A stretch of 64,000 bases of DNA, taken from assembly GCF_030323545.1 (NCBI RefSeq), contig NZ_CP122954.1, forward strand, positions 1 through 64,000, written 5' to 3'. Position 1 is the first letter of the stretch. The number at the start of each line of letters is the position of its first letter. Of this stretch, positions 1 to 64,000 are shown piece by piece. The position numbers and the translations under genes were made by a program. The stretch comes from Helicobacter pylori (GTDB lineage Bacteria > Campylobacterota > Campylobacteria > Campylobacterales > Helicobacteraceae). The notes under the pieces were generated by a model. The model made no database searches. It had not been told where the DNA came from and worked only from the letters and a program-made list of their open reading frames with translations.

Positions 1-1368
1 ATGGATACCAACAACAATATTGAAAAAGAAATCTTGGCGCTAATCAAACAAGAAGTTAGCCTCATAGAGTATGAAAATTGCTTGAGCCAACTCAAATACA
101 ACCCTAACGCGAGCAAGAGCGATATCGCCTTTTTTTATGCCCCTAACATGCTCTTATGCAATTGGATTACGGCCAAACACGGCGCGTTGCTTAAAAAAAT
201 TTTAAGCCAGAATAAAGTCGGCATGCATTTAGCCCATAGCGTGGATGTGCGTATTGAAGTAGCGCCTAAAATCCAAATTAGCACCCAAGCTAATATCAAT
301 TACAAAGCCATAAAAACGAGCGTCAAAGACTCTTACACTTTTGAAAATTTTGTCGTAGGCTCATGCAATAACACCGTTTATGAAATCGCTAAAAAAGTCG
401 CCCAAAGCGATACCCCCCCTTATAACCCGGTGCTTTTTTATGGCGGCACAGGGTTAGGCAAAACGCACATCTTAAACGCTATCGGCAACCATGCTCTAGA
501 AAAGCGTAAAAAAGTCGTGTTAGTCACTTCAGAAGATTTTTTGACAGACTTCCTGAAACATTTAGACAACAAAGCCATGGACTCTTTTAAAAAAAAATAC
601 CGCCATTGCGACTTTTTCTTGTTAGATGACGCTCAATTTTTGCAAGGAAAACCCAAGCTAGAAGAAGAATTTTTCCACACTTTTAACGATTTGCACGCCA
701 ACAGCAAACAAATCGTATTGATTTCAGACCGATCGCCTAAAAATATCGCCGGCTTAGAAGATCGCTTAAAATCGCGCTTTGAATGGGGGATAACCGCTAA
801 AGTCATGCCCCCTGATTTAGAAACCAAACTTTCCATTGTCAAACAAAAATGCCAACTCAATAAAATCACTTTGCCTGAAGAAGTGATGGAATACATCGCC
901 CAACACATCAGCGACAACATCCGCCAAATGGAAGGCGCGATCATTAAAATCAGCGTGAACGCGAACTTAATGAACACTACCATTGATTTGAACCTCGCTA
1001 AAACCGTTTTAGAAGATTTGCAAAAAGATCATGCTGAAGGCTCAAGCTTGGAAAATATCTTGCTCGCTGTCGCACAAAGCTTAAATCTCAAATCCAGTGA
1101 AATCAAGGTCTCTTCGCGCCAAAAAAATGTCGCTCTAGCGAGAAAATTAGTCGTGTATTTCGCCAGGCTTTATACCCCTAACCCCACGCTCTCGCTCGCT
1201 CAATTTTTGGATTTAAAGGATCATTCAAGCATTTCTAAAATGTATTCTAGCGTTAAAAAAATGCTTGAAGAAGAAAAAAGCCCTTTTATCCTAAGCCTTA
1301 GAGAAGAAATCAAAAACCGCTTAACCGAATTGAACGACAAAAAAACCGCTTTCAATTCAAGTGAATGA
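1..1368 (+). CDS. dnaA: Chromosomal replication initiator DnaA
   Basis: DnaA binds DnaA boxes at oriC, melts the adjacent AT-rich DNA and loads the replicative helicase. The 455-residue protein has the family layout: an N-terminal interaction domain, a short linker, an AAA+ domain with Walker A GGTGLGKT at about residues 148-155 and Walker B around FFLLDDAQF (about 206-214), and a C-terminal DNA-binding domain with the DnaA signature DHSSISKMYSSVKK near residue 410. The start is the first base of the window, so the upstream ribosome site and promoter cannot be seen. A DnaA box overlaps the stop codon, and the intergenic DNA that follows looks like an origin segment, which suggests autoregulation and coupling to replication. 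Confidence 0.97.
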   Translation: MDTNNNIEKEILALIKQEVSLIEYENCLSQLKYNPNASKSDIAFFYAPNMLLCNWITAKHGALLKKILSQNKVGMHLAHSVDVRIEVAPKIQISTQANINYKAIKTSVKDSYTFENFVVGSCNNTVYEIAKKVAQSDTPPYNPVLFYGGTGLGKTHILNAIGNHALEKRKKVVLVTSEDFLTDFLKHLDNKAMDSFKKKYRHCDFFLLDDAQFLQGKPKLEEEFFHTFNDLHANSKQIVLISDRSPKNIAGLEDRLKSRFEWGITAKVMPPDLETKLSIVKQKCQLNKITLPEEVMEYIAQHISDNIRQMEGAIIKISVNANLMNTTIDLNLAKTVLEDLQKDHAEGSSLENILLAVAQSLNLKSSEIKVSSRQKNVALARKLVVYFARLYTPNPTLSLAQFLDLKDHSSISKMYSSVKKMLEEEKSPFILSLREEIKNRLTELNDKKTAFNSSE

Positions 1369-1596
1369 AAAAAGGCTCATCAAAAAGCGTTTCATTCACT
1401 TTTTTTCAAATCCCACAACCCCCTTAAAAACGCGCGCCTCTAAAGCTTTTTAATTTTTCATTCCATCCATTCACGCCCCTACTACTGTTACTAATTATTA
1501 TTAATCAAAGTGTTACCTATTTATAACTTATTGATAACTTTTACTAAACCTTTTTTTAAGATATAATCCAAAAATCCAAAATAAAAAGGAACAAGC
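1360..1596. other. oriC2: Origin segment oriC2: DnaA boxes plus AT-rich unwinding stretch
   Basis: The dnaA-comH spacer holds three matches to the H. pylori DnaA box consensus TCATTCACN: 1360-1368 (minus strand, overlapping the dnaA stop), 1392-1400 (TCATTCACT) and 1467-1475 (CCATTCACG, one mismatch). After the last box comes a short GC-rich stretch (1474-1480), then CTA/TTA triplets (CTA CTA CTG TTA CTA at 1479-1493), and then very AT-rich DNA to about 1560. This order of box, GC spacer, DnaA-trio and DUE is the known basal unwinding architecture. H. pylori is known to have a bipartite origin whose unwinding site lies downstream of dnaA. The partner oriC1 would lie upstream, outside the window. 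Confidence 0.85.
1562..1590 (+). promoter_or_regulatory. comH promoter -10 box and ribosome site
   Basis: TATAAT at 1562-1567 follows a T-rich stretch, typical of H. pylori sigma-80 promoters that lack a clear -35 box. AAGGA at 1586-1590 sits 6 nt before the comH ATG. The promoter lies at the edge of the origin unwinding region. Confidence 0.7.
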
Positions 1597-3036
1597 ATGA
1601 AAAAAACCCTTTGTCTGTCTTTCTTTCTGACTTTCTCTAACCCTCTTCAAGCCCTTGTGATCGAGCTTTTAGAAGAGATCAAAACTTCGCCGCATAAAGG
1701 CACTTTTAAGGCTAAAGTCCTTGATTCTAAAGAACCAAGACAAGTTTTAGGCGTTTATAATATCTCCCCACACAAAAAACTCACGCTCACTATCACCCAC
1801 ATGTCCACTGCAATTGTCTATCAACCCCTTGATGAAAAACTTTCTTTAGAAACGACCTTAAACCCTAACCGCCCTACTATCCCTAGAAACACCCAGATTG
1901 TTTTTTCTTCAAAAGAATTGAAAGAGTCACACCCGCACCAAATGCCTTCTTTAAACGCACCCATGCAAAAACCACAAAACAAACCCCATTCATCGCAACA
2001 ACCTCCTCAAAACTTTTCTTACCCAGAGCCCAAACTAGGCTCTAAAAACTCTAAAAACAGCCTTTTACAGCCTTTAGCAACTCCTAGCAAAACAAGCCCC
2101 ACTAATGAAGTTAAAACGCCAACAAACGACACTAAACCCCCTTTAAAGCATTCTTCAGAAGATCAAGAAAACAACCTCTTCATAGCACCACCCACTGAAA
2201 AAACGCTCCCTAACAACGCTCCTAACGCTAATATTAATGAACACAATGAAAGCAATAAGAATAGGGATAATGTGGAAAAACAAGCCGTTAGAGATCCTAA
2301 TATCAAAGAATTTGCATGTGGGAAGTGGGTCTATGATGATGAAAATTTACAAGCCTACCGCCCAAGCATTTTAAAACGCGTTGATGAAGACAAACAGACT
2401 GCGACAGACATTACCCCTTGCGACTACAGCAACGCTGAAAATAAAAGCGGTAAAATCACTACCCCCTATTCTAAAATCTCTGTTCATAAAACAGAGCCTT
2501 TAGAAGAGCCACAAACTTTTGAAGCTAAAAACAATTTTACCATTCTCCAAGCCAGAAGCTCTACAGAAAAATGCAAAAGGGCTAGAGCAAGAAAAGACGG
2601 CACGATTAGGCAATGCTATCTGATAGAAGAGCCTTTAAAACAAGCGTGGGAGAGTGAGTATGAAATCACCACGCAATTAGTAAAAGCCATTTATGAGCGC
2701 CCCAAACAAGACAATCAAACAGAGCCAACTTTCTATGAAACCAGCGAATTGGCTTATTCTTCCACACGAAAAAGCGAAATAACGCATAATGAATTGAATT
2801 TGAATGAAAAGTTCATGGAATTTGTGGAAGTGTATGAGGGGCATTATTTAAACGATATAGTCAAAGAAAGCAGTGAATACAAAGAATGGGTTAAAAACCA
2901 TGTGCGCTTTAAAGAAGGGGTGTGCATGGCTTTAGAAATAGAAGAACAACCACGAGCTAAAAGCACGCCTTTGAGTATTGAAAACTCTCGTGTTGTGTGT
3001 GTCAAAAAGGGGAATTATTTATTCAACGAAGTTTAA
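1597..3036 (+). CDS. comH: Competence protein ComH, periplasmic DNA-binding protein
   Basis: ComH is needed for natural transformation of H. pylori. It is a secreted protein that acts in the periplasm in uptake of DNA delivered by the ComB system. The 479-residue product starts with a signal peptide (MKKTLCLSFFLTFSNPLQA). A beta-rich segment follows, then a low-complexity Pro/Asn/Ser/Lys-rich linker (about residues 108-225). The C-terminal half carries several cysteines (for example in EFACGKW, ITPCDY, EKCKRARARK and RQCYL), consistent with disulfides in the periplasm. The start is supported by AAGGA and a TATAAT box. Its position directly after the dnaA/oriC2 segment is as in other H. pylori genomes. 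Confidence 0.93.
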   Translation: MKKTLCLSFFLTFSNPLQALVIELLEEIKTSPHKGTFKAKVLDSKEPRQVLGVYNISPHKKLTLTITHMSTAIVYQPLDEKLSLETTLNPNRPTIPRNTQIVFSSKELKESHPHQMPSLNAPMQKPQNKPHSSQQPPQNFSYPEPKLGSKNSKNSLLQPLATPSKTSPTNEVKTPTNDTKPPLKHSSEDQENNLFIAPPTEKTLPNNAPNANINEHNESNKNRDNVEKQAVRDPNIKEFACGKWVYDDENLQAYRPSILKRVDEDKQTATDITPCDYSNAENKSGKITTPYSKISVHKTEPLEEPQTFEAKNNFTILQARSSTEKCKRARARKDGTIRQCYLIEEPLKQAWESEYEITTQLVKAIYERPKQDNQTEPTFYETSELAYSSTRKSEITHNELNLNEKFMEFVEVYEGHYLNDIVKESSEYKEWVKNHVRFKEGVCMALEIEEQPRAKSTPLSIENSRVVCVKKGNYLFNEV

Positions 3037-3038
3037 GA

Positions 3039-3114
3039 TGGTGGCTTGAGGCGGAATCGAACCACCGACACGAAGATTTTCAGTCTTCTGCTCTACCGAC
3101 TGAGCTATCAAGCC
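3039..3114 (-). tRNA. tRNA-Phe (GAA)
   Basis: Read on the minus strand from 3114, this 76-nt sequence folds as a cloverleaf. The acceptor arm GGCTTGA pairs with TCAAGCC, the D arm contains AGCTCAGTCGGTAGAGC, the anticodon loop reads CTGAAAA with anticodon GAA, and the T arm contains GGTTCGATTCC. The 3' CCA is encoded. It ends 2 bp past the comH stop and points towards it. Confidence 0.96.
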
Positions 3115-3183
3115 AAGCAAAAGACAATTATTACATAAAAAAGGTAAAATAAAGCTTAATTTTTAAAAAAATGACTAAAAAGA

Positions 3184-3210
3184 TATAATTCACTCAAAAG
3201 GGAACAAGGA
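3184..3210 (+). promoter_or_regulatory. xth promoter -10 box and ribosome site
   Basis: TATAAT at 3184-3189 and AAGGA at 3206-3210 lie upstream of the ATG at 3216. They are divergent from the tRNA gene. Confidence 0.65.
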
Positions 3211-3215
3211 TTAAA

Positions 3216-3968
3216 ATGAAATTGATTTCATGGAATGTGAACGGGTTAAGAGCTTGCATGACTAAGGGCTTTATGGATTTTTTCAATAGCGTAAATGCGG
3301 ATGTTTTTTGCATTCAAGAATCTAAAATGCAGCAAGAACAAAACACCTTTGAATTTAAGGGGTATTTTGATTTTTGGAATTGCGCGATTAAAAAGGGCTA
3401 TTCTGGGGTGGTAACTTTCACTAAAAAAGAGCCTTTGAGCGTGAGCTATGGTATCAATATGGAAGAGCATGACAAAGAAGGGCGCGTAGTAACTTGCGAA
3501 TTTGAGTCGTTTTATTTAGTGAATGTTTATACCCCTAATTCCCAACAAGCCCTATCCAGGCTTAGTTATCGCATGAGTTGGGAAGTGGAATTTAAGAAAT
3601 TTTTAAAAACTTTAGAGTTAAAAAAACCGGTCATTGTATGCGGGGATTTGAATGTGGCTCACAATGAAATTGATTTAGAAAACCCCAAAACCAACCGAAA
3701 AAACGCGGGCTTTAGCGATGAAGAGAGAGGGAAATTCAGCGAGCTTTTGAACGCTGGCTTTATTGACACTTTCCGTTATTTTTACCCCAACAAAGAAAAG
3801 GCTTACACCTGGTGGAGTTACATGCAACAAGCAAGGGATAAAAACATTGGTTGGCGCATTGATTATTTTTTATGCTCTAACCCTTTAAAAACGCGCTTAA
3901 AAGACGCTTTAATCTATAAAGATATTTTAGGGAGCGATCATTGCCCGGTGGGGTTGGAATTAGTTTAA
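3216..3968 (+). CDS. xth: Exodeoxyribonuclease III / AP endonuclease
   Basis: Exonuclease III family enzyme for base excision repair. It cuts DNA 5' of abasic sites and trims 3' ends, using a divalent metal. At 250 residues it has the normal family size. Catalytic motifs are visible: WNVNGLR (residues 6-12), QESK with the metal-binding Glu35, GDLNVAHNEIDL (about 143-154) and the C-terminal GSDHCPVGLEL with the catalytic Asp-His. The start has a good ribosome site and -10 box. Its TAA stop and the stop of the convergent gene downstream share the palindrome TTAA at 3965-3968, so no terminator separates them. Oxidative damage in the stomach makes this repair step important, which is inference from the niche. 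Confidence 0.95.
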   Translation: MKLISWNVNGLRACMTKGFMDFFNSVNADVFCIQESKMQQEQNTFEFKGYFDFWNCAIKKGYSGVVTFTKKEPLSVSYGINMEEHDKEGRVVTCEFESFYLVNVYTPNSQQALSRLSYRMSWEVEFKKFLKTLELKKPVIVCGDLNVAHNEIDLENPKTNRKNAGFSDEERGKFSELLNAGFIDTFRYFYPNKEKAYTWWSYMQQARDKNIGWRIDYFLCSNPLKTRLKDALIYKDILGSDHCPVGLELV

Positions 3969-4600
3969 AGATAGAAAGTGTGCGAGATAAAGACAGAAAA
4001 AAGCCTTACAAAGGGTGAGTCGTATTCAAAAGCAAAGGGCCATTTGACTCCCACCTCAATACTAGCGTCATGGTGGAATAGCACGGTTTGGAATTTAAAC
4101 CCCACTAAACCCAACATCCTGAAATTGGAAGTTTTGAGCGAAAACCCTTGAATGCTGCGCCAATCGTCAATGATAAAATTCGCGCTGTGCTTAGAAATCG
4201 TCCATGTGTTTTCAGCAACTTGCATGCCATAAAAAAGGGAAAAAACATACAAGGGGTTTTTATTGTATTCCACGATCAAATCCCCCCCAAAGCCATAAGT
4301 GAACATGTTCGCTTGAGCGCCCGTTCTTTTATTGAGTATGACATTCCCATAATCCATAAAAAAGTAATAGCGGGAATAAAACCAATAATTAGTGGGGTTA
4401 ATCTCCCAGCCTAAAGAAAAGCTCGCCCCTTCAATCGTGCGTTTAAGATCGTTGTATTTTTTCATGATCATTTTCCCTACCTGATATTGAGAAGCCACAT
4501 AAAAACGGCTTTTGGCTTGCATAATGGTGGGGTTTAAAAAATAAACGCTTAAAAATAAGGGGATTACTTTTTTAAATAAATCCTTTGAAAAAAATTTCAC
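3965..4600 (-). CDS. Outer membrane protein, Hor/Hof-like
   Basis: A 211-residue protein with a hydrophobic signal-like N-terminus (KKVIPLFLSVYFLNPTIMQA) and the marks of Helicobacter outer membrane proteins: aromatic-alternating beta strands, YGFGGDLIVEY (similar to the YGFGTDMLF segment of the Hor protein at 31.6-32.7 kb), and a C-terminal hydrophobic ending SHTFYL that suits BAM-dependent insertion. The start is GTG with AGGAA about 10 nt upstream. It begins 3 bp after the lipoprotein gene, so the two are probably co-transcribed. The exact paralogue name is not certain, and no function beyond an outer membrane barrel can be read. Confidence 0.75.
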   Translation of the reverse strand: MKFFSKDLFKKVIPLFLSVYFLNPTIMQAKSRFYVASQYQVGKMIMKKYNDLKRTIEGASFSLGWEINPTNYWFYSRYYFFMDYGNVILNKRTGAQANMFTYGFGGDLIVEYNKNPLYVFSLFYGMQVAENTWTISKHSANFIIDDWRSIQGFSLKTSNFRMLGLVGFKFQTVLFHHDASIEVGVKWPFAFEYDSPFVRLFSVFISHTFYL

Positions 4601-4603
4601 ACT

Positions 4604-4951
4604 TTAATACTTCCTGTTGAGTGGGGAGCTGAGATTGTCTTGGTGGTTAGTGGCTCGTTGCAAAACATTGTTCGTTCTTTTTTGCGAAGGATCAGCGTTT
4701 TCTTCATTATTGATTTCATCAATTTTATTTTCGTTATTGATCAAATCATTCACTTCTTTGGTGGCTTTTTCATCTTCTTCTTCATGCTCAATTTTTCTTA
4801 TATCATTATTCGCTTGATTGATTGGATTGTTTTTAGTGGTTTTGGTGTTGTTTTGGTGCGATTGAGACGATTTTTTAGGCTCGTCCTTGCATGCGCTAAA
4901 CAGGCTTAAAACAAAAGAGATAGCGATAAAATGAGTGATTTTAGATTTCAT
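4604..4951 (-). CDS. Small lipoprotein, unknown function
   Basis: The product is about 115 residues with a clear lipoprotein signal: a short basic start, a hydrophobic core and lipobox LFSAC, with the lipidated cysteine near residue 21. After it the chain is highly polar, rich in Asn, Lys and Glu (EEDEKATKEVNDL, NNENKIDEINNEENADPSQK), and probably disordered or coiled. The ATG at 4951 is preferred over the in-frame TTG one codon earlier because AAGGA lies 10 nt upstream. It is followed within 3 bp by an outer membrane protein gene, suggesting an envelope pair. I do not recognise a family. Confidence 0.75.
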   Translation of the reverse strand: MKSKITHFIAISFVLSLFSACKDEPKKSSQSHQNNTKTTKNNPINQANNDIRKIEHEEEDEKATKEVNDLINNENKIDEINNEENADPSQKRTNNVLQRATNHQDNLSSPLNRKY

Positions 4952-4975
4952 CAATTAAATTTCCTTAAGTCAATG

Positions 4976-4981
4976 TATAAT
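4976..4981 (+). promoter_or_regulatory. Candidate recG -10 box
   Basis: TATAAT at 4976-4981 lies 52 bp before the recG TTG start, in the divergent spacer between recG and the minus-strand lipoprotein gene. No -35 box is evident. Confidence 0.45.
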
Positions 4982-5032
4982 TTGACTATCTTATCATAAA
5001 AATGATTAAGGATTGGCTAGGGTAAGAACAAA

Positions 5033-6904
5033 TTGCAAGAAACAGAGAACTTATTAAAAACATTGGATGTGAAATCGCTTTTAGAAGCCTTGCTTGTTTA
5101 TACGCCCAAAGGCTATAAAGATTTGAATTTATTAGAACATTTTGAACTGGGCTTGAGCGGCGTTTTAGAAGTGGGTATTTTAGATAAAAGAAACTACGCC
5201 AAAGTTTTAAAGATTTTTGCCTATTCCAAACGATTTTACAAAAATTTAGAGCTTGTTTTTTTCAATTACAGCGCGTTCCATCACAGCCAGTTTAAAACCG
5301 GCGAGAGTTTGTTCATTTATGGTAAATTAGAGCAAAGTTCTTTTAATCAAGCTTATATCATTAACACGCCTAAAATCCTTACCGAATTTGGCAAGATTTC
5401 TTTAATTTTTAAAAAAGTTAAAAATCATAAAAAAATACAAGAAAATTTACAAAAACTCATTTCACTAGAAAATTTAAAAAAGGAAGGCGTTAAAGAGAAT
5501 ATCGCGCATTTATTGTTAGAAATCTTTTTCCCCACGCCGCATTTTGTCAAGGATTTTGAAACGAATAAAAATTTCCCTTCGCAACATTTAAATGCATTAA
5601 AATACATTGAAATGCTTTTTTATATGAAAAATTTAGATCGCAAGAAATTGCAATTTGGCGCTAAAATCGCATGCCCCAATAACAGCGAACGCTTGAAAGC
5701 GTTTATCGCTTCTTTACCCTTTAAACTCACGCGCGATCAACAAAACGCCATTAAAGAAATCCAAAACGATCTCACTAGCCCCATAGCGTGCAAGCGTTTG
5801 ATTATAGGCGATGTGGGGTGCGGGAAAACAATGGTGATTTTAGCGAGCATGGTATTAGCTTACCCTAATAAAACCCTTTTAATGGCACCCACTTCCATTC
5901 TCGCTAAACAGCTTTATAACGAAGCCTTAAAATTTTTACCCCCTTATTTTGAAGTGGAATTGCTGCTCGGCGGAAGCCACAAGAAGCGATCCAATCATTT
6001 GTTTGAAACAATCACGCATGTTATCATCGGCACGCAAGCGTTGTTGTTTGATAAGCGCGATTTAGATGAATTCGCACTAGTAATCACTGATGAACAGCAT
6101 AGATTTGGCACCAAGCAGCGCTACCAATTAGAAAAAATGGCAAGCAGTAAGGGTAATAAACCCCATTCCTTGCAATTTTCCGCTACCCCCATTCCTCGCA
6201 CTCTGGCTTTAGCCAAAAGCACGTTTGTGAAAACGACCATGATTAGAGAAATCCCTTACCCTAAAGAAATTGAAACTCTAGTCTTGCATAAAAGAGATTT
6301 TAAAATAGTGATGGAAAAAATCAGCGAAGAAATCGCTAAAAACCATCAAGTCATTGTCGTTTATCCGCTAGTGAATGAAAGCGAAAAAATCCCGTATTTA
6401 TCGCTCAGTGAGGGGGCGAGTTTTTGGCAAAAACGCTTTAAAAAGGTTTATACCACTTCAGGGCAAGATAAAAATAAAGAGGAAGTGATTGAAGAATTCA
6501 GAGAGTCCGGGAGCATTCTTTTAGCGACTACGCTCATTGAGGTGGGCATTTCTTTACCACGATTGAGCGTGATGGTGATCTTAGCGCCCGAAAGGTTAGG
6601 CTTAGCGACTTTACACCAGTTAAGGGGGCGCGTGTCTCGTAACGGCTTGAAAGGCTATTGTTTTTTATGCACGATCCAAGAAGAAAACGAACGATTGGAA
6701 AAATTTGCTGATGAATTGGACGGCTTTAAAATCGCTGAATTGGATTTAGAATACAGAAAAAGCGGGGATTTACTTCAGGGTGGGGAGCAGAGCGGGAATA
6801 GTTTTGAATACATTGATTTAGCCAAAGATGAAAGCATTATCGCTGAAGTGAAACAGGATTTTTTAAAGGCCGCTAGCGTTTCACATGGAACATTTGAAAA
6901 TTGA
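5033..6904 (+). CDS. recG: ATP-dependent DNA helicase RecG
   Basis: RecG remodels stalled forks and branched DNA in recombination and replication restart. The 623-residue protein has a wedge/OB N-terminal part and two helicase lobes: Walker A GDVGCGKT (about 259-266), the DEQH box TDEQHRFG (about 353), SATPIPRTLAL, and motif VI around QLRGRVSRNG (about 530). It is shorter than the E. coli enzyme (about 690), mainly in the N-terminal domain, as is usual in this group. Translation starts at TTG 5033 after AGGG; no better in-frame ATG is present. Its last codons contain a parS-like 16-mer. Confidence 0.94.
   Translation: MQETENLLKTLDVKSLLEALLVYTPKGYKDLNLLEHFELGLSGVLEVGILDKRNYAKVLKIFAYSKRFYKNLELVFFNYSAFHHSQFKTGESLFIYGKLEQSSFNQAYIINTPKILTEFGKISLIFKKVKNHKKIQENLQKLISLENLKKEGVKENIAHLLLEIFFPTPHFVKDFETNKNFPSQHLNALKYIEMLFYMKNLDRKKLQFGAKIACPNNSERLKAFIASLPFKLTRDQQNAIKEIQNDLTSPIACKRLIIGDVGCGKTMVILASMVLAYPNKTLLMAPTSILAKQLYNEALKFLPPYFEVELLLGGSHKKRSNHLFETITHVIIGTQALLFDKRDLDEFALVITDEQHRFGTKQRYQLEKMASSKGNKPHSLQFSATPIPRTLALAKSTFVKTTMIREIPYPKEIETLVLHKRDFKIVMEKISEEIAKNHQVIVVYPLVNESEKIPYLSLSEGASFWQKRFKKVYTTSGQDKNKEEVIEEFRESGSILLATTLIEVGISLPRLSVMVILAPERLGLATLHQLRGRVSRNGLKGYCFLCTIQEENERLEKFADELDGFKIAELDLEYRKSGDLLQGGEQSGNSFEYIDLAKDESIIAEVKQDFLKAASVSHGTFEN
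6877..6892. other. parS: parS-like site 1 (in the recG 3' end)
   Basis: CGTTTCACATGGAACA differs at three positions from the general bacterial parS consensus TGTTTCACGTGAAACA. It shares the 15-base core GTTTCACATGGAACA with a second site at 11784-11799. ParB (Spo0J) would bind it for chromosome segregation near the origin. It lies inside recG codons. Confidence 0.6.
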
Positions 6905-6954
6905 AAATTAAGGTGGAATTGGGTAATTTAAATCATTTAAAATAAAGGATAGCA

Positions 6955-8851
6955 ATGCAAAATAAAGAAGTTTGTGAAGAAAAAAGCGTTAATGAAAAAA
7001 ATTTAGAAATTTTTAATCGTTATTTTCCCGGTTGCTTGAGTGTGGAAAATGATAACAAGCTCACGCTGGATGTGGGAAGATTGAAAGCGTTACTAGGGGA
7101 TTTTAGCGAGATAAAAGAAGAGGGCTATGGGTTGGATTTTGTGGGTAAGAAAATCGCCTTAAATCAAGCTTTTAAGAAAAACAATAAGATTTTAAAGCCC
7201 TTAAACGAATCCACTAGCAAGCACATTCTCATCAAGGGCGATAATTTAGACGCTCTCAAAATCTTAAAACAAAGTTATAGCGAAAAAATCAAAATGATTT
7301 ACATTGATCCGCCTTACAACACGAAAAACGATAACTTTATCTATAGCGATGATTTCTCGCAATCCAATGAAGAGACTTTAAAACAATTGGATTATTCTAA
7401 AGAAAAGCTGGATTATATCAAGAATCTTTTTGGGTCAAAATGCCATAGCGGGTGGCTTAGTTTCATGTATCCTAGATTGCTACTCGCTAAAGATTTGCTC
7501 AAACAAGACGGCGTGATTTTTATCAGCATTGACGATAACGAATGCGCGAATTTAAAAATCTTGTGCGATGAAATTTTTGGGGAGGATAATTTTGTTGGAG
7601 ATTTTATCCGTAAAACAAAATCCACAACCAATGATGCAAAAATCGGATTAAATTACCAGCATGAGTTTTTACTTTGCTATGCTAAAGATAAAGAATTTGT
7701 CAATCTCTTGGGCGGAGAAAAGAATTTAGAAAATTACAAAAACCCTGATAACGACCCTAATGGAGCGTGGGTTGGTGCTGATCCTAGTGCAAAAAGCGGG
7801 AATGTAAAAACAGGATATTTTGGGGTTACTAACCCTTATACAAATAAAGTGGATTATCCGCCTAAAGGAATGTTTTGGCGTTTTTCTCAAAATACTTTAC
7901 AAAAACACATTAACGAAGGGCGGATTTGTTTTAAAAAAGAATATAAGGAAAATGAAAGAGGCTTCATTTACAAACGCTATTTAAAGGATTTAAAAACCAC
8001 AAAAAAGACTTTTGATAGTTTAATTTTTAGCGATAATTGTTACATGAACCAAACCGCAACGAAAGAGCTTTTAAGTTTGGGGATGGGAGAATATTTCACT
8101 TATCCAAAGGGTGTGGATTTTATGGTTAAGATTGTAGAACATGCTACCGAAAAAGGCGACATCATCTTAGATTTTTTTGCCGGGAGCGGGACAACCGCGC
8201 ATGCCGTGCTAGAGAGTAATAAGAGCGATTATCAAAAATTAAGTGAGGGGGGGGGGGTTATTTAATGGCTTGAACGCCACATTTAAAGAAAGGCGCTTCA
8301 TTCTCGTCCAGTTAGATGAAAAAATTGACCCCAAGAAAAACAAAAGCGCGCATGATTTTTGTTTAAACACCTTAAAATCACCCTCTCCAAGCATTTTTGA
8401 CATTACCGAAGAAAGGATTAAAAGAGCGGGGGCTAAAATCAAAGAAGCTTGTCCGTATTTAGATGTGGGGTTTAGAGCGTTTGAAATCATTGATGATGAA
8501 ACGAGCGATAAAAATCTTGGTGGAGCCACTCAAAAGGATTTATTCGCTTATTCTAACCCCAAAAAAAAAGAAACTCAAACGATTTTAATCAAGCTTTTAG
8601 GCTGCGAGGGTTTGGAACTCACTACCCCTATAACTTGCTTGGTTGAAAACGCCTTGTATCTGGCTTTAAATACGGCTTTCATTGTGGGGGATATAGAAAT
8701 GAGCGGAATTTTAGAAAACTTGAAAGATAAAGGGGTGGAAAAAATTAGCATGTATATGCCAGCTATCAGTAACGATAGGCTGTGTTTGGAATTGGGCAGT
8801 AATTTGTTTGATTTGAAATTAGAGAGCGGCGATTTAAAGATTAGGGGGTAG
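6955..8851 (+). CDS. mod: Type III DNA adenine methyltransferase Mod, phase-variable, out of frame here
   Basis: Mod is the modification and target-recognition subunit of a type III restriction system (beta-class N6-adenine methyltransferase). The first frame (6955-8265) carries DPPYN (about residue 118) and, near its end, FAGSGTTAHAV (about 407-417). It stops after 436 residues just beyond a run of eleven G (8247-8257). The rest of the protein continues in the next frame to 8851. One G fewer (G10) or two more (G13) would join them into a 631-residue protein, so this copy reads as OFF. The start at 6955 has AGGA upstream. Known H. pylori ModH proteins at this locus control phasevarions. An A9 run at 8571-8579 is a second possible slip site. 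Confidence 0.93.
8247..8257 (+). repeat. Poly-G tract (G11), phase-variation switch in mod
   Basis: Eleven consecutive G within the mod reading frame. Slipped-strand changes of one base move translation between a short product with stop TAA at 8263-8265 and the full-length protein. Counting codons, G10 and G13 are in frame; G11 is not. Confidence 0.92.
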
Positions 8852-8853
8852 AG

Positions 8854-11772
8854 GTGAAAATCAAATTCAAACGATTGGATTATCAAGAAAAATGCTTGAA
8901 TCAAATTTTAGGGGTGTTTAAAGGGATTTATTTGAGAGAGCCAGAAAATGACGCTCAAAGGATTTTTAACCCTGTTTTTGAAATAGGGGAACTCAAAGAT
9001 CTTTTATTAGAAAATATCCAAAACTTGCGATCGAAACAAAAAATAACCCAGGGAAGCGTGGGGATTGACAAGTCGTTAAACTGCGATATTTTAATGGAAA
9101 CAGGCACAGGGAAGACCTTTTGCTTTTTGGAATGCGTTTATGCCTTGCACAAAAACTACCATTTGTCAAAATTCATCGTTTTAGTGCCAAGCAACGCTAT
9201 TAAATTAGGGGTTTTAAAGAGTATTGAAATCACCAGAGAATTTTTTAAAAGCGAGTATTCTAACACGCATTTAGAAAGCTATGAAGATGTAGAAAGATTC
9301 ATTCTAGCGAGCAACCATAAATGCTGCGTGTTGGTGATGACTTTTTCTGCCTTTAATAAAGAGAAAAACACTATCAATCAATCATGCTTAGAGAACACGA
9401 ATCTGTTCAATGGCGCAAAAAGTTACATGCAAGCTTTAGCGAGTATGCGCCCGGTAGTGATCATGGACGAACCGCACCGATTTTTAGGCGATAAAACAAA
9501 AAAATATTTGGAACAATTAAACGCTTTAATCACGCTCAGGTTTGGAGCGACTTTTAAAGACGATTATAATAATTTGATTTACGCGCTAGACAGCAAAAAA
9601 GCGTTTGATTGCGCCCTAGTGAAAAGCATTAGCGTGGCGTCTGTGGGGGAGAGTCAAGAGTATTTTTTAGAGCTTAAAGAGGTTAGCAAAAAACAAAATG
9701 AATATGAGGCTACGATTAGCTACACGAATTTAGAAAATAAAACTAAAAGCGTCAAAGTCAAAAAGCACGATAATTTAGGTGCACTAACTCAAATTGGCGC
9801 TTTAGAAGATTATATTGTAGAAAATATCACTAAAACTGAGGTTCGTTTTCTCAATGGCTTTAATTTGTTACTGGATCAAAAAGAGCCTTTTTCTCATCTT
9901 TTAGAGGGCGAGCAAGAAATGATGCTGAAAGAAGCGATAAAAAGCCATTTTGAAAGAGAAGAAGGGCTTTTTAAAAAGGGGATTAAAGCCTTGTTCATGG
10001 TGTTTATTAGCGGGGTGAATAGCTATTTAAGCGAGAATGAAAAGCCGGCCAAATTAGCCCTTTTATTTGAAAAACTCTACCAGCAAAAGCTTGAAGAAGT
10101 CTTAAAAAAAGAAAATTTAGACGACAATTACAGAGCGTATTTAGAGCGCACCAAAGACGCTATTTACAAAGTGCATGGAGGGTATTTTGCTAAAAGCAAG
10201 AAAGAGAGCGATGAAGCCCAAGTGATCGCGCTCATTTTAAAAGAAAAAGAAAAATTGCTGAGTTTTGAATCCGATCTCAGGTTTATTTTTTCGCAATGGG
10301 CGTTGCAAGAGGGGTGGGATAACCCTAATGTGATGACGATTTGCAAATTAGCCCCTAGCCATTCCAATATCACTAAATTGCAACAAATCGGTAGGGGGTT
10401 AAGGCTCGCTGTGAATGATAAGGGCGAACGCATCACTAAAGAGCATGCCGATTTTGATTTTGTCAATGAATTGGTGGTGATCGTGCCGCAAGTTGAGGGG
10501 GATTTTGTGGGAGCGATCCAGCAAGAGATAAGCGAACATAGCTTGATTAAACAAGTATTTAGCGGTGAAGAGTTAGAAAAAAGCGGCATTGTTAAAAAAG
10601 GGTATTACGGGGCTTTATTGGAAACATTAGAGGGTTTTGGTTTTGGAGAAAAAACAGATGATGAAAACTTTAAACTCACTCTCAATCAAAACGAATTTTT
10701 AGAAAAAGAGCCAGAACTGGAAAAATTAAAAGATGAAAAATACCTGGATCTTGAAAAATTAAAAGATTTTTTAAAAAATCGTTTAGTGGGCCATTTTAGA
10801 GTGAGGAGCAAAAACGAGCGAAAGAGTGAAAAAATCAAAATCAATAAAGAAAATTTTAAGAAATTTGAAACCTTATGGGAGGGTTTGAATCATCAAGCCC
10901 GGATCGCTTATGCCATTGATAGCGAGAGCTTGATTGATGAGATTGTCAAAAAAATCGATTCTTCTTTTAATGTCAAGTCAAAAATCGTTTCGGTTACGAC
11001 TCATAAAAAAGTAGAAACTATGGGAAATAACGCTAAAACAGAGATTTTTGAGCAAAAAAGCGCATGCGTGTGGAGTCTGCATGAATTTATCAGCGCCTTG
11101 TCCAATAAGGTGAAATTGAGTTTTAAAAGCGTGGCTAAAGTGTTAGAAAAAATTGATGAAAACAAGTTTGAGCTCATCAAAAAAAACGAACAAGAGAGCT
11201 TAAAGCGATTAGAAGAGCTGTTTTTGGAAATTATTTATCAAAATATTAAAGATAAAATTTCCTATCAAATGCGCGAAACGACGATTAAAAACAGAAAAAA
11301 CGATGCGTTTTATGATGAAAAAGGAGAAATCAGAGAGTTTTTAGACGGGGGATTGGTGGGGGATAAATACGAGATTAAAAATTCAAGCGCTCAAGAAAAA
11401 TGCCTGTATGAAAATTTCATGCAAGTGGAAAGCGAGATTGAAAAAGACACGATTGAAGAATCTAACGACACTAAAATCATTGTTTTTGGCAAGCTCCCTA
11501 GGGTTAAGATCCCGATAGGGTTCAATCAAACTTATAGCCCTGATTTTGGGTATGTGGTTGAAAACAACGATAAAAAAGTGTTGTTAGTGGTAGAAACTAA
11601 GGGGGTTGAAAATGAAAGCGAATTGCGCGAAGAAGAGTGGCGGAAAATTTCAACCGCTAAGAAATTTTTTGAAGCTTTAAAAAAGCAAGGCGTGAACATT
11701 GAATACAAAACCAAGTTGAATAAAGATCAATTAAGCACGTTGATCAATGAGGTTTTAAATCGTAAAGATTAG
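8854..11772 (+). CDS. res: Type III restriction enzyme, Res subunit
   Basis: Res is the ATP-dependent helicase and nuclease subunit that cleaves DNA in complex with Mod when two unmethylated sites are found. The 972-residue chain has a superfamily 2 helicase core: Walker A METGTGKTF (about 81-89), the DEAD-like box MDEPHR (about 203-208) and motif VI near QQIGRGLRLAV. A C-terminal PD-(D/E)XK endonuclease domain follows, with SPDFGYVVEN and VVETKG at about 894-916. The GTG start lies 2 nt after the mod stop with AGGGGG just upstream, so res is translationally linked to mod. The reading frame is intact. Since Res needs Mod to cut, mod being off should silence cleavage too. Confidence 0.94.
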   Translation: MKIKFKRLDYQEKCLNQILGVFKGIYLREPENDAQRIFNPVFEIGELKDLLLENIQNLRSKQKITQGSVGIDKSLNCDILMETGTGKTFCFLECVYALHKNYHLSKFIVLVPSNAIKLGVLKSIEITREFFKSEYSNTHLESYEDVERFILASNHKCCVLVMTFSAFNKEKNTINQSCLENTNLFNGAKSYMQALASMRPVVIMDEPHRFLGDKTKKYLEQLNALITLRFGATFKDDYNNLIYALDSKKAFDCALVKSISVASVGESQEYFLELKEVSKKQNEYEATISYTNLENKTKSVKVKKHDNLGALTQIGALEDYIVENITKTEVRFLNGFNLLLDQKEPFSHLLEGEQEMMLKEAIKSHFEREEGLFKKGIKALFMVFISGVNSYLSENEKPAKLALLFEKLYQQKLEEVLKKENLDDNYRAYLERTKDAIYKVHGGYFAKSKKESDEAQVIALILKEKEKLLSFESDLRFIFSQWALQEGWDNPNVMTICKLAPSHSNITKLQQIGRGLRLAVNDKGERITKEHADFDFVNELVVIVPQVEGDFVGAIQQEISEHSLIKQVFSGEELEKSGIVKKGYYGALLETLEGFGFGEKTDDENFKLTLNQNEFLEKEPELEKLKDEKYLDLEKLKDFLKNRLVGHFRVRSKNERKSEKIKINKENFKKFETLWEGLNHQARIAYAIDSESLIDEIVKKIDSSFNVKSKIVSVTTHKKVETMGNNAKTEIFEQKSACVWSLHEFISALSNKVKLSFKSVAKVLEKIDENKFELIKKNEQESLKRLEELFLEIIYQNIKDKISYQMRETTIKNRKNDAFYDEKGEIREFLDGGLVGDKYEIKNSSAQEKCLYENFMQVESEIEKDTIEESNDTKIIVFGKLPRVKIPIGFNQTYSPDFGYVVENNDKKVLLVVETKGVENESELREEEWRKISTAKKFFEALKKQGVNIEYKTKLNKDQLSTLINEVLNRKD

Positions 11773-11974
11773 AGTTATTTTAATGTTTCACATGGAACAA
11801 TTTTAAAGAAAAGCGTTTTATTTAAAATTCATGCCGCTTTTGTTATAATCGTCTTTATCCCATTTCAAAGCATTGAAAAGCATTACACTTATAAAAGCGT
11901 GGCATTTAAAAACGCTTTTATAAACAACGATAAACTTTTAAAGCATGTGTTTTTAAGCGATGTAAGGAATTAAC
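11773..11974 (+). other. Spacer with parS-like site, TATAAT box and unexplained open frame
   Basis: After the res TAG the same frame stays open for 66 codons to a TAA at 11971-11973 but has no usable start except a GTG at 11899 (22 codons, poor ribosome site). The translated text (for example KHYTYKSVAFKNAF) looks protein-like, so it may be a remnant of an older gene or an old extension. TATAAT at 11844-11849 is a plausible promoter for the type IIG gene that begins at 11975. Confidence 0.4.
11784..11799. other. parS: parS-like site 2 (after res)
   Basis: TGTTTCACATGGAACA matches the bacterial parS consensus TGTTTCACGTGAAACA at 14 of 16 positions. It lies in intergenic DNA about 12 kb from dnaA. 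It shares a 15-base core with the site in the recG 3' end, about 4.9 kb away. Confidence 0.7.
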
Positions 11975-14900
11975 ATGGATTATAAAAAATTAGATTTACC
12001 CAACACAAACTACCCAAATAAAGAGCAACTGAAAGCTTTTGAAACCGCTTTTGACGCCTTTTTAGAAACCAACCCACAAGAAAATGAAAATCACCAAAAC
12101 GACGCTTTTAATGATTTATTGAAAGGTGTTTTTAAATACAAGGTTAAGCCCACCAAAAGAATAGACAGCGCTATTCTTAATGAAAATAACGAAGTGGAAG
12201 TGATCATTGAATTTAAAGCCCTTAAAAACCCCAACGAATTTATTAAAAAGGGTGATTTGAATGTTAAAGCCTTGCATGAAAGCCTTTTCTATTATCTCAT
12301 AGAAAGAAAAAATGGTAATAATAACCTTAAGCATCTTATCTTAGCCACTATTAAAGAGCTTTATATCATTGATGCGAACGAATTTGAGGTTTTTAATAGA
12401 GATAAAGAAATTGAAAACGCCTTTAAAGATTGCTACGATAGAAAGGGTAATGATACAAGCACAAAAGCGTTTTATGATGTTTGCCAAAAGCGCCTTAATG
12501 AACTTGATCATTCTTTGAAATACCACTATATCCCTCTCAAAAAAGAAAATTTAGCCCTAATCTATCAAGTCCTAAGCCCTAATTTTTTGCTCAAAATTCC
12601 AAAATATTCTGACGCTAACACGCTTAACAAAGATTTTTATGAAGAATTGCTTTACATTTTAGGGTTAGAAGAGCAAAATGACAAAGGGAAAATTTTAATC
12701 AAGCCTAGCCGCACCAAAAATTCCCTAAGCGATGCTTTAAGAGAGAAATACAAAAATTTAGACGATGAAGAAGTCATGGCGTTACTCATCGCTTGGAATA
12801 ACCGCATCTTGTTTTTACGGCTTTTAGAAAGCCTTTTAATTTCTTTCAAGCATTTTGAAAAACCTTTCTTAACCACAGAACACTTTAACGATTTCAACGA
12901 CCTAAACACCCTCTTTTTTGAAGTCCTAGCCAAGAAAAATAACGAGCGTTTCAAAGAAATTAAAGAAGACAAGATTTTAGAAAAAATCCCTTATTTGAAT
13001 TCCAGTTTGTTTGATGAAACGCCTTTGGAATTAAAGGTGTATGAAATCAAACTTTTAGACAATAAAAAGCTAGAAATCTATAAAAATTCCGTTCTCAAAA
13101 AACATGAAGATTATCAAAAAGAAAAAGATTTGCCCTTGCTGGAATACCTTTTTGCATTTTTGCGCGTTTATGATTTCACCACCACCCCTAAAGACATTAA
13201 AGATAATACAAATACCAGCGAAAGCCGTTTGATCAACCCTGCCGTTTTAGGGCTTGTTTTTGAAAAACTCAACGGCTATAAAGAGGGAGCTTTTTATACC
13301 CCAAGCTTCATTACAAGCTACATGTGCAAAGAGAGTATCAGCCAAATTGTGTTGGATAAATTCAATCAAAAATACAATATAGAGTGTGAAAAATTAGAAG
13401 AATTAAAAAATTATCTCAAAAATGATAGCTATAAAGAGGATAAACGCAAAGAATATCTGCAATTCCTTCTCACTTTACGCATTTGCGATCCGGCGGTGGG
13501 GAGCGGGCATTTCTTGGTTTCTGCGCTCAATGAAATGGTGTGGATTGCTTACAAGCTAGGGCTTATTGCTTCCTTGCATCGCTACGATCTTAAATTAGAA
13601 AACGATGAAATCATCATTCACTACACGCCAACGGGTGAAATCTTTAACTACACCAAACCGCATAGCGAAAACGACCCCCACCACCAAATCCAAAAAGAAC
13701 TTTTTGAGCTTAAAAAAGACATCATTGAAAACTGCCTTTTTGGCGTGGATATTAACCCCAATTCTTGCGAAATCACCAAGCTCAGGCTATGGATAGAGCT
13801 TTTAAAATACAGCTATTACATTTTTAAAGAGGGTAAGAACACTAATGCGCTTGAAACCCTCCCCAACATTGATATTAACATCAAGTGCGCTAACAGCTTG
13901 ATCTCACGCTTTAATTTGAATGATGATCTCAAAAAGATCCCCAATATCAAGAAAAAAATCCAAGAATATAAAGATCTAGTCGCCCAATACAAAGACCCAA
14001 ACCCTTTCTATCCCTTAAATAAGCAAGATCTTATCAACAAAATCCAAGACTTAAAAAACACTTTTTCCCTCACACTCAAAGACCCTAAAACCAAAGCAGA
14101 GCTTGAAAAGGCTATTGAAAAACACATCAAAAAATACAATTTCTTTGCCCTAGACGATAAGAGTTTGCTAGATGGGTTAAATTACTTTATCCTAAGCCTT
14201 TTTGGCACGCTTAAACTAAGCCACAAAGAAGAGGAAGAGGCTTTTGCTTCTTATGGGCGTATTAGAGCTTTAAGAAAAAAGCTTGATGATGCCTTAAGTG
14301 GTGGAGAGTATCAAAATGCGTTTGAATGGCGCTTTGAATTCCCTGAAGTTTTAAATGATGAGGGGGATTTTTTAGGCTTTGATTGCATCATTGGCAACCC
14401 GCCTTATATCCGCCAAGAACACATCAAAGACATAAAGCCTTTATTAGAAAAGCAATACCAAGATTTCTACAACAGCACCGCTGACCTTTACACCTACTTT
14501 TTTGCCCTATCTTACAATCTTTTAAAAGAAAAGGGGTTTAACGCTTTCATCACTTCCAACAAATACGCGCGCGCCAAATACGGCGCTAAATTAAGAGAAT
14601 TGCTACTCAAAAAAAACCACTATTGTCAGTTACATGGAATTGAACGCCTTAAAAGTCTTTGAGAGTGCCACCGTGGATACCAGTATTGTGAGTTTCATCA
14701 AACAGCCACCCCCCAAAGAGAGCGTTTTTAAATATTACGAACCCACCCCAAACGATGGAAACGATTTGAAAAGCGCCCATTCTCTACCCATGAGACAAAA
14801 CGCGCTTTCAACAGAAAGCTTTATTTTTGCCAACCCCACGCTTTTAGATTTGAGGGACAAAATAGAGAGTATCGGCACCCCGCTTAAAGACTGGGACATT

Positions 14901-15695
14901 CAAATCTATCGTGGCATTTTAACCGGTTGTAACGAAGCCTTTATCATTCCCACTGAAAAAAGAGACGCCATTTTGAACGCTTGCAAGACGCAAGAAGAAA
15001 GGGAGCGCACAGAAGTGCTTATTAAGCCCATTTTGAGAGGGAAAGACATTAAAAGGTATTCTTATGAGTGGGCGGATTTGTGGGTTATCAACACCCATAA
15101 CGGCTACACTTCTGCCCTCAAATCTAAAATCCCTCCCATTGATATAGAAAAAACCCCCGCAACAAAAGCGCATTTAGACTCTTATTATGATATTATTGCC
15201 ACACGATGCGATCAAGGAGACACCCCCTATCACTTAAGGAATTGCGCGTATTTAGAGGATTTTGAAAAAGAGAAAATTGTGTATCCAGAGACTTCACAGG
15301 GGGCGTATTTTAAATATGAAAACAGTGGAATATTTTTAGAAAAAACTGCATTTATGATTGTTAGTGATGCTCATAATCTTAAGCTTTTGACTGCTTTACT
15401 CAATTCTAAACTGATTACATTCTATTTTAAAAATTTTTGCGGAGGTTGTATTTTAGGCAAAAGTGGTTATCAATACAATAAGCATGCTTTAGAAAAAATA
15501 CCCATTCCTAAAATCACGCCGCAAAACCAAGAATTAGCCCGTAAAATCACCGATGGCGCAGAGCAAATCCTAGCGCTAAAAGAAAAAGACCCTAAAGCCA
15601 ACACCTTAGAATCAGAAAAAGAAATTGACGCCTTAGTCTATCAGCTCTATAATCTCACCGATGAAGAAATTAAGATCATTGAAGACGGGCAGTGA
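11975..15695 (+). pseudogene. Type IIG restriction-methyltransferase fusion, frameshifted at an A8 run
   Basis: A single-chain restriction and modification enzyme. The N-terminal part shows a PD-(D/E)XK-like site (IDSAIL...VIIEFKAL, about 62-84). The middle is an N6-adenine methyltransferase with motif I CDPAVGSGHF (about 503-512) and motif IV GNPPYIRQEH (about 805-814). The C-terminal 350 residues are the target recognition region. Frame 1 ends at 14662 (895 residues); the continuation lies in another frame to 15695. Removing one A from the A8 run at 14609-14616 joins them through LLLKKTTIVSYMELNALKVF into about 1239 residues, a normal family continuation. As it stands, the enzyme lacks its recognition domain. 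The A8 run may allow reversible switching. Confidence 0.88.
14609..14616 (+). repeat. Poly-A tract (A8) at the type IIG frameshift
   Basis: Eight A precede the point where the reading frame must shift by one base to restore the conserved protein sequence. A7 would restore the frame. It is a candidate low-rate phase-variation site or a fixed knockout. Confidence 0.65.
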
Positions 15696-15714
15696 ATAAA
15701 AAGCGCTTTACCTT

Positions 15715-15763
15715 AAAGGAAACCCCTTAAATAGGGGAAACCTTTGGCTTAATGGGTTTTTTT
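15715..15763 (+). terminator. Candidate terminator hairpin after the type IIG gene
   Basis: AAAGG and CCCC (15715-15726) pair with GGGG and CCTTT (15734-15745), with an AAA/AAA internal loop between the two stems. A run of seven T follows at 15757-15763. It sits about 20 bp after the type IIG stop codon. Confidence 0.5.
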
Positions 15764-15780
15764 AACAACGATTTTAACCC

Positions 15781-15904
15781 TATACTTAAAAAAAGGTATT
15801 TTTAAGTATAATACAACCAAAGGCTTTTTACCATGTTTTTTGGACATAGTAATCCTTTGAAGGTAATTTACCCCCTAATCTCTAGCAAAAAAACTAGGGG
15901 GTGA
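15781..15904 (+). other. Small bidirectional locus: promoter, 23-codon ORF, antisense -10, hairpins
   Basis: In the 347-bp spacer between the type IIG gene and nusA, TATAAT at 15807-15812 precedes AAAGG (15819-15823) and an ATG at 15833. The ATG opens a 23-residue frame beginning MFFGHSNPLK and ending SSKKTRG, with TGA at 15902-15904. A minus-strand -10-like TACTAT covers 15846-15851, so an antisense RNA would start near 15839 and cover the ribosome site and start codon. A 12-bp perfect inverted repeat (15781-15792 / 15799-15810) and an 8-bp one (15870-15877 / 15895-15902) bracket the unit. The layout is that of H. pylori AapA/IsoA type I toxin-antitoxin loci, but the peptide does not clearly match AapA as I remember it. 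Confidence 0.45.
15833..15904 (+). CDS. Putative 23-residue peptide
   Basis: A short frame with its own -10 box and a ribosome site 9 nt before the ATG. It has an aromatic N-terminus (MFF), a central LKVIYPLI hydrophobic patch and a basic C-terminus (KKTRG). A GC-rich hairpin covers its last third. Chance cannot be excluded for so short a frame. The promoter plus ribosome site plus antisense box is the reason to list it. Confidence 0.35.
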   Translation: MFFGHSNPLKVIYPLISSKKTRG

Positions 15905-16042
15905 GCATGATTTTATCCTAATCTTACAAAAACGATTTTGATAAAAGCTACAAACCGCTGATTTAAAATTGCATCAAAAAACTTTCTTCCAAATTTTTGA
16001 AATTTAGTTAAAAGCTTTTTAGAGATTGGATTTTAGACACCC

Positions 16043-17230
16043 TTAACTCTTAAACAAAGACTCTAAAGCTTCTACCCCCACTTTTGGCGTTTCTTTTTCG
16101 CTTTCATTTTCTGCGTTTTCTTTGACGCTAGGAATGGTTTCAAACTCTATGTGATAGCCTGTAAGCATGGACGCTAAACACACATTCACCCCGCCTTTAC
16201 CGATAGCCTTAGATTTTTCAATGTCTAACAAGCGCACTTTAGCCTTTTGCAAATGGTTATTGACAATAAAACGCTCTTGAATGGACTCTTTTTCTTCAGT
16301 GCTCAATTCTTCTATAGGGATTTTTTTAATTTCAACGCTTAAAATTTTGGCTGGAGCGAGCGCGAGGGTGATGTAAATTTCAGGCACATTAGAATACTCT
16401 ATGCAATCAATGTTTTCTTTATTCAATTCGTTACTGATCGCATTGATGCGCACGCCCTTAACCCCCACAGCCGCGCCTATGGGGTCAATCCTAGCGTTAT
16501 GGGAAAAAAAGCTCACTTTCGCTCTGTTGCCTGGGATTCGCACGCAATGGATGATTTCAATTTCTTTATCTTTAATTTCAGGGACTTCTAATTCCAACAA
16601 GGCTTCAAGCATTTTAGGGGTGGTGCGGCTCAGCTCTAATAGTAAGCCTTTTTTCGTGCGTTTGACTTGCGTTAAAACCGCTTTAATGCTATCGCCCACT
16701 TTAAAACTCTCGCCCTTGATGCGATGGCGCATGGAAAGAACGCCCTGAAATTGCTGCTCAATCTCAATAAAGGTGTTTTGATTGTGATCCACTAAAATCA
16801 CTTGCCCCATTAAAACGCTGTTAAGACGCTTTTGAAACGCTTCAAAGTGGCTGTCTTCTAACGCTTTTTCTAACTGGTATTGCAAATCTTTAAAAAGGCG
16901 GTTGATCGCTCCTTGCTTCATGCTCTCCAAACTCAAGCTGTAAGACAATTCGTCTTTAATCTTAACGCTTGGATCCATTTCTTTGGCTTTAGACAAGCTG
17001 ATGTATTTAGAAGGGTCGTTAATCAATCTTTCATCATCATCTTCTAAAACTTCTACCAACTGGATAAGCTGGAACTGCTTGTTCTCTTCAACCACCAAGT
17101 AGCGTGCTAGGGGGTCTAACTCGTTTTGCGCCATTTTTAACAAACAGCCTTGAATCACTTTTGAAATCATCTCTTTAGGCAAATTTTTTTCATACGCAAT
17201 GCATTCTATAAGATCGCTGATTTTTTCCAT
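16043..17230 (-). CDS. nusA: Transcription elongation/termination factor NusA
   Basis: NusA binds RNA polymerase and controls pausing, termination and antitermination. The 395-residue protein has the N-terminal polymerase-binding domain (to about 125), an S1 RNA-binding domain (about 133-200, with GQVILVDHNQNTFIEIEQ) and tandem KH domains with the GxxG-type loops GVKGVRI and GKGGVN. It lacks the extra C-terminal acidic repeats of E. coli NusA, which is usual outside gammaproteobacteria. The gene stands apart from its usual infB/rimP neighbours. A run of 10-bp repeats lies in its leader at 17251-17280. Confidence 0.95.
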   Translation of the reverse strand: MEKISDLIECIAYEKNLPKEMISKVIQGCLLKMAQNELDPLARYLVVEENKQFQLIQLVEVLEDDDERLINDPSKYISLSKAKEMDPSVKIKDELSYSLSLESMKQGAINRLFKDLQYQLEKALEDSHFEAFQKRLNSVLMGQVILVDHNQNTFIEIEQQFQGVLSMRHRIKGESFKVGDSIKAVLTQVKRTKKGLLLELSRTTPKMLEALLELEVPEIKDKEIEIIHCVRIPGNRAKVSFFSHNARIDPIGAAVGVKGVRINAISNELNKENIDCIEYSNVPEIYITLALAPAKILSVEIKKIPIEELSTEEKESIQERFIVNNHLQKAKVRLLDIEKSKAIGKGGVNVCLASMLTGYHIEFETIPSVKENAENESEKETPKVGVEALESLFKS

Positions 17231-17250
17231 TCTTAAGTTCCTTTAAATTG

Positions 17251-17280
17251 ATGTTCTATCGTTCTCTATCATTCTCTATC
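17251..17280. repeat. Three 10-bp tandem repeats in the nusA leader
   Basis: Three near-identical decamers in a row: ATGTTCTATC, GTTCTCTATC, ATTCTCTATC. They lie 21-50 bp upstream of the nusA start, where copy number could alter the promoter or leader spacing. Confidence 0.6.
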
Positions 17281-17331
17281 GTTTTGTGGGGGATATGGTG
17301 CGTTTAAAAGAAATTTTATTATAGCGAATTT

Positions 17332-18492
17332 TTAAGCTTTATTAAGGATTTCTTCTAAAACCAGAGCGATTTTTTCAAAATCTTTCTCATTCAAGCTAAA
17401 GACTTCAAAGCACACAAATTCGCATGAAATTCTTGTAATAACGCCTTTTTGGAAAAGCTTTAAATAAAGTTTCTCACCATTTAAAGCGTGGGTGTTTTTA
17501 GGCTGGATTTTCACGCAAAAGGATTCTAATTCCCTACCAAACAAATTCCCTATTTTAGAAAAGCTAGAGGCTATGCTCACGTTCAATTCTAAAGGCTTTA
17601 AAAGGGCGTAGAGTTTCAAGGCTTTTTGTAATAATGCGTCTTTAGTTTGGTTTAATAACGCGCAAATTGTGATTTCTTCTTGATGATTCACCCATGCTTT
17701 TAGGCTGCAAAAAAGCAAGGTGAGCGTGATCTTATCCGCTCTCAAGGCTCTATAAAGGGGGTGGTTTTTTAACATTTCAACCCGTTCTTTTTGCCCCATA
17801 ATAATGCCGGCTTGAACGCTGTTAAAGCATTTATCCGTGCTAAAGCTTAAAAGCGATGGTTTTAGAGCTAAAATTTCTTCTAAAGCCGTTCTATTTAATA
17901 AATCCACATCCCCTAAATTGTAATAATCAATCAAACCATGCTCTTTAGCCAGGGCTTGCAAATCTTTAAAAGGCGTGTCTTTTTGAAAAGCGGGGTTGTG
18001 GGTTTTAAAGAGCATTTTGCTGTTTTCATTCAAGGCTAAGCGGTAATCCCTTAAATAAGCGCGATTAATATTCCCCACTAAATGCAACCTAGCCCCACTA
18101 CTTAATAAAATATCTTTAAGGTTAAAATTCCCCCCCACTAATTCGCCATACGAAACAATGATTTCTTTTTCTTGCGCTAAAGTGTTGGCGATGAGGAATA
18201 TCGCGCTGGTGTTGTTATTCACAATCAAAATTTCTTCAGTGTTAAAACACGCTTTAAAAAGCTTTTTTAAAGGGGTTAAGCGGTTCTTTTTTTTAGCGGT
18301 GTTTAAATCGCATTCTAAATCAATGGGATGGGTTAAAACTTCTTTTAAATAAGGTTCAATTCTTTCATAAAATGGCGCACTAAAAAATGATCGCCCATGG
18401 TTTTCATCAAAAACGCTCGCACTCGCATTGATGATTTTTTGATAAGGATTTTTCAAAAGATCCGGGGTTATTGGGAGCGTTTCTTCAGCCAT
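17332..18492 (-). CDS. selA: SelA-like PLP-dependent enzyme (orphan selenocysteine synthase homologue)
   Basis: Homologue of L-seryl-tRNA(Sec) selenium transferase, which converts Ser-tRNA(Sec) to Sec-tRNA(Sec) with PLP. The 386-residue chain is shorter than canonical SelA (about 460), mainly at the N-terminus. The PLP lysine is likely in SFSTDKCF (about residues 226-233). No selB, selC or selD lies nearby, and H. pylori is known to lack the selenocysteine pathway, so the protein is regarded as an orphan with an uncertain reaction. It ends about 100 bp upstream of nusA on the same strand. Confidence 0.85.
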
Positions 18493-18690
18493 AATGAGCG
18501 CGTTTGATTCCTTTTTTAAGTTAAAATAAAGCGTTATCTTAAACTAAACTCGCTAAATTTTGGATAAAACTACTTTTTTAAAATCCTTAAGAGCGTCTTA
18601 ACGAGTTTATTGAGCGAGCGGAACTTTTTCCATAGAGTTTGGCGGTTTCTATAGGGCTTTTTCATGTTTGTTTCCATGTTTTAAATTCAA

Positions 18691-18712
18691 AAAGAAACCC
18701 TAGGATTTCTTT
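18691..18712 (-). terminator. Candidate terminator of frpB4
   Basis: AAAGAAA (18691-18697) pairs with TTTCTTT (18706-18712) around a CCTAGG core, 5 bp after the frpB4 stop. The arm itself supplies the U-rich end on the minus strand. Confidence 0.5.
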
Positions 18713-18716
18713 CATT

Positions 18717-21350
18717 TTAGAACTGATAGGATACCTCAAAACGCGCGTTAAATCCAGGAGCAGGGAGCGCCATGCGTTTATCTTTAGGGATCATATCGCT
18801 CGCTGGAGCGTCCGCACTCGCTTGCCACACCGAAGCTTGGCTGATATATTGCTTGTTTAAGATGTTGTTAAACACGGCTGAAATCCTTAAACCCTGCCAC
18901 CTTTTAGAAGGCGGAGTCCAGTTGATAAAGACATTATGCACGCCATACCCGGGTTTATGGATTCTCATCAAGCCGTATTGCGGGTAATAGATAGAATAGC
19001 CCTCATAGAACATGTTGGTTACAAAGCGTGAGAGCCAGGTTAAAGTAAGCCCCCATCTGTGGATATTGTAATCGGCTTTTAGGATAAACACATTCCCAGT
19101 CGTTGCAGCTAAAGCGTAAGTGTCCGCTAATAAATGCCCTCTAGCCGTTGGCCAAGAGCGAGCCACTGAGAAAGTCCCTACGAAATTTTTATATTGCACA
19201 TTCCCTGAAACTTCATAACCATAGATATTAATGGTTTCGGGTAAATTCCCTGACATGTTTTTTGCGGTCGCATTACCCCCTCCATTTTTAGAAGTGTCTT
19301 GCCCGTAGCTGTTGATGAAGTTATTGATGACTTGATAGAACGCTGCCCCGCGCACATTGAAATACTTGCTGTTGTAATCCACATTGAATTCCACATTTTG
19401 ACCGATCGCAGGGCGCAAGTTCCTTTGATAAATCACCGTAGGATCGCGCATCAAAACGCCATCGCCAGGCAAAGCCCCTTTAGTTACATACGCATAACTC
19501 ACTTTCAAGCCAATGCTTTCAATGGGGTTATAAAGCACGGTCGCAGAAGGCGAGAAACCAGAAGTTACATGCGTGCGGCCGTTTTTGTCTAGCAAGGTGT
19601 AAATATCATAACGAGTCCCCGCACCCACGATCACATTGCTTAAAATATTGTAGTTCGCTTGCATAAACCCTCCGATGATATTCCCGATCGCATGCGAATT
19701 TTGGGGCATGTTACGATAGAGCGGGTTAGGCGCGTTCAGGTTTTGAGGGTATTGAGAGCTTTGATCGGTGTAGTAATGGCGGTAAGGCAAGCCCGGCCCA
19801 TTAGGGTCATTAGGGTCAATATTGTTTTTATAATAGCCGTTTTTGCCTTTATCCAATCCAGAGAAAACGCTCAGGTTTTGATAAATCATGCCGTATTCAA
19901 ACACATTCCCATAATCTTCGCTAATGGGGTGGGTTACTTTAAAATTAACGCCCGAGTTGATTAAGAAAATCCTTCTGGCTAAAGTCCCCTCAGCGTCCGC
20001 ATTCCCCAAAGTCCAATCGTTTGCGCTAGGGTTTTGAGCGTTAGGGGGGGTCATGTCATAATCAGGGTTTTTAGGGACAAGCCCATGATAAACATTCGCG
20101 CTTGTAGAAATAGCGTTAAGCTGCCCATACCCTGCTTGCGCCCCCCCACTAGAATCGCTAGTCCCTTGCCAATTAATAGAGTTGGGCGCGCCATAGCCTA
20201 TTTGATAGCCTCCATTAGAAGGTCTGATAGCCCCTTGCGTGCACTGGCTGATATTGTCCGGGTTATTACACCACTCTCTCACTTCAGGGATATAATCCGG
20301 GTTGGCTGGCTCGTTAGAATTGTAAGCGAAAGGATTCACCACAGGGTTATAATTGCCCCCCCTTACCCCTAAAAAGGCGGTGGATTCAACGCGCGGCTGG
20401 TTAAAATTAGGGCCGCCTTCATGCTTGTATTTCAAGCTCAAATTGTGGTTGAAGTTGATCGTATGGGCTAATTCTTTCCCAAAGTCAATCACAAAGGGGG
20501 CTGGCTGGCTTCCTGGGTCATTGGCTTTGGAGAGGGCTGAAGTGGTGTTAGGGCGTAAAAGCCTTGTAGAATTATCTCGTGTGAGGTTGTAGCTCACGCT
20601 AATGCTATCGGTTTCGTTGATATAGCCATTAATTTTAGCTAAAACGCTATTGACTTCACTGGGAGTCCCTACGCTCATTTCGCTATTGCTTGGATCTTGT
20701 ACATCGTAGTTAGGGTGGAAGAGATCCCTAAAAGCGTTGTTCCCGTCTCTATAGTAAAAAATATTTTGATGGTTGTAATAAGCGAGTATGTCCCAGTTTT
20801 TACCACGATAGGCTGCAGTAGCGTTCATGCGATACCCGAAGTTGGTATAAAAGGCTGCTTCCGCTTTAGCGCCATAAGTTTGATTCTTTCTTAAGAAGTC
20901 GTTAGCGTCAATCGTGGTGAAAGACAATTTACCCGCCACCGCGCCCGGACCCGCTGAAGCGTTCGCTGCCCCTTTGATCACTTCCACTTCCTTAATCATG
21001 TTAGGATCGATCACGGTGTTAGCGTCATGGTGGAAAATGTTACCATTTTGAGCGACGCCATCTATCGTTACCCTTAAGAGGCGACTTTCAATCCCCCTAA
21101 CATAGATCTTTTGCGCCATTAAGCCCCCACTGGCCACATTCACATCCGCTCTAGTCCTAAAAATATCACGGATCTGGTTGCTTTGGCGTTGTTGGAGCTC
21201 TTTCCTTTCAATATACATTTTGTTGTTGTATTCAAAAGTCCTTTCACCCTTAGTGGTTACCTTACCCAAAGTGTGGGTTTTTTCTTGAGCTTGCAAACTG
21301 CTAGCGACAACACAAGAGACAAACACAATACGAAATTTATTTCTAAGCAT
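18717..21350 (-). CDS. frpB4: TonB-dependent outer membrane receptor FrpB4
   Basis: An 877-residue TonB-dependent receptor. It has a signal peptide ending SSLQAQ near residue 22, a plug domain (ELQQRQSNQIRDIFRTRADV, then the IDGVAQNG and PGAVAGKLSF segments) and a 22-strand barrel ending in YQF, the aromatic C-terminal signal for BAM insertion. H. pylori FrpB4 is known as a NikR-repressed, nickel-responsive receptor thought to bring a nickel complex across the outer membrane for urease and hydrogenase. A 28-bp dyad resembling a NikR operator lies upstream. Two G7 runs occur in its coding strand, but the frame is intact. Confidence 0.9.
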   Translation of the reverse strand: MLRNKFRIVFVSCVVASSLQAQEKTHTLGKVTTKGERTFEYNNKMYIERKELQQRQSNQIRDIFRTRADVNVASGGLMAQKIYVRGIESRLLRVTIDGVAQNGNIFHHDANTVIDPNMIKEVEVIKGAANASAGPGAVAGKLSFTTIDANDFLRKNQTYGAKAEAAFYTNFGYRMNATAAYRGKNWDILAYYNHQNIFYYRDGNNAFRDLFHPNYDVQDPSNSEMSVGTPSEVNSVLAKINGYINETDSISVSYNLTRDNSTRLLRPNTTSALSKANDPGSQPAPFVIDFGKELAHTINFNHNLSLKYKHEGGPNFNQPRVESTAFLGVRGGNYNPVVNPFAYNSNEPANPDYIPEVREWCNNPDNISQCTQGAIRPSNGGYQIGYGAPNSINWQGTSDSSGGAQAGYGQLNAISTSANVYHGLVPKNPDYDMTPPNAQNPSANDWTLGNADAEGTLARRIFLINSGVNFKVTHPISEDYGNVFEYGMIYQNLSVFSGLDKGKNGYYKNNIDPNDPNGPGLPYRHYYTDQSSQYPQNLNAPNPLYRNMPQNSHAIGNIIGGFMQANYNILSNVIVGAGTRYDIYTLLDKNGRTHVTSGFSPSATVLYNPIESIGLKVSYAYVTKGALPGDGVLMRDPTVIYQRNLRPAIGQNVEFNVDYNSKYFNVRGAAFYQVINNFINSYGQDTSKNGGGNATAKNMSGNLPETINIYGYEVSGNVQYKNFVGTFSVARSWPTARGHLLADTYALAATTGNVFILKADYNIHRWGLTLTWLSRFVTNMFYEGYSIYYPQYGLMRIHKPGYGVHNVFINWTPPSKRWQGLRISAVFNNILNKQYISQASVWQASADAPASDMIPKDKRMALPAPGFNARFEVSYQF

Positions 21351-21410
21351 TTCTTTTAGCCTTTCTATTTACTTTTTTCTAAAAATTTAGTCAAGTTTTA
21401 AACCTAAGGT

Positions 21411-21438
21411 TATTATTACATTATTCTATTTAATAATA
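21411..21438. promoter_or_regulatory. Candidate NikR operator upstream of frpB4
   Basis: TATTATT at 21411-21417 and AATAATA at 21432-21438 form a perfect 7-bp dyad with a 14-bp spacer, 28 bp overall, starting 61 bp upstream of the frpB4 start. NikR repression of frpB4 is established for H. pylori. That this dyad is the operator is inferred from its symmetry and position. Confidence 0.55.
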
Positions 21439-21500
21439 CCTTAAATTTGTTTTAGGATTAAGAAAATATCAAGAAAAATATGATTAAAAGTTTTAGCATT

Positions 21501-21530
21501 TTACTGAACGGCTGATTACTGAACGGCTGA
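21501..21530. repeat. Perfect 15-bp tandem duplication at the end of the frpB remnant
   Basis: TTACTGAACGGCTGA occurs twice in direct succession (21501-21515, 21516-21530). On the coding strand the unit encodes S-A-V-Q-stop, so the stop codon ending the remnant is itself part of the duplicated unit. Confidence 0.85.
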
Positions 21531-21842
21531 ATCGATCACTATCCGTGAAAAATTACTGCTCATGCCTCTTAAAAAAGTTTGAGAAGACACATTGATTTCA
21601 GCGTTTTGGCGGAAAATATCGCTTGGCTGGTTGCTTTGGCGTTCTTCTAAGTCATGGCGTTTAATGATAATGGTATTCCCCCATTGAAAGGGTCTATAAG
21701 CGCGCTTTTTTTTAACGATAAAATGAGGTTCTAAATTTAAAAATTGCGCGTAACTCGGGAAATATAACGGCTCTAATAAAGGGTTTATGGGGTGTGCTTT
21801 TAAAATAATAAGGAGGAAAAAGAGGCTAAAGATCGTTTTCAT
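21516..21842 (-). pseudogene. Truncated FrpB-type receptor remnant
   Basis: A 108-residue frame with an N-terminal signal-like segment (MKTIFSLFFLLIILKAHP). It then shows sequence clearly like the plug start of the adjacent FrpB4: RHDLEERQSNQPSDIFRQNA versus ERKELQQRQSNQIRDIFRTR, and IVIDSAVQ versus VTIDGVAQ. It stops where the plug should continue, with no barrel. It overlaps the 3' end of folB by 17 bp. It is probably a decayed paralogue next to its intact relative. A short secreted product is possible but unlikely to work as a receptor. Confidence 0.8.
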
Positions 21843-22179
21843 AGCGGATTTTCACGCTCGCTCCCACTTGAGAATTTGGAGAAATTTCTAACTTGCTGAT
21901 TTTTAAATAAAGCTCAGTGATCTCCTTGTAGCGCGTTTTTAAAACATGGCTCAAATCTTTCAGGGCGTCTTCAATGAGAAGATATTGTTTTTCTTGCATC
22001 ATCTTTTGAATAAGCTCTTGGATTTCCATATAGTCTAAATAAGCCCTATGGGGTAATTCCGTGTAGAAAAGATCCAAATCCACGCTTATTTTTTGGGGTT
22101 TTAAGCGTTCAAATTCTAAAATCCCCAAAATCGTTTCAAACACAAAGTTATGGACATGAACGCCTTGTTTAGTTTTCAT
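21826..22179 (-). CDS. folB: Dihydroneopterin aldolase
   Basis: FolB cleaves 7,8-dihydroneopterin to 6-hydroxymethyl-dihydropterin and glycolaldehyde in folate synthesis. The 117-residue length and the patterns LGILEFERLKPQKISVDLDL and YLLIEDALKDLSHVL fit the tunnelling-fold family; Glu in the IEDAL segment and the C-terminal SVKIRY are expected active-site regions. Its ATG overlaps the plsY stop (ATGA), so the two are translationally coupled. Confidence 0.88.
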   Translation of the reverse strand: MKTKQGVHVHNFVFETILGILEFERLKPQKISVDLDLFYTELPHRAYLDYMEIQELIQKMMQEKQYLLIEDALKDLSHVLKTRYKEITELYLKISKLEISPNSQVGASVKIRYENDL

Positions 22180-22838
22180 AAGACTTTCTTTTCCTTGCCG
22201 GCTAATAAATTGAAAATATTGCCCAAATGCTTGATAAGGGTAAAAATAAAAATAAGCACCATAGGCGTTTGCGTGCCGACTTCTTTAAGGATATTGACGC
22301 TGTCTGGGATAGGCATATAAGGCACAAAAAAGATAAGAACAGTCGCTGTGCCTACCCCTAGAATGCTAGCGAGTGAAGAGATTTTAAGCACCTTACCCAC
22401 AAAAAACCACACCACTAAACCGATCAGGCTTTCAATAGGGATGAGCAACACCACAGAGCCCATGATCGTAGAAACGCCCTTACCTCCATTGAAATTCAAA
22501 AAAGGCGAATAGCAATGCCCTAAAATGCTAGCGATAGCGACCATCCATTGCAAACTATAATCCAACCCAAACAATTTGCTTAAAAACACCGCAAACATGC
22601 CTTTGAATAGATCTAAGATTAAGACTAATAAGGCCATTTGTTTAGCGTTACTCACGCCCTTACTTTGTAAAGTGCGTAAGACATTCGTTGCGCCAATGCC
22701 ACCTGATCCGATTTTAGTAATATCCATGCCGTAAAAGATTTTCATTAACGCATAGCCAAAAGGAATCCCCCCGATAAGATAGCCCAAAAGGGTGAAAATC
22801 ACATTGATATTGGTCAGGAAATTTAAAACGCTTTCCAT
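22176..22838 (-). CDS. plsY: Glycerol-3-phosphate acyltransferase PlsY
   Basis: An integral membrane enzyme that transfers the acyl group from acyl-phosphate to glycerol-3-phosphate, the first step of phospholipid synthesis. Family motifs are visible: GYLIGGIPFGYAL, GSGGIGATNVLRTL (glycine-rich loop), GHCYSPFLNFNGGKGVST and a C-terminal KHLGNIFNLLAGKE. The start is taken at ATG 22838 (220 residues), with GAAAGGG just upstream. The longer open frame to 22964 is unlikely because its extra 42 residues have no counterpart in the family. Confidence 0.93.
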   Translation of the reverse strand: MESVLNFLTNINVIFTLLGYLIGGIPFGYALMKIFYGMDITKIGSGGIGATNVLRTLQSKGVSNAKQMALLVLILDLFKGMFAVFLSKLFGLDYSLQWMVAIASILGHCYSPFLNFNGGKGVSTIMGSVVLLIPIESLIGLVVWFFVGKVLKISSLASILGVGTATVLIFFVPYMPIPDSVNILKEVGTQTPMVLIFIFTLIKHLGNIFNLLAGKEKKVL

Positions 22839-22866
22839 AAATACCCTTTCAAATAAAATAGCGATC

Positions 22867-22872
22867 ATTATA
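22867..22872 (-). promoter_or_regulatory. Candidate plsY-folB promoter -10 box
   Basis: TATAAT on the minus strand, 29 bp upstream of the plsY ATG. It lies in the divergent spacer shared with ccoG. Confidence 0.5.
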
Positions 22873-22943
22873 ACATGTTGCTTTTTAAGTGAAAGCGTTA
22901 AGTTGTTAGGGTATAGTGGCTTAAAAATTTTAGGATATTGGGA

Positions 22944-24320
22944 ATGCTTGAATCTTCTAGCCATTTTTTAAAATCGTTCCGCTTGAAGCGTTATATAGGG
23001 TTTTTATTGATTTCTTTAGCGCTGTTAATCACACCATTCATTCGCATTGATGGGGCGCATTTGTTTTTGATCTCTTTTGAGCATAAGCAACTGCATTTTT
23101 TAGGCAAGATCTTTAGCGCTGAAGAATTGCAAGTCATGCCTTTTATGGTTATTTTGCTTTTTATAGGGATTTTTTTCATCACCACCAGCCTTGGGCGTGT
23201 GTGGTGCGGGTGGGCTTGCCCACAAACCTTTTTAAGGGTGCTTTATAGAGATGTGATTGAAACCAAGATTTTCAAACTCCATAAAAAGATCACTAACAAG
23301 CAAGAAAGCCCTAAAAACACCCCAAGCTATAAGATGCGTAAAGTGTTGAGCGTTTTATTGTTCGCTCCTGTTGTGGCAGGGCTAATGATGTTATTTTTCT
23401 TTTATTTCATCGCCCCAGAAGATTTTTTTATGTATCTTAAAAACCCTAGCGATCACCCTATTGCTATGGGTTTTTGGCTTTTTAGCACGGCTGTGGTGCT
23501 GTTTGATATAGTGGTGGTTGCGGAGCGTTTTTGCATTTATTTATGCCCTTACGCTAGGGTGCAATCGGTGTTGTATGACAATGACACCTTAAACCCCATT
23601 TATGATGAAAAACGCGGCGGAGCGCTTTATAATAATCAGGGCCGCCTATTCCCCTTACCCCCCAAAAAACGCAGCCCAGAAAACGAATGCGTGAATTGTT
23701 TGCATTGCGTTCAGGTTTGCCCCACGCATATTGACATCAGGAAGGGCTTGCAATTAGAATGCATCAATTGCTTAGAATGCGTGGACGCATGCACGATTAT
23801 CATGGCTAAATTCAGTCGCCCTTCACTCATCCAATGGTCTTCAACTAACGCTATTAATACGCGCCAAAAAGTGCGCCTGGTGCGTTTAAAAACGATCGCT
23901 TATTTGGGGGTTATCGCTATTGTGATCGCTCTTTTAGCCATCACTTCGTTTAAAAAAGAACGCATGCTCTTAGACATTAACCGCAACAGCGATCTGTATG
24001 AATTGCGCTCTAGTGGGTATGTGGATAACGATTATGTGTTTTTATTCCACAACACGGACAATAAAGACCATGAGTTTTATTTCAAAATTTTAGGGCAAAA
24101 AGACATTCAAATCAAAAAGCCTTTAAACCCTATCGCCATTAAAGCCGGACAAAAGATTAAAGCGGTAGTGATTTTAAGAAAACCCCTAAAAAATAACGCC
24201 ACAGCATACAAGAACGCTAAAGACGCTCTAATCCCTATTACAATACAAGCTTATAGTGCAGACGATAAGAACATTACGATAGAAAGGGAATCGGTGTTTA
24301 TCGCGCCAAGTGAAGATTGA
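22944..24320 (+). CDS. ccoG: CcoG, membrane ferredoxin-like protein for cbb3 oxidase assembly
   Basis: CcoG (RdxA/FixG family) reduces Cu(II) to Cu(I) for the CuB site of cbb3 oxidase. It has transmembrane segments near residues 15-35, 60-85 and 135-160, the periplasmic-side motif GRVWCGWACPQTFLRVLY, two 4Fe-4S clusters (CVNCLHCVQVCP about 249-260, CINCLECVDAC about 273-283), and a C-terminal Ig-like IG/FixG domain. ATG 22944 is preferred over TTG 22938 because AGGA at 22932-22935 is correctly spaced. The cbb3 copper ATPase CcoI is encoded 4.3 kb downstream. Confidence 0.9.
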   Translation: MLESSSHFLKSFRLKRYIGFLLISLALLITPFIRIDGAHLFLISFEHKQLHFLGKIFSAEELQVMPFMVILLFIGIFFITTSLGRVWCGWACPQTFLRVLYRDVIETKIFKLHKKITNKQESPKNTPSYKMRKVLSVLLFAPVVAGLMMLFFFYFIAPEDFFMYLKNPSDHPIAMGFWLFSTAVVLFDIVVVAERFCIYLCPYARVQSVLYDNDTLNPIYDEKRGGALYNNQGRLFPLPPKKRSPENECVNCLHCVQVCPTHIDIRKGLQLECINCLECVDACTIIMAKFSRPSLIQWSSTNAINTRQKVRLVRLKTIAYLGVIAIVIALLAITSFKKERMLLDINRNSDLYELRSSGYVDNDYVFLFHNTDNKDHEFYFKILGQKDIQIKKPLNPIAIKAGQKIKAVVILRKPLKNNATAYKNAKDALIPITIQAYSADDKNITIERESVFIAPSED

Positions 24321-24329
24321 AGCCTAAAA

Positions 24330-25529
24330 CTAGCGCTCAATCACTTCATAAGGCAAGTCTTGCCTAACCAATTCTTCCATAAAGGGATCGGTGTTTAATT
24401 CTTCTATGTTAAACACCCCGGCTCTAAAATGATCCGCACTCCAAGTGTCGTTGCAAATCATTTTAGCCGCGCACATCGCTGGCACGCCGGTGGTGTAGCT
24501 TATGGCTTGCGAACCCACTTCTTCATAGCACTTCTTGTGATCGCACACGTTGTAAATGTAGAGCGTTTTGTCTTGGTTGTTTTTAATGCCGGTCATATAG
24601 CACCCGATGTTGGTTTTACCGGTGGTGTCTTTAGCCAGAGTCGCTGGATCAGGAAGCAAGGTTTTTAAAAATTGTATCGGCACGATTTTTACGCCTTGAT
24701 GCTCTATTTCTTTAATGCCTAGCATGCCGACATTTTCTAAGCATTTCATGTGGGTTAAATAATCTTGAGAGAAAGTCATAAAAAACCTCGCCCTCCTTAA
24801 GCCTTTAATGTTTTTGACTAACGATTCCAATTCCTCATGGTATAAAAGATACGAATCCATTTCGCCAATCTGCGGGTAAGCCCACACTTGCTTGATTTCT
24901 AAAGGCTTTGTTTCAATCCATTTGCCATTTTCATAATAACGCCCTTTAGAGCTGACTTCCCTCAAATTGATTTCAGGGTTAAAATTTGTCGCAAAAGGGC
25001 GTTTGTGATCCCCAGCGTTGCAATCTAAAATATCTAAAGTGTGGATAGTGTCAAAATGGTGTTTTTGAGCGTGAGCGACATAAGCGTTTGTCACGCCCGG
25101 ATCAAACCCAGCCCCTAAAACCCCTAAAATCCTTGCTTCTTTATAGGCCTTATCAAACGCCCACTGCTCTTTGTATTCAAACTTCGCTAAATCCGGGTGT
25201 TCGTAATTGGCGGTATCAATGTAATGCGTTTTGGTTTCTAAACATGCTTGCATGATCGTTAAATCCTGATAGGGTAAAGCCACATTAACAACGACTTTAG
25301 GCTTGTATTTTTGGATTAAAGCGACTAAGGCTTGCGTATCATCTGCATCCACTTGCTCAACGCCAATTTCCCCCAAACCCTTTTTAAGCATGCTTTCTTT
25401 AATCGCATAGCACTTGTCTAAGCTTCTGCTCGCTAAAATGATATTTTTAAACACATCTCTGTTCATGCCCATTTTGTGTGCTACCACACTGCCTACGCCA
25501 CCAGCTCCAATTTGTAATACTGTATGCAA
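24330..25529 (-). CDS. Carboxyspermidine/carboxynorspermidine dehydrogenase (saccharopine dehydrogenase family)
   Basis: A 399-residue NAD(P)-dependent enzyme with an N-terminal Rossmann motif QIGAGGVGSVVAHK (residues 6-19) and the family segments LGAGFDPGVTNAYVAHAQ and LDCNAGDHKRPFATNFNPE. In Campylobacter and Helicobacter this saccharopine dehydrogenase relative makes carboxy(nor)spermidine from aspartate semialdehyde and a diamine, the first step of an alternative spermidine pathway. The decarboxylase (nspC) lies elsewhere. The assignment rests on family resemblance; a lysine-pathway role is less likely. It is divergent from gltS, with a shared promoter spacer. Confidence 0.82.
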   Translation of the reverse strand: MHTVLQIGAGGVGSVVAHKMGMNRDVFKNIILASRSLDKCYAIKESMLKKGLGEIGVEQVDADDTQALVALIQKYKPKVVVNVALPYQDLTIMQACLETKTHYIDTANYEHPDLAKFEYKEQWAFDKAYKEARILGVLGAGFDPGVTNAYVAHAQKHHFDTIHTLDILDCNAGDHKRPFATNFNPEINLREVSSKGRYYENGKWIETKPLEIKQVWAYPQIGEMDSYLLYHEELESLVKNIKGLRRARFFMTFSQDYLTHMKCLENVGMLGIKEIEHQGVKIVPIQFLKTLLPDPATLAKDTTGKTNIGCYMTGIKNNQDKTLYIYNVCDHKKCYEEVGSQAISYTTGVPAMCAAKMICNDTWSADHFRAGVFNIEELNTDPFMEELVRQDLPYEVIER

Positions 25530-25570
25530 GGAACACCTACTTTCTAACTGATCTCGTTCTTTTAGGGGGG

Positions 25571-25584
25571 TATTATATTATAAT
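25571..25584. promoter_or_regulatory. Divergent promoter region, dehydrogenase and gltS
   Basis: TATAAT on the plus strand at 25579-25584 points to gltS. The same AT-rich block read on the minus strand also gives TATAAT, pointing to the dehydrogenase. No -35 boxes are clear. Confidence 0.45.
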
Positions 25585-25614
25585 AAGATAAATTTGATTA
25601 ATAAGGATGCAAGC

Positions 25615-26841
25615 TTGCAAGAAATTAAGTTGGATATTTATGCCACTTTGGTGTGCATGGTTTTAGTGCTGCTTTTGGGGCGTTATGTGATTTCTAAAGT
25701 CAAGTTTTTACGAGATTATGATATTCCAGAGCCTGTTGTGGGCGGGGTTTTAGTCGCTTTTTTTATCATGTTAGCGCGTCAGTTTTACAATTTTGGCTTG
25801 CAATTTGATTCTTCTTTAAAAGATCCTTTAATGCTGACTTTTTTTATCACCATTGGTTTGAGTGCGGATTTCAAATCTTTACAAAAAGGCGGGAGAATGC
25901 TTGCGGTCTTTTTGCTGGCTGTGGCGGGGTTTGTGGTGTGTCAAAATGTCGTGGGGATTTCTATCGCTAGCCTTTTAGGGGTCAATCCTTTAATGGGGCT
26001 TTTAGGGGGGTCTATCGCTTTAGTGGGAGGGCATGGCACTAGCGCGGCATGGGCTAATTTTTTCACCCAACCACCTTATAATTTTAGCTCCAGCTTAGAA
26101 GTGGGCATGGTGTGCGCGACTTTTGGCTTGGTGAGTGGGGGGATTATTGGAGGGCCTGTCGCTAAATATTTGATCTCAAAATACAAACTAGAACCTAAAG
26201 ACACTAAAGAAAAAGACACTTTAGAGGGCGTGGTGTCTAAAGGCTTTGAAACCCCTAAAGAGCAGCGCCTAATCACTGCATCCAGTTTTGTAGAAACTTT
26301 AGCTTTAATTGCGATCGCTTTATTGGTGGGGACTTTTTTATCGCATTTGATGCCTAAAAGCTTCACCTTGCCGACTTTTGTGTGGTGCTTGTTTGTAGGG
26401 GTTATTTTAAGAAACGCTCTGTCGTTTTTTAAAATCCATAGCGTGTTTGACAGAGAGGTTTCAGTCATAGGGAATGTGAGTTTGAGTCTGTTTTTAGCCT
26501 ACGCTTTAATGAGCGTGAATTTATTGGAATTGTTAAAACTCGCTGTGCCTCTAGCGGTTATTTTGAGCGTTCAAGTAGCGGTTATGATCCTTTATGTGGT
26601 GCTTGTAACCTTTAGGGTATGCGGGAAGGATTACGATGCGGCGGTGTTGTGCGCGGGGCATTGCGGTTTTGGGCTTGGAGCGACCCCAACGGCTATGGTG
26701 AATATGCAAACCATCACCAACCACTATGGGCCATCGCATGTAGCGTTTATCGTCGTGCCTTTAGTGGGAGCGTTTTTTGTTGATATTATTAACGCTTTAG
26801 CGATTAAAGGCTTTTTGCTCTTGCCTTTTTTCCCGTCATGA
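25615..26841 (+). CDS. gltS: Sodium/glutamate symporter GltS
   Basis: Imports glutamate with sodium across the inner membrane. The roughly 408-residue chain has ten or so transmembrane segments and the two inverted-repeat glycine-rich loops of the family: GGSIALVGGHGTSAAWANFF and AGHCGFGLGATPTAMVNMQ. The TTG at 25615 is the best start: AAGGA at 25603-25607 is correctly spaced, and the resulting N-terminus matches the family pattern (MQEIKLDIYATLV). The upstream in-frame TTG at 25594 lacks a ribosome site. Its stop overlaps the ribD start (ATGA). Confidence 0.92.
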   Translation: MQEIKLDIYATLVCMVLVLLLGRYVISKVKFLRDYDIPEPVVGGVLVAFFIMLARQFYNFGLQFDSSLKDPLMLTFFITIGLSADFKSLQKGGRMLAVFLLAVAGFVVCQNVVGISIASLLGVNPLMGLLGGSIALVGGHGTSAAWANFFTQPPYNFSSSLEVGMVCATFGLVSGGIIGGPVAKYLISKYKLEPKDTKEKDTLEGVVSKGFETPKEQRLITASSFVETLALIAIALLVGTFLSHLMPKSFTLPTFVWCLFVGVILRNALSFFKIHSVFDREVSVIGNVSLSLFLAYALMSVNLLELLKLAVPLAVILSVQVAVMILYVVLVTFRVCGKDYDAAVLCAGHCGFGLGATPTAMVNMQTITNHYGPSHVAFIVVPLVGAFFVDIINALAIKGFLLLPFFPS

Positions 26842-27872
26842 GACTTTATGAGAGTTTATTAGAAATTTGCTTGAATAAGGCGTGGGAGTGTCAAACCCTA
26901 GCCCTAGAAAACCCAAGCGTGGCTTGCATGGTGTTAGATAAAAACCATGAGATCTTGAGTTTAGAAACCCACAAAAAAGCCAAAACCCCGCATGCAGAAG
27001 TCTTAGCCGCCCAATCAGCGTTAAAGATTTTACGCCCCAGTTTAAAAAACGATTTAGAAAAATTAGAAGACCCTAAAACTTTAAGCGATTTTTTAAAAAC
27101 GCACCACGATAACGCTTTTACAGACTGCGTTTTTTTAATCACCCTAGAGCCATGCAATTCTTATGGCAAAACCCCGGCATGCAGCGGATTGTTAGAAATT
27201 TTAAAACCTAAAAGAGTGGTCATTGCCGCAGAAGAAAACGAAGCTAAAAAAGGGGGTTTAGCAAGGCTACAAAAGGCTCGTATTGAAACAATAATTTGTC
27301 GCAATTTAGAAAACAAGGCTAAGGACTTGCTCTTGCCTTTTAGGGTAATGGAACAAAAGGGGCGTTTTAATTTGTTCAAACTCGCTTTAAGGATGAATGG
27401 AGATTATTATCATGGCAAGATCACCGGGCAAAAAAGCGTTATTTTCACGCACAACCAGCGAGCAATATGCGACACGCTCATCATTTCTGGGAAAACCATA
27501 AGAACGGACAACCCCTTATTAGACTCTCGCTTTTGCGACAGCTTTTATCAAAATAAAAACCCCAATATCGCTATTTTATCCAAGCGTCCAATCAACCCCC
27601 ATTCAAAAGTTTTTTCTGCGCCTAATCGTTTGGTTAACACTTTCCATGACCCCAAAGATTTACCCCTAGAGAAGGGGTTTAATTTCATTGAAGGGGGGTG
27701 GGAATTGTTTGAGAGCTTGAGGGATAAAATAGACGCGTTGCTTTTGCATTCGCATGCGTCTATGATTGGCGAAGCGTTTAGCACGCTCGCTCTAAAAACC
27801 CCTTTTAAAGGGCGGTTGTTGCATGCGCAAATCTTAGAAAATGAAGCCCTTTTATGGATAGAAAACTCTTAA
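26838..27872 (+). CDS. ribD: Bifunctional riboflavin synthesis deaminase/reductase RibD
   Basis: RibD deaminates diaminohydroxyphosphoribosylaminopyrimidine and then reduces the sugar in riboflavin synthesis. The N-terminal deaminase has the zinc motifs HAEVLAAQ (about residue 53) and EPCNSYGKTPACSG (about 104-117). The C-terminal reductase has DTLIISGKTIRTDNPLL. At 344 residues it is of normal size. Its start overlaps the gltS stop, and its 3' end overlaps the next gene by 19 bp, indicating an operon. Confidence 0.93.
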   Translation: MRLYESLLEICLNKAWECQTLALENPSVACMVLDKNHEILSLETHKKAKTPHAEVLAAQSALKILRPSLKNDLEKLEDPKTLSDFLKTHHDNAFTDCVFLITLEPCNSYGKTPACSGLLEILKPKRVVIAAEENEAKKGGLARLQKARIETIICRNLENKAKDLLLPFRVMEQKGRFNLFKLALRMNGDYYHGKITGQKSVIFTHNQRAICDTLIISGKTIRTDNPLLDSRFCDSFYQNKNPNIAILSKRPINPHSKVFSAPNRLVNTFHDPKDLPLEKGFNFIEGGWELFESLRDKIDALLLHSHASMIGEAFSTLALKTPFKGRLLHAQILENEALLWIENS

Positions 27873-28570
27873 GATTATACCAGCCTTTAAACGCTTATTC
27901 TTACAATAGCGATTCGCTTTTTTTATACGATTTTTCACGCCCTTTTATTAAAAATAGCGGCGCGATTTTAGACATAGGATCAGGGTGTGGAATCTTAGGC
28001 TTACTCTGTGCCAGAGACAACCCACTAGCGAGCGTTCATTTAGTGGAAAAGGATAGTAAAATGGCGTTTTGTTCCCAAAAAAACGCCCTTAAATTCCCTA
28101 ACGCTCAAGTGTTTGAGGGCGATTTTTTAGATTTCAACCCTCCGATTTTGTATGATATAATTGTGTGCAACCCTCCTTTTTACGCCTTAGGCTCTATCAA
28201 ATCTAAAATTAAAGGGCATGCGAGGCACCAGAGCGAATTAGATTTCGCTTCTTTAGCGGCTAAAGTGAAAAAATGCCTAAAACCTAAAGGGTATTTTATT
28301 TTTTGCTATGAAGCCTTGTCGCTTTGCTTGGTCATAGAGAGTTTAAAAAGCGTTAAACTCACGCTAGAAACTTTAAGGTTTGTCCAAAGTTTTAAAGACA
28401 AAAACGCCCATTTGATGCTTGGAGCGGCTAGGAATAATTCCAAAAGCGCTCTAAAAGTTTTGCCCCCTTTAATCACGCACCATTCCAAAAACCAAAGCGA
28501 CAACACCAAAGAAGTTCTAACCATCTATCAAATTTGTAACACTTATTCTATCAAAGCGCTTTTGAATTAG
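27854..28570 (+). CDS. TrmN6-like methyltransferase
   Basis: A 238-residue SAM-dependent methyltransferase related to TrmN6 (YfiC), which methylates A37 of tRNA-Val. SAM-binding motif I is ILDIGSGCGILGLL (about 37-50), and the catalytic motif for exocyclic amino methylation is VCNPPFYALG (about 103-112). The N-terminus RLYQPLNAYSYNSDSLFLYDF matches this family. The C-terminal tail is longer than usual. It starts within the 3' end of ribD, so it is probably translated by coupling. Confidence 0.85.
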   Translation: MDRKLLRLYQPLNAYSYNSDSLFLYDFSRPFIKNSGAILDIGSGCGILGLLCARDNPLASVHLVEKDSKMAFCSQKNALKFPNAQVFEGDFLDFNPPILYDIIVCNPPFYALGSIKSKIKGHARHQSELDFASLAAKVKKCLKPKGYFIFCYEALSLCLVIESLKSVKLTLETLRFVQSFKDKNAHLMLGAARNNSKSALKVLPPLITHHSKNQSDNTKEVLTIYQICNTYSIKALLN

Positions 28571-28594
28571 CGCCTCATCAATTAAGGATTAAAA

Positions 28595-30946
28595 ATGAAA
28601 TGTTCGCATTGCCAGTTGGAATTTAAAGAAAGTGAGCTTTTTAAAGAGGTGATCCATCATAAAGAATTGCATTTTTGCTGTGCAGGGTGCGCTAGGGTGT
28701 ATGCGTTATTGTTGGATTTGAATTTAGAGAGCTTTTATGACAAATTAAATGATTCCACTTTAGCCCCTGTAACGCCCCAAGATTCAATGAGCGCTTTGGA
28801 ATTAGAACAGGCCCTTGAAGAAAATAATAAGGGCGAATTAATTCTTAATCTTTTGTTAGAAAAAACGCATTGTAACGCTTGCTTGTGGCTCAATCAAAAG
28901 GTTTTAGAGCGCTTAAAGGGGGTTAAAAAAGTGAGCGTGAATTTCACTACCCACCATTTACAAATCGTGTTTGACAAGTCTTTAAACCCTAAAGAGATCG
29001 TTCAAAAAATTGAGAGTTTGGGCTATGGGGCTAAAATTTATAACGCAAAAAATTACGCTCTAAAAGCCCAAAAAGAGCAGCGCTCCTATTTACTCACTTT
29101 AAGCGTGGGGTTTTTTGCCACCATGAATTTGATGTTTATTGCAATTGCCAAATACGCGAGTTATGGTAGCGCGAGTTATGGCATTGGCATGGATAGGCTT
29201 ATGCAAAGGAATTTGGATCTCGTATCGCTTTTTTTAAGCTTGTTGGTGCTAGTGGTTGTGGGGCGTTTTTTCATTAAAGGGGCGTTTTATGGGCTAAAAA
29301 ATGGCGTTTTGGGCATGGATTTGAGCGTGTCTTTTGGCGCGTTATCGGCGTTTGTTTATTCTATTTATGCCATGTTGGTGTCCCAAGAGACTTATTTTGA
29401 AGCGAGCAGCACGATTTTAACGCTTGTTTTTGGCTCTAAGTTTTTGGAATTAAAGGCTAGGCTGTTTGCGAATGAAAAATGTCTGTCTCTAGAATCGCAT
29501 GAAATCCATAGCGTGATCGTTGTAGAAAATGGCAAGCAGATAGAAAAACACCCTAAAGATGTGGCGATAGGCTCTGTTGTTTGGGTGCCAAGCGGGGCTA
29601 AAATCGCTTTAGATGGCACGCTTTTAAATCATGCGAGCGTGGATGCGTCTTTGATCAGTGGGGAGTTTAAGCCTTTGGAATTGGGGGTTAATGATCCAAT
29701 TTTAGGGGGTTATGTGAATGCGGGCGTGCCTTTTAGCTATCAAGTGAGCGCTAATTTCCAAAACTCACGCCTTTCTGGTTTGTTAGAAACTTTAAAAAAG
29801 AGTTTTTTAGAAAAGCCCTTAATTGAGAGTAGCGCGAATAAAATTGCGGATATTTTTTCTAAAGCGGTGTTGTTTTTAGCCTTTATAAGCTTTTTGTTAT
29901 GGCAATTTGGTTTGGGGGGTGATTTTGAAAAAGCCTTAATGGTGTGTATTAGCGTGTTAGTCATCAGCTGCCCTTGCGCGTTCGCCTTGGCTACGCCCAT
30001 TGCGTTAGTGATAGGGGTGTTTAAAAACCCTTTGATCGTGTTTAAAGAAGCGTTGTTTTTAGAAACTCTGGCTAAAGTGAAAAAAATCTTTATAGACAAA
30101 ACCGGCACGCTCACGCAAAAAGAAGTCCTTTTAAAAGAAAAAATCATTTATGAAGAATTTGATGAAAGGCTTTTAAAGAGCCTTTTAAAAACCAGAGAGC
30201 ATTTAGCCCATAGCGCAATCCTTAAATCTCTAAATAGCGATGAGGTTAATTTAGAAAAGATAGAGTTTTTCGCTCATGGCCTGAAAGCGAGCTATTGCAA
30301 TGAAACTTTGCTAGTGGGGAGTTTGAAATTTTTAAACGCTATGGGGGTTAATATAAGGGCTAAAGAGAGCGCTAATATCATGGTAGGCTTTGCGAAAAAT
30401 AAGACTTTATGCGCGTTATTCATTTTAGAAGAGCGTTTGAAAAATAACGCTAAAGAAGTTATTCAGGCTTTACAAAATCAAGGCTTAGAATTAGAGATTT
30501 TAAGCGGGGATAATGAAAGCTCGGTTAAGGAGTGTGCGAAAAAATTAGGGATTTCTAAATATCATGCCCATTTAACCCCTGAAGATAAGGCTCAAACCAT
30601 CAGCTCTTATAAGGGCGTTTGCGCGATGGTAGGCGATGGCAATAATGACGCGCTAGCCTTAAAACAAGCGAGCGTTTCTTTAGGGTTTGAAAAAAGCGCT
30701 TTGAGTAAAAGCGCATGCGATATTTTACTTTTAGAAGAGGATTTGAGCTTGCTGAAAAAAGCGTTTTGTAACGCTCAAAAAGTCTATCAAGTGGTGTTGC
30801 AAAACATTGTTTTGAGCTTGATTTATAACGCTATTTTAATCCCAGTCGCTATGCTAGGATACATTAACCCTTTAATAGCGAGTTTGAGTATGAGCGCGAG
30901 TTCGCTCTTAGTGGTCTTAAATTCTTTGAGGTTGAAACGCTCTTAA
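28595..30946 (+). CDS. ccoI: Copper-transporting P1B-type ATPase (CcoI/FixI type)
   Basis: An inner-membrane copper ATPase of 783 residues. The N-terminus has the CcoI-type cysteine motif (CSHCQLEF and FCCAGCARVY, residues 3-36), then an HMA domain with HCNACLW (about 91-98). The P-type core follows: SCPCAFAL metal site (about 456-463), DKTGTLT phosphorylation site (about 501-507) and GDGNNDALAL hinge (about 680-689). This type exports Cu(I) for cbb3 oxidase maturation rather than for resistance. ccoG nearby supports this. The frame is complete and AAGGA precedes the ATG. Confidence 0.92.
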   Translation: MKCSHCQLEFKESELFKEVIHHKELHFCCAGCARVYALLLDLNLESFYDKLNDSTLAPVTPQDSMSALELEQALEENNKGELILNLLLEKTHCNACLWLNQKVLERLKGVKKVSVNFTTHHLQIVFDKSLNPKEIVQKIESLGYGAKIYNAKNYALKAQKEQRSYLLTLSVGFFATMNLMFIAIAKYASYGSASYGIGMDRLMQRNLDLVSLFLSLLVLVVVGRFFIKGAFYGLKNGVLGMDLSVSFGALSAFVYSIYAMLVSQETYFEASSTILTLVFGSKFLELKARLFANEKCLSLESHEIHSVIVVENGKQIEKHPKDVAIGSVVWVPSGAKIALDGTLLNHASVDASLISGEFKPLELGVNDPILGGYVNAGVPFSYQVSANFQNSRLSGLLETLKKSFLEKPLIESSANKIADIFSKAVLFLAFISFLLWQFGLGGDFEKALMVCISVLVISCPCAFALATPIALVIGVFKNPLIVFKEALFLETLAKVKKIFIDKTGTLTQKEVLLKEKIIYEEFDERLLKSLLKTREHLAHSAILKSLNSDEVNLEKIEFFAHGLKASYCNETLLVGSLKFLNAMGVNIRAKESANIMVGFAKNKTLCALFILEERLKNNAKEVIQALQNQGLELEILSGDNESSVKECAKKLGISKYHAHLTPEDKAQTISSYKGVCAMVGDGNNDALALKQASVSLGFEKSALSKSACDILLLEEDLSLLKKAFCNAQKVYQVVLQNIVLSLIYNAILIPVAMLGYINPLIASLSMSASSLLVVLNSLRLKRS

Positions 30947-31380
30947 ACAAACCACATCGTTTTGGCTAAAATGGCAATTAAAAAACCAAAAGTGAGAGCG
31001 ATAGGGTGGATATATTTACCAATAGGGTTTTTCTTACCCAAAAACTTACACGATAAAGAAAAAAGCACCAAAAGAAAAATGCTTAACGCTAAGATCACTT
31101 TAAGCATGAGTATCTTTTGAAAAGGGGTTTCACACCAGCCTTTATCGCCCCCCATGTATTGACTAAGCATCATGCCCCCTGTTAAAACAAGCCCTAAAAC
31201 GCATAAGGGCATGATTTTGATCGCTCTTTGAGCGATTCCTGTATTCGCTTTATTGGCAAACTCTTCGCCAAACATTTTCTTCACATTAGGGAAAATGACC
31301 CCATCAAAAAACAAGTAGCCAATAAAAATAATGGCGCACAATAAATGAACAACCAACACATAAGGATAAATCGCATCCAT
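30943..31380 (-). CDS. Small integral membrane protein, CopD-like
   Basis: A 145-residue protein with four hydrophobic segments (about 7-27, 53-75, 88-110, 122-143). The histidine in VVHLLCAIIFIGYLFF is typical of small CopD/HemJ-like haem or copper membrane proteins. The function is not known. It converges on ccoI, overlapping its stop by 4 bp. A minus-strand TATAGT at 31424-31429 and AAGGA at 31387-31391 support expression from its own promoter. Confidence 0.75.
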   Translation of the reverse strand: MDAIYPYVLVVHLLCAIIFIGYLFFDGVIFPNVKKMFGEEFANKANTGIAQRAIKIMPLCVLGLVLTGGMMLSQYMGGDKGWCETPFQKILMLKVILALSIFLLVLFSLSCKFLGKKNPIGKYIHPIALTFGFLIAILAKTMWFV

Positions 31381-31510
31381 TTAAAATCCTTTATTCATGG
31401 GAAAATTAAAGAGTTTTTAATCTACTATAAAAGGATTTTATTGTCAAGTATCCCACTATTATGGGAATTTTAGGGGTGGTTTTTGTTTGACTTTTAAGAT
31501 TACAATTAGC

Positions 31511-31516
31511 TATAAT
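31511..31516 (+). promoter_or_regulatory. -10 box of the Hor-type outer membrane protein gene
   Basis: TATAAT in an AT-rich spacer, 48 bp before the earliest start (GTG 31559) and 58 bp before ATG 31574. Confidence 0.5.
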
Positions 31517-31558
31517 AAAATAATTAAAAAAGTAACACTTAAGTGGAGACCCTAGAGG

Positions 31559-32725
31559 GTGGTGTTCAATTTTATGACAAAGAAGAAAAATAGAATGCAA
31601 GATTGCAAAATGGTTTGTAAAAATTTTAATCGTAAGGAATCTGTTTTGATAGCTCAATCTTTAGATATTTCTAAAAAAGGTTCGGTAATTTTAGGCGCTC
31701 TTTTGAGTTCGTTATGGCTGACAAACCCCTTAAATGCCCATGAAAAGAATGGCGCGTTTGTGGGGATTAGCTTGGAAGTGGGTAGGGCTGATCAAAAGAC
31801 AAACGCTTATAAAAACGGCGAGTTGTTTCAAGTGCCTTTTGGAGACGTTTCGGCTAATGATGATGGCAAAGTTCCTGACGGGCAGACCGGTGGCTGTCAG
31901 CCAGCTTCAGGGACGCCAGGAACGCCAGGCTACACTAAAGCTAACTGCGTGGTCAATTGGACTTCGCGCACCATGCTAAGCACCAATAAAAACATTCCTG
32001 GCCGTAACCAGCCGATGTATGGGCTAGGCGTGATGACAGGCTATAAGCATTTTATCGGCAAAAAGAGGTGGTTTGGGTTGCGTTATTACGGCTTTTTTGA
32101 TTATGGGCATACCAATTTCTCTAACTCCAGGGCCGCTAACGCTATATCGCCTTTCTATTTGAGCGATCAAAAAGCAGACATGTATACTTATGGTTTTGGC
32201 ACAGACATGCTTTTTAACATTATAGATAAGCCTAAAGCCACGGCCGGGTTTTTTGTGGGCGTGAATTTTGCGGGTAACACTTGGACTAATAATCGTGTGG
32301 GGTATTTTAAGGACGGGTATGTTTATGGCGTCAATACGGACGCTAACGCTTACATGACTAACGCTGATGGCACGATCACATGCGGGGACACGACGCCGGC
32401 GAGTTGTAATGTGGGGATTAACCCTAATAGCGTCTATACCACAGGAAAATTGAACGCTAAGGTGAATCACACGATTTTCCAATTTTTAGTGAATGTGGGC
32501 ATTAGGACTAATATTTTTGAACACCATGGCATTGAATTTGGTATCAAAATCCCCACGCTCCCTAACCACTTTTTTAAAGGCTCTACTACCATAAGAGCGA
32601 AAAAACAAGGCCCGCTAGAGAATGGCCAACCAACCACTATCACCGGAGCAGAAACCAATTTCAGTTTAACCCAAACCTTACGCCGTCAGTATTCTATGTA
32701 TTTGCGTTATGTTTATACTTTTTAA
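31559..32725 (+). CDS. horL: Hor-family outer membrane protein
   Basis: A Helicobacter outer membrane protein of the Hor family (388 residues from GTG 31559, or 383 from ATG 31574, which is also plausible). An unusually long polar N-terminus precedes the hydrophobic signal SVILGALLSSLWLTNPLNA (cleavage near residue 60). The mature start HEKNGAFVGISLEVGRADQK is typical of Hop/Hor proteins. The C-terminal beta domain includes YTYGFGTDMLFNI and GIEFGIKIPTLPNHFFKG and ends RYVYTF. A Gly/Pro-rich loop with TPGTPGY lies near residue 112. The gene name follows its position after ccoI and is the best guess. Confidence 0.82.
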   Translation: MVFNFMTKKKNRMQDCKMVCKNFNRKESVLIAQSLDISKKGSVILGALLSSLWLTNPLNAHEKNGAFVGISLEVGRADQKTNAYKNGELFQVPFGDVSANDDGKVPDGQTGGCQPASGTPGTPGYTKANCVVNWTSRTMLSTNKNIPGRNQPMYGLGVMTGYKHFIGKKRWFGLRYYGFFDYGHTNFSNSRAANAISPFYLSDQKADMYTYGFGTDMLFNIIDKPKATAGFFVGVNFAGNTWTNNRVGYFKDGYVYGVNTDANAYMTNADGTITCGDTTPASCNVGINPNSVYTTGKLNAKVNHTIFQFLVNVGIRTNIFEHHGIEFGIKIPTLPNHFFKGSTTIRAKKQGPLENGQPTTITGAETNFSLTQTLRRQYSMYLRYVYTF

Positions 32726-32754
32726 GTTTGGTAGGGTTTTTAGGCAAGGCTTAG

Positions 32755-32786
32755 ATTTGAAAGCTTGATGCTTTAAGCTTTCAAAT
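32755..32786. terminator. 12-bp perfect hairpin between convergent genes
   Basis: ATTTGAAAGCTT (32755-32766) and AAGCTTTCAAAT (32775-32786) form a perfect stem with an 8-nt loop. It lies after the outer membrane protein gene and across the stop codon of the convergent restriction gene. It may end transcription in both directions, though no strong T run follows. Confidence 0.5.
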
Positions 32787-34384
32787 GGTCATTGATCTGC
32801 AGCCATTCTGTGCTATTTTCTACTTTTTTGATAAAATCATTAATAGTATAACAGCATATATTAATATTGTCTTTGAATTGAGCAAATTTTGCATATTCTT
32901 TGGCATCATCATGGATATTTGGAGCTACAAAAACACTAAATTTTTCTCTAATATCAGTGCTATTTTTAATCAATTCTTTTAAATGTCTGGCAATAGGTAT
33001 CATTTCCAAGGCGCTTTGACTTCTATCTCTAATCAAGCTCACTTCTATATAACTTTGGGCTTTTGTGTCCATAGCTACAATATCAGGTTTATTACCGCTT
33101 GCTGTGTATACGGGCAAGCCTTCATCATCGCTTTTATAATTGGGTATCACGCTTAAATTTTTAAAATGTTGTTTCAAGAAAATAGCGCTTAAAAATTCCA
33201 AGCGTAAAGGTCTATCAATGAGTCTTAAAAAACTATCTTTTGATTCTTGCTTGTTGCAAGTAATGAGCAATTCTTGCTTGATAAAATCTTTAGTATAAGC
33301 GTTTGCTAGTTCATTCAATTTGCTTGATTTAACGCTCTCATCAGCGCTGATTGGAGCAGCGCTAACAAGAAAGCTATCCACGATCGCCATGTAGTTAAAA
33401 AAGGCGAGTTTGTTAGCTTGAGTGTCGTTTAAACAATCCCCTTTAAAAGCCTTATGAGTTTGTAAAATGTAATCTATTTTATTATTTTCATTAGTATTAA
33501 TATCAATAAACCTACCATTACCACGCAATGAAATAAGTCCTGTAATACGCATTTTTCTAATGTATTCATCAACGGCTTCGTTAATGATTTGGCTCATTTT
33601 AAATCGTATTTTATTAACACTTTCTAAAAGTTTTAGGCATTTTTCATAGATAAATTCATCTGAGTAACTGAATTCTGTCTGATTGATAGTAACAATTTCT
33701 TCTCTTAAACGAATAATGTAGTCATAAAGCCCATTGGCGTTATCGTCTTTCCAACAAAGTAAAATAGGGATTTCTTTGACAGATAGGGGAGTTAGATTGG
33801 CAGAGTTGTTTTAAAAGCGAGAGTAATAGTTTGAAGGGGTTGTTATGGTTTAAGTTCTTTTTATAAGGGTTTCCTACTTCATATTTAGACAGAGCGTTTA
33901 AAAATATAGCCCCAACTACGCTTTCATCAACGCTTTCTTTAAAAGCATCGTTTTCTTTATCATAATAAGCAAGAATAAGCATCTTAGCGCTATCGCTGAT
34001 GAGTATTTTCTCATATTTTGCATAGTAGCAAAAACCAAACTCACACATAAGCTTATACCAAGTGTCAAACCGACTTTCCCATCCATGCTCAAAGCCCATT
34101 TCTTTATGTTGTTGTGGGGATATTTCTATAATGCGTTCTAATTCTTTATCGCTAAAGATATATTCATTGGAGTCAAATTTTTCTTTCAATTCTTTATTTT
34201 GATTTAGAGAAGTAGGTCTATAAAGCCTATGAGCCAAAACGGATTTGACAATTTGCATGATCGTTGAAGATTGAAGAATTTGATTTTCAAACTTTCCTAA
34301 AACAGCTAAAAATTGTCCTATTCTTTTAGGGTTTCGCATGGTGGTTGAAAAGCTTAAAATTTTTCGTGCCGGTTTTTTAGTCAT
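32773..34384 (-). pseudogene. AlwI-like type IIS restriction endonuclease, frameshifted
   Basis: Two frames make one protein of about 536 residues. The upstream frame (34384 to 33740) has the AlwI-family N-terminus RKILSFSTTMRNPKRI and FLAVLGKFENQIL. It ends after 214 residues. The next frame is open from about 33813 through NLTPLSVKEIPILLCW and on to 32773, and carries the probable nuclease site GNKPDIVAMD...SYIEVSL. Dropping one base near 33806-33816 (the TTTTAAAACAAC stretch) joins them. AlwI cuts next to GGATC; this target is inferred from family only. With the frame broken the enzyme is probably inactive while its two methyltransferases remain intact. Confidence 0.8.
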
Positions 34385-34390
34385 AATTAA

Positions 34391-35290
34391 TCACCTATAA
34401 TTAGTTACAAAGATTTCTTGACTATATTCCTTAATAGTATTATCATTATAACTAATATAATTACTTTTGATATTAAAAATATAATATTTTTTAGCCCATT
34501 CTTTTAAAATAAAATTAGTCTCTCCCTTGTGATAAACAAGATTAGTTATACCAAATAAAACTCCCTTTTTATCTAGGCTATCTAAAACACCATATAAGGC
34601 TATCTCATTATTGCTATCCCATAACTTGTTGTATTCACTATTTGAGATTAAATAAGGGGGGTCAAAATAAACATAATCATCTTTTAAATAAGTGGTGTGG
34701 TTAAGGAAATCAATATAATCATCATTATGAAAAATAATGGTGTTTTGCTGTATAAAATCTATGTAGTTTTTTAGGGCATTATAAACATTTTCATTAAAAT
34801 CTACATTACCTACAGGTAAATTAAAAAGCCCTTTAGAATTAAATCTAATCATGTGATTAAACCCATAAATTAAAAGTAAATACAAATAGAGCATGTTGCT
34901 TTGATTGGAGTTAAAATCAGCCCTTAGTTTTTCATAAGCTATTTTATTGTATTTGGCGTAGTAAGTTTTTATATATTGTTTTTTTAATTCATCAGGGGCT
35001 GTAATCCCCTTAAAAGAGAAAGACAAGCCATAATGAATGATGATTTTAGACAATTCATCAAAAAGCTCACAAGTATTGAACTTGCTTAAAGTTTTATGTA
35101 AATTGATAATATTAGTATCTATGTCGTTAGCTAAGTATCTTTTAGCCTTAGTGTTTAAAAACACGCTACCCCCACCCACAAAAGGCTCAATAAATTGATT
35201 AATGTTATTTGGGAATAGCTTATTGAGTTGTGGCATAAGTTTATATTTATCCCCCACATAGAAAAAGGGAGAACGAATACCTTTTTTCAA
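34391..35290 (-). CDS. D12-class N6-adenine DNA methyltransferase (Dam/DpnM family)
   Basis: A 299-residue Dam-type methyltransferase. It has the N-terminal motif SPFFYVGDKYKL (motif X), SAM motif I FIEPFVGGGSVFLN (33-46) and catalytic motif IV VYFDPPYLIS (about 207-216). This family methylates adenine in GATC-like sites. It overlaps the upstream methyltransferase gene by 4 bp and is followed 6 bp later by the AlwI-like nuclease, forming an operon M-M-R. The block is clearly AT-richer than its surroundings, which suggests later acquisition. Together the two methylases would protect the two strands of an asymmetric site such as GGATC (inference). Confidence 0.88.
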   Translation of the reverse strand: MKKGIRSPFFYVGDKYKLMPQLNKLFPNNINQFIEPFVGGGSVFLNTKAKRYLANDIDTNIINLHKTLSKFNTCELFDELSKIIIHYGLSFSFKGITAPDELKKQYIKTYYAKYNKIAYEKLRADFNSNQSNMLYLYLLLIYGFNHMIRFNSKGLFNLPVGNVDFNENVYNALKNYIDFIQQNTIIFHNDDYIDFLNHTTYLKDDYVYFDPPYLISNSEYNKLWDSNNEIALYGVLDSLDKKGVLFGITNLVYHKGETNFILKEWAKKYYIFNIKSNYISYNDNTIKEYSQEIFVTNYR

Positions 35291-36288
35291 GGTTTCACTT
35301 CCACTATAAATAAAAATTCTTTATGCTCTTTAAAATCAGTTTTTCCTGAATTAAAAAAACCATGAGCCTTTTCTTTAACGCTTAATTTTCCTTTTTGACT
35401 CAAAATTTCCACTAAATCTTTAAAGCCTATTTTATTTTGCGAAGAGCTAGACTTAGAATTATAGGTATTATTATAGGTTAAAGCAATCCTTTTACAATCT
35501 AGTTTTTCAATCAAATCGCTTAATTCTTTCTTGGCATTAGAGCGACAATATTCGCTCATGTTCTCGCATAATGGTTTTAAAGCTGTTCCATAGAGTTTGG
35601 GTTTTTTCCACTGCACTAGGTTTTCATAGAGATGATAAAACCGGCTGTATTGCCTTGAATTGTATGGAGGGTCAATAAAGACTAAGTCCATTTTTAAGGT
35701 TTTAGCCAATTCGTTAGCGTTTTTTCTCTCTATCATGATATTTTTATCATGCTTTATAGGGTTAATAAGCTCAAAAATAAATCTATCTTGCAAAATCTCT
35801 TTTTTCCTATAAGCTTCATAATGCCCCACCGTGTTAGCTATCTTATCCATTGAATAAATCAGGCTTGTTAATAAAATATCTTTGTTTAATTTATCTAAAT
35901 TCAAGCTTTCTATATGCTCTCTAATGCTACCGATTTTGACACAATCTTTATAGCTGAAAAATTTGCCGCTAAAATGTTGGCTAAAATAATTTTCTTCTGG
36001 CTTTAAAGCTTGAGTATAATATTCTCTCAGCTCTTCAAGCGCCTTAAAATCAGCGTTTTGCCCCATAAAAAAAGCATGATAAATGATTTCATTAGAAAAT
36101 AAAATATCATTTATAATAATGTTTTTAATGTTAGGAATAGTGGCAAATTGACCAGACACTACCCCACTTCCGGCAAAAATATCGCACACGCTTTTGATAT
36201 TATTTAATTTTAAATTCCCAAATACCCACTCTATAAGCTTGGTTTTTGAGCCGATATACCGGCGGTTTTTTAGATTAAATTTTTCCAC
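35287..36288 (-). CDS. Second D12-class N6-adenine DNA methyltransferase
   Basis: A 333-residue methyltransferase with an N-terminal RRYIGSKTKLIEW motif, SAM motif I CDIFAGSGVVSGQF (about 35-48) and motif IV LVFIDPPYNSRQYS (about 202-215). The YIGSKTKL start and NSRQYSRFYHLYENLV segment mark the D12 subgroup that often appears as the second methylase of type IIS systems. It is the first gene of the operon and overlaps the next by ATGA. Its frame is intact. Confidence 0.86.
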   Translation of the reverse strand: MEKFNLKNRRYIGSKTKLIEWVFGNLKLNNIKSVCDIFAGSGVVSGQFATIPNIKNIIINDILFSNEIIYHAFFMGQNADFKALEELREYYTQALKPEENYFSQHFSGKFFSYKDCVKIGSIREHIESLNLDKLNKDILLTSLIYSMDKIANTVGHYEAYRKKEILQDRFIFELINPIKHDKNIMIERKNANELAKTLKMDLVFIDPPYNSRQYSRFYHLYENLVQWKKPKLYGTALKPLCENMSEYCRSNAKKELSDLIEKLDCKRIALTYNNTYNSKSSSSQNKIGFKDLVEILSQKGKLSVKEKAHGFFNSGKTDFKEHKEFLFIVEVKP

Positions 36289-36344
36289 TAGCCACCTTTA
36301 AACTAAGAGAATAAAACCACTTAGTAACATATAAGATTTAAAAA

Positions 36345-37412
36345 TCACAATCTCTTATTAAGCTTTTTAAAATACCAAAGACTAAGAGATAAGAATACAA
36401 AAAAGGGCGATAGCACGCCTATTTCAGGAATGAGTATCCCTGAAATGCTGAACTTCCCTAAAGCAAAGAATAGCCCCCAAACAACGAGCGTGATAATGAT
36501 AAATTTTAGCCCTAAAAGAGCCAGGTTTTCATAGCGGGCGAGACTGGGCGAAAAATAAGCGATTAAAACGCTTAAAAACGGCACAAAAAAGGGCAAAATC
36601 GCAAACACATACAAAAACGAGCGCACTTTTTTCGTGTCTGCGTTTTGGCGCACTAAAGCATGCAAGGATAAAAGAGCGTCTGTGATAGAAACCGAGGGCT
36701 TGTTTTGATAAATGGTGTCTAAAACTTTAGGGCGGAAATTTTTGAGCGTTTTAAAGGTTTCTAAACGAGTGGTGTTTAAAGCGTTGTTGCCCAGTTCAAA
36801 ACTTAAGGGCATCTCATAGATAGTGGTGTCATGCAAGATCCAATACTTGTCTTCAAAAAAAGCTTCTTTAGCTTCAGCGTAAGATTCTAAAGTCTTGTCT
36901 TTTAGGCGAAAAACCTTGATATTTTGGGCTTTTTGTAACAAGGGGTTAATCTTATCAAAATACACGTAATCATCGTTATATTTCACTAACAAATGCTCTG
37001 AGACGCTCAAAGAATTGTCTTTATAAATCAAATTTTGCGTTTTTTCCTCCATATACACAAAAGGAGTCGCGTTCAACCCCACATAAACGGCTGTGAAAAA
37101 CAAGCTAATCAAAAAAATAGGGCTTAAAATCTGGCATTTGGAAAAGCCAATGGAGAGCAGGGCGGTGTATTGGTTGGATTTAATGAATGCGATATAAAAT
37201 AAAACCATCGCCAAAAGCAAGGAAATGGGCAAGGTGTAATTGAGAGCGAATAAGATGTCATAGGTGAAAAATAAAATAATCATGTTCGCAGAATCAGGCA
37301 TTTTATCGGCGTATTTTAGGCTGTCAATGCCTACAAAAAACAATTCTAAAGCTAAAAGCACGATTAAAAAGTATTTGAAATAATACCACCCCACAAATCT
37401 AAACAAACGCAC
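36345..37412 (-). CDS. LptF/LptG-family lipopolysaccharide export permease
   Basis: A 355-residue YjgP/YjgQ-family membrane protein. It has three N-terminal transmembrane segments (about 10-30, 50-75, 95-118), a periplasmic beta-jellyroll domain (about 120-265) and three C-terminal segments. It works with LptB to extract LPS from the inner membrane towards LptC/LptA. Whether it is LptF or LptG cannot be settled from the sequence alone. It lies downstream of pth in the minus-strand cluster. Confidence 0.85.
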   Translation of the reverse strand: MRLFRFVGWYYFKYFLIVLLALELFFVGIDSLKYADKMPDSANMIILFFTYDILFALNYTLPISLLLAMVLFYIAFIKSNQYTALLSIGFSKCQILSPIFLISLFFTAVYVGLNATPFVYMEEKTQNLIYKDNSLSVSEHLLVKYNDDYVYFDKINPLLQKAQNIKVFRLKDKTLESYAEAKEAFFEDKYWILHDTTIYEMPLSFELGNNALNTTRLETFKTLKNFRPKVLDTIYQNKPSVSITDALLSLHALVRQNADTKKVRSFLYVFAILPFFVPFLSVLIAYFSPSLARYENLALLGLKFIIITLVVWGLFFALGKFSISGILIPEIGVLSPFFVFLSLSLWYFKKLNKRL

Positions 37413-37466
37413 TTTAAACCCTTATTCAAACCACGATAAAAACTTAAAATTTTTGATAGAGCGCAT

Positions 37467-38027
37467 TTAACTTTCTATTTTTAAAGGTTTTTTAAGCGTG
37501 AAACGATTTTGCGTAGCGTTAAAATCATGGCTTTCTATAAAAAATTTTAAGGCGTTTTTGGCATGTTCAAACACAGCGTTTTTTAAAGGCTCTTCGTTTT
37601 TGTGGAATTTTGAAAGCACATGCTCAATTACGCCAATTCCTTTAGAAATCCCCACCCTCAAGCGGTAATAAGAATTAGAACACAATAAATCAATGGATTT
37701 TAGGCCGTTATGCCCTCCATTCCCCCCACCCTTTTTAAACCTCACAACGCCTAAAGGTAAATCCAAGTCGTCATGGACAATTAAAAGCTCTTCAGTTTTG
37801 TAAAAATTTTTAGCGCTTAAAACACTCTCGCCGCTTAAATTCATGTAAGTTTGGGGCTTGAGTAAGATAAAATCCTTATAAACGCACAAACAAGCGTTGT
37901 GTTTGGAAGAAAAAGCGAAAGAAAGATCCAATTCGCTAACGAGCGAATCTAAAATATCAAAACCAGCGTTGTGTCTGGTGTGAGCGTAACGCAAAGTAGG
38001 GTTACCTAAACCCACTAAAAGCGTCAT
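37467..38027 (-). CDS. pth: Peptidyl-tRNA hydrolase
   Basis: Pth releases tRNA from peptidyl-tRNA dropped by ribosomes. The 186-residue protein has the family motifs [19 protein letters not shown] with catalytic His18-region, [13 protein letters not shown] and [20 protein letters not shown], which holds the catalytic Asp. It follows rplY by 9 bp, the usual rplY-pth pairing. Confidence 0.96.
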
Positions 38028-38036
38028 AGCCTGAAA

Positions 38037-38573
38037 TCACTTCGCTTTAATCACACCGATCACAGCGATAGAATCATGATCTAAAATCTTAACATTCTCG
38101 TGTTTTTCTAAATCGCGCACCAAAATAGACTCATTCACGTCTAAAGGGGCCACATCCACTAAATAGTGATCGGGCAAATGCTCTGGAGCGCATTCCACGC
38201 TGATACGCTTTTTAGAGAGCATTAAAATCCCTTTGTTTTTCAAGCCCACTGGAGTGCCTTGGTGTTTAACCGGGACTTTAAACTTAGACTTCACGCCCTT
38301 AGTAACAGCGAGTAAATCCACATGGATAAGCTCGTTAGTAACAGGGTTTTTTTGGTATTCTTGAACCACGACTTCAAAAGTCTTATCCCCTAATTTCACC
38401 GGAAAAATCAAATGCTTTTTTTCCTTAAGGTATTTAATGAAAGGGTTTAATTTGAACGCACCATTCACATTTTCAATGCCCTTTCCATAAACATTTGCGA
38501 TTAGATAGCCATCTTTTTTTAAAGCTTTAGCGTTAGCTTTAGTAATACTCTCTCTAATAACGCCTTCTAACAT
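38037..38573 (-). CDS. rplY: Ribosomal protein bL25 (TL5/CTC form)
   Basis: A 178-residue bL25 of the longer TL5/CTC type. The N-terminal 5S rRNA-binding domain (to about 95) is followed by a beta-rich C-terminal domain ([32 protein letters not shown]). It binds 5S rRNA in the large subunit. The gene is tightly linked to pth downstream. Confidence 0.95.
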
Positions 38574-38627
38574 GTCAATCCTTTAAAATAAAATAGGGGC
38601 TTATTCTATCCAAAAAACCCTTAAAAA

Positions 38628-39578
38628 TCAAAAACTGCTTAAAAGCTTTTCAAAGGATTGTTTGAACGCTATCAAGCCTTCTTTAAGGAGTTTTTGAGCG
38701 GTGTTTTCTAAATCAATGTTGTGTGCTTTTAATTCTTTTTTAAACGCTTCAATTTCTGTAATCTTTAAAGGGGTTTGATACTCGGTGTTGGGGTCAAGCA
38801 AATAAGCGTTTAAAGCCTCTAGGGGGGCTGTATTGATAGAGTTTTTAAAACACAGCGCTTTAATGTAATAATCTTTAGCTAAAGAATTGGATTTAACGCC
38901 CGTGGATGCAAAAAGGGTGCTTATTAGCTTGTTAGCATGCTGATTAATTTGGTAATAGCACTCGGTAGCGTTAATGATCCCGCTTTTAGCTTGCAAATTT
39001 TTTGGCACTAAATGGTCTATTTCTTTGTCAAATCGTGAGACAAACACGCTAATGACCGCTCTTTTTTGCGCTTCTTTGGCTAAGATTTGAGCGGTTTCAC
39101 CGGCGATTTTAGGCGAAAAGACTAAAGTGGCATTAACGGGAATAGAGGCTTTAGCTAAAGCGCTAATGACTTCAAGAGCGCTTTCGCTCGCCGGGACTTT
39201 AATCATCACATTAGGGCGGTTTAATGTTTTGAATAACCGCTTGGCTTCATCAATGCTTTTAATAGCATCATCTTCTAAAAAAGGGTCAATTTCTAGGCTA
39301 ATGTAGCCATTGTTAGGGTCTTTTTCATATAAAGGCATCAACGCGCTAGAGGCTTGTAAAATATCCTTTAACGCCAAAGTTTCATAAATTTCTTTAGCTT
39401 TTTTGCCTTTGAGTTTAGCGATTTCATCTTTATAAAACACGCTTTTGGTGATCGCTTCACAAAACAAACTAGGGTTACTCGTCGCCCCGCAAATAACCCC
39501 CTTATTAATGAGCTTTAAAAAGTCGTTTTCTAAAAAATCCCTTTCTATAAAATCGCACCACAAACTGAATTCTTGCAT
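38628..39578 (-). CDS. tal: Transaldolase
   Basis: Transfers a dihydroxyacetone unit from sedoheptulose-7-phosphate to glyceraldehyde-3-phosphate in the non-oxidative pentose phosphate pathway. The 316-residue TIM-barrel protein has [13 protein letters not shown] at the N-terminus and the Schiff-base lysine in NVMIKVPAS (about 121-129), followed by NATLVFSP. It is of the bacterial TalB-like long type. It starts 3 bp after the murE stop. Confidence 0.93.
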
Positions 39579-39581
39579 GTT

Positions 39582-40925
39582 TTATCCTTGTTTTAAATGT
39601 TGGTAATAGCTTTTAACGATCTCTTGGTCGCTAAAAAAAATCGTTTTGTCTTTAAAGATTTGAGTGTTTTCATCGCCCTTGCCTAAAATCAATAACACCT
39701 CATCGTCTTTTAAATTTTCTAAAGCGTTTAAAATGGCTTTCTTTCGGTCTTTTTCTATAACCACTTTAGAAGAATTATTGATGCCCTTTAAAATATCTTT
39801 AATAATGTCTTCTTCATTCTCGCTTCTGGGGTTGTCTGAAGTTAAGATGATTTTATGAGCGTAATAACTCGCTACCTCTCCCATTTTAGGGCGCTTGGTT
39901 TTATCCCTATCGCCCCCTGCTCCAAAAAGAGCGGTGATTTTTTGGTTTTTAAAGCTTTCAAAGACTTGTTGCATGCCGTCTGTGGTGTGGGCAAAATCCA
40001 CGATCACTAAAGGTTTGGCATGCACCACTTCCAAACGCCCCTTAACCCCATAAAAGTTTTCTAATAACGGCACGATTGCTTCTAGCGGTAATTGAGTGAG
40101 CAGTTTGACCCCTAAAACGCCCGCTAAGATATTATAAAGGTTGTAACGCCCTAAAAGGGGGGAATGGATTAGAGCTGTCTCTTTATTGTTAGGATCTCTT
40201 AAATCTTGTTGGTAGCATAAAGACGCACTAATGGAGGGGTTGAGCGAAAAGGCTTGAATGTTTAAATGCGCTTTTTTATCCAGCGCGTAAGTGTGTGCGT
40301 TAATGGGGTTAAAAAGGGCGTTTGTTTCATCTCTGTTAATCGCTTTCAAGCCCTCATCTTTAAAAAAGCTGTTTTTGGCGTCTCTGTAATTTTCTATGCT
40401 TTTGTGGAAATCTAAATGATCGCTTGTGATATTAGTGAGAATTTTAAGGGCAAAATCAAGCCCGGCAATGCGCTTTTGGACAATCGCATGGGAGCTCACT
40501 TCCATGATAAAGTATTCACACCCCAAACGCACCGCTTCTTCTAAATCGCTATAAAGCTCTAAAAGAGTGGGCGTGGTCAAGCCCTTTTCTTTGATTTGTG
40601 TGTCGTTGATAAAAAACCCTCTTGTGCCTAAAAGAGCGGTCTTTTTATTCAAATCTAAGAGCAAGGAATACATCAGGCTCGCTGTGGTCGTTTTACCATT
40701 AGTGCCAGTAATCCCTACAATTTTAATCTTAAAATCAAAGTAGTTTTTAAGCTCGTTAGAATCTAAAATAGCCAGGTTTTTTTCTGCAATTAAAGGAGAG
40801 TATTTTTCATTTAAAGGCGTTTTGACAAAAAGGATTTCTTTGGGGTTTTCTAAAACTTCATGCGTGTTATCGCTTAAAAAAGAATAGGCGCGGTTGCGAT
40901 AAGTCAGGGTTTTTTTAAGCTTCAT
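39582..40925 (-). CDS. murE: UDP-MurNAc-tripeptide synthetase MurE
   Basis: Adds meso-diaminopimelate to UDP-MurNAc-L-Ala-D-Glu in peptidoglycan synthesis. The 447-residue chain has the P-loop [14 protein letters not shown] (about 71-84), the central domain with the carbamylated lysine region, and the C-terminal motif SDNPRSE, whose DNPR marks meso-DAP specificity. The N-terminal domain is shorter than in E. coli, as is usual in this group. The gene lies between an unknown coiled-coil-like gene and tal. Confidence 0.94.
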
Positions 40926-40928
40926 TCT

Positions 40929-41540
40929 TTAAGCCTTATTGGATTTGAGAGCGTCTTCTAAAAGAGAACGCAAAAATTTATCGTAAATAAAAGAATCTTC
41001 ATGCATGTTTTCAATGTAATTTATCGCTAATTCATAATAGCCATAGTGGTTCAATTCTTTCAAGAATTCATAAAAATCCTCTTTATTGTCAAAAATCACC
41101 CTAGAGCTGAACATCAAATCTTCAAACGCTTCCTTAAAGCCGCGCTCCATGCTCAAGCGTTTGAAATCCGCATACAAAATGCCGTTCAACTCCTCGCCTT
41201 TTTGAGAAATTTGCGCATCAATCTTTTCAGTCATTTGGTTCAATCCCTCATCAAAAGAAGCGATCAAATTGATGATTTGCTCTTCAGCTTGGTTTTTTAA
41301 GCTTCGTTTTTGCATAGCGATCAAGCTTTGATACAATTCATAAAAGCTATGGGCTTCTTTAGGGAAATCCTTAGCGATGTCGCTTAATAACGCCCCCACT
41401 TTGGCTTTTTGGTTGTCTTTATCCAAAAACAACACTTCAGAAAAAAGGCGTAACGCTTCAGCGTAATGGGCTTGCTTGAACGCTAAAAACCCCTCTTTAA
41501 TCAACGCGCGCTTTTTAAATTCATAATCAAACTTTTGCAT
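40929..41540 (-). CDS. Conserved protein of unknown function, helical
   Basis: A 203-residue, strongly helical protein with a TPR-like start (EGFLAFKQAHYAEALRLFSEVLFLDKDNQKAK, given here as its first repeat at about residues 17-48 in outline). A long helical region follows (QAEEQIINLIASFDEGLNQM). No signal peptide and no catalytic motif are visible. It sits between nfu and murE with 4-11 bp gaps, so it is co-transcribed with them. Its function is not known to me. Confidence 0.8.
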   Translation of the reverse strand: MQKFDYEFKKRALIKEGFLAFKQAHYAEALRLFSEVLFLDKDNQKAKVGALLSDIAKDFPKEAHSFYELYQSLIAMQKRSLKNQAEEQIINLIASFDEGLNQMTEKIDAQISQKGEELNGILYADFKRLSMERGFKEAFEDLMFSSRVIFDNKEDFYEFLKELNHYGYYELAINYIENMHEDSFIYDKFLRSLLEDALKSNKA

Positions 41541-41551
41541 GCCTATAATCC

Positions 41552-41821
41552 TTAAAGCTTATCAAACTCCTTGGCGTTTTCTAAGCACACCACTTCTAAA
41601 TTGGGGTGGATATCCATTTTAAGCTGCCTTTCAATGACATTTTTTAAAGTGATTTTACTGCTAGAGCAAGTCTTGCACGCTCCCTCTAAAGCCACATAAA
41701 TTTTCATGCTCTTCACCCCTAGCACTTCAATATTACCGCCATCTTTGAGCAAGTAAGGGCGGATTTTTTCTATCACAATACGCACCGGTTTTTGTAAATC
41801 TTCATCGCTAAATTCTATCAT
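41552..41821 (-). CDS. nfu: NFU-type iron-sulfur carrier
   Basis: An 89-residue protein consisting of the NifU C-terminal domain alone. It carries the cluster-binding CxxC in GACKTCSSS (residues 53-61). NFU proteins carry Fe-S clusters from the scaffold to client proteins. It is the first gene of the minus-strand cluster that continues through murE and tal. Confidence 0.9.
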   Translation of the reverse strand: MIEFSDEDLQKPVRIVIEKIRPYLLKDGGNIEVLGVKSMKIYVALEGACKTCSSSKITLKNVIERQLKMDIHPNLEVVCLENAKEFDKL

Positions 41822-41862
41822 TTTTAAAAACCTTATTTTTAAAATTTTACTTTAAGATACCA

Positions 41863-41868
41863 TATAAT
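41863..41868 (+). promoter_or_regulatory. Candidate pit promoter -10 box
   Basis: TATAAT, 94 bp upstream of the phosphate permease start, in the divergent spacer with nfu. This leaves a leader of roughly 85 nt. Confidence 0.45.
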
Positions 41869-41961
41869 GAGCCATTTTTATCAAACAACGCTTTTTAAGA
41901 GTGGCTCAAGGGCTAATTGGATAGGATAAAACCACTATTAGGATAAGGTATTTATGACGAT

Positions 41962-43563
41962 ATGGAAATCAAAAACATCAAGGAGTTTGAAAAAGCTTCT
42001 AAAAAACTCCAAAAAGACACTTTAAAGATCGCTCTCGCTCTTTTGTTTCTCATTGGTGCTGCTTTGCTCGCTCTTATTTTTGGGCAGGCTAATTCTAAGG
42101 GATTGTTACTCATCTTTGCGGCGGTGATTGGGGGGTATATGGCGATGAATATTGGCGCGAATGATGTGTCTAATAATGTCGGTCCTGCCGTGGGCTCTAA
42201 AGCCATTAGCATGGGTGGGGCGATTTTGATTGCTGGGATTTGTGAAATGCTTGGAGCGATCATTGCTGGGGGGGAAGTGGTTTCTACGATTAAGGGCCGT
42301 ATCGTTTCGCCTGAATCTATTAATGATGCGCATGTTTTCATTAATGTCATGTTGGCTAGCCTTTTGAGTGGGGCGTTGTGGTTGCATGTAGCGACTTTAA
42401 TTGGCGCTCCCGTTTCCACTTCACACTCTGTGGTGGGGGGGATTATGGGGGCTGGAATGGCGGCAGCTGGAATGTCTGCTGTCAATTGGCATTTTTTATC
42501 AGGTATTGTGGCCAGTTGGGTGGTTTCGCCTTTAATGGGGGCTTTGATAGCCATGTTTTTTTTAATGCTCATTAAAAAGACTATCGCTTATAAAGAAGAT
42601 AAAAAGAGCGCGGCTTTAAAGGTCGTGCCTTACTTGGTAGCGTTGATGAGCTTAACGTTTAGTTGGTATTTGATTATTAAGGTTTTAAAACGCCTCTATG
42701 CGCTGAATTTTGAAATCCAACTGGCTTGCGGCTGTATCCTTGCGCTTTTAATCTTTATCCTTTTTAAAAGATTTGTGTTAAAAAAAGCCCCGCAATTAGA
42801 AAACAGCCATGAAAGCATTAATGAGCTTTTTAATGTCCCTTTGATTTTTGCCGCCGCGCTTTTAAGCTTTGCGCATGGGGCTAATGATGTGGCTAACGCT
42901 ATAGGCCCACTAGCGGCAATCAGTCAAACTTTAGAAGATGCGAGCAGTCCTATGGGGAATACTTTAAGCTCTGTGCCGTTGTGGATTATGGTAGTAGGGG
43001 CAGCTGGGATCGCTTTAGGTTTGAGTTTGTATGGGCCAAAGCTCATTAAAACGGTGGGGTCTGAAATCACAGAATTAGACAAAATGCAAGCCTTTTGCAT
43101 CGCGCTTTCTGCAGTCATTACCGTGCTTTTAGCCTCTCAATTAGGCTTGCCCGTAAGCTCTACGCATATTGTGGTGGGCGCGGTGTTTGGGGTGGGCTTT
43201 TTAAGGGAGCGCTTAAGGGAGCAATCAAGAAGGCGTTTTGCTAGAATCAGAGATAACATTGTAGCAGCGCACTTTGGGGAAGATTTAGAAGAAATTGAAG
43301 GCTTTTTAGAGCGCTTTGATAAAGCCAACTTGAAAGAAAAATCGCTCATGCTAGAGAGCTTGAAAAAAAGCAAGAACACCGCCATCGCTTTGGAATTGAA
43401 AAAGAAAGAAAAAAAGTCGCTCAAAAAAGTGTATAAAGAAGAGGTGATCAAACGCTCCATTTTAAAAAAGATTGTTACCGCTTGGTTGGTAACCGTGCCG
43501 GTTTCTGTGCTTTTGGGGGCGCTTCTTTTTGTGGCTCTTGGTTTTATAGAAAAGTATTTCTAG
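41962..43563 (+). CDS. pit: PiT-family inorganic phosphate permease
   Basis: A 533-residue permease with two inverted halves. Each half carries the PiT signature: GANDVSNNVGPAVGSKA (about 60-76) and GANDVANAIGPLAAIS (about 311-326). Each is followed by a PVSxTH loop (APVSTSHSVVGG, LPVSSTHIVVGAVFG). A polar, charged cytoplasmic stretch (about 420-500) precedes the last transmembrane segment. It is likely the main phosphate importer. Two G7 runs in the gene (42268-42274, 42435-42441) are in frame and below the usual switching length. Confidence 0.93.
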   Translation: MEIKNIKEFEKASKKLQKDTLKIALALLFLIGAALLALIFGQANSKGLLLIFAAVIGGYMAMNIGANDVSNNVGPAVGSKAISMGGAILIAGICEMLGAIIAGGEVVSTIKGRIVSPESINDAHVFINVMLASLLSGALWLHVATLIGAPVSTSHSVVGGIMGAGMAAAGMSAVNWHFLSGIVASWVVSPLMGALIAMFFLMLIKKTIAYKEDKKSAALKVVPYLVALMSLTFSWYLIIKVLKRLYALNFEIQLACGCILALLIFILFKRFVLKKAPQLENSHESINELFNVPLIFAAALLSFAHGANDVANAIGPLAAISQTLEDASSPMGNTLSSVPLWIMVVGAAGIALGLSLYGPKLIKTVGSEITELDKMQAFCIALSAVITVLLASQLGLPVSSTHIVVGAVFGVGFLRERLREQSRRRFARIRDNIVAAHFGEDLEEIEGFLERFDKANLKEKSLMLESLKKSKNTAIALELKKKEKKSLKKVYKEEVIKRSILKKIVTAWLVTVPVSVLLGALLFVALGFIEKYF

Positions 43564-43662
43564 GGTTTTTAAAGGCTTGATTTTTTAAAGTTAGGCTTAA
43601 TCTTTTATGTTAAAATTCCAAGATTTTATATTTATTTTATATTTATCGTTAGGTTTAAAGTC

Positions 43663-45012
43663 ATGGGGAGGAATCAAGGAGCTTATTTGGATCCGTCTGA
43701 ATCAATTTTGATGTTGATGGTTGCTTTTTTATTGGTGCTGTTGAACGCTTTTTTCGTACTTTCAGAGTTTGCTCTTGTGAAAGTGCGTAAAACCCGCTTA
43801 GAAGAGCTGGTTAAAATCGGTAATTCCAACGCTAAACTCGCTTTAAAGATGAGTCAAAAACTAGACACTTATTTGAGTGCCACGCAGTTAGGCATCACCC
43901 TTTCTTCATTAGCTTTAGGCTGGGTGGGTGAGCCCGCTATCGCAAAATTGTTAGCCGCGCTGTTTGAGTCTATGAATTTGAGAGAAAATCCTATTTTTAT
44001 CCATTCAATGAGCGTGGTTATAGCGTTTTTAAGCATCACTTTTTTGCATGTTGTGTTAGGCGAGATCGTGCCTAAATCTTTAGCGATCGCTAAATCTGAA
44101 AAAGCCGCTCTTTTTGCCGCGCGCCCTTTGCATGTGTTTTGGGTCGTGTTTTACCCAGTGGTGCGCTTGTTTGATGTGATCGCTCATTTCTTTTTAAAAA
44201 AAGTGGGCATCAATCCTAAAGAGCATGATGGCACGCATTCTGAAGAAGAGTTAAAAATCATTGTGGGCGAGAGTTTGAGAGAGGGCATTATTGATTCGGT
44301 GGAGGGCGAAATCATTAAAAATGCGGTGGATTTTTCTGACACGAGCGCTAAAGAAATCATGACCCCACGAAAAGACATGGTGTGTTTGGACGAAGAAAAC
44401 AGCTATGAAGAAAATATAGACATTGTTTTGAAAAGCCGCTTCACGCGCTACCCTTATTGTAAGGGTTCTAAGGATAACATTATCGGTATGGTGCATATTA
44501 GAGACTTGCTTTCTCGCTCTATTTTCACCCCTAAAATGCATGATTTCAAGCAAATCGTTAGGAAAATGATCATCGTCCCCGAAAGCGCTTCCATTTCTCA
44601 AATCCTTATTAAAATGAAAAAAGAGCAAATCCATACCGCTTTGGTGATTGATGAATACGGCGGCACAGCCGGGTTGCTCACTATGGAAGACATTATTGAA
44701 GAGATCATGGGTGAGATTAGCGATGAATACGACTTGAAACAAGAGGGCGTGAACAAGCTCGAAGAGGGCGTGTTTGAATTAGAGGGCATGCTAGATTTAG
44801 AGAGCGTAGAAGAAGTGCTTCACATTGAATTTGATAAAGAATGCGAGCAGGTAACGCTTGGGGGCTATGTTTTTAGCTTGTTAGAACGCATGCCTATGGA
44901 GGGGGATACCATCATTTCGCATGGGTATTTGTTTGAGGTCTTGAGCGTGGATGGGGCTAGGATAAAACGCTTAAAAGCGAGTAAAAAAGATCAGGGAGAA
45001 AGCAAAGCATGA
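43663..45012 (+). CDS. CorC/HlyC (CNNM-CBS) membrane protein
   Basis: A 449-residue protein with a CNNM/DUF21 membrane domain (about 10-190), a CBS pair (about 225-345, with DEYGGTAGLLTMEDIIEE in the second) and a C-terminal CorC_HlyC domain. The family acts in magnesium/cobalt efflux; the old hemolysin label is not supported. ATG 43663 is used, but TTG 43687 has a better-placed AGGAG and would give MDPSESILML as N-terminus. Its stop overlaps the next gene start (ATGA). It is the first gene of a long run of plus-strand genes. Confidence 0.87.
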   Translation: MGRNQGAYLDPSESILMLMVAFLLVLLNAFFVLSEFALVKVRKTRLEELVKIGNSNAKLALKMSQKLDTYLSATQLGITLSSLALGWVGEPAIAKLLAALFESMNLRENPIFIHSMSVVIAFLSITFLHVVLGEIVPKSLAIAKSEKAALFAARPLHVFWVVFYPVVRLFDVIAHFFLKKVGINPKEHDGTHSEEELKIIVGESLREGIIDSVEGEIIKNAVDFSDTSAKEIMTPRKDMVCLDEENSYEENIDIVLKSRFTRYPYCKGSKDNIIGMVHIRDLLSRSIFTPKMHDFKQIVRKMIIVPESASISQILIKMKKEQIHTALVIDEYGGTAGLLTMEDIIEEIMGEISDEYDLKQEGVNKLEEGVFELEGMLDLESVEEVLHIEFDKECEQVTLGGYVFSLLERMPMEGDTIISHGYLFEVLSVDGARIKRLKASKKDQGESKA

Positions 45013-46541
45013 AAAAAACAACCCTCTTTGTATTGAGCTTGTTATTCAATAGCTCTTTAAACGCTGTCGATGGAGTTTCTAAAACCGATCTTTCTTCTTT
45101 GAGCATGGTTGAAGACAGCGCGCCTTTGAACCATTCTAACGCTCAAAAACTCTCTTTAAAAAACGCATGGACTAGGGTATTGTCTAGCCATGAAGGCTTG
45201 CATGCACAAGAATACGCCATTAAGCGAGCGAGTAAAATGAAATTAGCGGCTAAGCTTTCTTTTTTGCCTCAAATTGATTTGAGTGCTTTTTACGTGTATC
45301 TCTCTAACCCTATTAAAATGGATTTTGCCAGCCAAAAACAACCGGGCGTGCAAAAAGCCACCAACCAGATCCATCAAGGCTTGCAAAACATTCAACAAAA
45401 TATCCCCCCTCAAGTATTAACCCCTCAAATCCAGGCAGGCATACAAGGGGTGATGCAAGGTTTTGGGGCTTTGAGCAGTACTTTAGAATCCCCCTTATTG
45501 TTTTCTAAGCAAAATGTCGTGCTTGGGGCTTTGAGCATTATTTATCCTCTTTATATGGGCGGGGCAAGATTCACGATGGTGCGCATTGCGGATTTGATGC
45601 AAAAAGACGCTAATGAAGTGTATCGTTTGAAAAAGCTTTCCACTTTTCAAGAGCTTGTGAGCGTGTATTATGGCATGGTGTTAAACACAGAAGTGGCTGA
45701 AACTTTAGAAGAAGTGGAAAAAGGCCATTATAAGCATTTCCAAAACGCTTTGAAAATGCAAAAAGTAGGGCAAATCGCTAGGGTAGAAACCTTAGGCGCT
45801 CAAGTGGCTTATGATAAGGCCCATATCGCTAGCGTTAAGGCTAAAGATGTGTTAGAAGTTTCGCAGCTCTCGTTCAATTCTATTTTGTCTAGCAAAGACG
45901 ATCTAGCACCTTCAAGCAAATTAGAGATCCACACAGAGAAAAATCTGCCCGATTTGAGCTTTTTTGTTGCTTCCACGCTCAATTCTTACCCGGCTTTAAA
46001 GACTTTAGAAAATCAGATTCAAATTTCTAAAGAAAACACAAAACTGCAGATCGCTAAATTCTTGCCCCAAGTGAGTTTTTTTGGCTCTTACCTCATGAAA
46101 CAAAACAATTCGGTGTTTGAAGACATGATCCCTAGTTGGTTTGTGGGTGTGGCCGGACGCATGCCCATACTCTCCCCCACAGGGCGTATCCAAAAATACC
46201 AAGCGAGCAAATTAGCGGAGTTGCAAGCTAGTAGCGAACAAATCCAGGCTAAAAAAAACATGGAATTGTTAGTGAATAAGACTTATAAAGAGACGCTTTC
46301 TTATTTGAAAGAATACAAAAGTTTGCTTTCTAGCGTGGAATTAGCCAAGGAAAATCTAAAACTCCAAGAGCAGGCTTTTTTACAAGGCTTAAGCACGAAC
46401 GCTCAAGTCATTGATGCGAGAAACACGCTTTCTTCTATCATCGTGGAGCAAAAAAGCGTGGCTTATAAATACATTGTTTCATTAGCGAATTTAATGGCGT
46501 TAAGCGATCATATTGATTTATTTTATGAATTTGTTTATTAA
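45009..46541 (+). CDS. TolC-family outer membrane efflux protein
   Basis: A 510-residue outer membrane factor with a signal peptide (KKTTLFVLSLLFNSSLNAVD). Two repeats of the TolC coiled-coil/beta-barrel fold follow, seen as long heptad-rich helices near 210-290 and 395-485 (for example TYKETLSYLKEYKSLLSSVE). One insert is rich in Gln (about 110-150). It forms the exit duct for the HlyD-type adaptor and permeases encoded just downstream. H. pylori has several TolC homologues; this is the one outside the hef operons. Confidence 0.88.
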   Translation: MKKTTLFVLSLLFNSSLNAVDGVSKTDLSSLSMVEDSAPLNHSNAQKLSLKNAWTRVLSSHEGLHAQEYAIKRASKMKLAAKLSFLPQIDLSAFYVYLSNPIKMDFASQKQPGVQKATNQIHQGLQNIQQNIPPQVLTPQIQAGIQGVMQGFGALSSTLESPLLFSKQNVVLGALSIIYPLYMGGARFTMVRIADLMQKDANEVYRLKKLSTFQELVSVYYGMVLNTEVAETLEEVEKGHYKHFQNALKMQKVGQIARVETLGAQVAYDKAHIASVKAKDVLEVSQLSFNSILSSKDDLAPSSKLEIHTEKNLPDLSFFVASTLNSYPALKTLENQIQISKENTKLQIAKFLPQVSFFGSYLMKQNNSVFEDMIPSWFVGVAGRMPILSPTGRIQKYQASKLAELQASSEQIQAKKNMELLVNKTYKETLSYLKEYKSLLSSVELAKENLKLQEQAFLQGLSTNAQVIDARNTLSSIIVEQKSVAYKYIVSLANLMALSDHIDLFYEFVY

Positions 46542-46551
46542 AGGAAAAATC

Positions 46552-47541
46552 ATGTCAAATAGCATGTTGGATAAAAATAAAGCGATTCTTACAGGGGGTG
46601 GGGCTTTATTATTGGGGCTAATCGTGCTTTTTTATTTAGCCTATCGCCCTAAGGCTGAAGTGCTGCAAGGGTTTTTGGAGGCCAGAGAATACAGCGTGAG
46701 CTCCAAAGTCCCTGGCCGCATTGAAAAGGTGTTTGTCAAAAAAGGCGATCACATTAAAAAGGGCGATTTGGTTTTTAGCATTTCTAGCCCTGAATTAGAA
46801 GCCAAGCTCGCTCAAGCTGAAGCCGGGCATAAAGCCGCTAAAGCGCTTAGCGATGAAGTCAAAAGAGGCTCAAGAGATGAAACGATCAATTCTGCAAGAG
46901 ACATTTGGCAAGCGGCAAAATCTCAAGCGACTTTAGCCAAAGAGACTTATAAGCGCGTTCAAGATTTGTATGATAACGGCGTGGCGAGTTTGCAAAAGCG
47001 CGATGAAGCCTATGCGGCTTATGAAAGCACTAAATACAACGAGAGCGCGGCTTACCAAAAGTATAAAATGGCTTTAGGGGGGGCGAGCTCTGAAAGCAAG
47101 ATTGCCGCTAAGGCTAAAGAGAGCGCGGCTTTAGGGCAAGTGAATGAAGTGGAGTCTTATTTAAAAGACGTCAAAGCGACAGCCCCAATTGATGGGGAAG
47201 TGAGTAATGTGCTTTTAAGCGGTGGCGAGCTTAGCCCTAAGGGCTTTCCTGTGGTTTTAATGATAGATTTAAAGGATAGTTGGTTAAAAATCAGCGTGCC
47301 TGAAAAGTATTTGAACGAGTTTAAGGTGGGCAAGGAATTTGAAGGTTATATCCCGGCGTTGAAAAAAAGCGCGAAATTCAGGGTCAAATATTTGAGCGTG
47401 ATGGGGGATTTTGCGACCTGGAAAGCGACGAATAATTCCAACACTTACGACATGAAAAGCTATGAAGTGGAGGCCATACCCTTAGAAAAGCTGGAAAATT
47501 TTAGGGTAGGGATGAGCGTGTTAGTTACCATTAAACCTTAG
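46552..47541 (+). CDS. HlyD-family periplasmic adaptor protein
   Basis: A membrane fusion protein of 329 residues. It has one N-terminal transmembrane anchor (about 12-32), a lipoyl/barrel-sandwich segment SVSSKVPGRIEKVFVKKGDH, a coiled-coil hairpin (about 80-195) and a beta-barrel with LKDSWLKISVPEKYL. ATG 46552 is chosen because AAGGA sits 6 nt upstream; the longer frame from 46513 starts inside the tolC gene. It links inner membrane permeases to the TolC duct. Confidence 0.9.
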   Translation: MSNSMLDKNKAILTGGGALLLGLIVLFYLAYRPKAEVLQGFLEAREYSVSSKVPGRIEKVFVKKGDHIKKGDLVFSISSPELEAKLAQAEAGHKAAKALSDEVKRGSRDETINSARDIWQAAKSQATLAKETYKRVQDLYDNGVASLQKRDEAYAAYESTKYNESAAYQKYKMALGGASSESKIAAKAKESAALGQVNEVESYLKDVKATAPIDGEVSNVLLSGGELSPKGFPVVLMIDLKDSWLKISVPEKYLNEFKVGKEFEGYIPALKKSAKFRVKYLSVMGDFATWKATNNSNTYDMKSYEVEAIPLEKLENFRVGMSVLVTIKP

Positions 47542-47552
47542 AAAGGATTGTT

Positions 47553-48650
47553 TTGTTCAGATTGATAAGCGCATGGGTTTTGCAAGACAAGTTCTTGTTT
47601 ATCGTGTGTTTTATATTGCCTTTTTGTTTAGGGGTTTTAGGCACGCAAATCTTTAAACAAGAAATCCCAAGACAGCTCCCTATTGTGGTGGTGGATTTGG
47701 ATAAAACCACGACAAGCCATCAGGTAGCGTTTGAATTAGGCGCAACGAGCGCGCTTCAAATCAAACACCAAGTGGCTAGCCTTTTAGAAGCCAAACGCTT
47801 TTTAAATTCCGCTGAAGCGTATGGGGCGTTAGTTTTGCCTAGAGATTTAGAGAAAAAAATCAAAATGGGGCGGAAAGTGGATTTGCCCTTTTATTATAAT
47901 GCGGAATATGTTTTAGTGGGGAAAACGCTCAAAAACGCTTTTTTGCAAACCGCTTTGACTTTAGACGCTAAAACTTTAGCCACCAAAGCTTTAGTGCGCG
48001 ATTCCAATTTGATTTCTGCTAAAGCCCAAGCGGTGCCTATTGTTTTGCAATTGCATGCGCTATACAATGAAGAAAACAATTACACGCAATACCTTTTAAG
48101 CGTGATGCTGCCTTGCATGTGGCTTATTCTTATTGCGATTGGCATGCTCAATTTCATTCAAAAAGCCTCTAACATGCACGAGCTTTTAATCAGTATTGTA
48201 GCGAATGTGTGTGTGTTTAGCTTTTGGGGGATGGGCATGGCGTTTTATTTTAATTTCATTGGCATGCAGGGGAATTATGCACATTTGTTGTTGGTCTTTT
48301 TGGCTGTAGTTTTAATGGCGCTCATTATGAGCGGGTTTGTGGTGCTAGTTTATGGCGTTTCAAAAAGCGTTATTGAAACTGCGGGCGCGATTGGGGTCTA
48401 TACCGCTCCAAGCTTTGCGTTTGCTGGGGTTACTTACCCGCAAAACAACATGGAAATTTTTGGGAGTTTTTGGAGTCATTGCTTGCCTATTAGCCATTTT
48501 ATGAAGTTCTTTTTGCAAGAGGCCTATTATAAGACGGATTTTACAGAGTCTTTACATTCTCTGATGCCGCTTGTGTTCTTTTTAATCTTTCTGGCTTTAG
48601 GGCTTTTGATTTTTTATTTTTCCTTTAAAAAAGGCAAGGCTAGTGCATGA
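47553..48650 (+). CDS. ABC-2 type membrane permease 1
   Basis: A 365-residue ABC-2 permease. One N-terminal transmembrane segment is followed by a large extracytoplasmic loop (about 35-175, with IVVVDLDKTTTSHQVA) and then five transmembrane segments. It resembles the YhhJ/YbhR type of exporter. The start is TTG with GAAAGGA 5 nt upstream. Its stop overlaps the next permease gene (ATGA), and the two probably form a heterodimer. No ATPase gene lies in the cluster. Confidence 0.85.
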   Translation: MFRLISAWVLQDKFLFIVCFILPFCLGVLGTQIFKQEIPRQLPIVVVDLDKTTTSHQVAFELGATSALQIKHQVASLLEAKRFLNSAEAYGALVLPRDLEKKIKMGRKVDLPFYYNAEYVLVGKTLKNAFLQTALTLDAKTLATKALVRDSNLISAKAQAVPIVLQLHALYNEENNYTQYLLSVMLPCMWLILIAIGMLNFIQKASNMHELLISIVANVCVFSFWGMGMAFYFNFIGMQGNYAHLLLVFLAVVLMALIMSGFVVLVYGVSKSVIETAGAIGVYTAPSFAFAGVTYPQNNMEIFGSFWSHCLPISHFMKFFLQEAYYKTDFTESLHSLMPLVFFLIFLALGLLIFYFSFKKGKASA

Positions 48651-49777
48651 ATTTTTTTAAAATCCTTTTAATGGAGTTAAGGGCTATTGTTTCTCATAAG
48701 GGCGTTTTGCTAATTCTTATAGGCGCTCCTTTAATCTATGGCTTATTATACCCTTTGCCCTATTTAAGAGACATCGTAACGCAGCAAAAAATCGCCCTTG
48801 TAGATGAAGACAATTCCTTTCTTTCCAGGCAACTAGCCTTCATGGCGCAAAGCTCCAACGAGTTAGAAATCGCTTTTTTTAGCCCTTCTATGCTGGAAGC
48901 CAAAAAGCTTTTAAAAGAAGAAAAAATTTATGGGATCTTGCATATCCCTTCGCATTTTGAAGCCAATATCCATAAGCAAGTGCCTGTAACGATAGATTTT
49001 TATGCGAATTCCAATTACTTTTTGATTTATGGCGCGTTAGCGAATGCGGTGGTGGAGAGCATCAACGCTTTAAATGATGAGATAAGATTCAAACGCAACG
49101 CCCAAATAGAAGAAGCTGAATTAGGGACAGACGGGATCAAAATCAGGCCTATCGCTTTGTATAACCCTAGTGAGGGGTATTTGAATTACGCACTCTCTAG
49201 CGTGTTTATTTTCATTTTGCACCAGGTGATGCTCATTGCAAGCAGCATGTTTGTCAGCTCCAGGCGTTTGGAATTAGCCTTTTTAGACAAGAAACAAATC
49301 GCTTTAAGGCTGTGCGCAAGACTCTTGGTGTTTATGGGAGCGTTTAGTGTTTTTGTTTTGTTGTATTTTGGGGCGCTGTTTTCTTTTTATGGGATCGAAC
49401 GGCATGGAAGCGCTTTAATGGTGTTTTTGAATAGCTCCATCTTCATGCTTGCAACCTTGAGTTTGGGGTCGTTTTTAGGCGCATGGATCAAAAATGAAGC
49501 CCACACCACTCAAATCGTTTTAATTTCTTCTTTGCCCTTGATTTTTATGATGGGTTTTGTGTGGCCTTTTGAATCCTTGCCCTCTTATTTACAAGTTTTT
49601 GTTCAAATAGTGCCAGCTTATCATGGGATCAGTTTGCTAGGGCGATTGAATCAAATGCATGCGGAATTTATAGATGTTTCTGTGCATTTTTACGCGCTTA
49701 TTGCGATTTTTATCGTGAGTTTTATAGGGAGTGTGTTCAAACTCAGCTCTTTAAAGAAAGCTTGTGAAAACGCTTAA
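48647..49777 (+). CDS. ABC-2 type membrane permease 2
   Basis: A 376-residue paralogue of the preceding permease with the same plan: a first transmembrane segment (about 20-38), an external domain with IALVDEDNSFLSRQLA, then five segments. It is probably the partner half of the exporter with the HlyD and TolC proteins. The substrate is unknown. It overlaps the following gene by 14 bp. Confidence 0.85.
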   Translation: MNFFKILLMELRAIVSHKGVLLILIGAPLIYGLLYPLPYLRDIVTQQKIALVDEDNSFLSRQLAFMAQSSNELEIAFFSPSMLEAKKLLKEEKIYGILHIPSHFEANIHKQVPVTIDFYANSNYFLIYGALANAVVESINALNDEIRFKRNAQIEEAELGTDGIKIRPIALYNPSEGYLNYALSSVFIFILHQVMLIASSMFVSSRRLELAFLDKKQIALRLCARLLVFMGAFSVFVLLYFGALFSFYGIERHGSALMVFLNSSIFMLATLSLGSFLGAWIKNEAHTTQIVLISSLPLIFMMGFVWPFESLPSYLQVFVQIVPAYHGISLLGRLNQMHAEFIDVSVHFYALIAIFIVSFIGSVFKLSSLKKACENA

Positions 49778-50333
49778 AAACCTCATCGCTTCCAAGCACC
49801 AGATTAAAGCGTCTCGCTTTTTAGGGTATCTTATGCCTTTTAGCGATTTTGAAAAAACCCTTTTACAATTAAAAAAAGAGCATTTTAAAGCCGCGCATTT
49901 TGTAACGGCGTTCCGCTATTCTTTAGAGGGCAAAATCACGGAGGGTTTTAGCGATGATGGCGAGCCTAAAGGGAGTTCAGGAATGCCTGTGCTTAGCGTT
50001 TTGAGGCGAAAGGATTTGATCAATATAGGATTAGTGAGCGTGCGTTATTTTGGAGGCACGCTTTTAGGGGTGGGGGGCTTGATGAAAGCTTATGCCACTA
50101 GCGCGTTATTGTGCGTAGAAAACGCTCAAAAAGAAAACGCTTTGAAGGATTTTGTGGAGTTGGAAACTTTAAGCGCTCATTATTCTTACAAAGAATTAGA
50201 CGCTCTTCAGCGTGAAATTAAGAAATTTAGCTTACAATTAAGCAAAAAGAATTTTTCAAACCAAAGCGTGGAAGTGGAAATCAGCGGTGCAAGAGAAAAT
50301 TTGCAAGCGTTTTTAAAGCAAAACAATATTTGA
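49764..50333 (+). CDS. YigZ/IMPACT family protein
   Basis: A 189-residue protein of the UPF0029/IMPACT family. The hallmark segment is FSDDGEPKGSSGMPVLSVL (about 52-70), with VRYFGGTLLGVGGLMKAY following. In some bacteria such proteins act on translation or as proline-peptidase-like regulators; the role here is not established. It starts at GTG inside the end of the permease gene, implying coupling. Confidence 0.85.
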   Translation: MKTLKNLIASKHQIKASRFLGYLMPFSDFEKTLLQLKKEHFKAAHFVTAFRYSLEGKITEGFSDDGEPKGSSGMPVLSVLRRKDLINIGLVSVRYFGGTLLGVGGLMKAYATSALLCVENAQKENALKDFVELETLSAHYSYKELDALQREIKKFSLQLSKKNFSNQSVEVEISGARENLQAFLKQNNI

Positions 50334-50346
50334 TTAGGGAGAGTGA

Positions 50347-50793
50347 ATGGAATTTTTGAGTGGGTATTTTTTATGGGTTAAGGCTTTCCATGTGATAGCG
50401 GTCATTTCGTGGATGGCAGCGTTATTTTATTTGCCGCGCCTTTTTGTCTATCATGCAGAAAACGCGTATAAAAAAGAGTTTGTAGGCGTGGTTCAAATCC
50501 AAGAAAAAAAGCTTTATTCCTTTATCGCTTCACCGGCTATGGGTTTTACGCTGATTACAGGGATTTTAATGCTGTTGATAGAGCCTACACTCTTTAAAAG
50601 CGGGGGTTGGTTGCATGCTAAATTGGTTTTAGTGGCTTTGCTTTTAGCCTATCATTTTTATTGCAAAAAATGCATGCGCGAGCTAGAAAAAGACCCTACA
50701 AGAAGAAACGCAAGGTTTTATCGTGTGTTTAATGAGGCGCCAACGATTTTAATGATTCTCATTGTGATTTTAGTGGTTGTCAAGCCTTTTTAA
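50347..50793 (+). CDS. hemJ: Protoporphyrinogen oxidase HemJ
   Basis: A 148-residue membrane protein with four transmembrane helices. It shows the HemJ hallmarks: AFHVIAVISWMAALFYLPRLFVYH near the start (described by its conserved His, Trp and Arg), a central SPAMGFTLITG, and WLHAKLVLVALLLAYH with two more histidines. HemJ oxidises protoporphyrinogen IX to protoporphyrin IX in haem synthesis. AGGGAGAG precedes the ATG. Confidence 0.88.
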   Translation: MEFLSGYFLWVKAFHVIAVISWMAALFYLPRLFVYHAENAYKKEFVGVVQIQEKKLYSFIASPAMGFTLITGILMLLIEPTLFKSGGWLHAKLVLVALLLAYHFYCKKCMRELEKDPTRRNARFYRVFNEAPTILMILIVILVVVKPF

Positions 50794-50860
50794 AGACAAG
50801 CCACGAAGAAAGACAAGTCATAAAGAAAGAAAAGTCATGAAGAAAGAAAAGCACCTCAAG
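50792..50860 (+). repeat. Tandem 17-bp repeats across the ubiE start
   Basis: Three copies (50792-50808, 50809-50825, 50826-50842) of AAAGACAAGTCATAAAG-like units plus a decayed fourth. They fill the hemJ-ubiE gap and contain the ubiE ribosome site and start codon. Only the third copy carries ATG; the earlier copies have ACG and ATA at that position. Confidence 0.8.
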
Positions 50861-51577
50861 CAAGAAAAAATCATCAACATGTTTGATGGTATAGCCAGCT
50901 CTTACGATCAAGCCAACCGCTTGATGAGTTTTGGCTTAGATGTTAAATGGCGAGAAAGGGCTTGCGAGCATGCGTTTTTGTTTTTGGAAAACAAGAAAGC
51001 GTTAAGGCTTGTGGATGTGGCATGCGGGACGGGGGATATGCTTGTGGCTTGGCAAAAAAGCGCTCTCAATTGCGGCATAGAGTTTAAGGAATGCTTGGGG
51101 ATTGACCCCTCTAATAACATGCTTGAATTGGCTATCAAAAAATGTGAAGAGCTTGAAAACAAAGCTTCTTTCATTCAGGCTCAAGCCAAAGATTTAAAAG
51201 GCGTTGAAAACAACAGCGTGGATATCCTTTCCATTGCGTATGGCTTGCGTAATGTCGTGGAAAGACAAGAGGCTTTAAAAGAGTTTTTTAGGGTGTTAAA
51301 GCCTAGGGGCGTTTTAGTGATTTTAGAATTTTTAAAAAAAGACAACCCCACATGGCTGGATAAAATCTCAGGGTTTTACACGAATAAGGTTTTGCCTTTA
51401 GTGGGAGGGGCTATCAGTAAGAATTATGGCGCTTATTCTTATTTACCGCAATCCATTGAGGGGTTTTTGAGTTTAGAGGGTTTGAAGCATGAATTAAAAA
51501 ACGCAGGGTTTGAGATTTTAAGGACTGAAGATTCTATCGCTCAAATTTCAACGACCATGCTTGTTAAAAAAAGCTAA
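50837..51577 (+). CDS. ubiE: Menaquinone/ubiquinone methyltransferase UbiE/MenG family
   Basis: A 246-residue SAM-dependent C-methyltransferase of quinone synthesis. Motifs: NMFDGIASSYDQANRLMSFG at the N-terminus, SAM motif I LVDVACGTGDMLV (about 57-69), and family signature regions around AYGLRNVVERQEALKEFFRVL. In H. pylori it would act on a menaquinone precursor from the futalosine pathway. ATG 50837 gives the usual length; the open frame upstream to TTG 50777 lies within hemJ and the repeats. Confidence 0.92.
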   Translation: MKKEKHLKQEKIINMFDGIASSYDQANRLMSFGLDVKWRERACEHAFLFLENKKALRLVDVACGTGDMLVAWQKSALNCGIEFKECLGIDPSNNMLELAIKKCEELENKASFIQAQAKDLKGVENNSVDILSIAYGLRNVVERQEALKEFFRVLKPRGVLVILEFLKKDNPTWLDKISGFYTNKVLPLVGGAISKNYGAYSYLPQSIEGFLSLEGLKHELKNAGFEILRTEDSIAQISTTMLVKKS

Positions 51578-51586
51578 AGGAATGTT

Positions 51587-51865
51587 ATGCAAGATGAATT
51601 ATTTGAAACCGAAAAAGCCCCCCAAAAAAACACTAAAAACACTAAAAACACTAAAAACGCTAAAAACGCCCCTAAAAAAAGCTTTGAAGAGCATGTTCAT
51701 TCCCTAGAGCGAGCCATAGATCGCTTGAATGATCCTAACTTGTCCTTAAAAGACGGGATGGATTTGTATAAAACGGCCATGCAAGAGTTGGTTTTGGCTC
51801 AAAAGCTTTTAGAAAACGCTTATTTGGAGTATGAAAAACTCCAAACGCCAGACAAAAAGGCTTAA
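51587..51865 (+). CDS. xseB: Exodeoxyribonuclease VII small subunit
   Basis: A 92-residue XseB protein. The conserved helical core is FEEHVHSLERAIDRLNDPNL (about 34-53) followed by LKDGMDLYKTAMQELVLAQK. It pairs with XseA to degrade single-stranded DNA. The N-terminus carries an extra Asn/Thr/Lys/Ala run (residues 15-29) from 9-bp tandem repeats, not expected in the family core. AAAGGA lies upstream of the ATG. Confidence 0.88.
   Translation: MQDELFETEKAPQKNTKNTKNTKNAKNAPKKSFEEHVHSLERAIDRLNDPNLSLKDGMDLYKTAMQELVLAQKLLENAYLEYEKLQTPDKKA
51629..51670 (+). repeat. 9-bp tandem repeats in xseB
   Basis: Four in-frame copies of AACACTAAA or AACGCTAAA (51629-51664) plus a partial fifth. They encode N-T-K, N-T-K, N-T-K, N-A-K, N-A. 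Copy-number change would keep the frame and only alter linker length. Confidence 0.8.
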
Positions 51866-51868
51866 AGG

Positions 51869-52666
51869 ATGCGAGTGTTTGCTTTACAGCTAGAGTCTTT
51901 TAAAGAAACCCTCATGCAATCCTTATTCAACTCCATACCCGAGCGGAGCGTAATCGTGCTGCCTGAATACGTGATCAACCCCTTTTTCCACCATAACATG
52001 GGATTGGATGTGAATGAAATCAGCGCGCAGTCTGCGCGAGCGGTTGAGTTTTTGTCTCAAAAATGCGAAGAACTAGACTTGATCGTCTCAGCCCCAGTGC
52101 TTTTAGAAGAGCGTTCTAAAATCTATAAAAAAATCGCCATCATTTCTAAAGAAAGCGTGAAGTATTACACGCAACAACGCTTAATCCCCTATCCTCACTG
52201 GGACGAAGAGAGCTTTTTTGACAATGAAAAAAGCGCTTTTAAAGAGTTACTCGTCTTTGAAAGAGACGGCTTAAGAATCGCCCCTTTGTTTGGCTTTGAG
52301 GCACATTTTGATGAAATATGGGTTCAGGCTAAAAATCAGGGCGTGGATGTGGTGCTTTTAAGCAGCGTGGCCACCTTTGAATCCAATGAAAGGTGGCGGC
52401 TTTTGTGCCAGATGCGCGCTTTTTGCGCTTCTTGCGTGGTGGTTAGGACCAATAGAATTGGAGCGTACCGCCAAATCATTGTAGAAGAAAATCAAAAAAA
52501 CGAATTTTTGTGGAAATTTTATGGGGATAGTTTTGTGGCTTTGCCTAATGGCACTATTGAAGATTCTTTAGAGGGTAAAATGGGGGCTTTGAGCGCTCAA
52601 GTGGATAAAAGCGATATAGATGAATGGGCTAAATTGTGGCATTTTAGAACGATTAAAGAGGGTTGA
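51869..52666 (+). CDS. Nitrilase-superfamily protein lacking the catalytic cysteine
   Basis: A 265-residue carbon-nitrogen hydrolase fold. The Glu of the triad is in VLPEYVINPF (about 30-39) and the Lys region is near QQRLIPYPHWDEES. The third motif, normally I-C-Y/W-D/E, reads RIAPLFGFEAHF at about 134-145, with Gly where the nucleophilic Cys should be. Amidase activity by the usual mechanism is therefore unlikely. ATG 51869 abuts AGG; GTG 51875 has better spacing to AAGGA and may be the true start. The gene lies directly upstream of serS. Confidence 0.8.
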   Translation: MRVFALQLESFKETLMQSLFNSIPERSVIVLPEYVINPFFHHNMGLDVNEISAQSARAVEFLSQKCEELDLIVSAPVLLEERSKIYKKIAIISKESVKYYTQQRLIPYPHWDEESFFDNEKSAFKELLVFERDGLRIAPLFGFEAHFDEIWVQAKNQGVDVVLLSSVATFESNERWRLLCQMRAFCASCVVVRTNRIGAYRQIIVEENQKNEFLWKFYGDSFVALPNGTIEDSLEGKMGALSAQVDKSDIDEWAKLWHFRTIKEG

Positions 52667-53914
52667 ATGATTGATAAAAAACTTTTATTGCAAGATTTTG
52701 AGATGGTGGCTCTTTCTTTAAAAAAGCGTAACCATGCGATGGATGATGGATTGGAGTGTTTGCGCAAAGTCATCACGCGTTATAAAAAGCGGCTCATTGA
52801 ATTAGAAGGCTTGCAAGCCTTTCAAAACAAGGTTTCTAAAGAATTTGGTATCAAAATGGCTCAAAAAGTGGACACAAGCGATCTCAAAAAAGAGCTAGAA
52901 AACAATAAAATCAAATTGAATGAGCTTTCCAAAAGCGTGGGCGAATTGGAGCAACAAATAGATTTAAAGCTTTCCATAATCCCTAATTTAGTGGATGAAA
53001 AAACCCCTTTAGGCGTAAGCGAAGAAGACAACATAGAGATTAAAAAAATCTTAACCCCCAGGAATTTCACTTTCAAACCCAAAGAGCATTTTGAACTCGC
53101 TCAACAAAATGGCTGGATTGATTTTGAAAGCGGCGTGAAACTCGCCAAAAGCCGTTTTTCTGTCATCAGGGGTTTTGGGGCTAAAATTTATCGCGCGCTC
53201 ATTCATTTGATGTTGGATTTTAATGAAAAGAATGGCTTTGAAATCATCTACACGCCGGCGTTAGTGAATGAAAAAATGCTTTTTGGGACCGGGCAATTAC
53301 CCAAATTCAAAGAAGATGTTTTCAAAATAGAAGATGAAAATCTGTATCTGATCCCCACCGCTGAAGTAACGCTCACTAATCTATACAACGACACCATTAT
53401 TAGCGTTGAAAAACTCCCTATTAAAATGACCGCGCACACGCCTTGTTTTAGGAGCGAAGCAGGGAGCGCAGGCAAGGACACAAGGGGGATGATAAGACAG
53501 CACCAGTTTGATAAAGTGGAGCTAGTGGCTATCACGCACCCTAAAGAAAGCGATGCCATGCAAGAGCATATGCTAGAGAGTGCGAGCACGATTTTAAAGG
53601 CTTTGGAATTACCGCACCGGTTTGTGCAATTGTGCAGCGCGGATTTAGGCTTTAGCGCGAGCAACACAATAGATATTGAAGTGTGGCTGCCTGGGCAAAA
53701 TTGCTACAGAGAAATCAGCTCCGTGTCTAACACGAGGGACTTTCAAGCTAGGCGCGCGAAAATCCGCTTCAAAGAAAATCAAAAAAACCAATTAGTGCAC
53801 ACCTTAAACGGCTCTTCTTTAGCGGTAGGCAGGACGATGGTCGCTTTAATGGAAAACCACCAGCAAGCGGATGGGAGCATTCATATTCCTAAGGCGTTAG
53901 AAAAATACCTTTAA
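52667..53914 (+). CDS. serS: Seryl-tRNA synthetase
   Basis: A class II synthetase of 415 residues. An N-terminal antiparallel coiled coil (about 25-100) binds the long arm of tRNA-Ser. The catalytic core has motif 2 [20 protein letters not shown] (about 260-279) and motif 3 near [20 protein letters not shown]. The ATG follows the stop of the preceding gene directly, with GAGGG as ribosome site. Confidence 0.97.
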
Positions 53915-53923
53915 GGCTAGTTT

Positions 53924-56464
53924 GTGCTGAATGAAGAGCAAAATTCTAAAGGGTTAGAAGAAAAAGGGGGCGAAAACAGAAATGAAAAAGAAGCCCCTTT
54001 AAAGGGCATTCATTCTAAAATCCCCTCTTTTAAGCAGGCTTTAGAGCAGACGCTCAATAAAATCAAAAGCTCTAAAGAGTTTTTTAAGCAATTCTTACAC
54101 AATAAAAAAAAGCTTTATATTGCGCTTGGAATATTGCTTTTTCTCATCGCGCTCATTGTGGCTTTGAGTTTGTTACTAGGGCATAAAAAAGAAAATAAAC
54201 AAACTTCTTTACAAACTAATAGCGCTACCACTAATAACGAAACGCCTAATAACACCAACAACGCTAACAGCACAGAAGCCGAGGGGCAAATAGAGAATTT
54301 AGATTTGCCTGATTTAATCGGCAAGGACTCCCTCAAACGAAGCGGTGAGAATCAAGTGGATGCGATGATGAAAAAAGCGAGCCTTTTGTATGAGCAAGGG
54401 CAAAAAGATGAAGCCTTACACCTGTTTGACAAAGCCGCTTCTTTTTCGCAAGGGATTGCGAGCCATAATTTAGGGGTGATTAAGTTTAAGGAAAAGGATT
54501 TTAACGGGGCGTTGGATTTGTTTGATTCTAGCATCGCTTCTAAAGAAAACGCGAGCGTGAGCGCGATTGATGCGTTAGTGAGCGCTTATCATTTGCAAGA
54601 TGAGGATTTGTATTATCATTATCTAAAAATTGTGAGAGACACTTTGTATAAAGACTATAAAAAGTCTTTTTATTCCTACGCTTACGCGCTCAAATCCTAT
54701 TACGCTGGAGAGTATTTTGAAGCCCTTTCGCCTTTAATGCACCCTAATTCCAACGCCTTTTTAAAGCCTAACGCACGCTTAGCGTCTAAATTGTTTTTGA
54801 TGTTTAAAGATGAAACGAACGCTTACAAGCAATTACAAAAAAGCGCGAACGCCCAAGATGAGCTTGCTTTAGGGCTTTTGCAAGCCCGTTTAGGCCATTA
54901 CAAGCAGGCTTTGGAGCATTTGCAGCATTATTTGCACAACTACCCTAAAGATTTAAACGCTTTGATGGCTTTGGAATTGGTGAGTTTGAAAAAAGGCGAC
55001 ACCCTTAAAGCGAGCGAAGCCTTAAAATTAGCCAGCCACACAAAAGAAGATAGTGCGCTAGCCAACTCTTTTTACCCCATCAAGCCCACTATCAACCCTG
55101 TTTTTTTGGACAAAGAAAGAGCCAAAGAGCGTTTTTGGAACACGCGATATTTTGAAGGCAAAAGGGATTTTATTTACCGCTTGCTATTTTATTACGCTCC
55201 TTTTAAGGTTTTAGACTCTAAAGAAACCTTAGGCGTGATTGAAGAGGGGCTGTTTCTTTTGGATTCTGAAGCGCAAAAGGATTTAGAGGGGGCAAGCCTT
55301 GCTTTTAAAAGGGGGCGTTTGATGGCGATAGCGGATAAAAACGTGCTTAAAGGGTTGAAAGCGTTAGAAAACAAGCAGTTAAAAAAAGCCCTTTCTTTTT
55401 TTGATTTGTCTTTAAAAAATAGCCCCAATAACGCGCTCCTCCATTATAATACGGGCTTGATTTATGCGCAATTAGAAAATTACCACAAAGCCTATTTCCA
55501 TTTTTTAAGGGCTTTTCATTTGAACTCTGCGGATTATTTGAGCGCAGTTTTTGCGATTTTAGCCTCGCATTTCACCCATGAAGACACCACGGAGTTTTTA
55601 AGAGAAATCACCGAGAATTTTTATAGTCATGATTTTTCTAGCCCCACGCAAAAAGCTTTACTCTCTTCGCTCATCGCTTATTTGAATTACCGCACCAATT
55701 GGGATATGGACTGGCTTAAAAACGCCCCTAAAAAGCTCCCCTTTTATTACGCGCTAGAAGCGGTGTTCGCTAAAGAGAGCAAGGATAAAAAATTGATGGT
55801 GCAATCTTTTGGGAATTTAAAAAAAATGCTCCCTAAAGATCTCATCTCTAATATTTTTTATGAAATCGTCTCGTATTACGATGCGAGCATCCGGCACACT
55901 TTAAGCATTTACACCCTTTTAGATTCGCATAAAATCAGTTGGGATCAAACCATGCAAGGGCCCATTTTAGGGCGTCATTTCTACACCTACATGGGATTTA
56001 TGGTCAATGATTTGGATCATCAAGAAAGATTATTAGAGCAAAAAATCGCCAGTTTAGAAGAAGGCGAAGCCCCTAACGATTGGTTAGAAAATTTGGCGCT
56101 AGTGAGTTTGTTTCAAGGCCAGTATGAAAAAGCAAGCGCGTTGTATCAAAACTTAATTAGCGGGCTTAAGGATAATGAGGTGCGTTTAAAAATCCTAGCG
56201 GGTTTAACCTACATCGCGCAAAGTAATTACAATAACGCCGCTTTATGGCTAGAGCTTGGGAAATTAGACGATCCGAATAATGAAAATATCCGTTACGCTT
56301 TAGGGTTGTTATATCAAAGAAAAGGGGACTTGAAATCAGCGCTAAATCATTTTTTAGCCATTAAAACCTCTGATTTTTTGTCGCCTTATTTTGATTTTGA
56401 AATCGATACCAACCTTTTAAAAGAGCGTTTAAACCAAGAAAAAAAGGGCGAGTTTTTAGAATAA
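53924..56464 (+). CDS. TPR protein with single membrane anchor, probable flagellar motor protein PflB
   Basis: An 846-residue protein. A polar cytoplasmic N-terminus (about 1-65) is followed by one transmembrane helix (YIALGILLFLIALIVALSLL, about 66-85), an Asn/Thr-rich linker and a long series of TPR-like helical repeats to the C-terminus. Examples are LLYEQGQKDEALHLFDKAAS, LLQARLGHYKQALEHLQHYL and LYQRKGDLKSALNHFLAI. This layout and the nearby flgA fit PflB, the spoke-ring component that holds extra stators in Campylobacter and Helicobacter motors. The name is an inference. The start is GTG; the stop overlaps the uvrD ATG. Confidence 0.72.
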   Translation: MLNEEQNSKGLEEKGGENRNEKEAPLKGIHSKIPSFKQALEQTLNKIKSSKEFFKQFLHNKKKLYIALGILLFLIALIVALSLLLGHKKENKQTSLQTNSATTNNETPNNTNNANSTEAEGQIENLDLPDLIGKDSLKRSGENQVDAMMKKASLLYEQGQKDEALHLFDKAASFSQGIASHNLGVIKFKEKDFNGALDLFDSSIASKENASVSAIDALVSAYHLQDEDLYYHYLKIVRDTLYKDYKKSFYSYAYALKSYYAGEYFEALSPLMHPNSNAFLKPNARLASKLFLMFKDETNAYKQLQKSANAQDELALGLLQARLGHYKQALEHLQHYLHNYPKDLNALMALELVSLKKGDTLKASEALKLASHTKEDSALANSFYPIKPTINPVFLDKERAKERFWNTRYFEGKRDFIYRLLFYYAPFKVLDSKETLGVIEEGLFLLDSEAQKDLEGASLAFKRGRLMAIADKNVLKGLKALENKQLKKALSFFDLSLKNSPNNALLHYNTGLIYAQLENYHKAYFHFLRAFHLNSADYLSAVFAILASHFTHEDTTEFLREITENFYSHDFSSPTQKALLSSLIAYLNYRTNWDMDWLKNAPKKLPFYYALEAVFAKESKDKKLMVQSFGNLKKMLPKDLISNIFYEIVSYYDASIRHTLSIYTLLDSHKISWDQTMQGPILGRHFYTYMGFMVNDLDHQERLLEQKIASLEEGEAPNDWLENLALVSLFQGQYEKASALYQNLISGLKDNEVRLKILAGLTYIAQSNYNNAALWLELGKLDDPNNENIRYALGLLYQRKGDLKSALNHFLAIKTSDFLSPYFDFEIDTNLLKERLNQEKKGEFLE

Positions 56465-58509
56465 TGGATTTTGAAAAAAGCATTTTAGACAATTTGAACG
56501 GAGTGCAAAAAATCGCTGCAAGCCACATTCAAGGGCCTTTATTGATTTTAGCGGGAGCTGGGAGCGGCAAGACTAAGACTTTAACGAGCCGTTTGGCGTA
56601 TTTGATTGGTGCTTGTGGCGTGCCTAGCGAGAACACTCTAACGCTCACTTTCACCAATAAAGCGAGCAAAGAAATGCAAGAAAGGGCTTTGAAATTATTA
56701 AAAAACCAAGCCCTTATCCCCCCCTTGCTTTGCACTTTCCATCGTTTTGGTTTGCTGTTTTTAAGGCAACACATGAGCCTTTTAAAACGAGCGTGCGATT
56801 TTTCGGTGCTAGATAGCGATGAGGTGAAAACGCTGTGCAAACAGCTCAAAATTTCAAGCTTTAGAGCCAGTATTTCTCAAATCAAAAACGGCATGATTGA
56901 TTTGAGCATGCAAGATAGCGAATGTTATAAAGCGTATGAACTTTATCAAAACGCGCTTCAAAAAGACAATTTAGTGGATTTTGACGATTTGCTTTTGTTA
57001 AGCCTTAAGATTTTACAAGATAATGAAAAACTCGCCAAAGAGATTAGCGAACGCTATTATTACATTATGGTAGATGAGTATCAAGACACGAACGCCCTGC
57101 AATTGGAGTTTTTAAAAAAATTGAGTTTCACGCACCATAATTTGTGCGTGGTGGGCGATGACGATCAGAGCATTTATGGGTTTAGGGGGGCTGATATTTC
57201 TAACATTTTAAATTTTTCCAAGCATTTTAAAGGGGCTAAGGTGGTGAAATTAGAGACCAACTACCGCTCTAGTGCTGAAATTTTAGCGTGCGCTAACTCC
57301 CTTATTAGCCATAACCAACACCGCCACAAAAAAACGCTTCAAAGTTTCAAAGGATCGCATAAAAGCGTGGTTTGTAAAGAATATTTGACGCAAAAAGAAG
57401 AGAGCCTGGATGTGGCTTATCAAATCAAAGCCCTTTTAAAGAAGGGCGAAAATTTAGAAAATATCGCTATTTTGTACCGCTTAAACGGGCTTAGCCGCAG
57501 CATTGAAGAGAGCTTGAACGCTTTGAATATCCCCTATAGGCTTATTGGGGCGCTGAGTTTTTATGAAAGAGCCGAGGTTAAAGACGCTTTGGCGTTCATG
57601 CATTTAGTGGCGAAAAAAGACGATCGCTTTTTTATTAAGCGCGTTTTAAACAAGCCTCCAAGAGGCCTTGGCAAGATCACTCAAGAATGGATTTTTTCTC
57701 TTTTGGATGATGAAAATTTGAATTTAGAAGAAGCGCTAAAACTTGGGGTGTTTAAAGGCAAACTGAACCCCAAAAATGAACACGCTTTGAAACAATTTAT
57801 CGCTATGATAGGGCGTTTGAGGGAGGCTTTTGAAATGTCAGTAGAGGAGTTTTGCGCTCGGTTTTTAGAAGAAACCAACCTTTTAAAAAGCTATGAAAAA
57901 GAAGACAATTATGAAGAAAGAGAGGGCTTTGTTAAAGAGCTTTTAACCTTATTGAAAGAGCATTTTAAAACTAACCCCACGCATTCTTTACTGGATTTTT
58001 TGAATGAAAGCGTTCTGGATGTCCATAATACAGAAAACGCGCAAAAAGTGAGTTGCATGAGCGTGCATATGAGTAAGGGGTTAGAGTTTAAGCATGTGTT
58101 TGTGATCGGGTTAGAAGAAGGGTTTTTCCCGCATAGGGGGTTCAATCAAGAAAGCGATTTAGAAGAAGAAAGGCGCTTGGCTTACGTGGCGATCACTAGG
58201 GCTAAAGAAGGATTGCAGCTCTCTTATGTTCAAGAGCGTTCGTATTTTGGGAGGAAAATTTCTTGCTCGCCTTCTGTGTTTTTAGAAGAAGCCAAGTTAC
58301 TCCAACAAGACAACCCACCTAAACAGGATTATCAAAAAGATACGCCCATTAAAGTGGGGGATTTGATTAGGCATAAGATTTTTGGCACCGGGAGGGTTTT
58401 AGGCGTGGAAAAAGGCTTGAGCGGTTTGTGTTTGAAAATCAATTGCGGAGGGAGTGTCTATGATAAAATCTCAGAAAAATTTGTAGAAAAAGTGGATAAC
58501 GGGTTTTGA
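56464..58509 (+). CDS. uvrD: UvrD/Rep/PcrA-type DNA helicase
   Basis: A 681-residue superfamily 1A 3'-5' helicase for mismatch/excision repair and fork maintenance. Visible motifs: LILAGAGSGKTKTLTSRLAY (Ia region and Walker A, about 27-46), FTNKASKEMQERA, DEYQDTNALQ (motif II, about 206-215), GDDDQSIYGFRGA (III), ETNYRSS (IV), MSVHMSKGLEF (V) and VAITRAKEGLQL (VI). It is translationally coupled to the preceding TPR gene (TAATG) and to flgA (TTGA). Confidence 0.94.
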   Translation: MDFEKSILDNLNGVQKIAASHIQGPLLILAGAGSGKTKTLTSRLAYLIGACGVPSENTLTLTFTNKASKEMQERALKLLKNQALIPPLLCTFHRFGLLFLRQHMSLLKRACDFSVLDSDEVKTLCKQLKISSFRASISQIKNGMIDLSMQDSECYKAYELYQNALQKDNLVDFDDLLLLSLKILQDNEKLAKEISERYYYIMVDEYQDTNALQLEFLKKLSFTHHNLCVVGDDDQSIYGFRGADISNILNFSKHFKGAKVVKLETNYRSSAEILACANSLISHNQHRHKKTLQSFKGSHKSVVCKEYLTQKEESLDVAYQIKALLKKGENLENIAILYRLNGLSRSIEESLNALNIPYRLIGALSFYERAEVKDALAFMHLVAKKDDRFFIKRVLNKPPRGLGKITQEWIFSLLDDENLNLEEALKLGVFKGKLNPKNEHALKQFIAMIGRLREAFEMSVEEFCARFLEETNLLKSYEKEDNYEEREGFVKELLTLLKEHFKTNPTHSLLDFLNESVLDVHNTENAQKVSCMSVHMSKGLEFKHVFVIGLEEGFFPHRGFNQESDLEEERRLAYVAITRAKEGLQLSYVQERSYFGRKISCSPSVFLEEAKLLQQDNPPKQDYQKDTPIKVGDLIRHKIFGTGRVLGVEKGLSGLCLKINCGGSVYDKISEKFVEKVDNGF

Positions 58510-59162
58510 AAATTTTAATCCTTTTTTTGTTCTGTTTAAACGCGCTATTCGCCCTGGATTCAAACGCGCTTAAAACAGAGATTAAAGAAGCTTACCTTAA
58601 AGAATACAAAGACTTAAAATTAGAAATTGAAACCATTCACTTAGAAATCCCAGAGCGCTTTTCTAACGCTTCCATTTTAAGCTACGAATTAAACGCTTCC
58701 AATAAGCTTAAAAAAGATGGGGTCGTGTTTTTAAGGTTGGAAAATGAGCCTAATTTACGCCTACCGGTGCGTTATAGCGTGATCGGCAGCATGCAGGCTT
58801 TTAAAAACACAGGAGCGATTAAAAAAGATGAAAACATCACCGCTAACAACACTCAAAAAGAGCGCATTCCTTTTGGCACGCTTTCTAACCCCCTATTAGA
58901 GGGCGCGATTGGTAAAGTGAGCGCGAAAAATTTTATCCCCCCTAACACGCTTTTAAGCGCGGATAAAACCCAAGCTTTAATCATCGTGCGTAAAAACGAC
59001 ATTATCACTGGGGTGTATGAAGAAGGGCAAATCAGCATAGAAATAAGCCTAAAAGCCCTAGAAAATGGCGCGCTCAATCAAATCATTCAAGCGAAAAATG
59101 TAGAAAGCAATAAAATATTGAAAGCAAAAGTGTTGAGCAGCTCTAAAGCGCAAATCTTATAA
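58506..59162 (+). CDS. flgA: Flagellar P-ring assembly chaperone FlgA
   Basis: A 218-residue periplasmic protein with a signal peptide (LKILILFLFCLNALFA). The C-terminal SAF/FlgA domain includes RKNDIITGVYEEGQISIEIS and NQIIQAKNVESNKILKAKV. FlgA helps FlgI form the periplasmic P ring. It starts at TTG overlapping the uvrD stop. Its placement beside a putative motor spoke protein supports a flagellar sub-cluster within the run. Confidence 0.87.
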   Translation: MKILILFLFCLNALFALDSNALKTEIKEAYLKEYKDLKLEIETIHLEIPERFSNASILSYELNASNKLKKDGVVFLRLENEPNLRLPVRYSVIGSMQAFKNTGAIKKDENITANNTQKERIPFGTLSNPLLEGAIGKVSAKNFIPPNTLLSADKTQALIIVRKNDIITGVYEEGQISIEISLKALENGALNQIIQAKNVESNKILKAKVLSSSKAQIL

Positions 59163-59171
59163 AGGACATTC

Positions 59172-59735
59172 ATGAAATTGGTTTTGGGCATCAGTGGGGC
59201 GAGCGGGATACCCCTAGCTTTGCGGTTTTTAGAGAAATTACCCAAAGAAATTGAAGTTTTTGTCGTGGCGTCTAAAAACGCGCATGTCGTGGCGTTAGAA
59301 GAATCTAACATCAACCTTAAAAACGCTATGAAAGACTTGCGACCTGGCGCTACTTTTTTTAACGAGCAAGACATCCATGCGAGCATTGCTTCAGGGAGTT
59401 ATGGCATCCATAAAATGGCGATCATTCCAGCGAGCATGGACATGGTGGCTAAAATCGCGCATGGCTTTGGGGGGGATTTGATTTCTAGGAGCGCGTCTGT
59501 GATGCTTAAAGAAAAGCGCCCCTTACTCATTGCCCCTAGAGAAATGCCCTTAAGCGCTATCATGTTGGAAAATTTGCTCAAACTCGCCCATTCTAATGCA
59601 ATCATTGCGCCGCCGATGATGACTTATTACACCCAGAGCAAGACTTTAGAAGCGATGCAGGATTTTTTAGTGGGGAAGTGGTTTGACAGCTTGGGGATAG
59701 AAAATGACTTATACCCGCGATGGGGAATGAACTGA
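59172..59735 (+). CDS. ubiX: UbiX-type flavin prenyltransferase
   Basis: A 187-residue flavoprotein with the family motifs [18 protein letters not shown] at the start, [20 protein letters not shown] and [13 protein letters not shown]. UbiX makes prenylated FMN, the cofactor of UbiD-type decarboxylases, and so could serve menaquinone-precursor decarboxylation (inference). AAAGGA precedes the ATG; the stop overlaps the coaD ATG (TGATG). Confidence 0.92.
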
Positions 59736-60208
59736 TGCAAAAAATCGGCATTTATCCGGGCACTTTTGATCCGGTCACTAACGGGCATATAGACATTATC
59801 CACCGATCTAGTGAATTGTTTGAAAAGCTCATTGTCGCTGTGGCGCATTCAAGCGCTAAAAACCCCATGTTTAGTTTAGATGAGCGCTTAAAAATGATGC
59901 AACTGGCCACTAAAAGTTTTAAAAATGTAGAATGCGTGGCGTTTGAAGGGCTATTAGCCAATCTGGCTAAAGAATACCATTGTAAGGTGTTAGTTAGGGG
60001 CTTAAGGGTGGTGAGCGATTTTGAATACGAATTGCAAATGGGCTATGCGAACAAATCCTTAAACCACGAATTAGAAACCTTGTATTTCATGCCCACTTTA
60101 CAAAACGCGTTTATTAGCTCTTCTATCGTGCGATCCATTATCGCGCATAAGGGCGATGCGAGCCATTTAGTGCCTAAAGAAATTTATCCTTTGATTTCAA
60201 AGGCTTAA
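59735..60208 (+). CDS. coaD: Phosphopantetheine adenylyltransferase
   Basis: CoaD converts 4'-phosphopantetheine to dephospho-CoA. The 157-residue enzyme shows the nucleotidyltransferase motifs [16 protein letters not shown] (about 6-21) and [14 protein letters not shown] (ISSSxxR loop). The start is ATG 59735, overlapping the ubiX stop. The five extra codons from ATG 59720 are not part of the family. Confidence 0.96.
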
Positions 60209-60209
60209 A

Positions 60210-60785
60210 ATGTATGTGGTGTTAGAAGGCGTTGATGGCGCGGGCAAAAGCACTCAAGTAGAATTATTAAAAAACAGGTTTAAAAACGCCCTTTTTACCA
60301 AAGAGCCAGGGGGGACGAGAATGGGCGAAAGTTTAAGGCGTATCGCTTTAAATGAAAATATCAGCGAATTGGCTAGAGCGTTTTTATTTTTAAGCGATAG
60401 GGCTGAGCATGTAGAAAGCGTGATAAAACCGGCATTGAAAGAAAAAAAGCTCATCATTAGCGACAGGAGTTTGATCTCTGGCATGGCTTATAGCGAGTTT
60501 TCAAGCTTGGAATTAAACCTGCTCGCCACTCAAAACATCTTGCCTGAAAAAATCGTTCTTTTAGTGATAGATGAAGAGGGCTTAAAACAGCGCTTAAGCC
60601 TTAAAAGTTTAGACAAAATAGAAAACCAAGGCACAGAAAAATTGCTCACAATCCAGCAAAAGCTCAAAACCCACGCTTATGCGTTAAGAGAAAAATTCGG
60701 GTGTGAAGTTTTGGAATTAGACGCTCAAAAAAGCGCTAAAAACTTGCACGAAAAAATCGCCGCCTTTATTGAATGCGTTGTTTAA
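60210..60785 (+). CDS. tmk: Thymidylate kinase
   Basis: Phosphorylates dTMP to dTDP. The 191-residue enzyme has the P-loop [15 protein letters not shown] (residues 6-20), the DR motif [12 protein letters not shown] (about 90-101) and a lid region with few arginines. It starts 1 bp after coaD and overlaps comF by 13 bp. Confidence 0.95.
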
Positions 60786-61348
60786 CCTGTTTGAAGCTTT
60801 CTTTTAAGCCCCTTTGCAAAAATTGCTTGAACGATTTGCCCTTAAGCTTAAAGGTAAGGGTTTTAGAGGGCGTGAGCGTGTATAGTTTTTACGCTTATAG
60901 CGAAATAGAAGAACTCATTAAAAGCAAATACGCGCTGATTGGATCTCGCATTTTGCCCTTGCTTTCTCAAAAAGCCGGCGCGGAATTTGTGAGAATCTTA
61001 CAAGAACAAGGCCTGACTACCCCCCTTTATGGCATCGCCATTGATGATAAAATCAAATCCTTTTACTCGCATTCAGCCGCACTTTTAAAAGGCTTTTGTC
61101 AAGGCAATTTAAAGCCCACTTACGGGCACTTAAGGGCGACTAATACTATTTCGTATGCCGGGAAAAGCCTGGAATTTCGCGCCAATAACCCACGGGATTT
61201 CACCTTCAAAGGCGATGAAAATTTAGATTATTTCTTACTAGATGATATTATCACCACCGGCACCACCCTAAAAGAAGCCCTAAAATACCTTAAAGCTTTA
61301 AACATTAAAGCGCACTTTGCGATCGCGCTTTGTAGCACGGACGAATGA
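60773..61348 (+). CDS. comF: ComF-family phosphoribosyltransferase-like competence protein
   Basis: A 191-residue protein with an N-terminal zinc-finger pattern ([16 protein letters not shown], residues 3-18). A PRTase-like domain follows with [17 protein letters not shown] (about 159-175). ComF homologues are needed for natural transformation and act on incoming single-stranded DNA inside the cell. It is the last gene of the plus-strand run. The convergent restriction genes begin 38 bp later. Confidence 0.88.
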
Positions 61349-61386
61349 GTTATAATTTTGTTTTTGATATTATGTGGCAAATGTGC

Positions 61387-62829
61387 CTAAAAATTTAAGC
61401 CATAAAAAGAATACAAATTTTTCAAAGCTTCTTTAAAAATTTCAGGGGAATGGGTTTGCAAAATCATTTTACCATTCTCATTTAATACAAATCCTATCTT
61501 AACTAAATCACATTGCGATAATTTTGGAAAACTAACTTCCGATATTTCATTCTCTGAACTACCAAATAAAACAAGACTTCTTATTATTCTAGCGTTTGGA
61601 TAGTAATGACTTATATATATTTTTTCAAAAGCATCAAAATCACTTAACTCTTTTATGCCAACATCAACTTTAATAAATTTCTTACCCTCTATATTAATAA
61701 TTTCACTTCTGTCTATATCACTGATAACTAAGTCAGGGATGGCAATTTTAGCTGATTTATCGCCACTCTTATAACGATCCCTATCTTCATATTTTTTTAC
61801 AGCTACTGCCTCCCCAGTTGGAGTAAAAAAGTATCCACGCTCACATCCATCGTGGTTTTCATATATTGATTTAGCAGTAGTAAAATGTTCGATAACTAAA
61901 TGCAAAAATATCGTAGCTAATTTTTCTCCTGATGATTCATAATGCCAATAGTCATTACGATCTGGTAGTACTTGAGGAATCGTTAAATTTTCAAGTTGTA
62001 TGTTCAAAATATTTGCAACTCGTATAAACTTATTGTCATTTTTTATATACTCTTGAGATAAGTCGTGCGAGATAATTTCTATCTCTCCTAAATATCCTAA
62101 TTTCCTAATAGTTGCAGATATTAAACTTAATGCTCCTATATTTGGATCATGAGATAAAGAATTGTTTTTTGATAGCCTACCAGATATTGTAATTTTATTG
62201 TTATATTGAACAATATTGATAGGAGTGTTATTTTTAGGTGCTTTTCTCATATTTTCCTTAAAAGCAATAAGTTCTTCCATAGAATAAAAGGGACATAAAT
62301 CTTCATCAAGCCTTTTTCCTAAAATTTCAACTCCGAGCGTCATTAAACATCTTGTGCCAAAAATATTCGTTTGAGTGAGTGTATCTTTTTGAGAAATTTG
62401 GAGCGAATAGAGCATAATTTTTCTTGCATTAGGGAAAATAGATGATGCATAAACAAATTTTGAGGCTCTTTGATAAATGCCAGTATTTCGACTTTCACTA
62501 TCATCTGTTTTTGTTTCTTCAATAATATAAAGTGGAATATCAGCCAATGGATTAGGATGAGAATCTTGAAAAAATATTAAAAAATCCACAAAGCTCGAAC
62601 TACCTGATACATTGATAATGTAAATGTTGCAAATAAAAGGAGAACAAGCACCTAAAACTTGATAGCAAAATGTAAAATTTCCGTTACATCCATCTATAAT
62701 AGGGATTATATGAAAGTTTGAGATAAAAATACCTATTCTGTTATCAAGTGCAAATTTTTCAATAATTGTCCTTAAAACATTATCTTTTGGTCGCTCCTCT
62801 GTAAGTATCCATAAGTTACTAGCTCTCAT
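61387..62829 (-). CDS. Putative type II restriction endonuclease
   Basis: A 480-residue protein I cannot place in a named family. A PD-(D/E)XK-like core is visible: IPDLVISD with D366, then 15 residues on, IEGKKF with E381-G-K383 and VDVGIKE. No signal peptide or membrane segment is evident. It lies 62 bp downstream of a DNA methyltransferase on the same strand, which makes the endonuclease role likely. The sequence is AT-rich and its codon use differs from the conserved genes upstream, suggesting lateral transfer. The frame is intact. AGGA precedes the ATG. Confidence 0.6.
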   Translation of the reverse strand: MRASNLWILTEERPKDNVLRTIIEKFALDNRIGIFISNFHIIPIIDGCNGNFTFCYQVLGACSPFICNIYIINVSGSSSFVDFLIFFQDSHPNPLADIPLYIIEETKTDDSESRNTGIYQRASKFVYASSIFPNARKIMLYSLQISQKDTLTQTNIFGTRCLMTLGVEILGKRLDEDLCPFYSMEELIAFKENMRKAPKNNTPINIVQYNNKITISGRLSKNNSLSHDPNIGALSLISATIRKLGYLGEIEIISHDLSQEYIKNDNKFIRVANILNIQLENLTIPQVLPDRNDYWHYESSGEKLATIFLHLVIEHFTTAKSIYENHDGCERGYFFTPTGEAVAVKKYEDRDRYKSGDKSAKIAIPDLVISDIDRSEIINIEGKKFIKVDVGIKELSDFDAFEKIYISHYYPNARIIRSLVLFGSSENEISEVSFPKLSQCDLVKIGFVLNENGKMILQTHSPEIFKEALKNLYSFYGLNF

Positions 62830-62891
62830 TTTTCATCCTTAATAAAATTACAAAGTATTTTATCAAAAGGCAACTTGCATAAAAGAAAAAC

Positions 62892-64000
62892 CTACTTTTT
62901 TTTGAACACTAAAATAAATTGATGAATTTGATTTGCAACAAATGAAAATGGGTAACCGTAGGGATATAAATTAACATTTAAATCGGCCCAAATTTTATTT
63001 CCTATATAGTTTAACTCATTGATTGTGTTTAAGGTTTTAATTATGTCAGCGTGAAGCAGATTATCCTTGTCCCCTTTTGGTTGCAAGTCTTTAATAAAAA
63101 CAATCAAATGCCCACCTTTCTTTAAATATTTTATGCTATATCCAACACTTTCTTTAAATTTTTCCAAAAACTCTTGCCAATTCATATTGCCCAAGTCATT
63201 TTTTAAATTTGTAAAGGGAGTAGGTGAAGTATCTTTTTTTTGTTTTAAGGTCTCTCCTGTTTTTGGACGAGACAGCATATCACCATAAGGAGGATCTATT
63301 AAAATAAGACTAGCAAGTTCATTTTTAAACAAATTTTGCATGAGATTATTGTTCTTTAAAAGCTCTAAGCTATCTCCGCATATAAATTTTTGCTCCTTTA
63401 AATCCAAGTTCTTATTCGCTTTCATATATATGTCCTTATAGCGATCAGATAAATCAAAACCTATAGCTTTTCTATTACACAGTGAACTGCCAAGTAATGT
63501 TCCTCCTACTCCAGCAAAATAATCAAACACAAGTTCATCCTCTTTTGTAAAAAAAGAAATTATATCTCGCATAAGCTGTGGAGGCTTTGGAGAAGGATGC
63601 TCTTTTCTTATTTCGTGAGCATAGCTATCCTTTCCGCTAGTTTTATATCTAGTGCATAAAACAGAATTTAAAAAATAGTTCCATTCTGCTCCGCTTAAGT
63701 CGTTAAGCTTATTTTTTAAGTGGTATTTTTTGCCATTCTCTAATTGTATAACTTGTTTTGATTTGCCGATAATAACTGCCTTGTCTATATCGTTTTTTAC
63801 CCATTTGGGCAAAATTTCAATTTCCTTTTTATTCAGACATTCGATCGCTTTAATTTTTGGCTTACTATCGTCATTTTTATTAACTCGCTCTTTGTTTTTT
63901 AGCTCTTTAATCTTATTTTCTAGTCCATTCTTAATTATATTTAAAATCTCATTAAATACTTCATCGCTATATTTTTCTAAGTGTTTCTTATGAAGAATTT
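62892..64000 (-). CDS. DNA methyltransferase of a type II restriction system, 5' end outside window
   Basis: A SAM-dependent DNA methyltransferase. From the TTG at 63812 (306 residues) it has motif X-like EHPSPKPPQLMRDII, motif I VFDYFAGVGGTLLG and then motif IV LILIDPPYGDML, in the order I before IV. The frame is open upstream without a stop to the window edge, adding about 62 codons of helical, Lys-rich sequence (for example KNKEKRVNK-like text). The real start therefore lies beyond 64000 and the gene is partial here. It pairs with the downstream endonuclease candidate. The amino group methylated (N6-A or N4-C) is not certain. Confidence 0.8.
   Translation of the reverse strand, partial: ILHKKHLEKYSDEVFNEILNIIKNGLENKIKELKNKERVNKNDDSKPKIKAIECLNKKEIEILPKWVKNDIDKAVIIGKSKQVIQLENGKKYHLKNKLNDLSGAEWNYFLNSVLCTRYKTSGKDSYAHEIRKEHPSPKPPQLMRDIISFFTKEDELVFDYFAGVGGTLLGSSLCNRKAIGFDLSDRYKDIYMKANKNLDLKEQKFICGDSLELLKNNNLMQNLFKNELASLILIDPPYGDMLSRPKTGETLKQKKDTSPTPFTNLKNDLGNMNWQEFLEKFKESVGYSIKYLKKGGHLIVFIKDLQPKGDKDNLLHADIIKTLNTINELNYIGNKIWADLNVNLYPYGYPFSFVANQIHQFILVFKKK

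Follow-up and report, generated by a model that had tools for sequence, protein, structure and literature searches.

A probable aapA/IsoA type I toxin-antitoxin copy downstream of nusA in Helicobacter pylori, with its toxin frame on the minus strand

The locus described here lies downstream of nusA, and in the same orientation as nusA, within the window (the whole 64,000-nucleotide stretch of DNA that was analysed). It adjoins nusA and a type IIG restriction-methyltransferase gene in those H. pylori-like genomes whose flanks are covered. Its features, beginning at the putative 5' end of the minus-strand transcript, are as follows.

15910..15915, minus strand: candidate -10 box TAAAAT of the aapA mRNA, proposed from the sequence, with a putative start at about 15902-15903
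15868..15902, minus strand: 5' stem-loop of the aapA mRNA, ACCCCCTAG...TTAGGGGGT, from the predicted fold
15853..15858, minus strand: Shine-Dalgarno (SD) sequence AAAGGA of aapA, read from the sequence, 5 nt before the AUG
15749..15847, minus strand: aapA toxin frame, 32 codons and a stop, MSKKHGKKPLVVLYLKIPFFKYRVKIVVKKTH, from the open reading frame list, homology to AapA1 and its intact state in nine lineages
15819..15823, minus strand: anti-SD within the frame, CCUUU, at codons 9-10, complementary to AAAGG and in the place of aSD2 of aapA3
15807..15812, plus strand: IsoA -10 box TATAAT, embedded in toxin codons 12-14, found by alignment; it corresponds to the IsoA3 -10 box (PMC6733600)
15819..15898, plus strand: predicted IsoA antisense RNA of ~80 nt, positioned from the -10 box, with ends modelled on the 80-nt IsoA3
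15723..15737, minus strand: 3' hairpin CCCCUAUUUAAGGGG followed by a U-rich stretch, from a terminator-like scan and the fold
15710..15720, minus strand: 3' anti-SD UCCUUUAAGGU, pairing with ACCUU-C-AAAGGA at 15864-15853 in the predicted fold of the full-length mRNA
15833..15904, plus strand: 23-codon frame of the initial annotation, antisense to the aapA start and leader and judged not to be a gene

The neighbouring type IIG gene (plus strand, 11975-15695) is itself divided between two frames (11975-14662 and 14634-15695) that jointly cover the full length of a single PADLOC profile (1-897 and 892-1247). An A8 tract lies at about 14610-14617, near the frame change, and so phase variation of this gene through slippage is possible.

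The minus-strand peptide is a clear relative of AapA. Its best match in the PDB is AapA1 (PDB 6GIG; phmmer, E=0.0064), and BLASTP aligns the two without gaps over 30 residues, with 13/30 identities (43%) and 19 positives, at E=2e-8 for the single comparison of the 32-aa peptide with AapA1 (residue letters of the latter from PMC10537873). It is a cationic peptide of ~30 aa homologous to AapA1, as expected of the family. It ends in KKTH, and not in the C-terminal Lys-Arg that is required for the toxicity of AapA1. The Lys-Arg ending is a functional feature of AapA1, not an established mark of the family, and its replacement makes toxicity less certain while leaving the homology untouched. Prolines also occupy positions 9 and 18, in place of Ser, in the helix region, and for AapA3 a proline at codon 9 was considered likely to remove toxicity (PMC6733600). 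Because of Pro9, Pro18 and the KKTH end, the toxicity of the predicted peptide may be weak, or its action may be of another kind. No Pfam or NCBIfam model matched either the 32-aa peptide or the 23-aa peptide of the plus strand, no PADLOC profile matched the 32-codon frame, and the plasmid and phage collections gave no match.

The antitoxin, IsoA, is on the plus strand. Its -10 box lies within the toxin frame on the opposite strand and has survived in all copies extracted, even those that are broken. In aapA3 the IsoA3 -10 box is likewise located in the toxin frame (primer FA283; PMC6733600), and in the aapA3 copy of this genome, recognised via the primers of that study, a TATAAT overlaps Leu-Tyr codons just as it does at 15807-15812. 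The published aapA3-FL is 225 nt, with the -10 box of IsoA3 inside the frame, aSD2 at codon 9 and a 5'-3' interaction (PMC6733600). The predicted IsoA span would cover the aapA start codon, the SD and most of the 5' stem-loop; the fold of this RNA by itself is unremarkable (z -1.4).

On the minus strand, the candidate TAAAAT is kept across the H. pylori-like alleles aligned, except one (G019, with TACAAT). No consensus -35 element was found for the aapA mRNA, and a simple sigma-70 promoter scan gave no match, which is uninformative here because the -35 is weak. The predicted mRNA (15905..15700) is unusually stable, at -76.3 kcal/mol (z -7.8), with 0/200 shuffles equally stable, and in its full-length form the SD is predicted to be locked through long-distance 5'-3' pairing, as in other aapA copies of the genome. 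This topology is common to nine alleles, each of which is predicted to pair its SD with the 3' anti-SD, and similar folds, with their own SD and anti-SD, are predicted for the intact copies at C1:1603656 and C1:123409 of this genome and for second nusA-adjacent copies in G016 and G024. With 40 nt trimmed off the folded stretch at the 3' side, only a hairpin of 2-3 pairs is predicted to hold the SD in 8/9 alleles.

Comparison of eight alleles bears on these pairings: the 12-pair helix of the 5' stem-loop is 100% paired in all eight, and 94.2% of pair cells are kept, as against 38-61% with partners slid. Four pairs have changed on both sides; one of them, which reads CG in place of UA in two alleles, is a compensatory change in the long-distance helix formed by the 3' anti-SD (helix 3). 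A shuffle control for pairs with double changes was modest (10/500 for these eight related sequences). With this weaker control, and sequences that are few and related, covariation supports rather than proves the predicted fold. A perfect 12-bp inverted repeat, TATACTTAAAAA/TTTTTAAGTATA, at 15781-15810, falls within the toxin frame and shares bases with the IsoA -10 box; two distant genomes retain the repeat (helix 6), with a compensatory replacement of AU by GC. At gathering score, Rfam reports only a tRNA within the window; two snoRNA matches at E<=1 are far under threshold and were taken as chance.

Across 34 genomes of the genus, five others carry an identical 32-aa frame, a sixth has one of 97% identity, and two more distant ones (G005 and G006) match at 77-84%; the frame is thus intact in nine lineages, seven H. 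pylori-like genomes and the two distant ones. Within the frame, the window differs from G006 and G005 at codon positions 1/2/3 by 7/2/11 and 8/1/11 changes, few at position 2 and most at position 3. In a DNA alignment of 11 alleles, the leader hairpin, SD, frame, 3' hairpin and 3' anti-SD are conserved as blocks. The toxin is broken in four alleles, all of which keep the IsoA -10 box: G026 and G018 have in common a 4-base deletion in the frame, with one further base missing from G018; G001 is frameshifted; and G019 has neither a start codon nor the complete frame. The SD is kept as AAAGGA in intact H. pylori-like alleles and reads AAAAGA in two of the broken ones (G018 and G001). Loss of the toxin before the antitoxin would be expected if the toxin is costly to the cell.

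The initial annotation had correctly seen here a type I toxin-antitoxin locus of AapA/IsoA geometry, with the roles of the strands swapped: it placed the toxin in the 23-codon plus-strand frame, under an antisense RNA launched on the minus strand from a TACTAT, and proposed a diverged or separate, undescribed family. The elements it listed all exist, namely the plus-strand TATAAT (15807-15812), AAAGG (15819-15823) and 23-codon frame, the minus-strand TACTAT (15851-15846), and two inverted repeats, one perfect (15781-15792/15799-15810) and the other GC-rich (around 15870-15902). The supposed ribosome site AAAGG is the complement of the CCUUU at toxin codons 9-10, and TACTAT overlaps the real AapA AUG at 15847-15845. 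The ATG and first codons of the plus-strand frame are indeed almost unchanged in ten alleles, but these are antisense to conserved AapA codons and the SD, which explains their conservation, whereas the distal part varies: frame lengths in the ten alleles scored are 23, 55, 23, 24, 24, 23, 23, 32, 23 and 15 codons (four further alleles, without the anchor used, went unscored). The weak resemblance of its peptide to AapA is undetectable, with no alignment to AapA1 at E<=100, and the peptide scores low in hydropathy (best 18-residue mean, 0.58). The window holds one ATG frame of 20-40 codons that has both a TATAAT upstream and an SD-like site; 60 order-2 Markov simulations of 64 kb gave 0.72 such units on average, with at least one in 55% of the simulations. 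A unit expected ~0.7 times per 64 kb is by itself no evidence of a gene. A plus-strand toxin mRNA of a diverged or new family is therefore extremely improbable. The features that exceed chance belong to the minus strand, namely the AapA-like frame, the conservation of that frame and the fold of the mRNA.

Taken on homology, anatomy, the conserved predicted fold and the conserved antitoxin -10 box, the region of 15781-15904 is very probably a chromosomal aapA/IsoA type I toxin-antitoxin copy of H. pylori. Like aapA1/IsoA1 of strain 26695, it combines a cationic peptide of 30-32 aa, the size of a single helix and aligning over its full length, with an antisense RNA promoter inside the frame and a predicted 5'-3' mRNA pairing that hides the SD; it differs from aapA1 in peptide sequence (43% identity), in its prolines and KKTH end, in being 2 residues longer and in the sequence of its leader hairpin. 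With aapA3/IsoA3, which adjoins hpn-like and is present in this genome at C1:123409, it shares the same order of 5' hairpin, SD, aSD2 at codon 9, IsoA -10 TATAAT within the frame, 3' hairpin and 3' anti-SD, although the peptides are 33% identical and the very 5' and 3' ends pair in the predicted aapA3 fold, whereas the nusA-linked copy has a free-standing 5' hairpin.

By homology to aapA1 and aapA3 (PMC6733600, PMC8322730), from which transcription, trimming, duplex formation and membrane-peptide toxicity are carried over, the minus-strand aapA mRNA, about 205 nt long, would be held inert by pairing of its 3' end with the ribosome site until 3' trimming activates it. IsoA, ~80 nt and starting on the plus strand from the TATAAT within the toxin frame, would then pair with the trimmed mRNA across the start region and block translation, and RNase III would remove the duplex.

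The AapA/IsoA family has six chromosomal loci in H. pylori 26695 (PMC6733600). With AapA1 as query, further aapA copies were found in this genome at C1:1603656 and 1603345 (311 bases apart), 123409 (aapA3), 385549-385645 and 1501946, the last with no in-frame start seen. The aapA1-like copy at G000:C1:385549-385645 is frameshifted by a tandem repeat, TTATACCTTATACC (repeated TTATACC), that partly duplicates the IsoA -10 region. In several relatives (L035, L037, L032 and others) a second aapA copy, MRKNHSKYSWETLYLKISFLGFCLELKIKR or MKNHRSKHSWKELYLKISFLGLKFDLVIKR, lies ~300 bases away next to nusA; the genome of the window has only one aapA copy there. The literature searched did not mention the nusA-linked copy by name, nor did its text on HP1515/nusA or on aapA2-6 give a position. 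Another aapA locus, aapA6 (HPnc8050) of 26695, to which Nrr1 of G27 is similar, could by its number lie near nusA, which is only a lead interpolated from gene positions. The family is known, and a database built from Helicobacter genomes (T1TAdb) very probably contains the nusA-linked copy. It is an ordinary AapA/IsoA copy, of a system already described in H. pylori, and the proposal of a separate family finds no support.

It may be that the locus is decaying or repurposed, with a peptide that is no longer toxic and a role mainly as non-coding RNA; the same has been proposed for Nrr1 of G27, an aapA6-like RNA without a frame (PMC5385501). The four alleles with a broken frame or start and a standing IsoA -10 box point this way, as do the prolines in the helix region; yet frame, SD and fold are intact in this genome and eight other lineages, and codon position 2 has changed little between distant lineages, and we consider decay or repurposing unlikely. 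The copy could also represent a distinct AapA subfamily, marked by Pro9/Pro18 and the KKTH tail, in which the peptide acts on a different target or is no longer toxic and the RNA switch is preserved. Such a subfamily seems to us quite unlikely; if it were real, the locus would serve as a regulatory RNA pair.

The correction of strand matters: annotation of a 23-aa plus-strand peptide here would be wrong, the real toxin frame being on the minus strand. The natural alleles, whether intact, frameshifted, deprived of their start or changed in the SD, and all with the -10 box kept, also offer a small natural test of which parts of a type I module go first.
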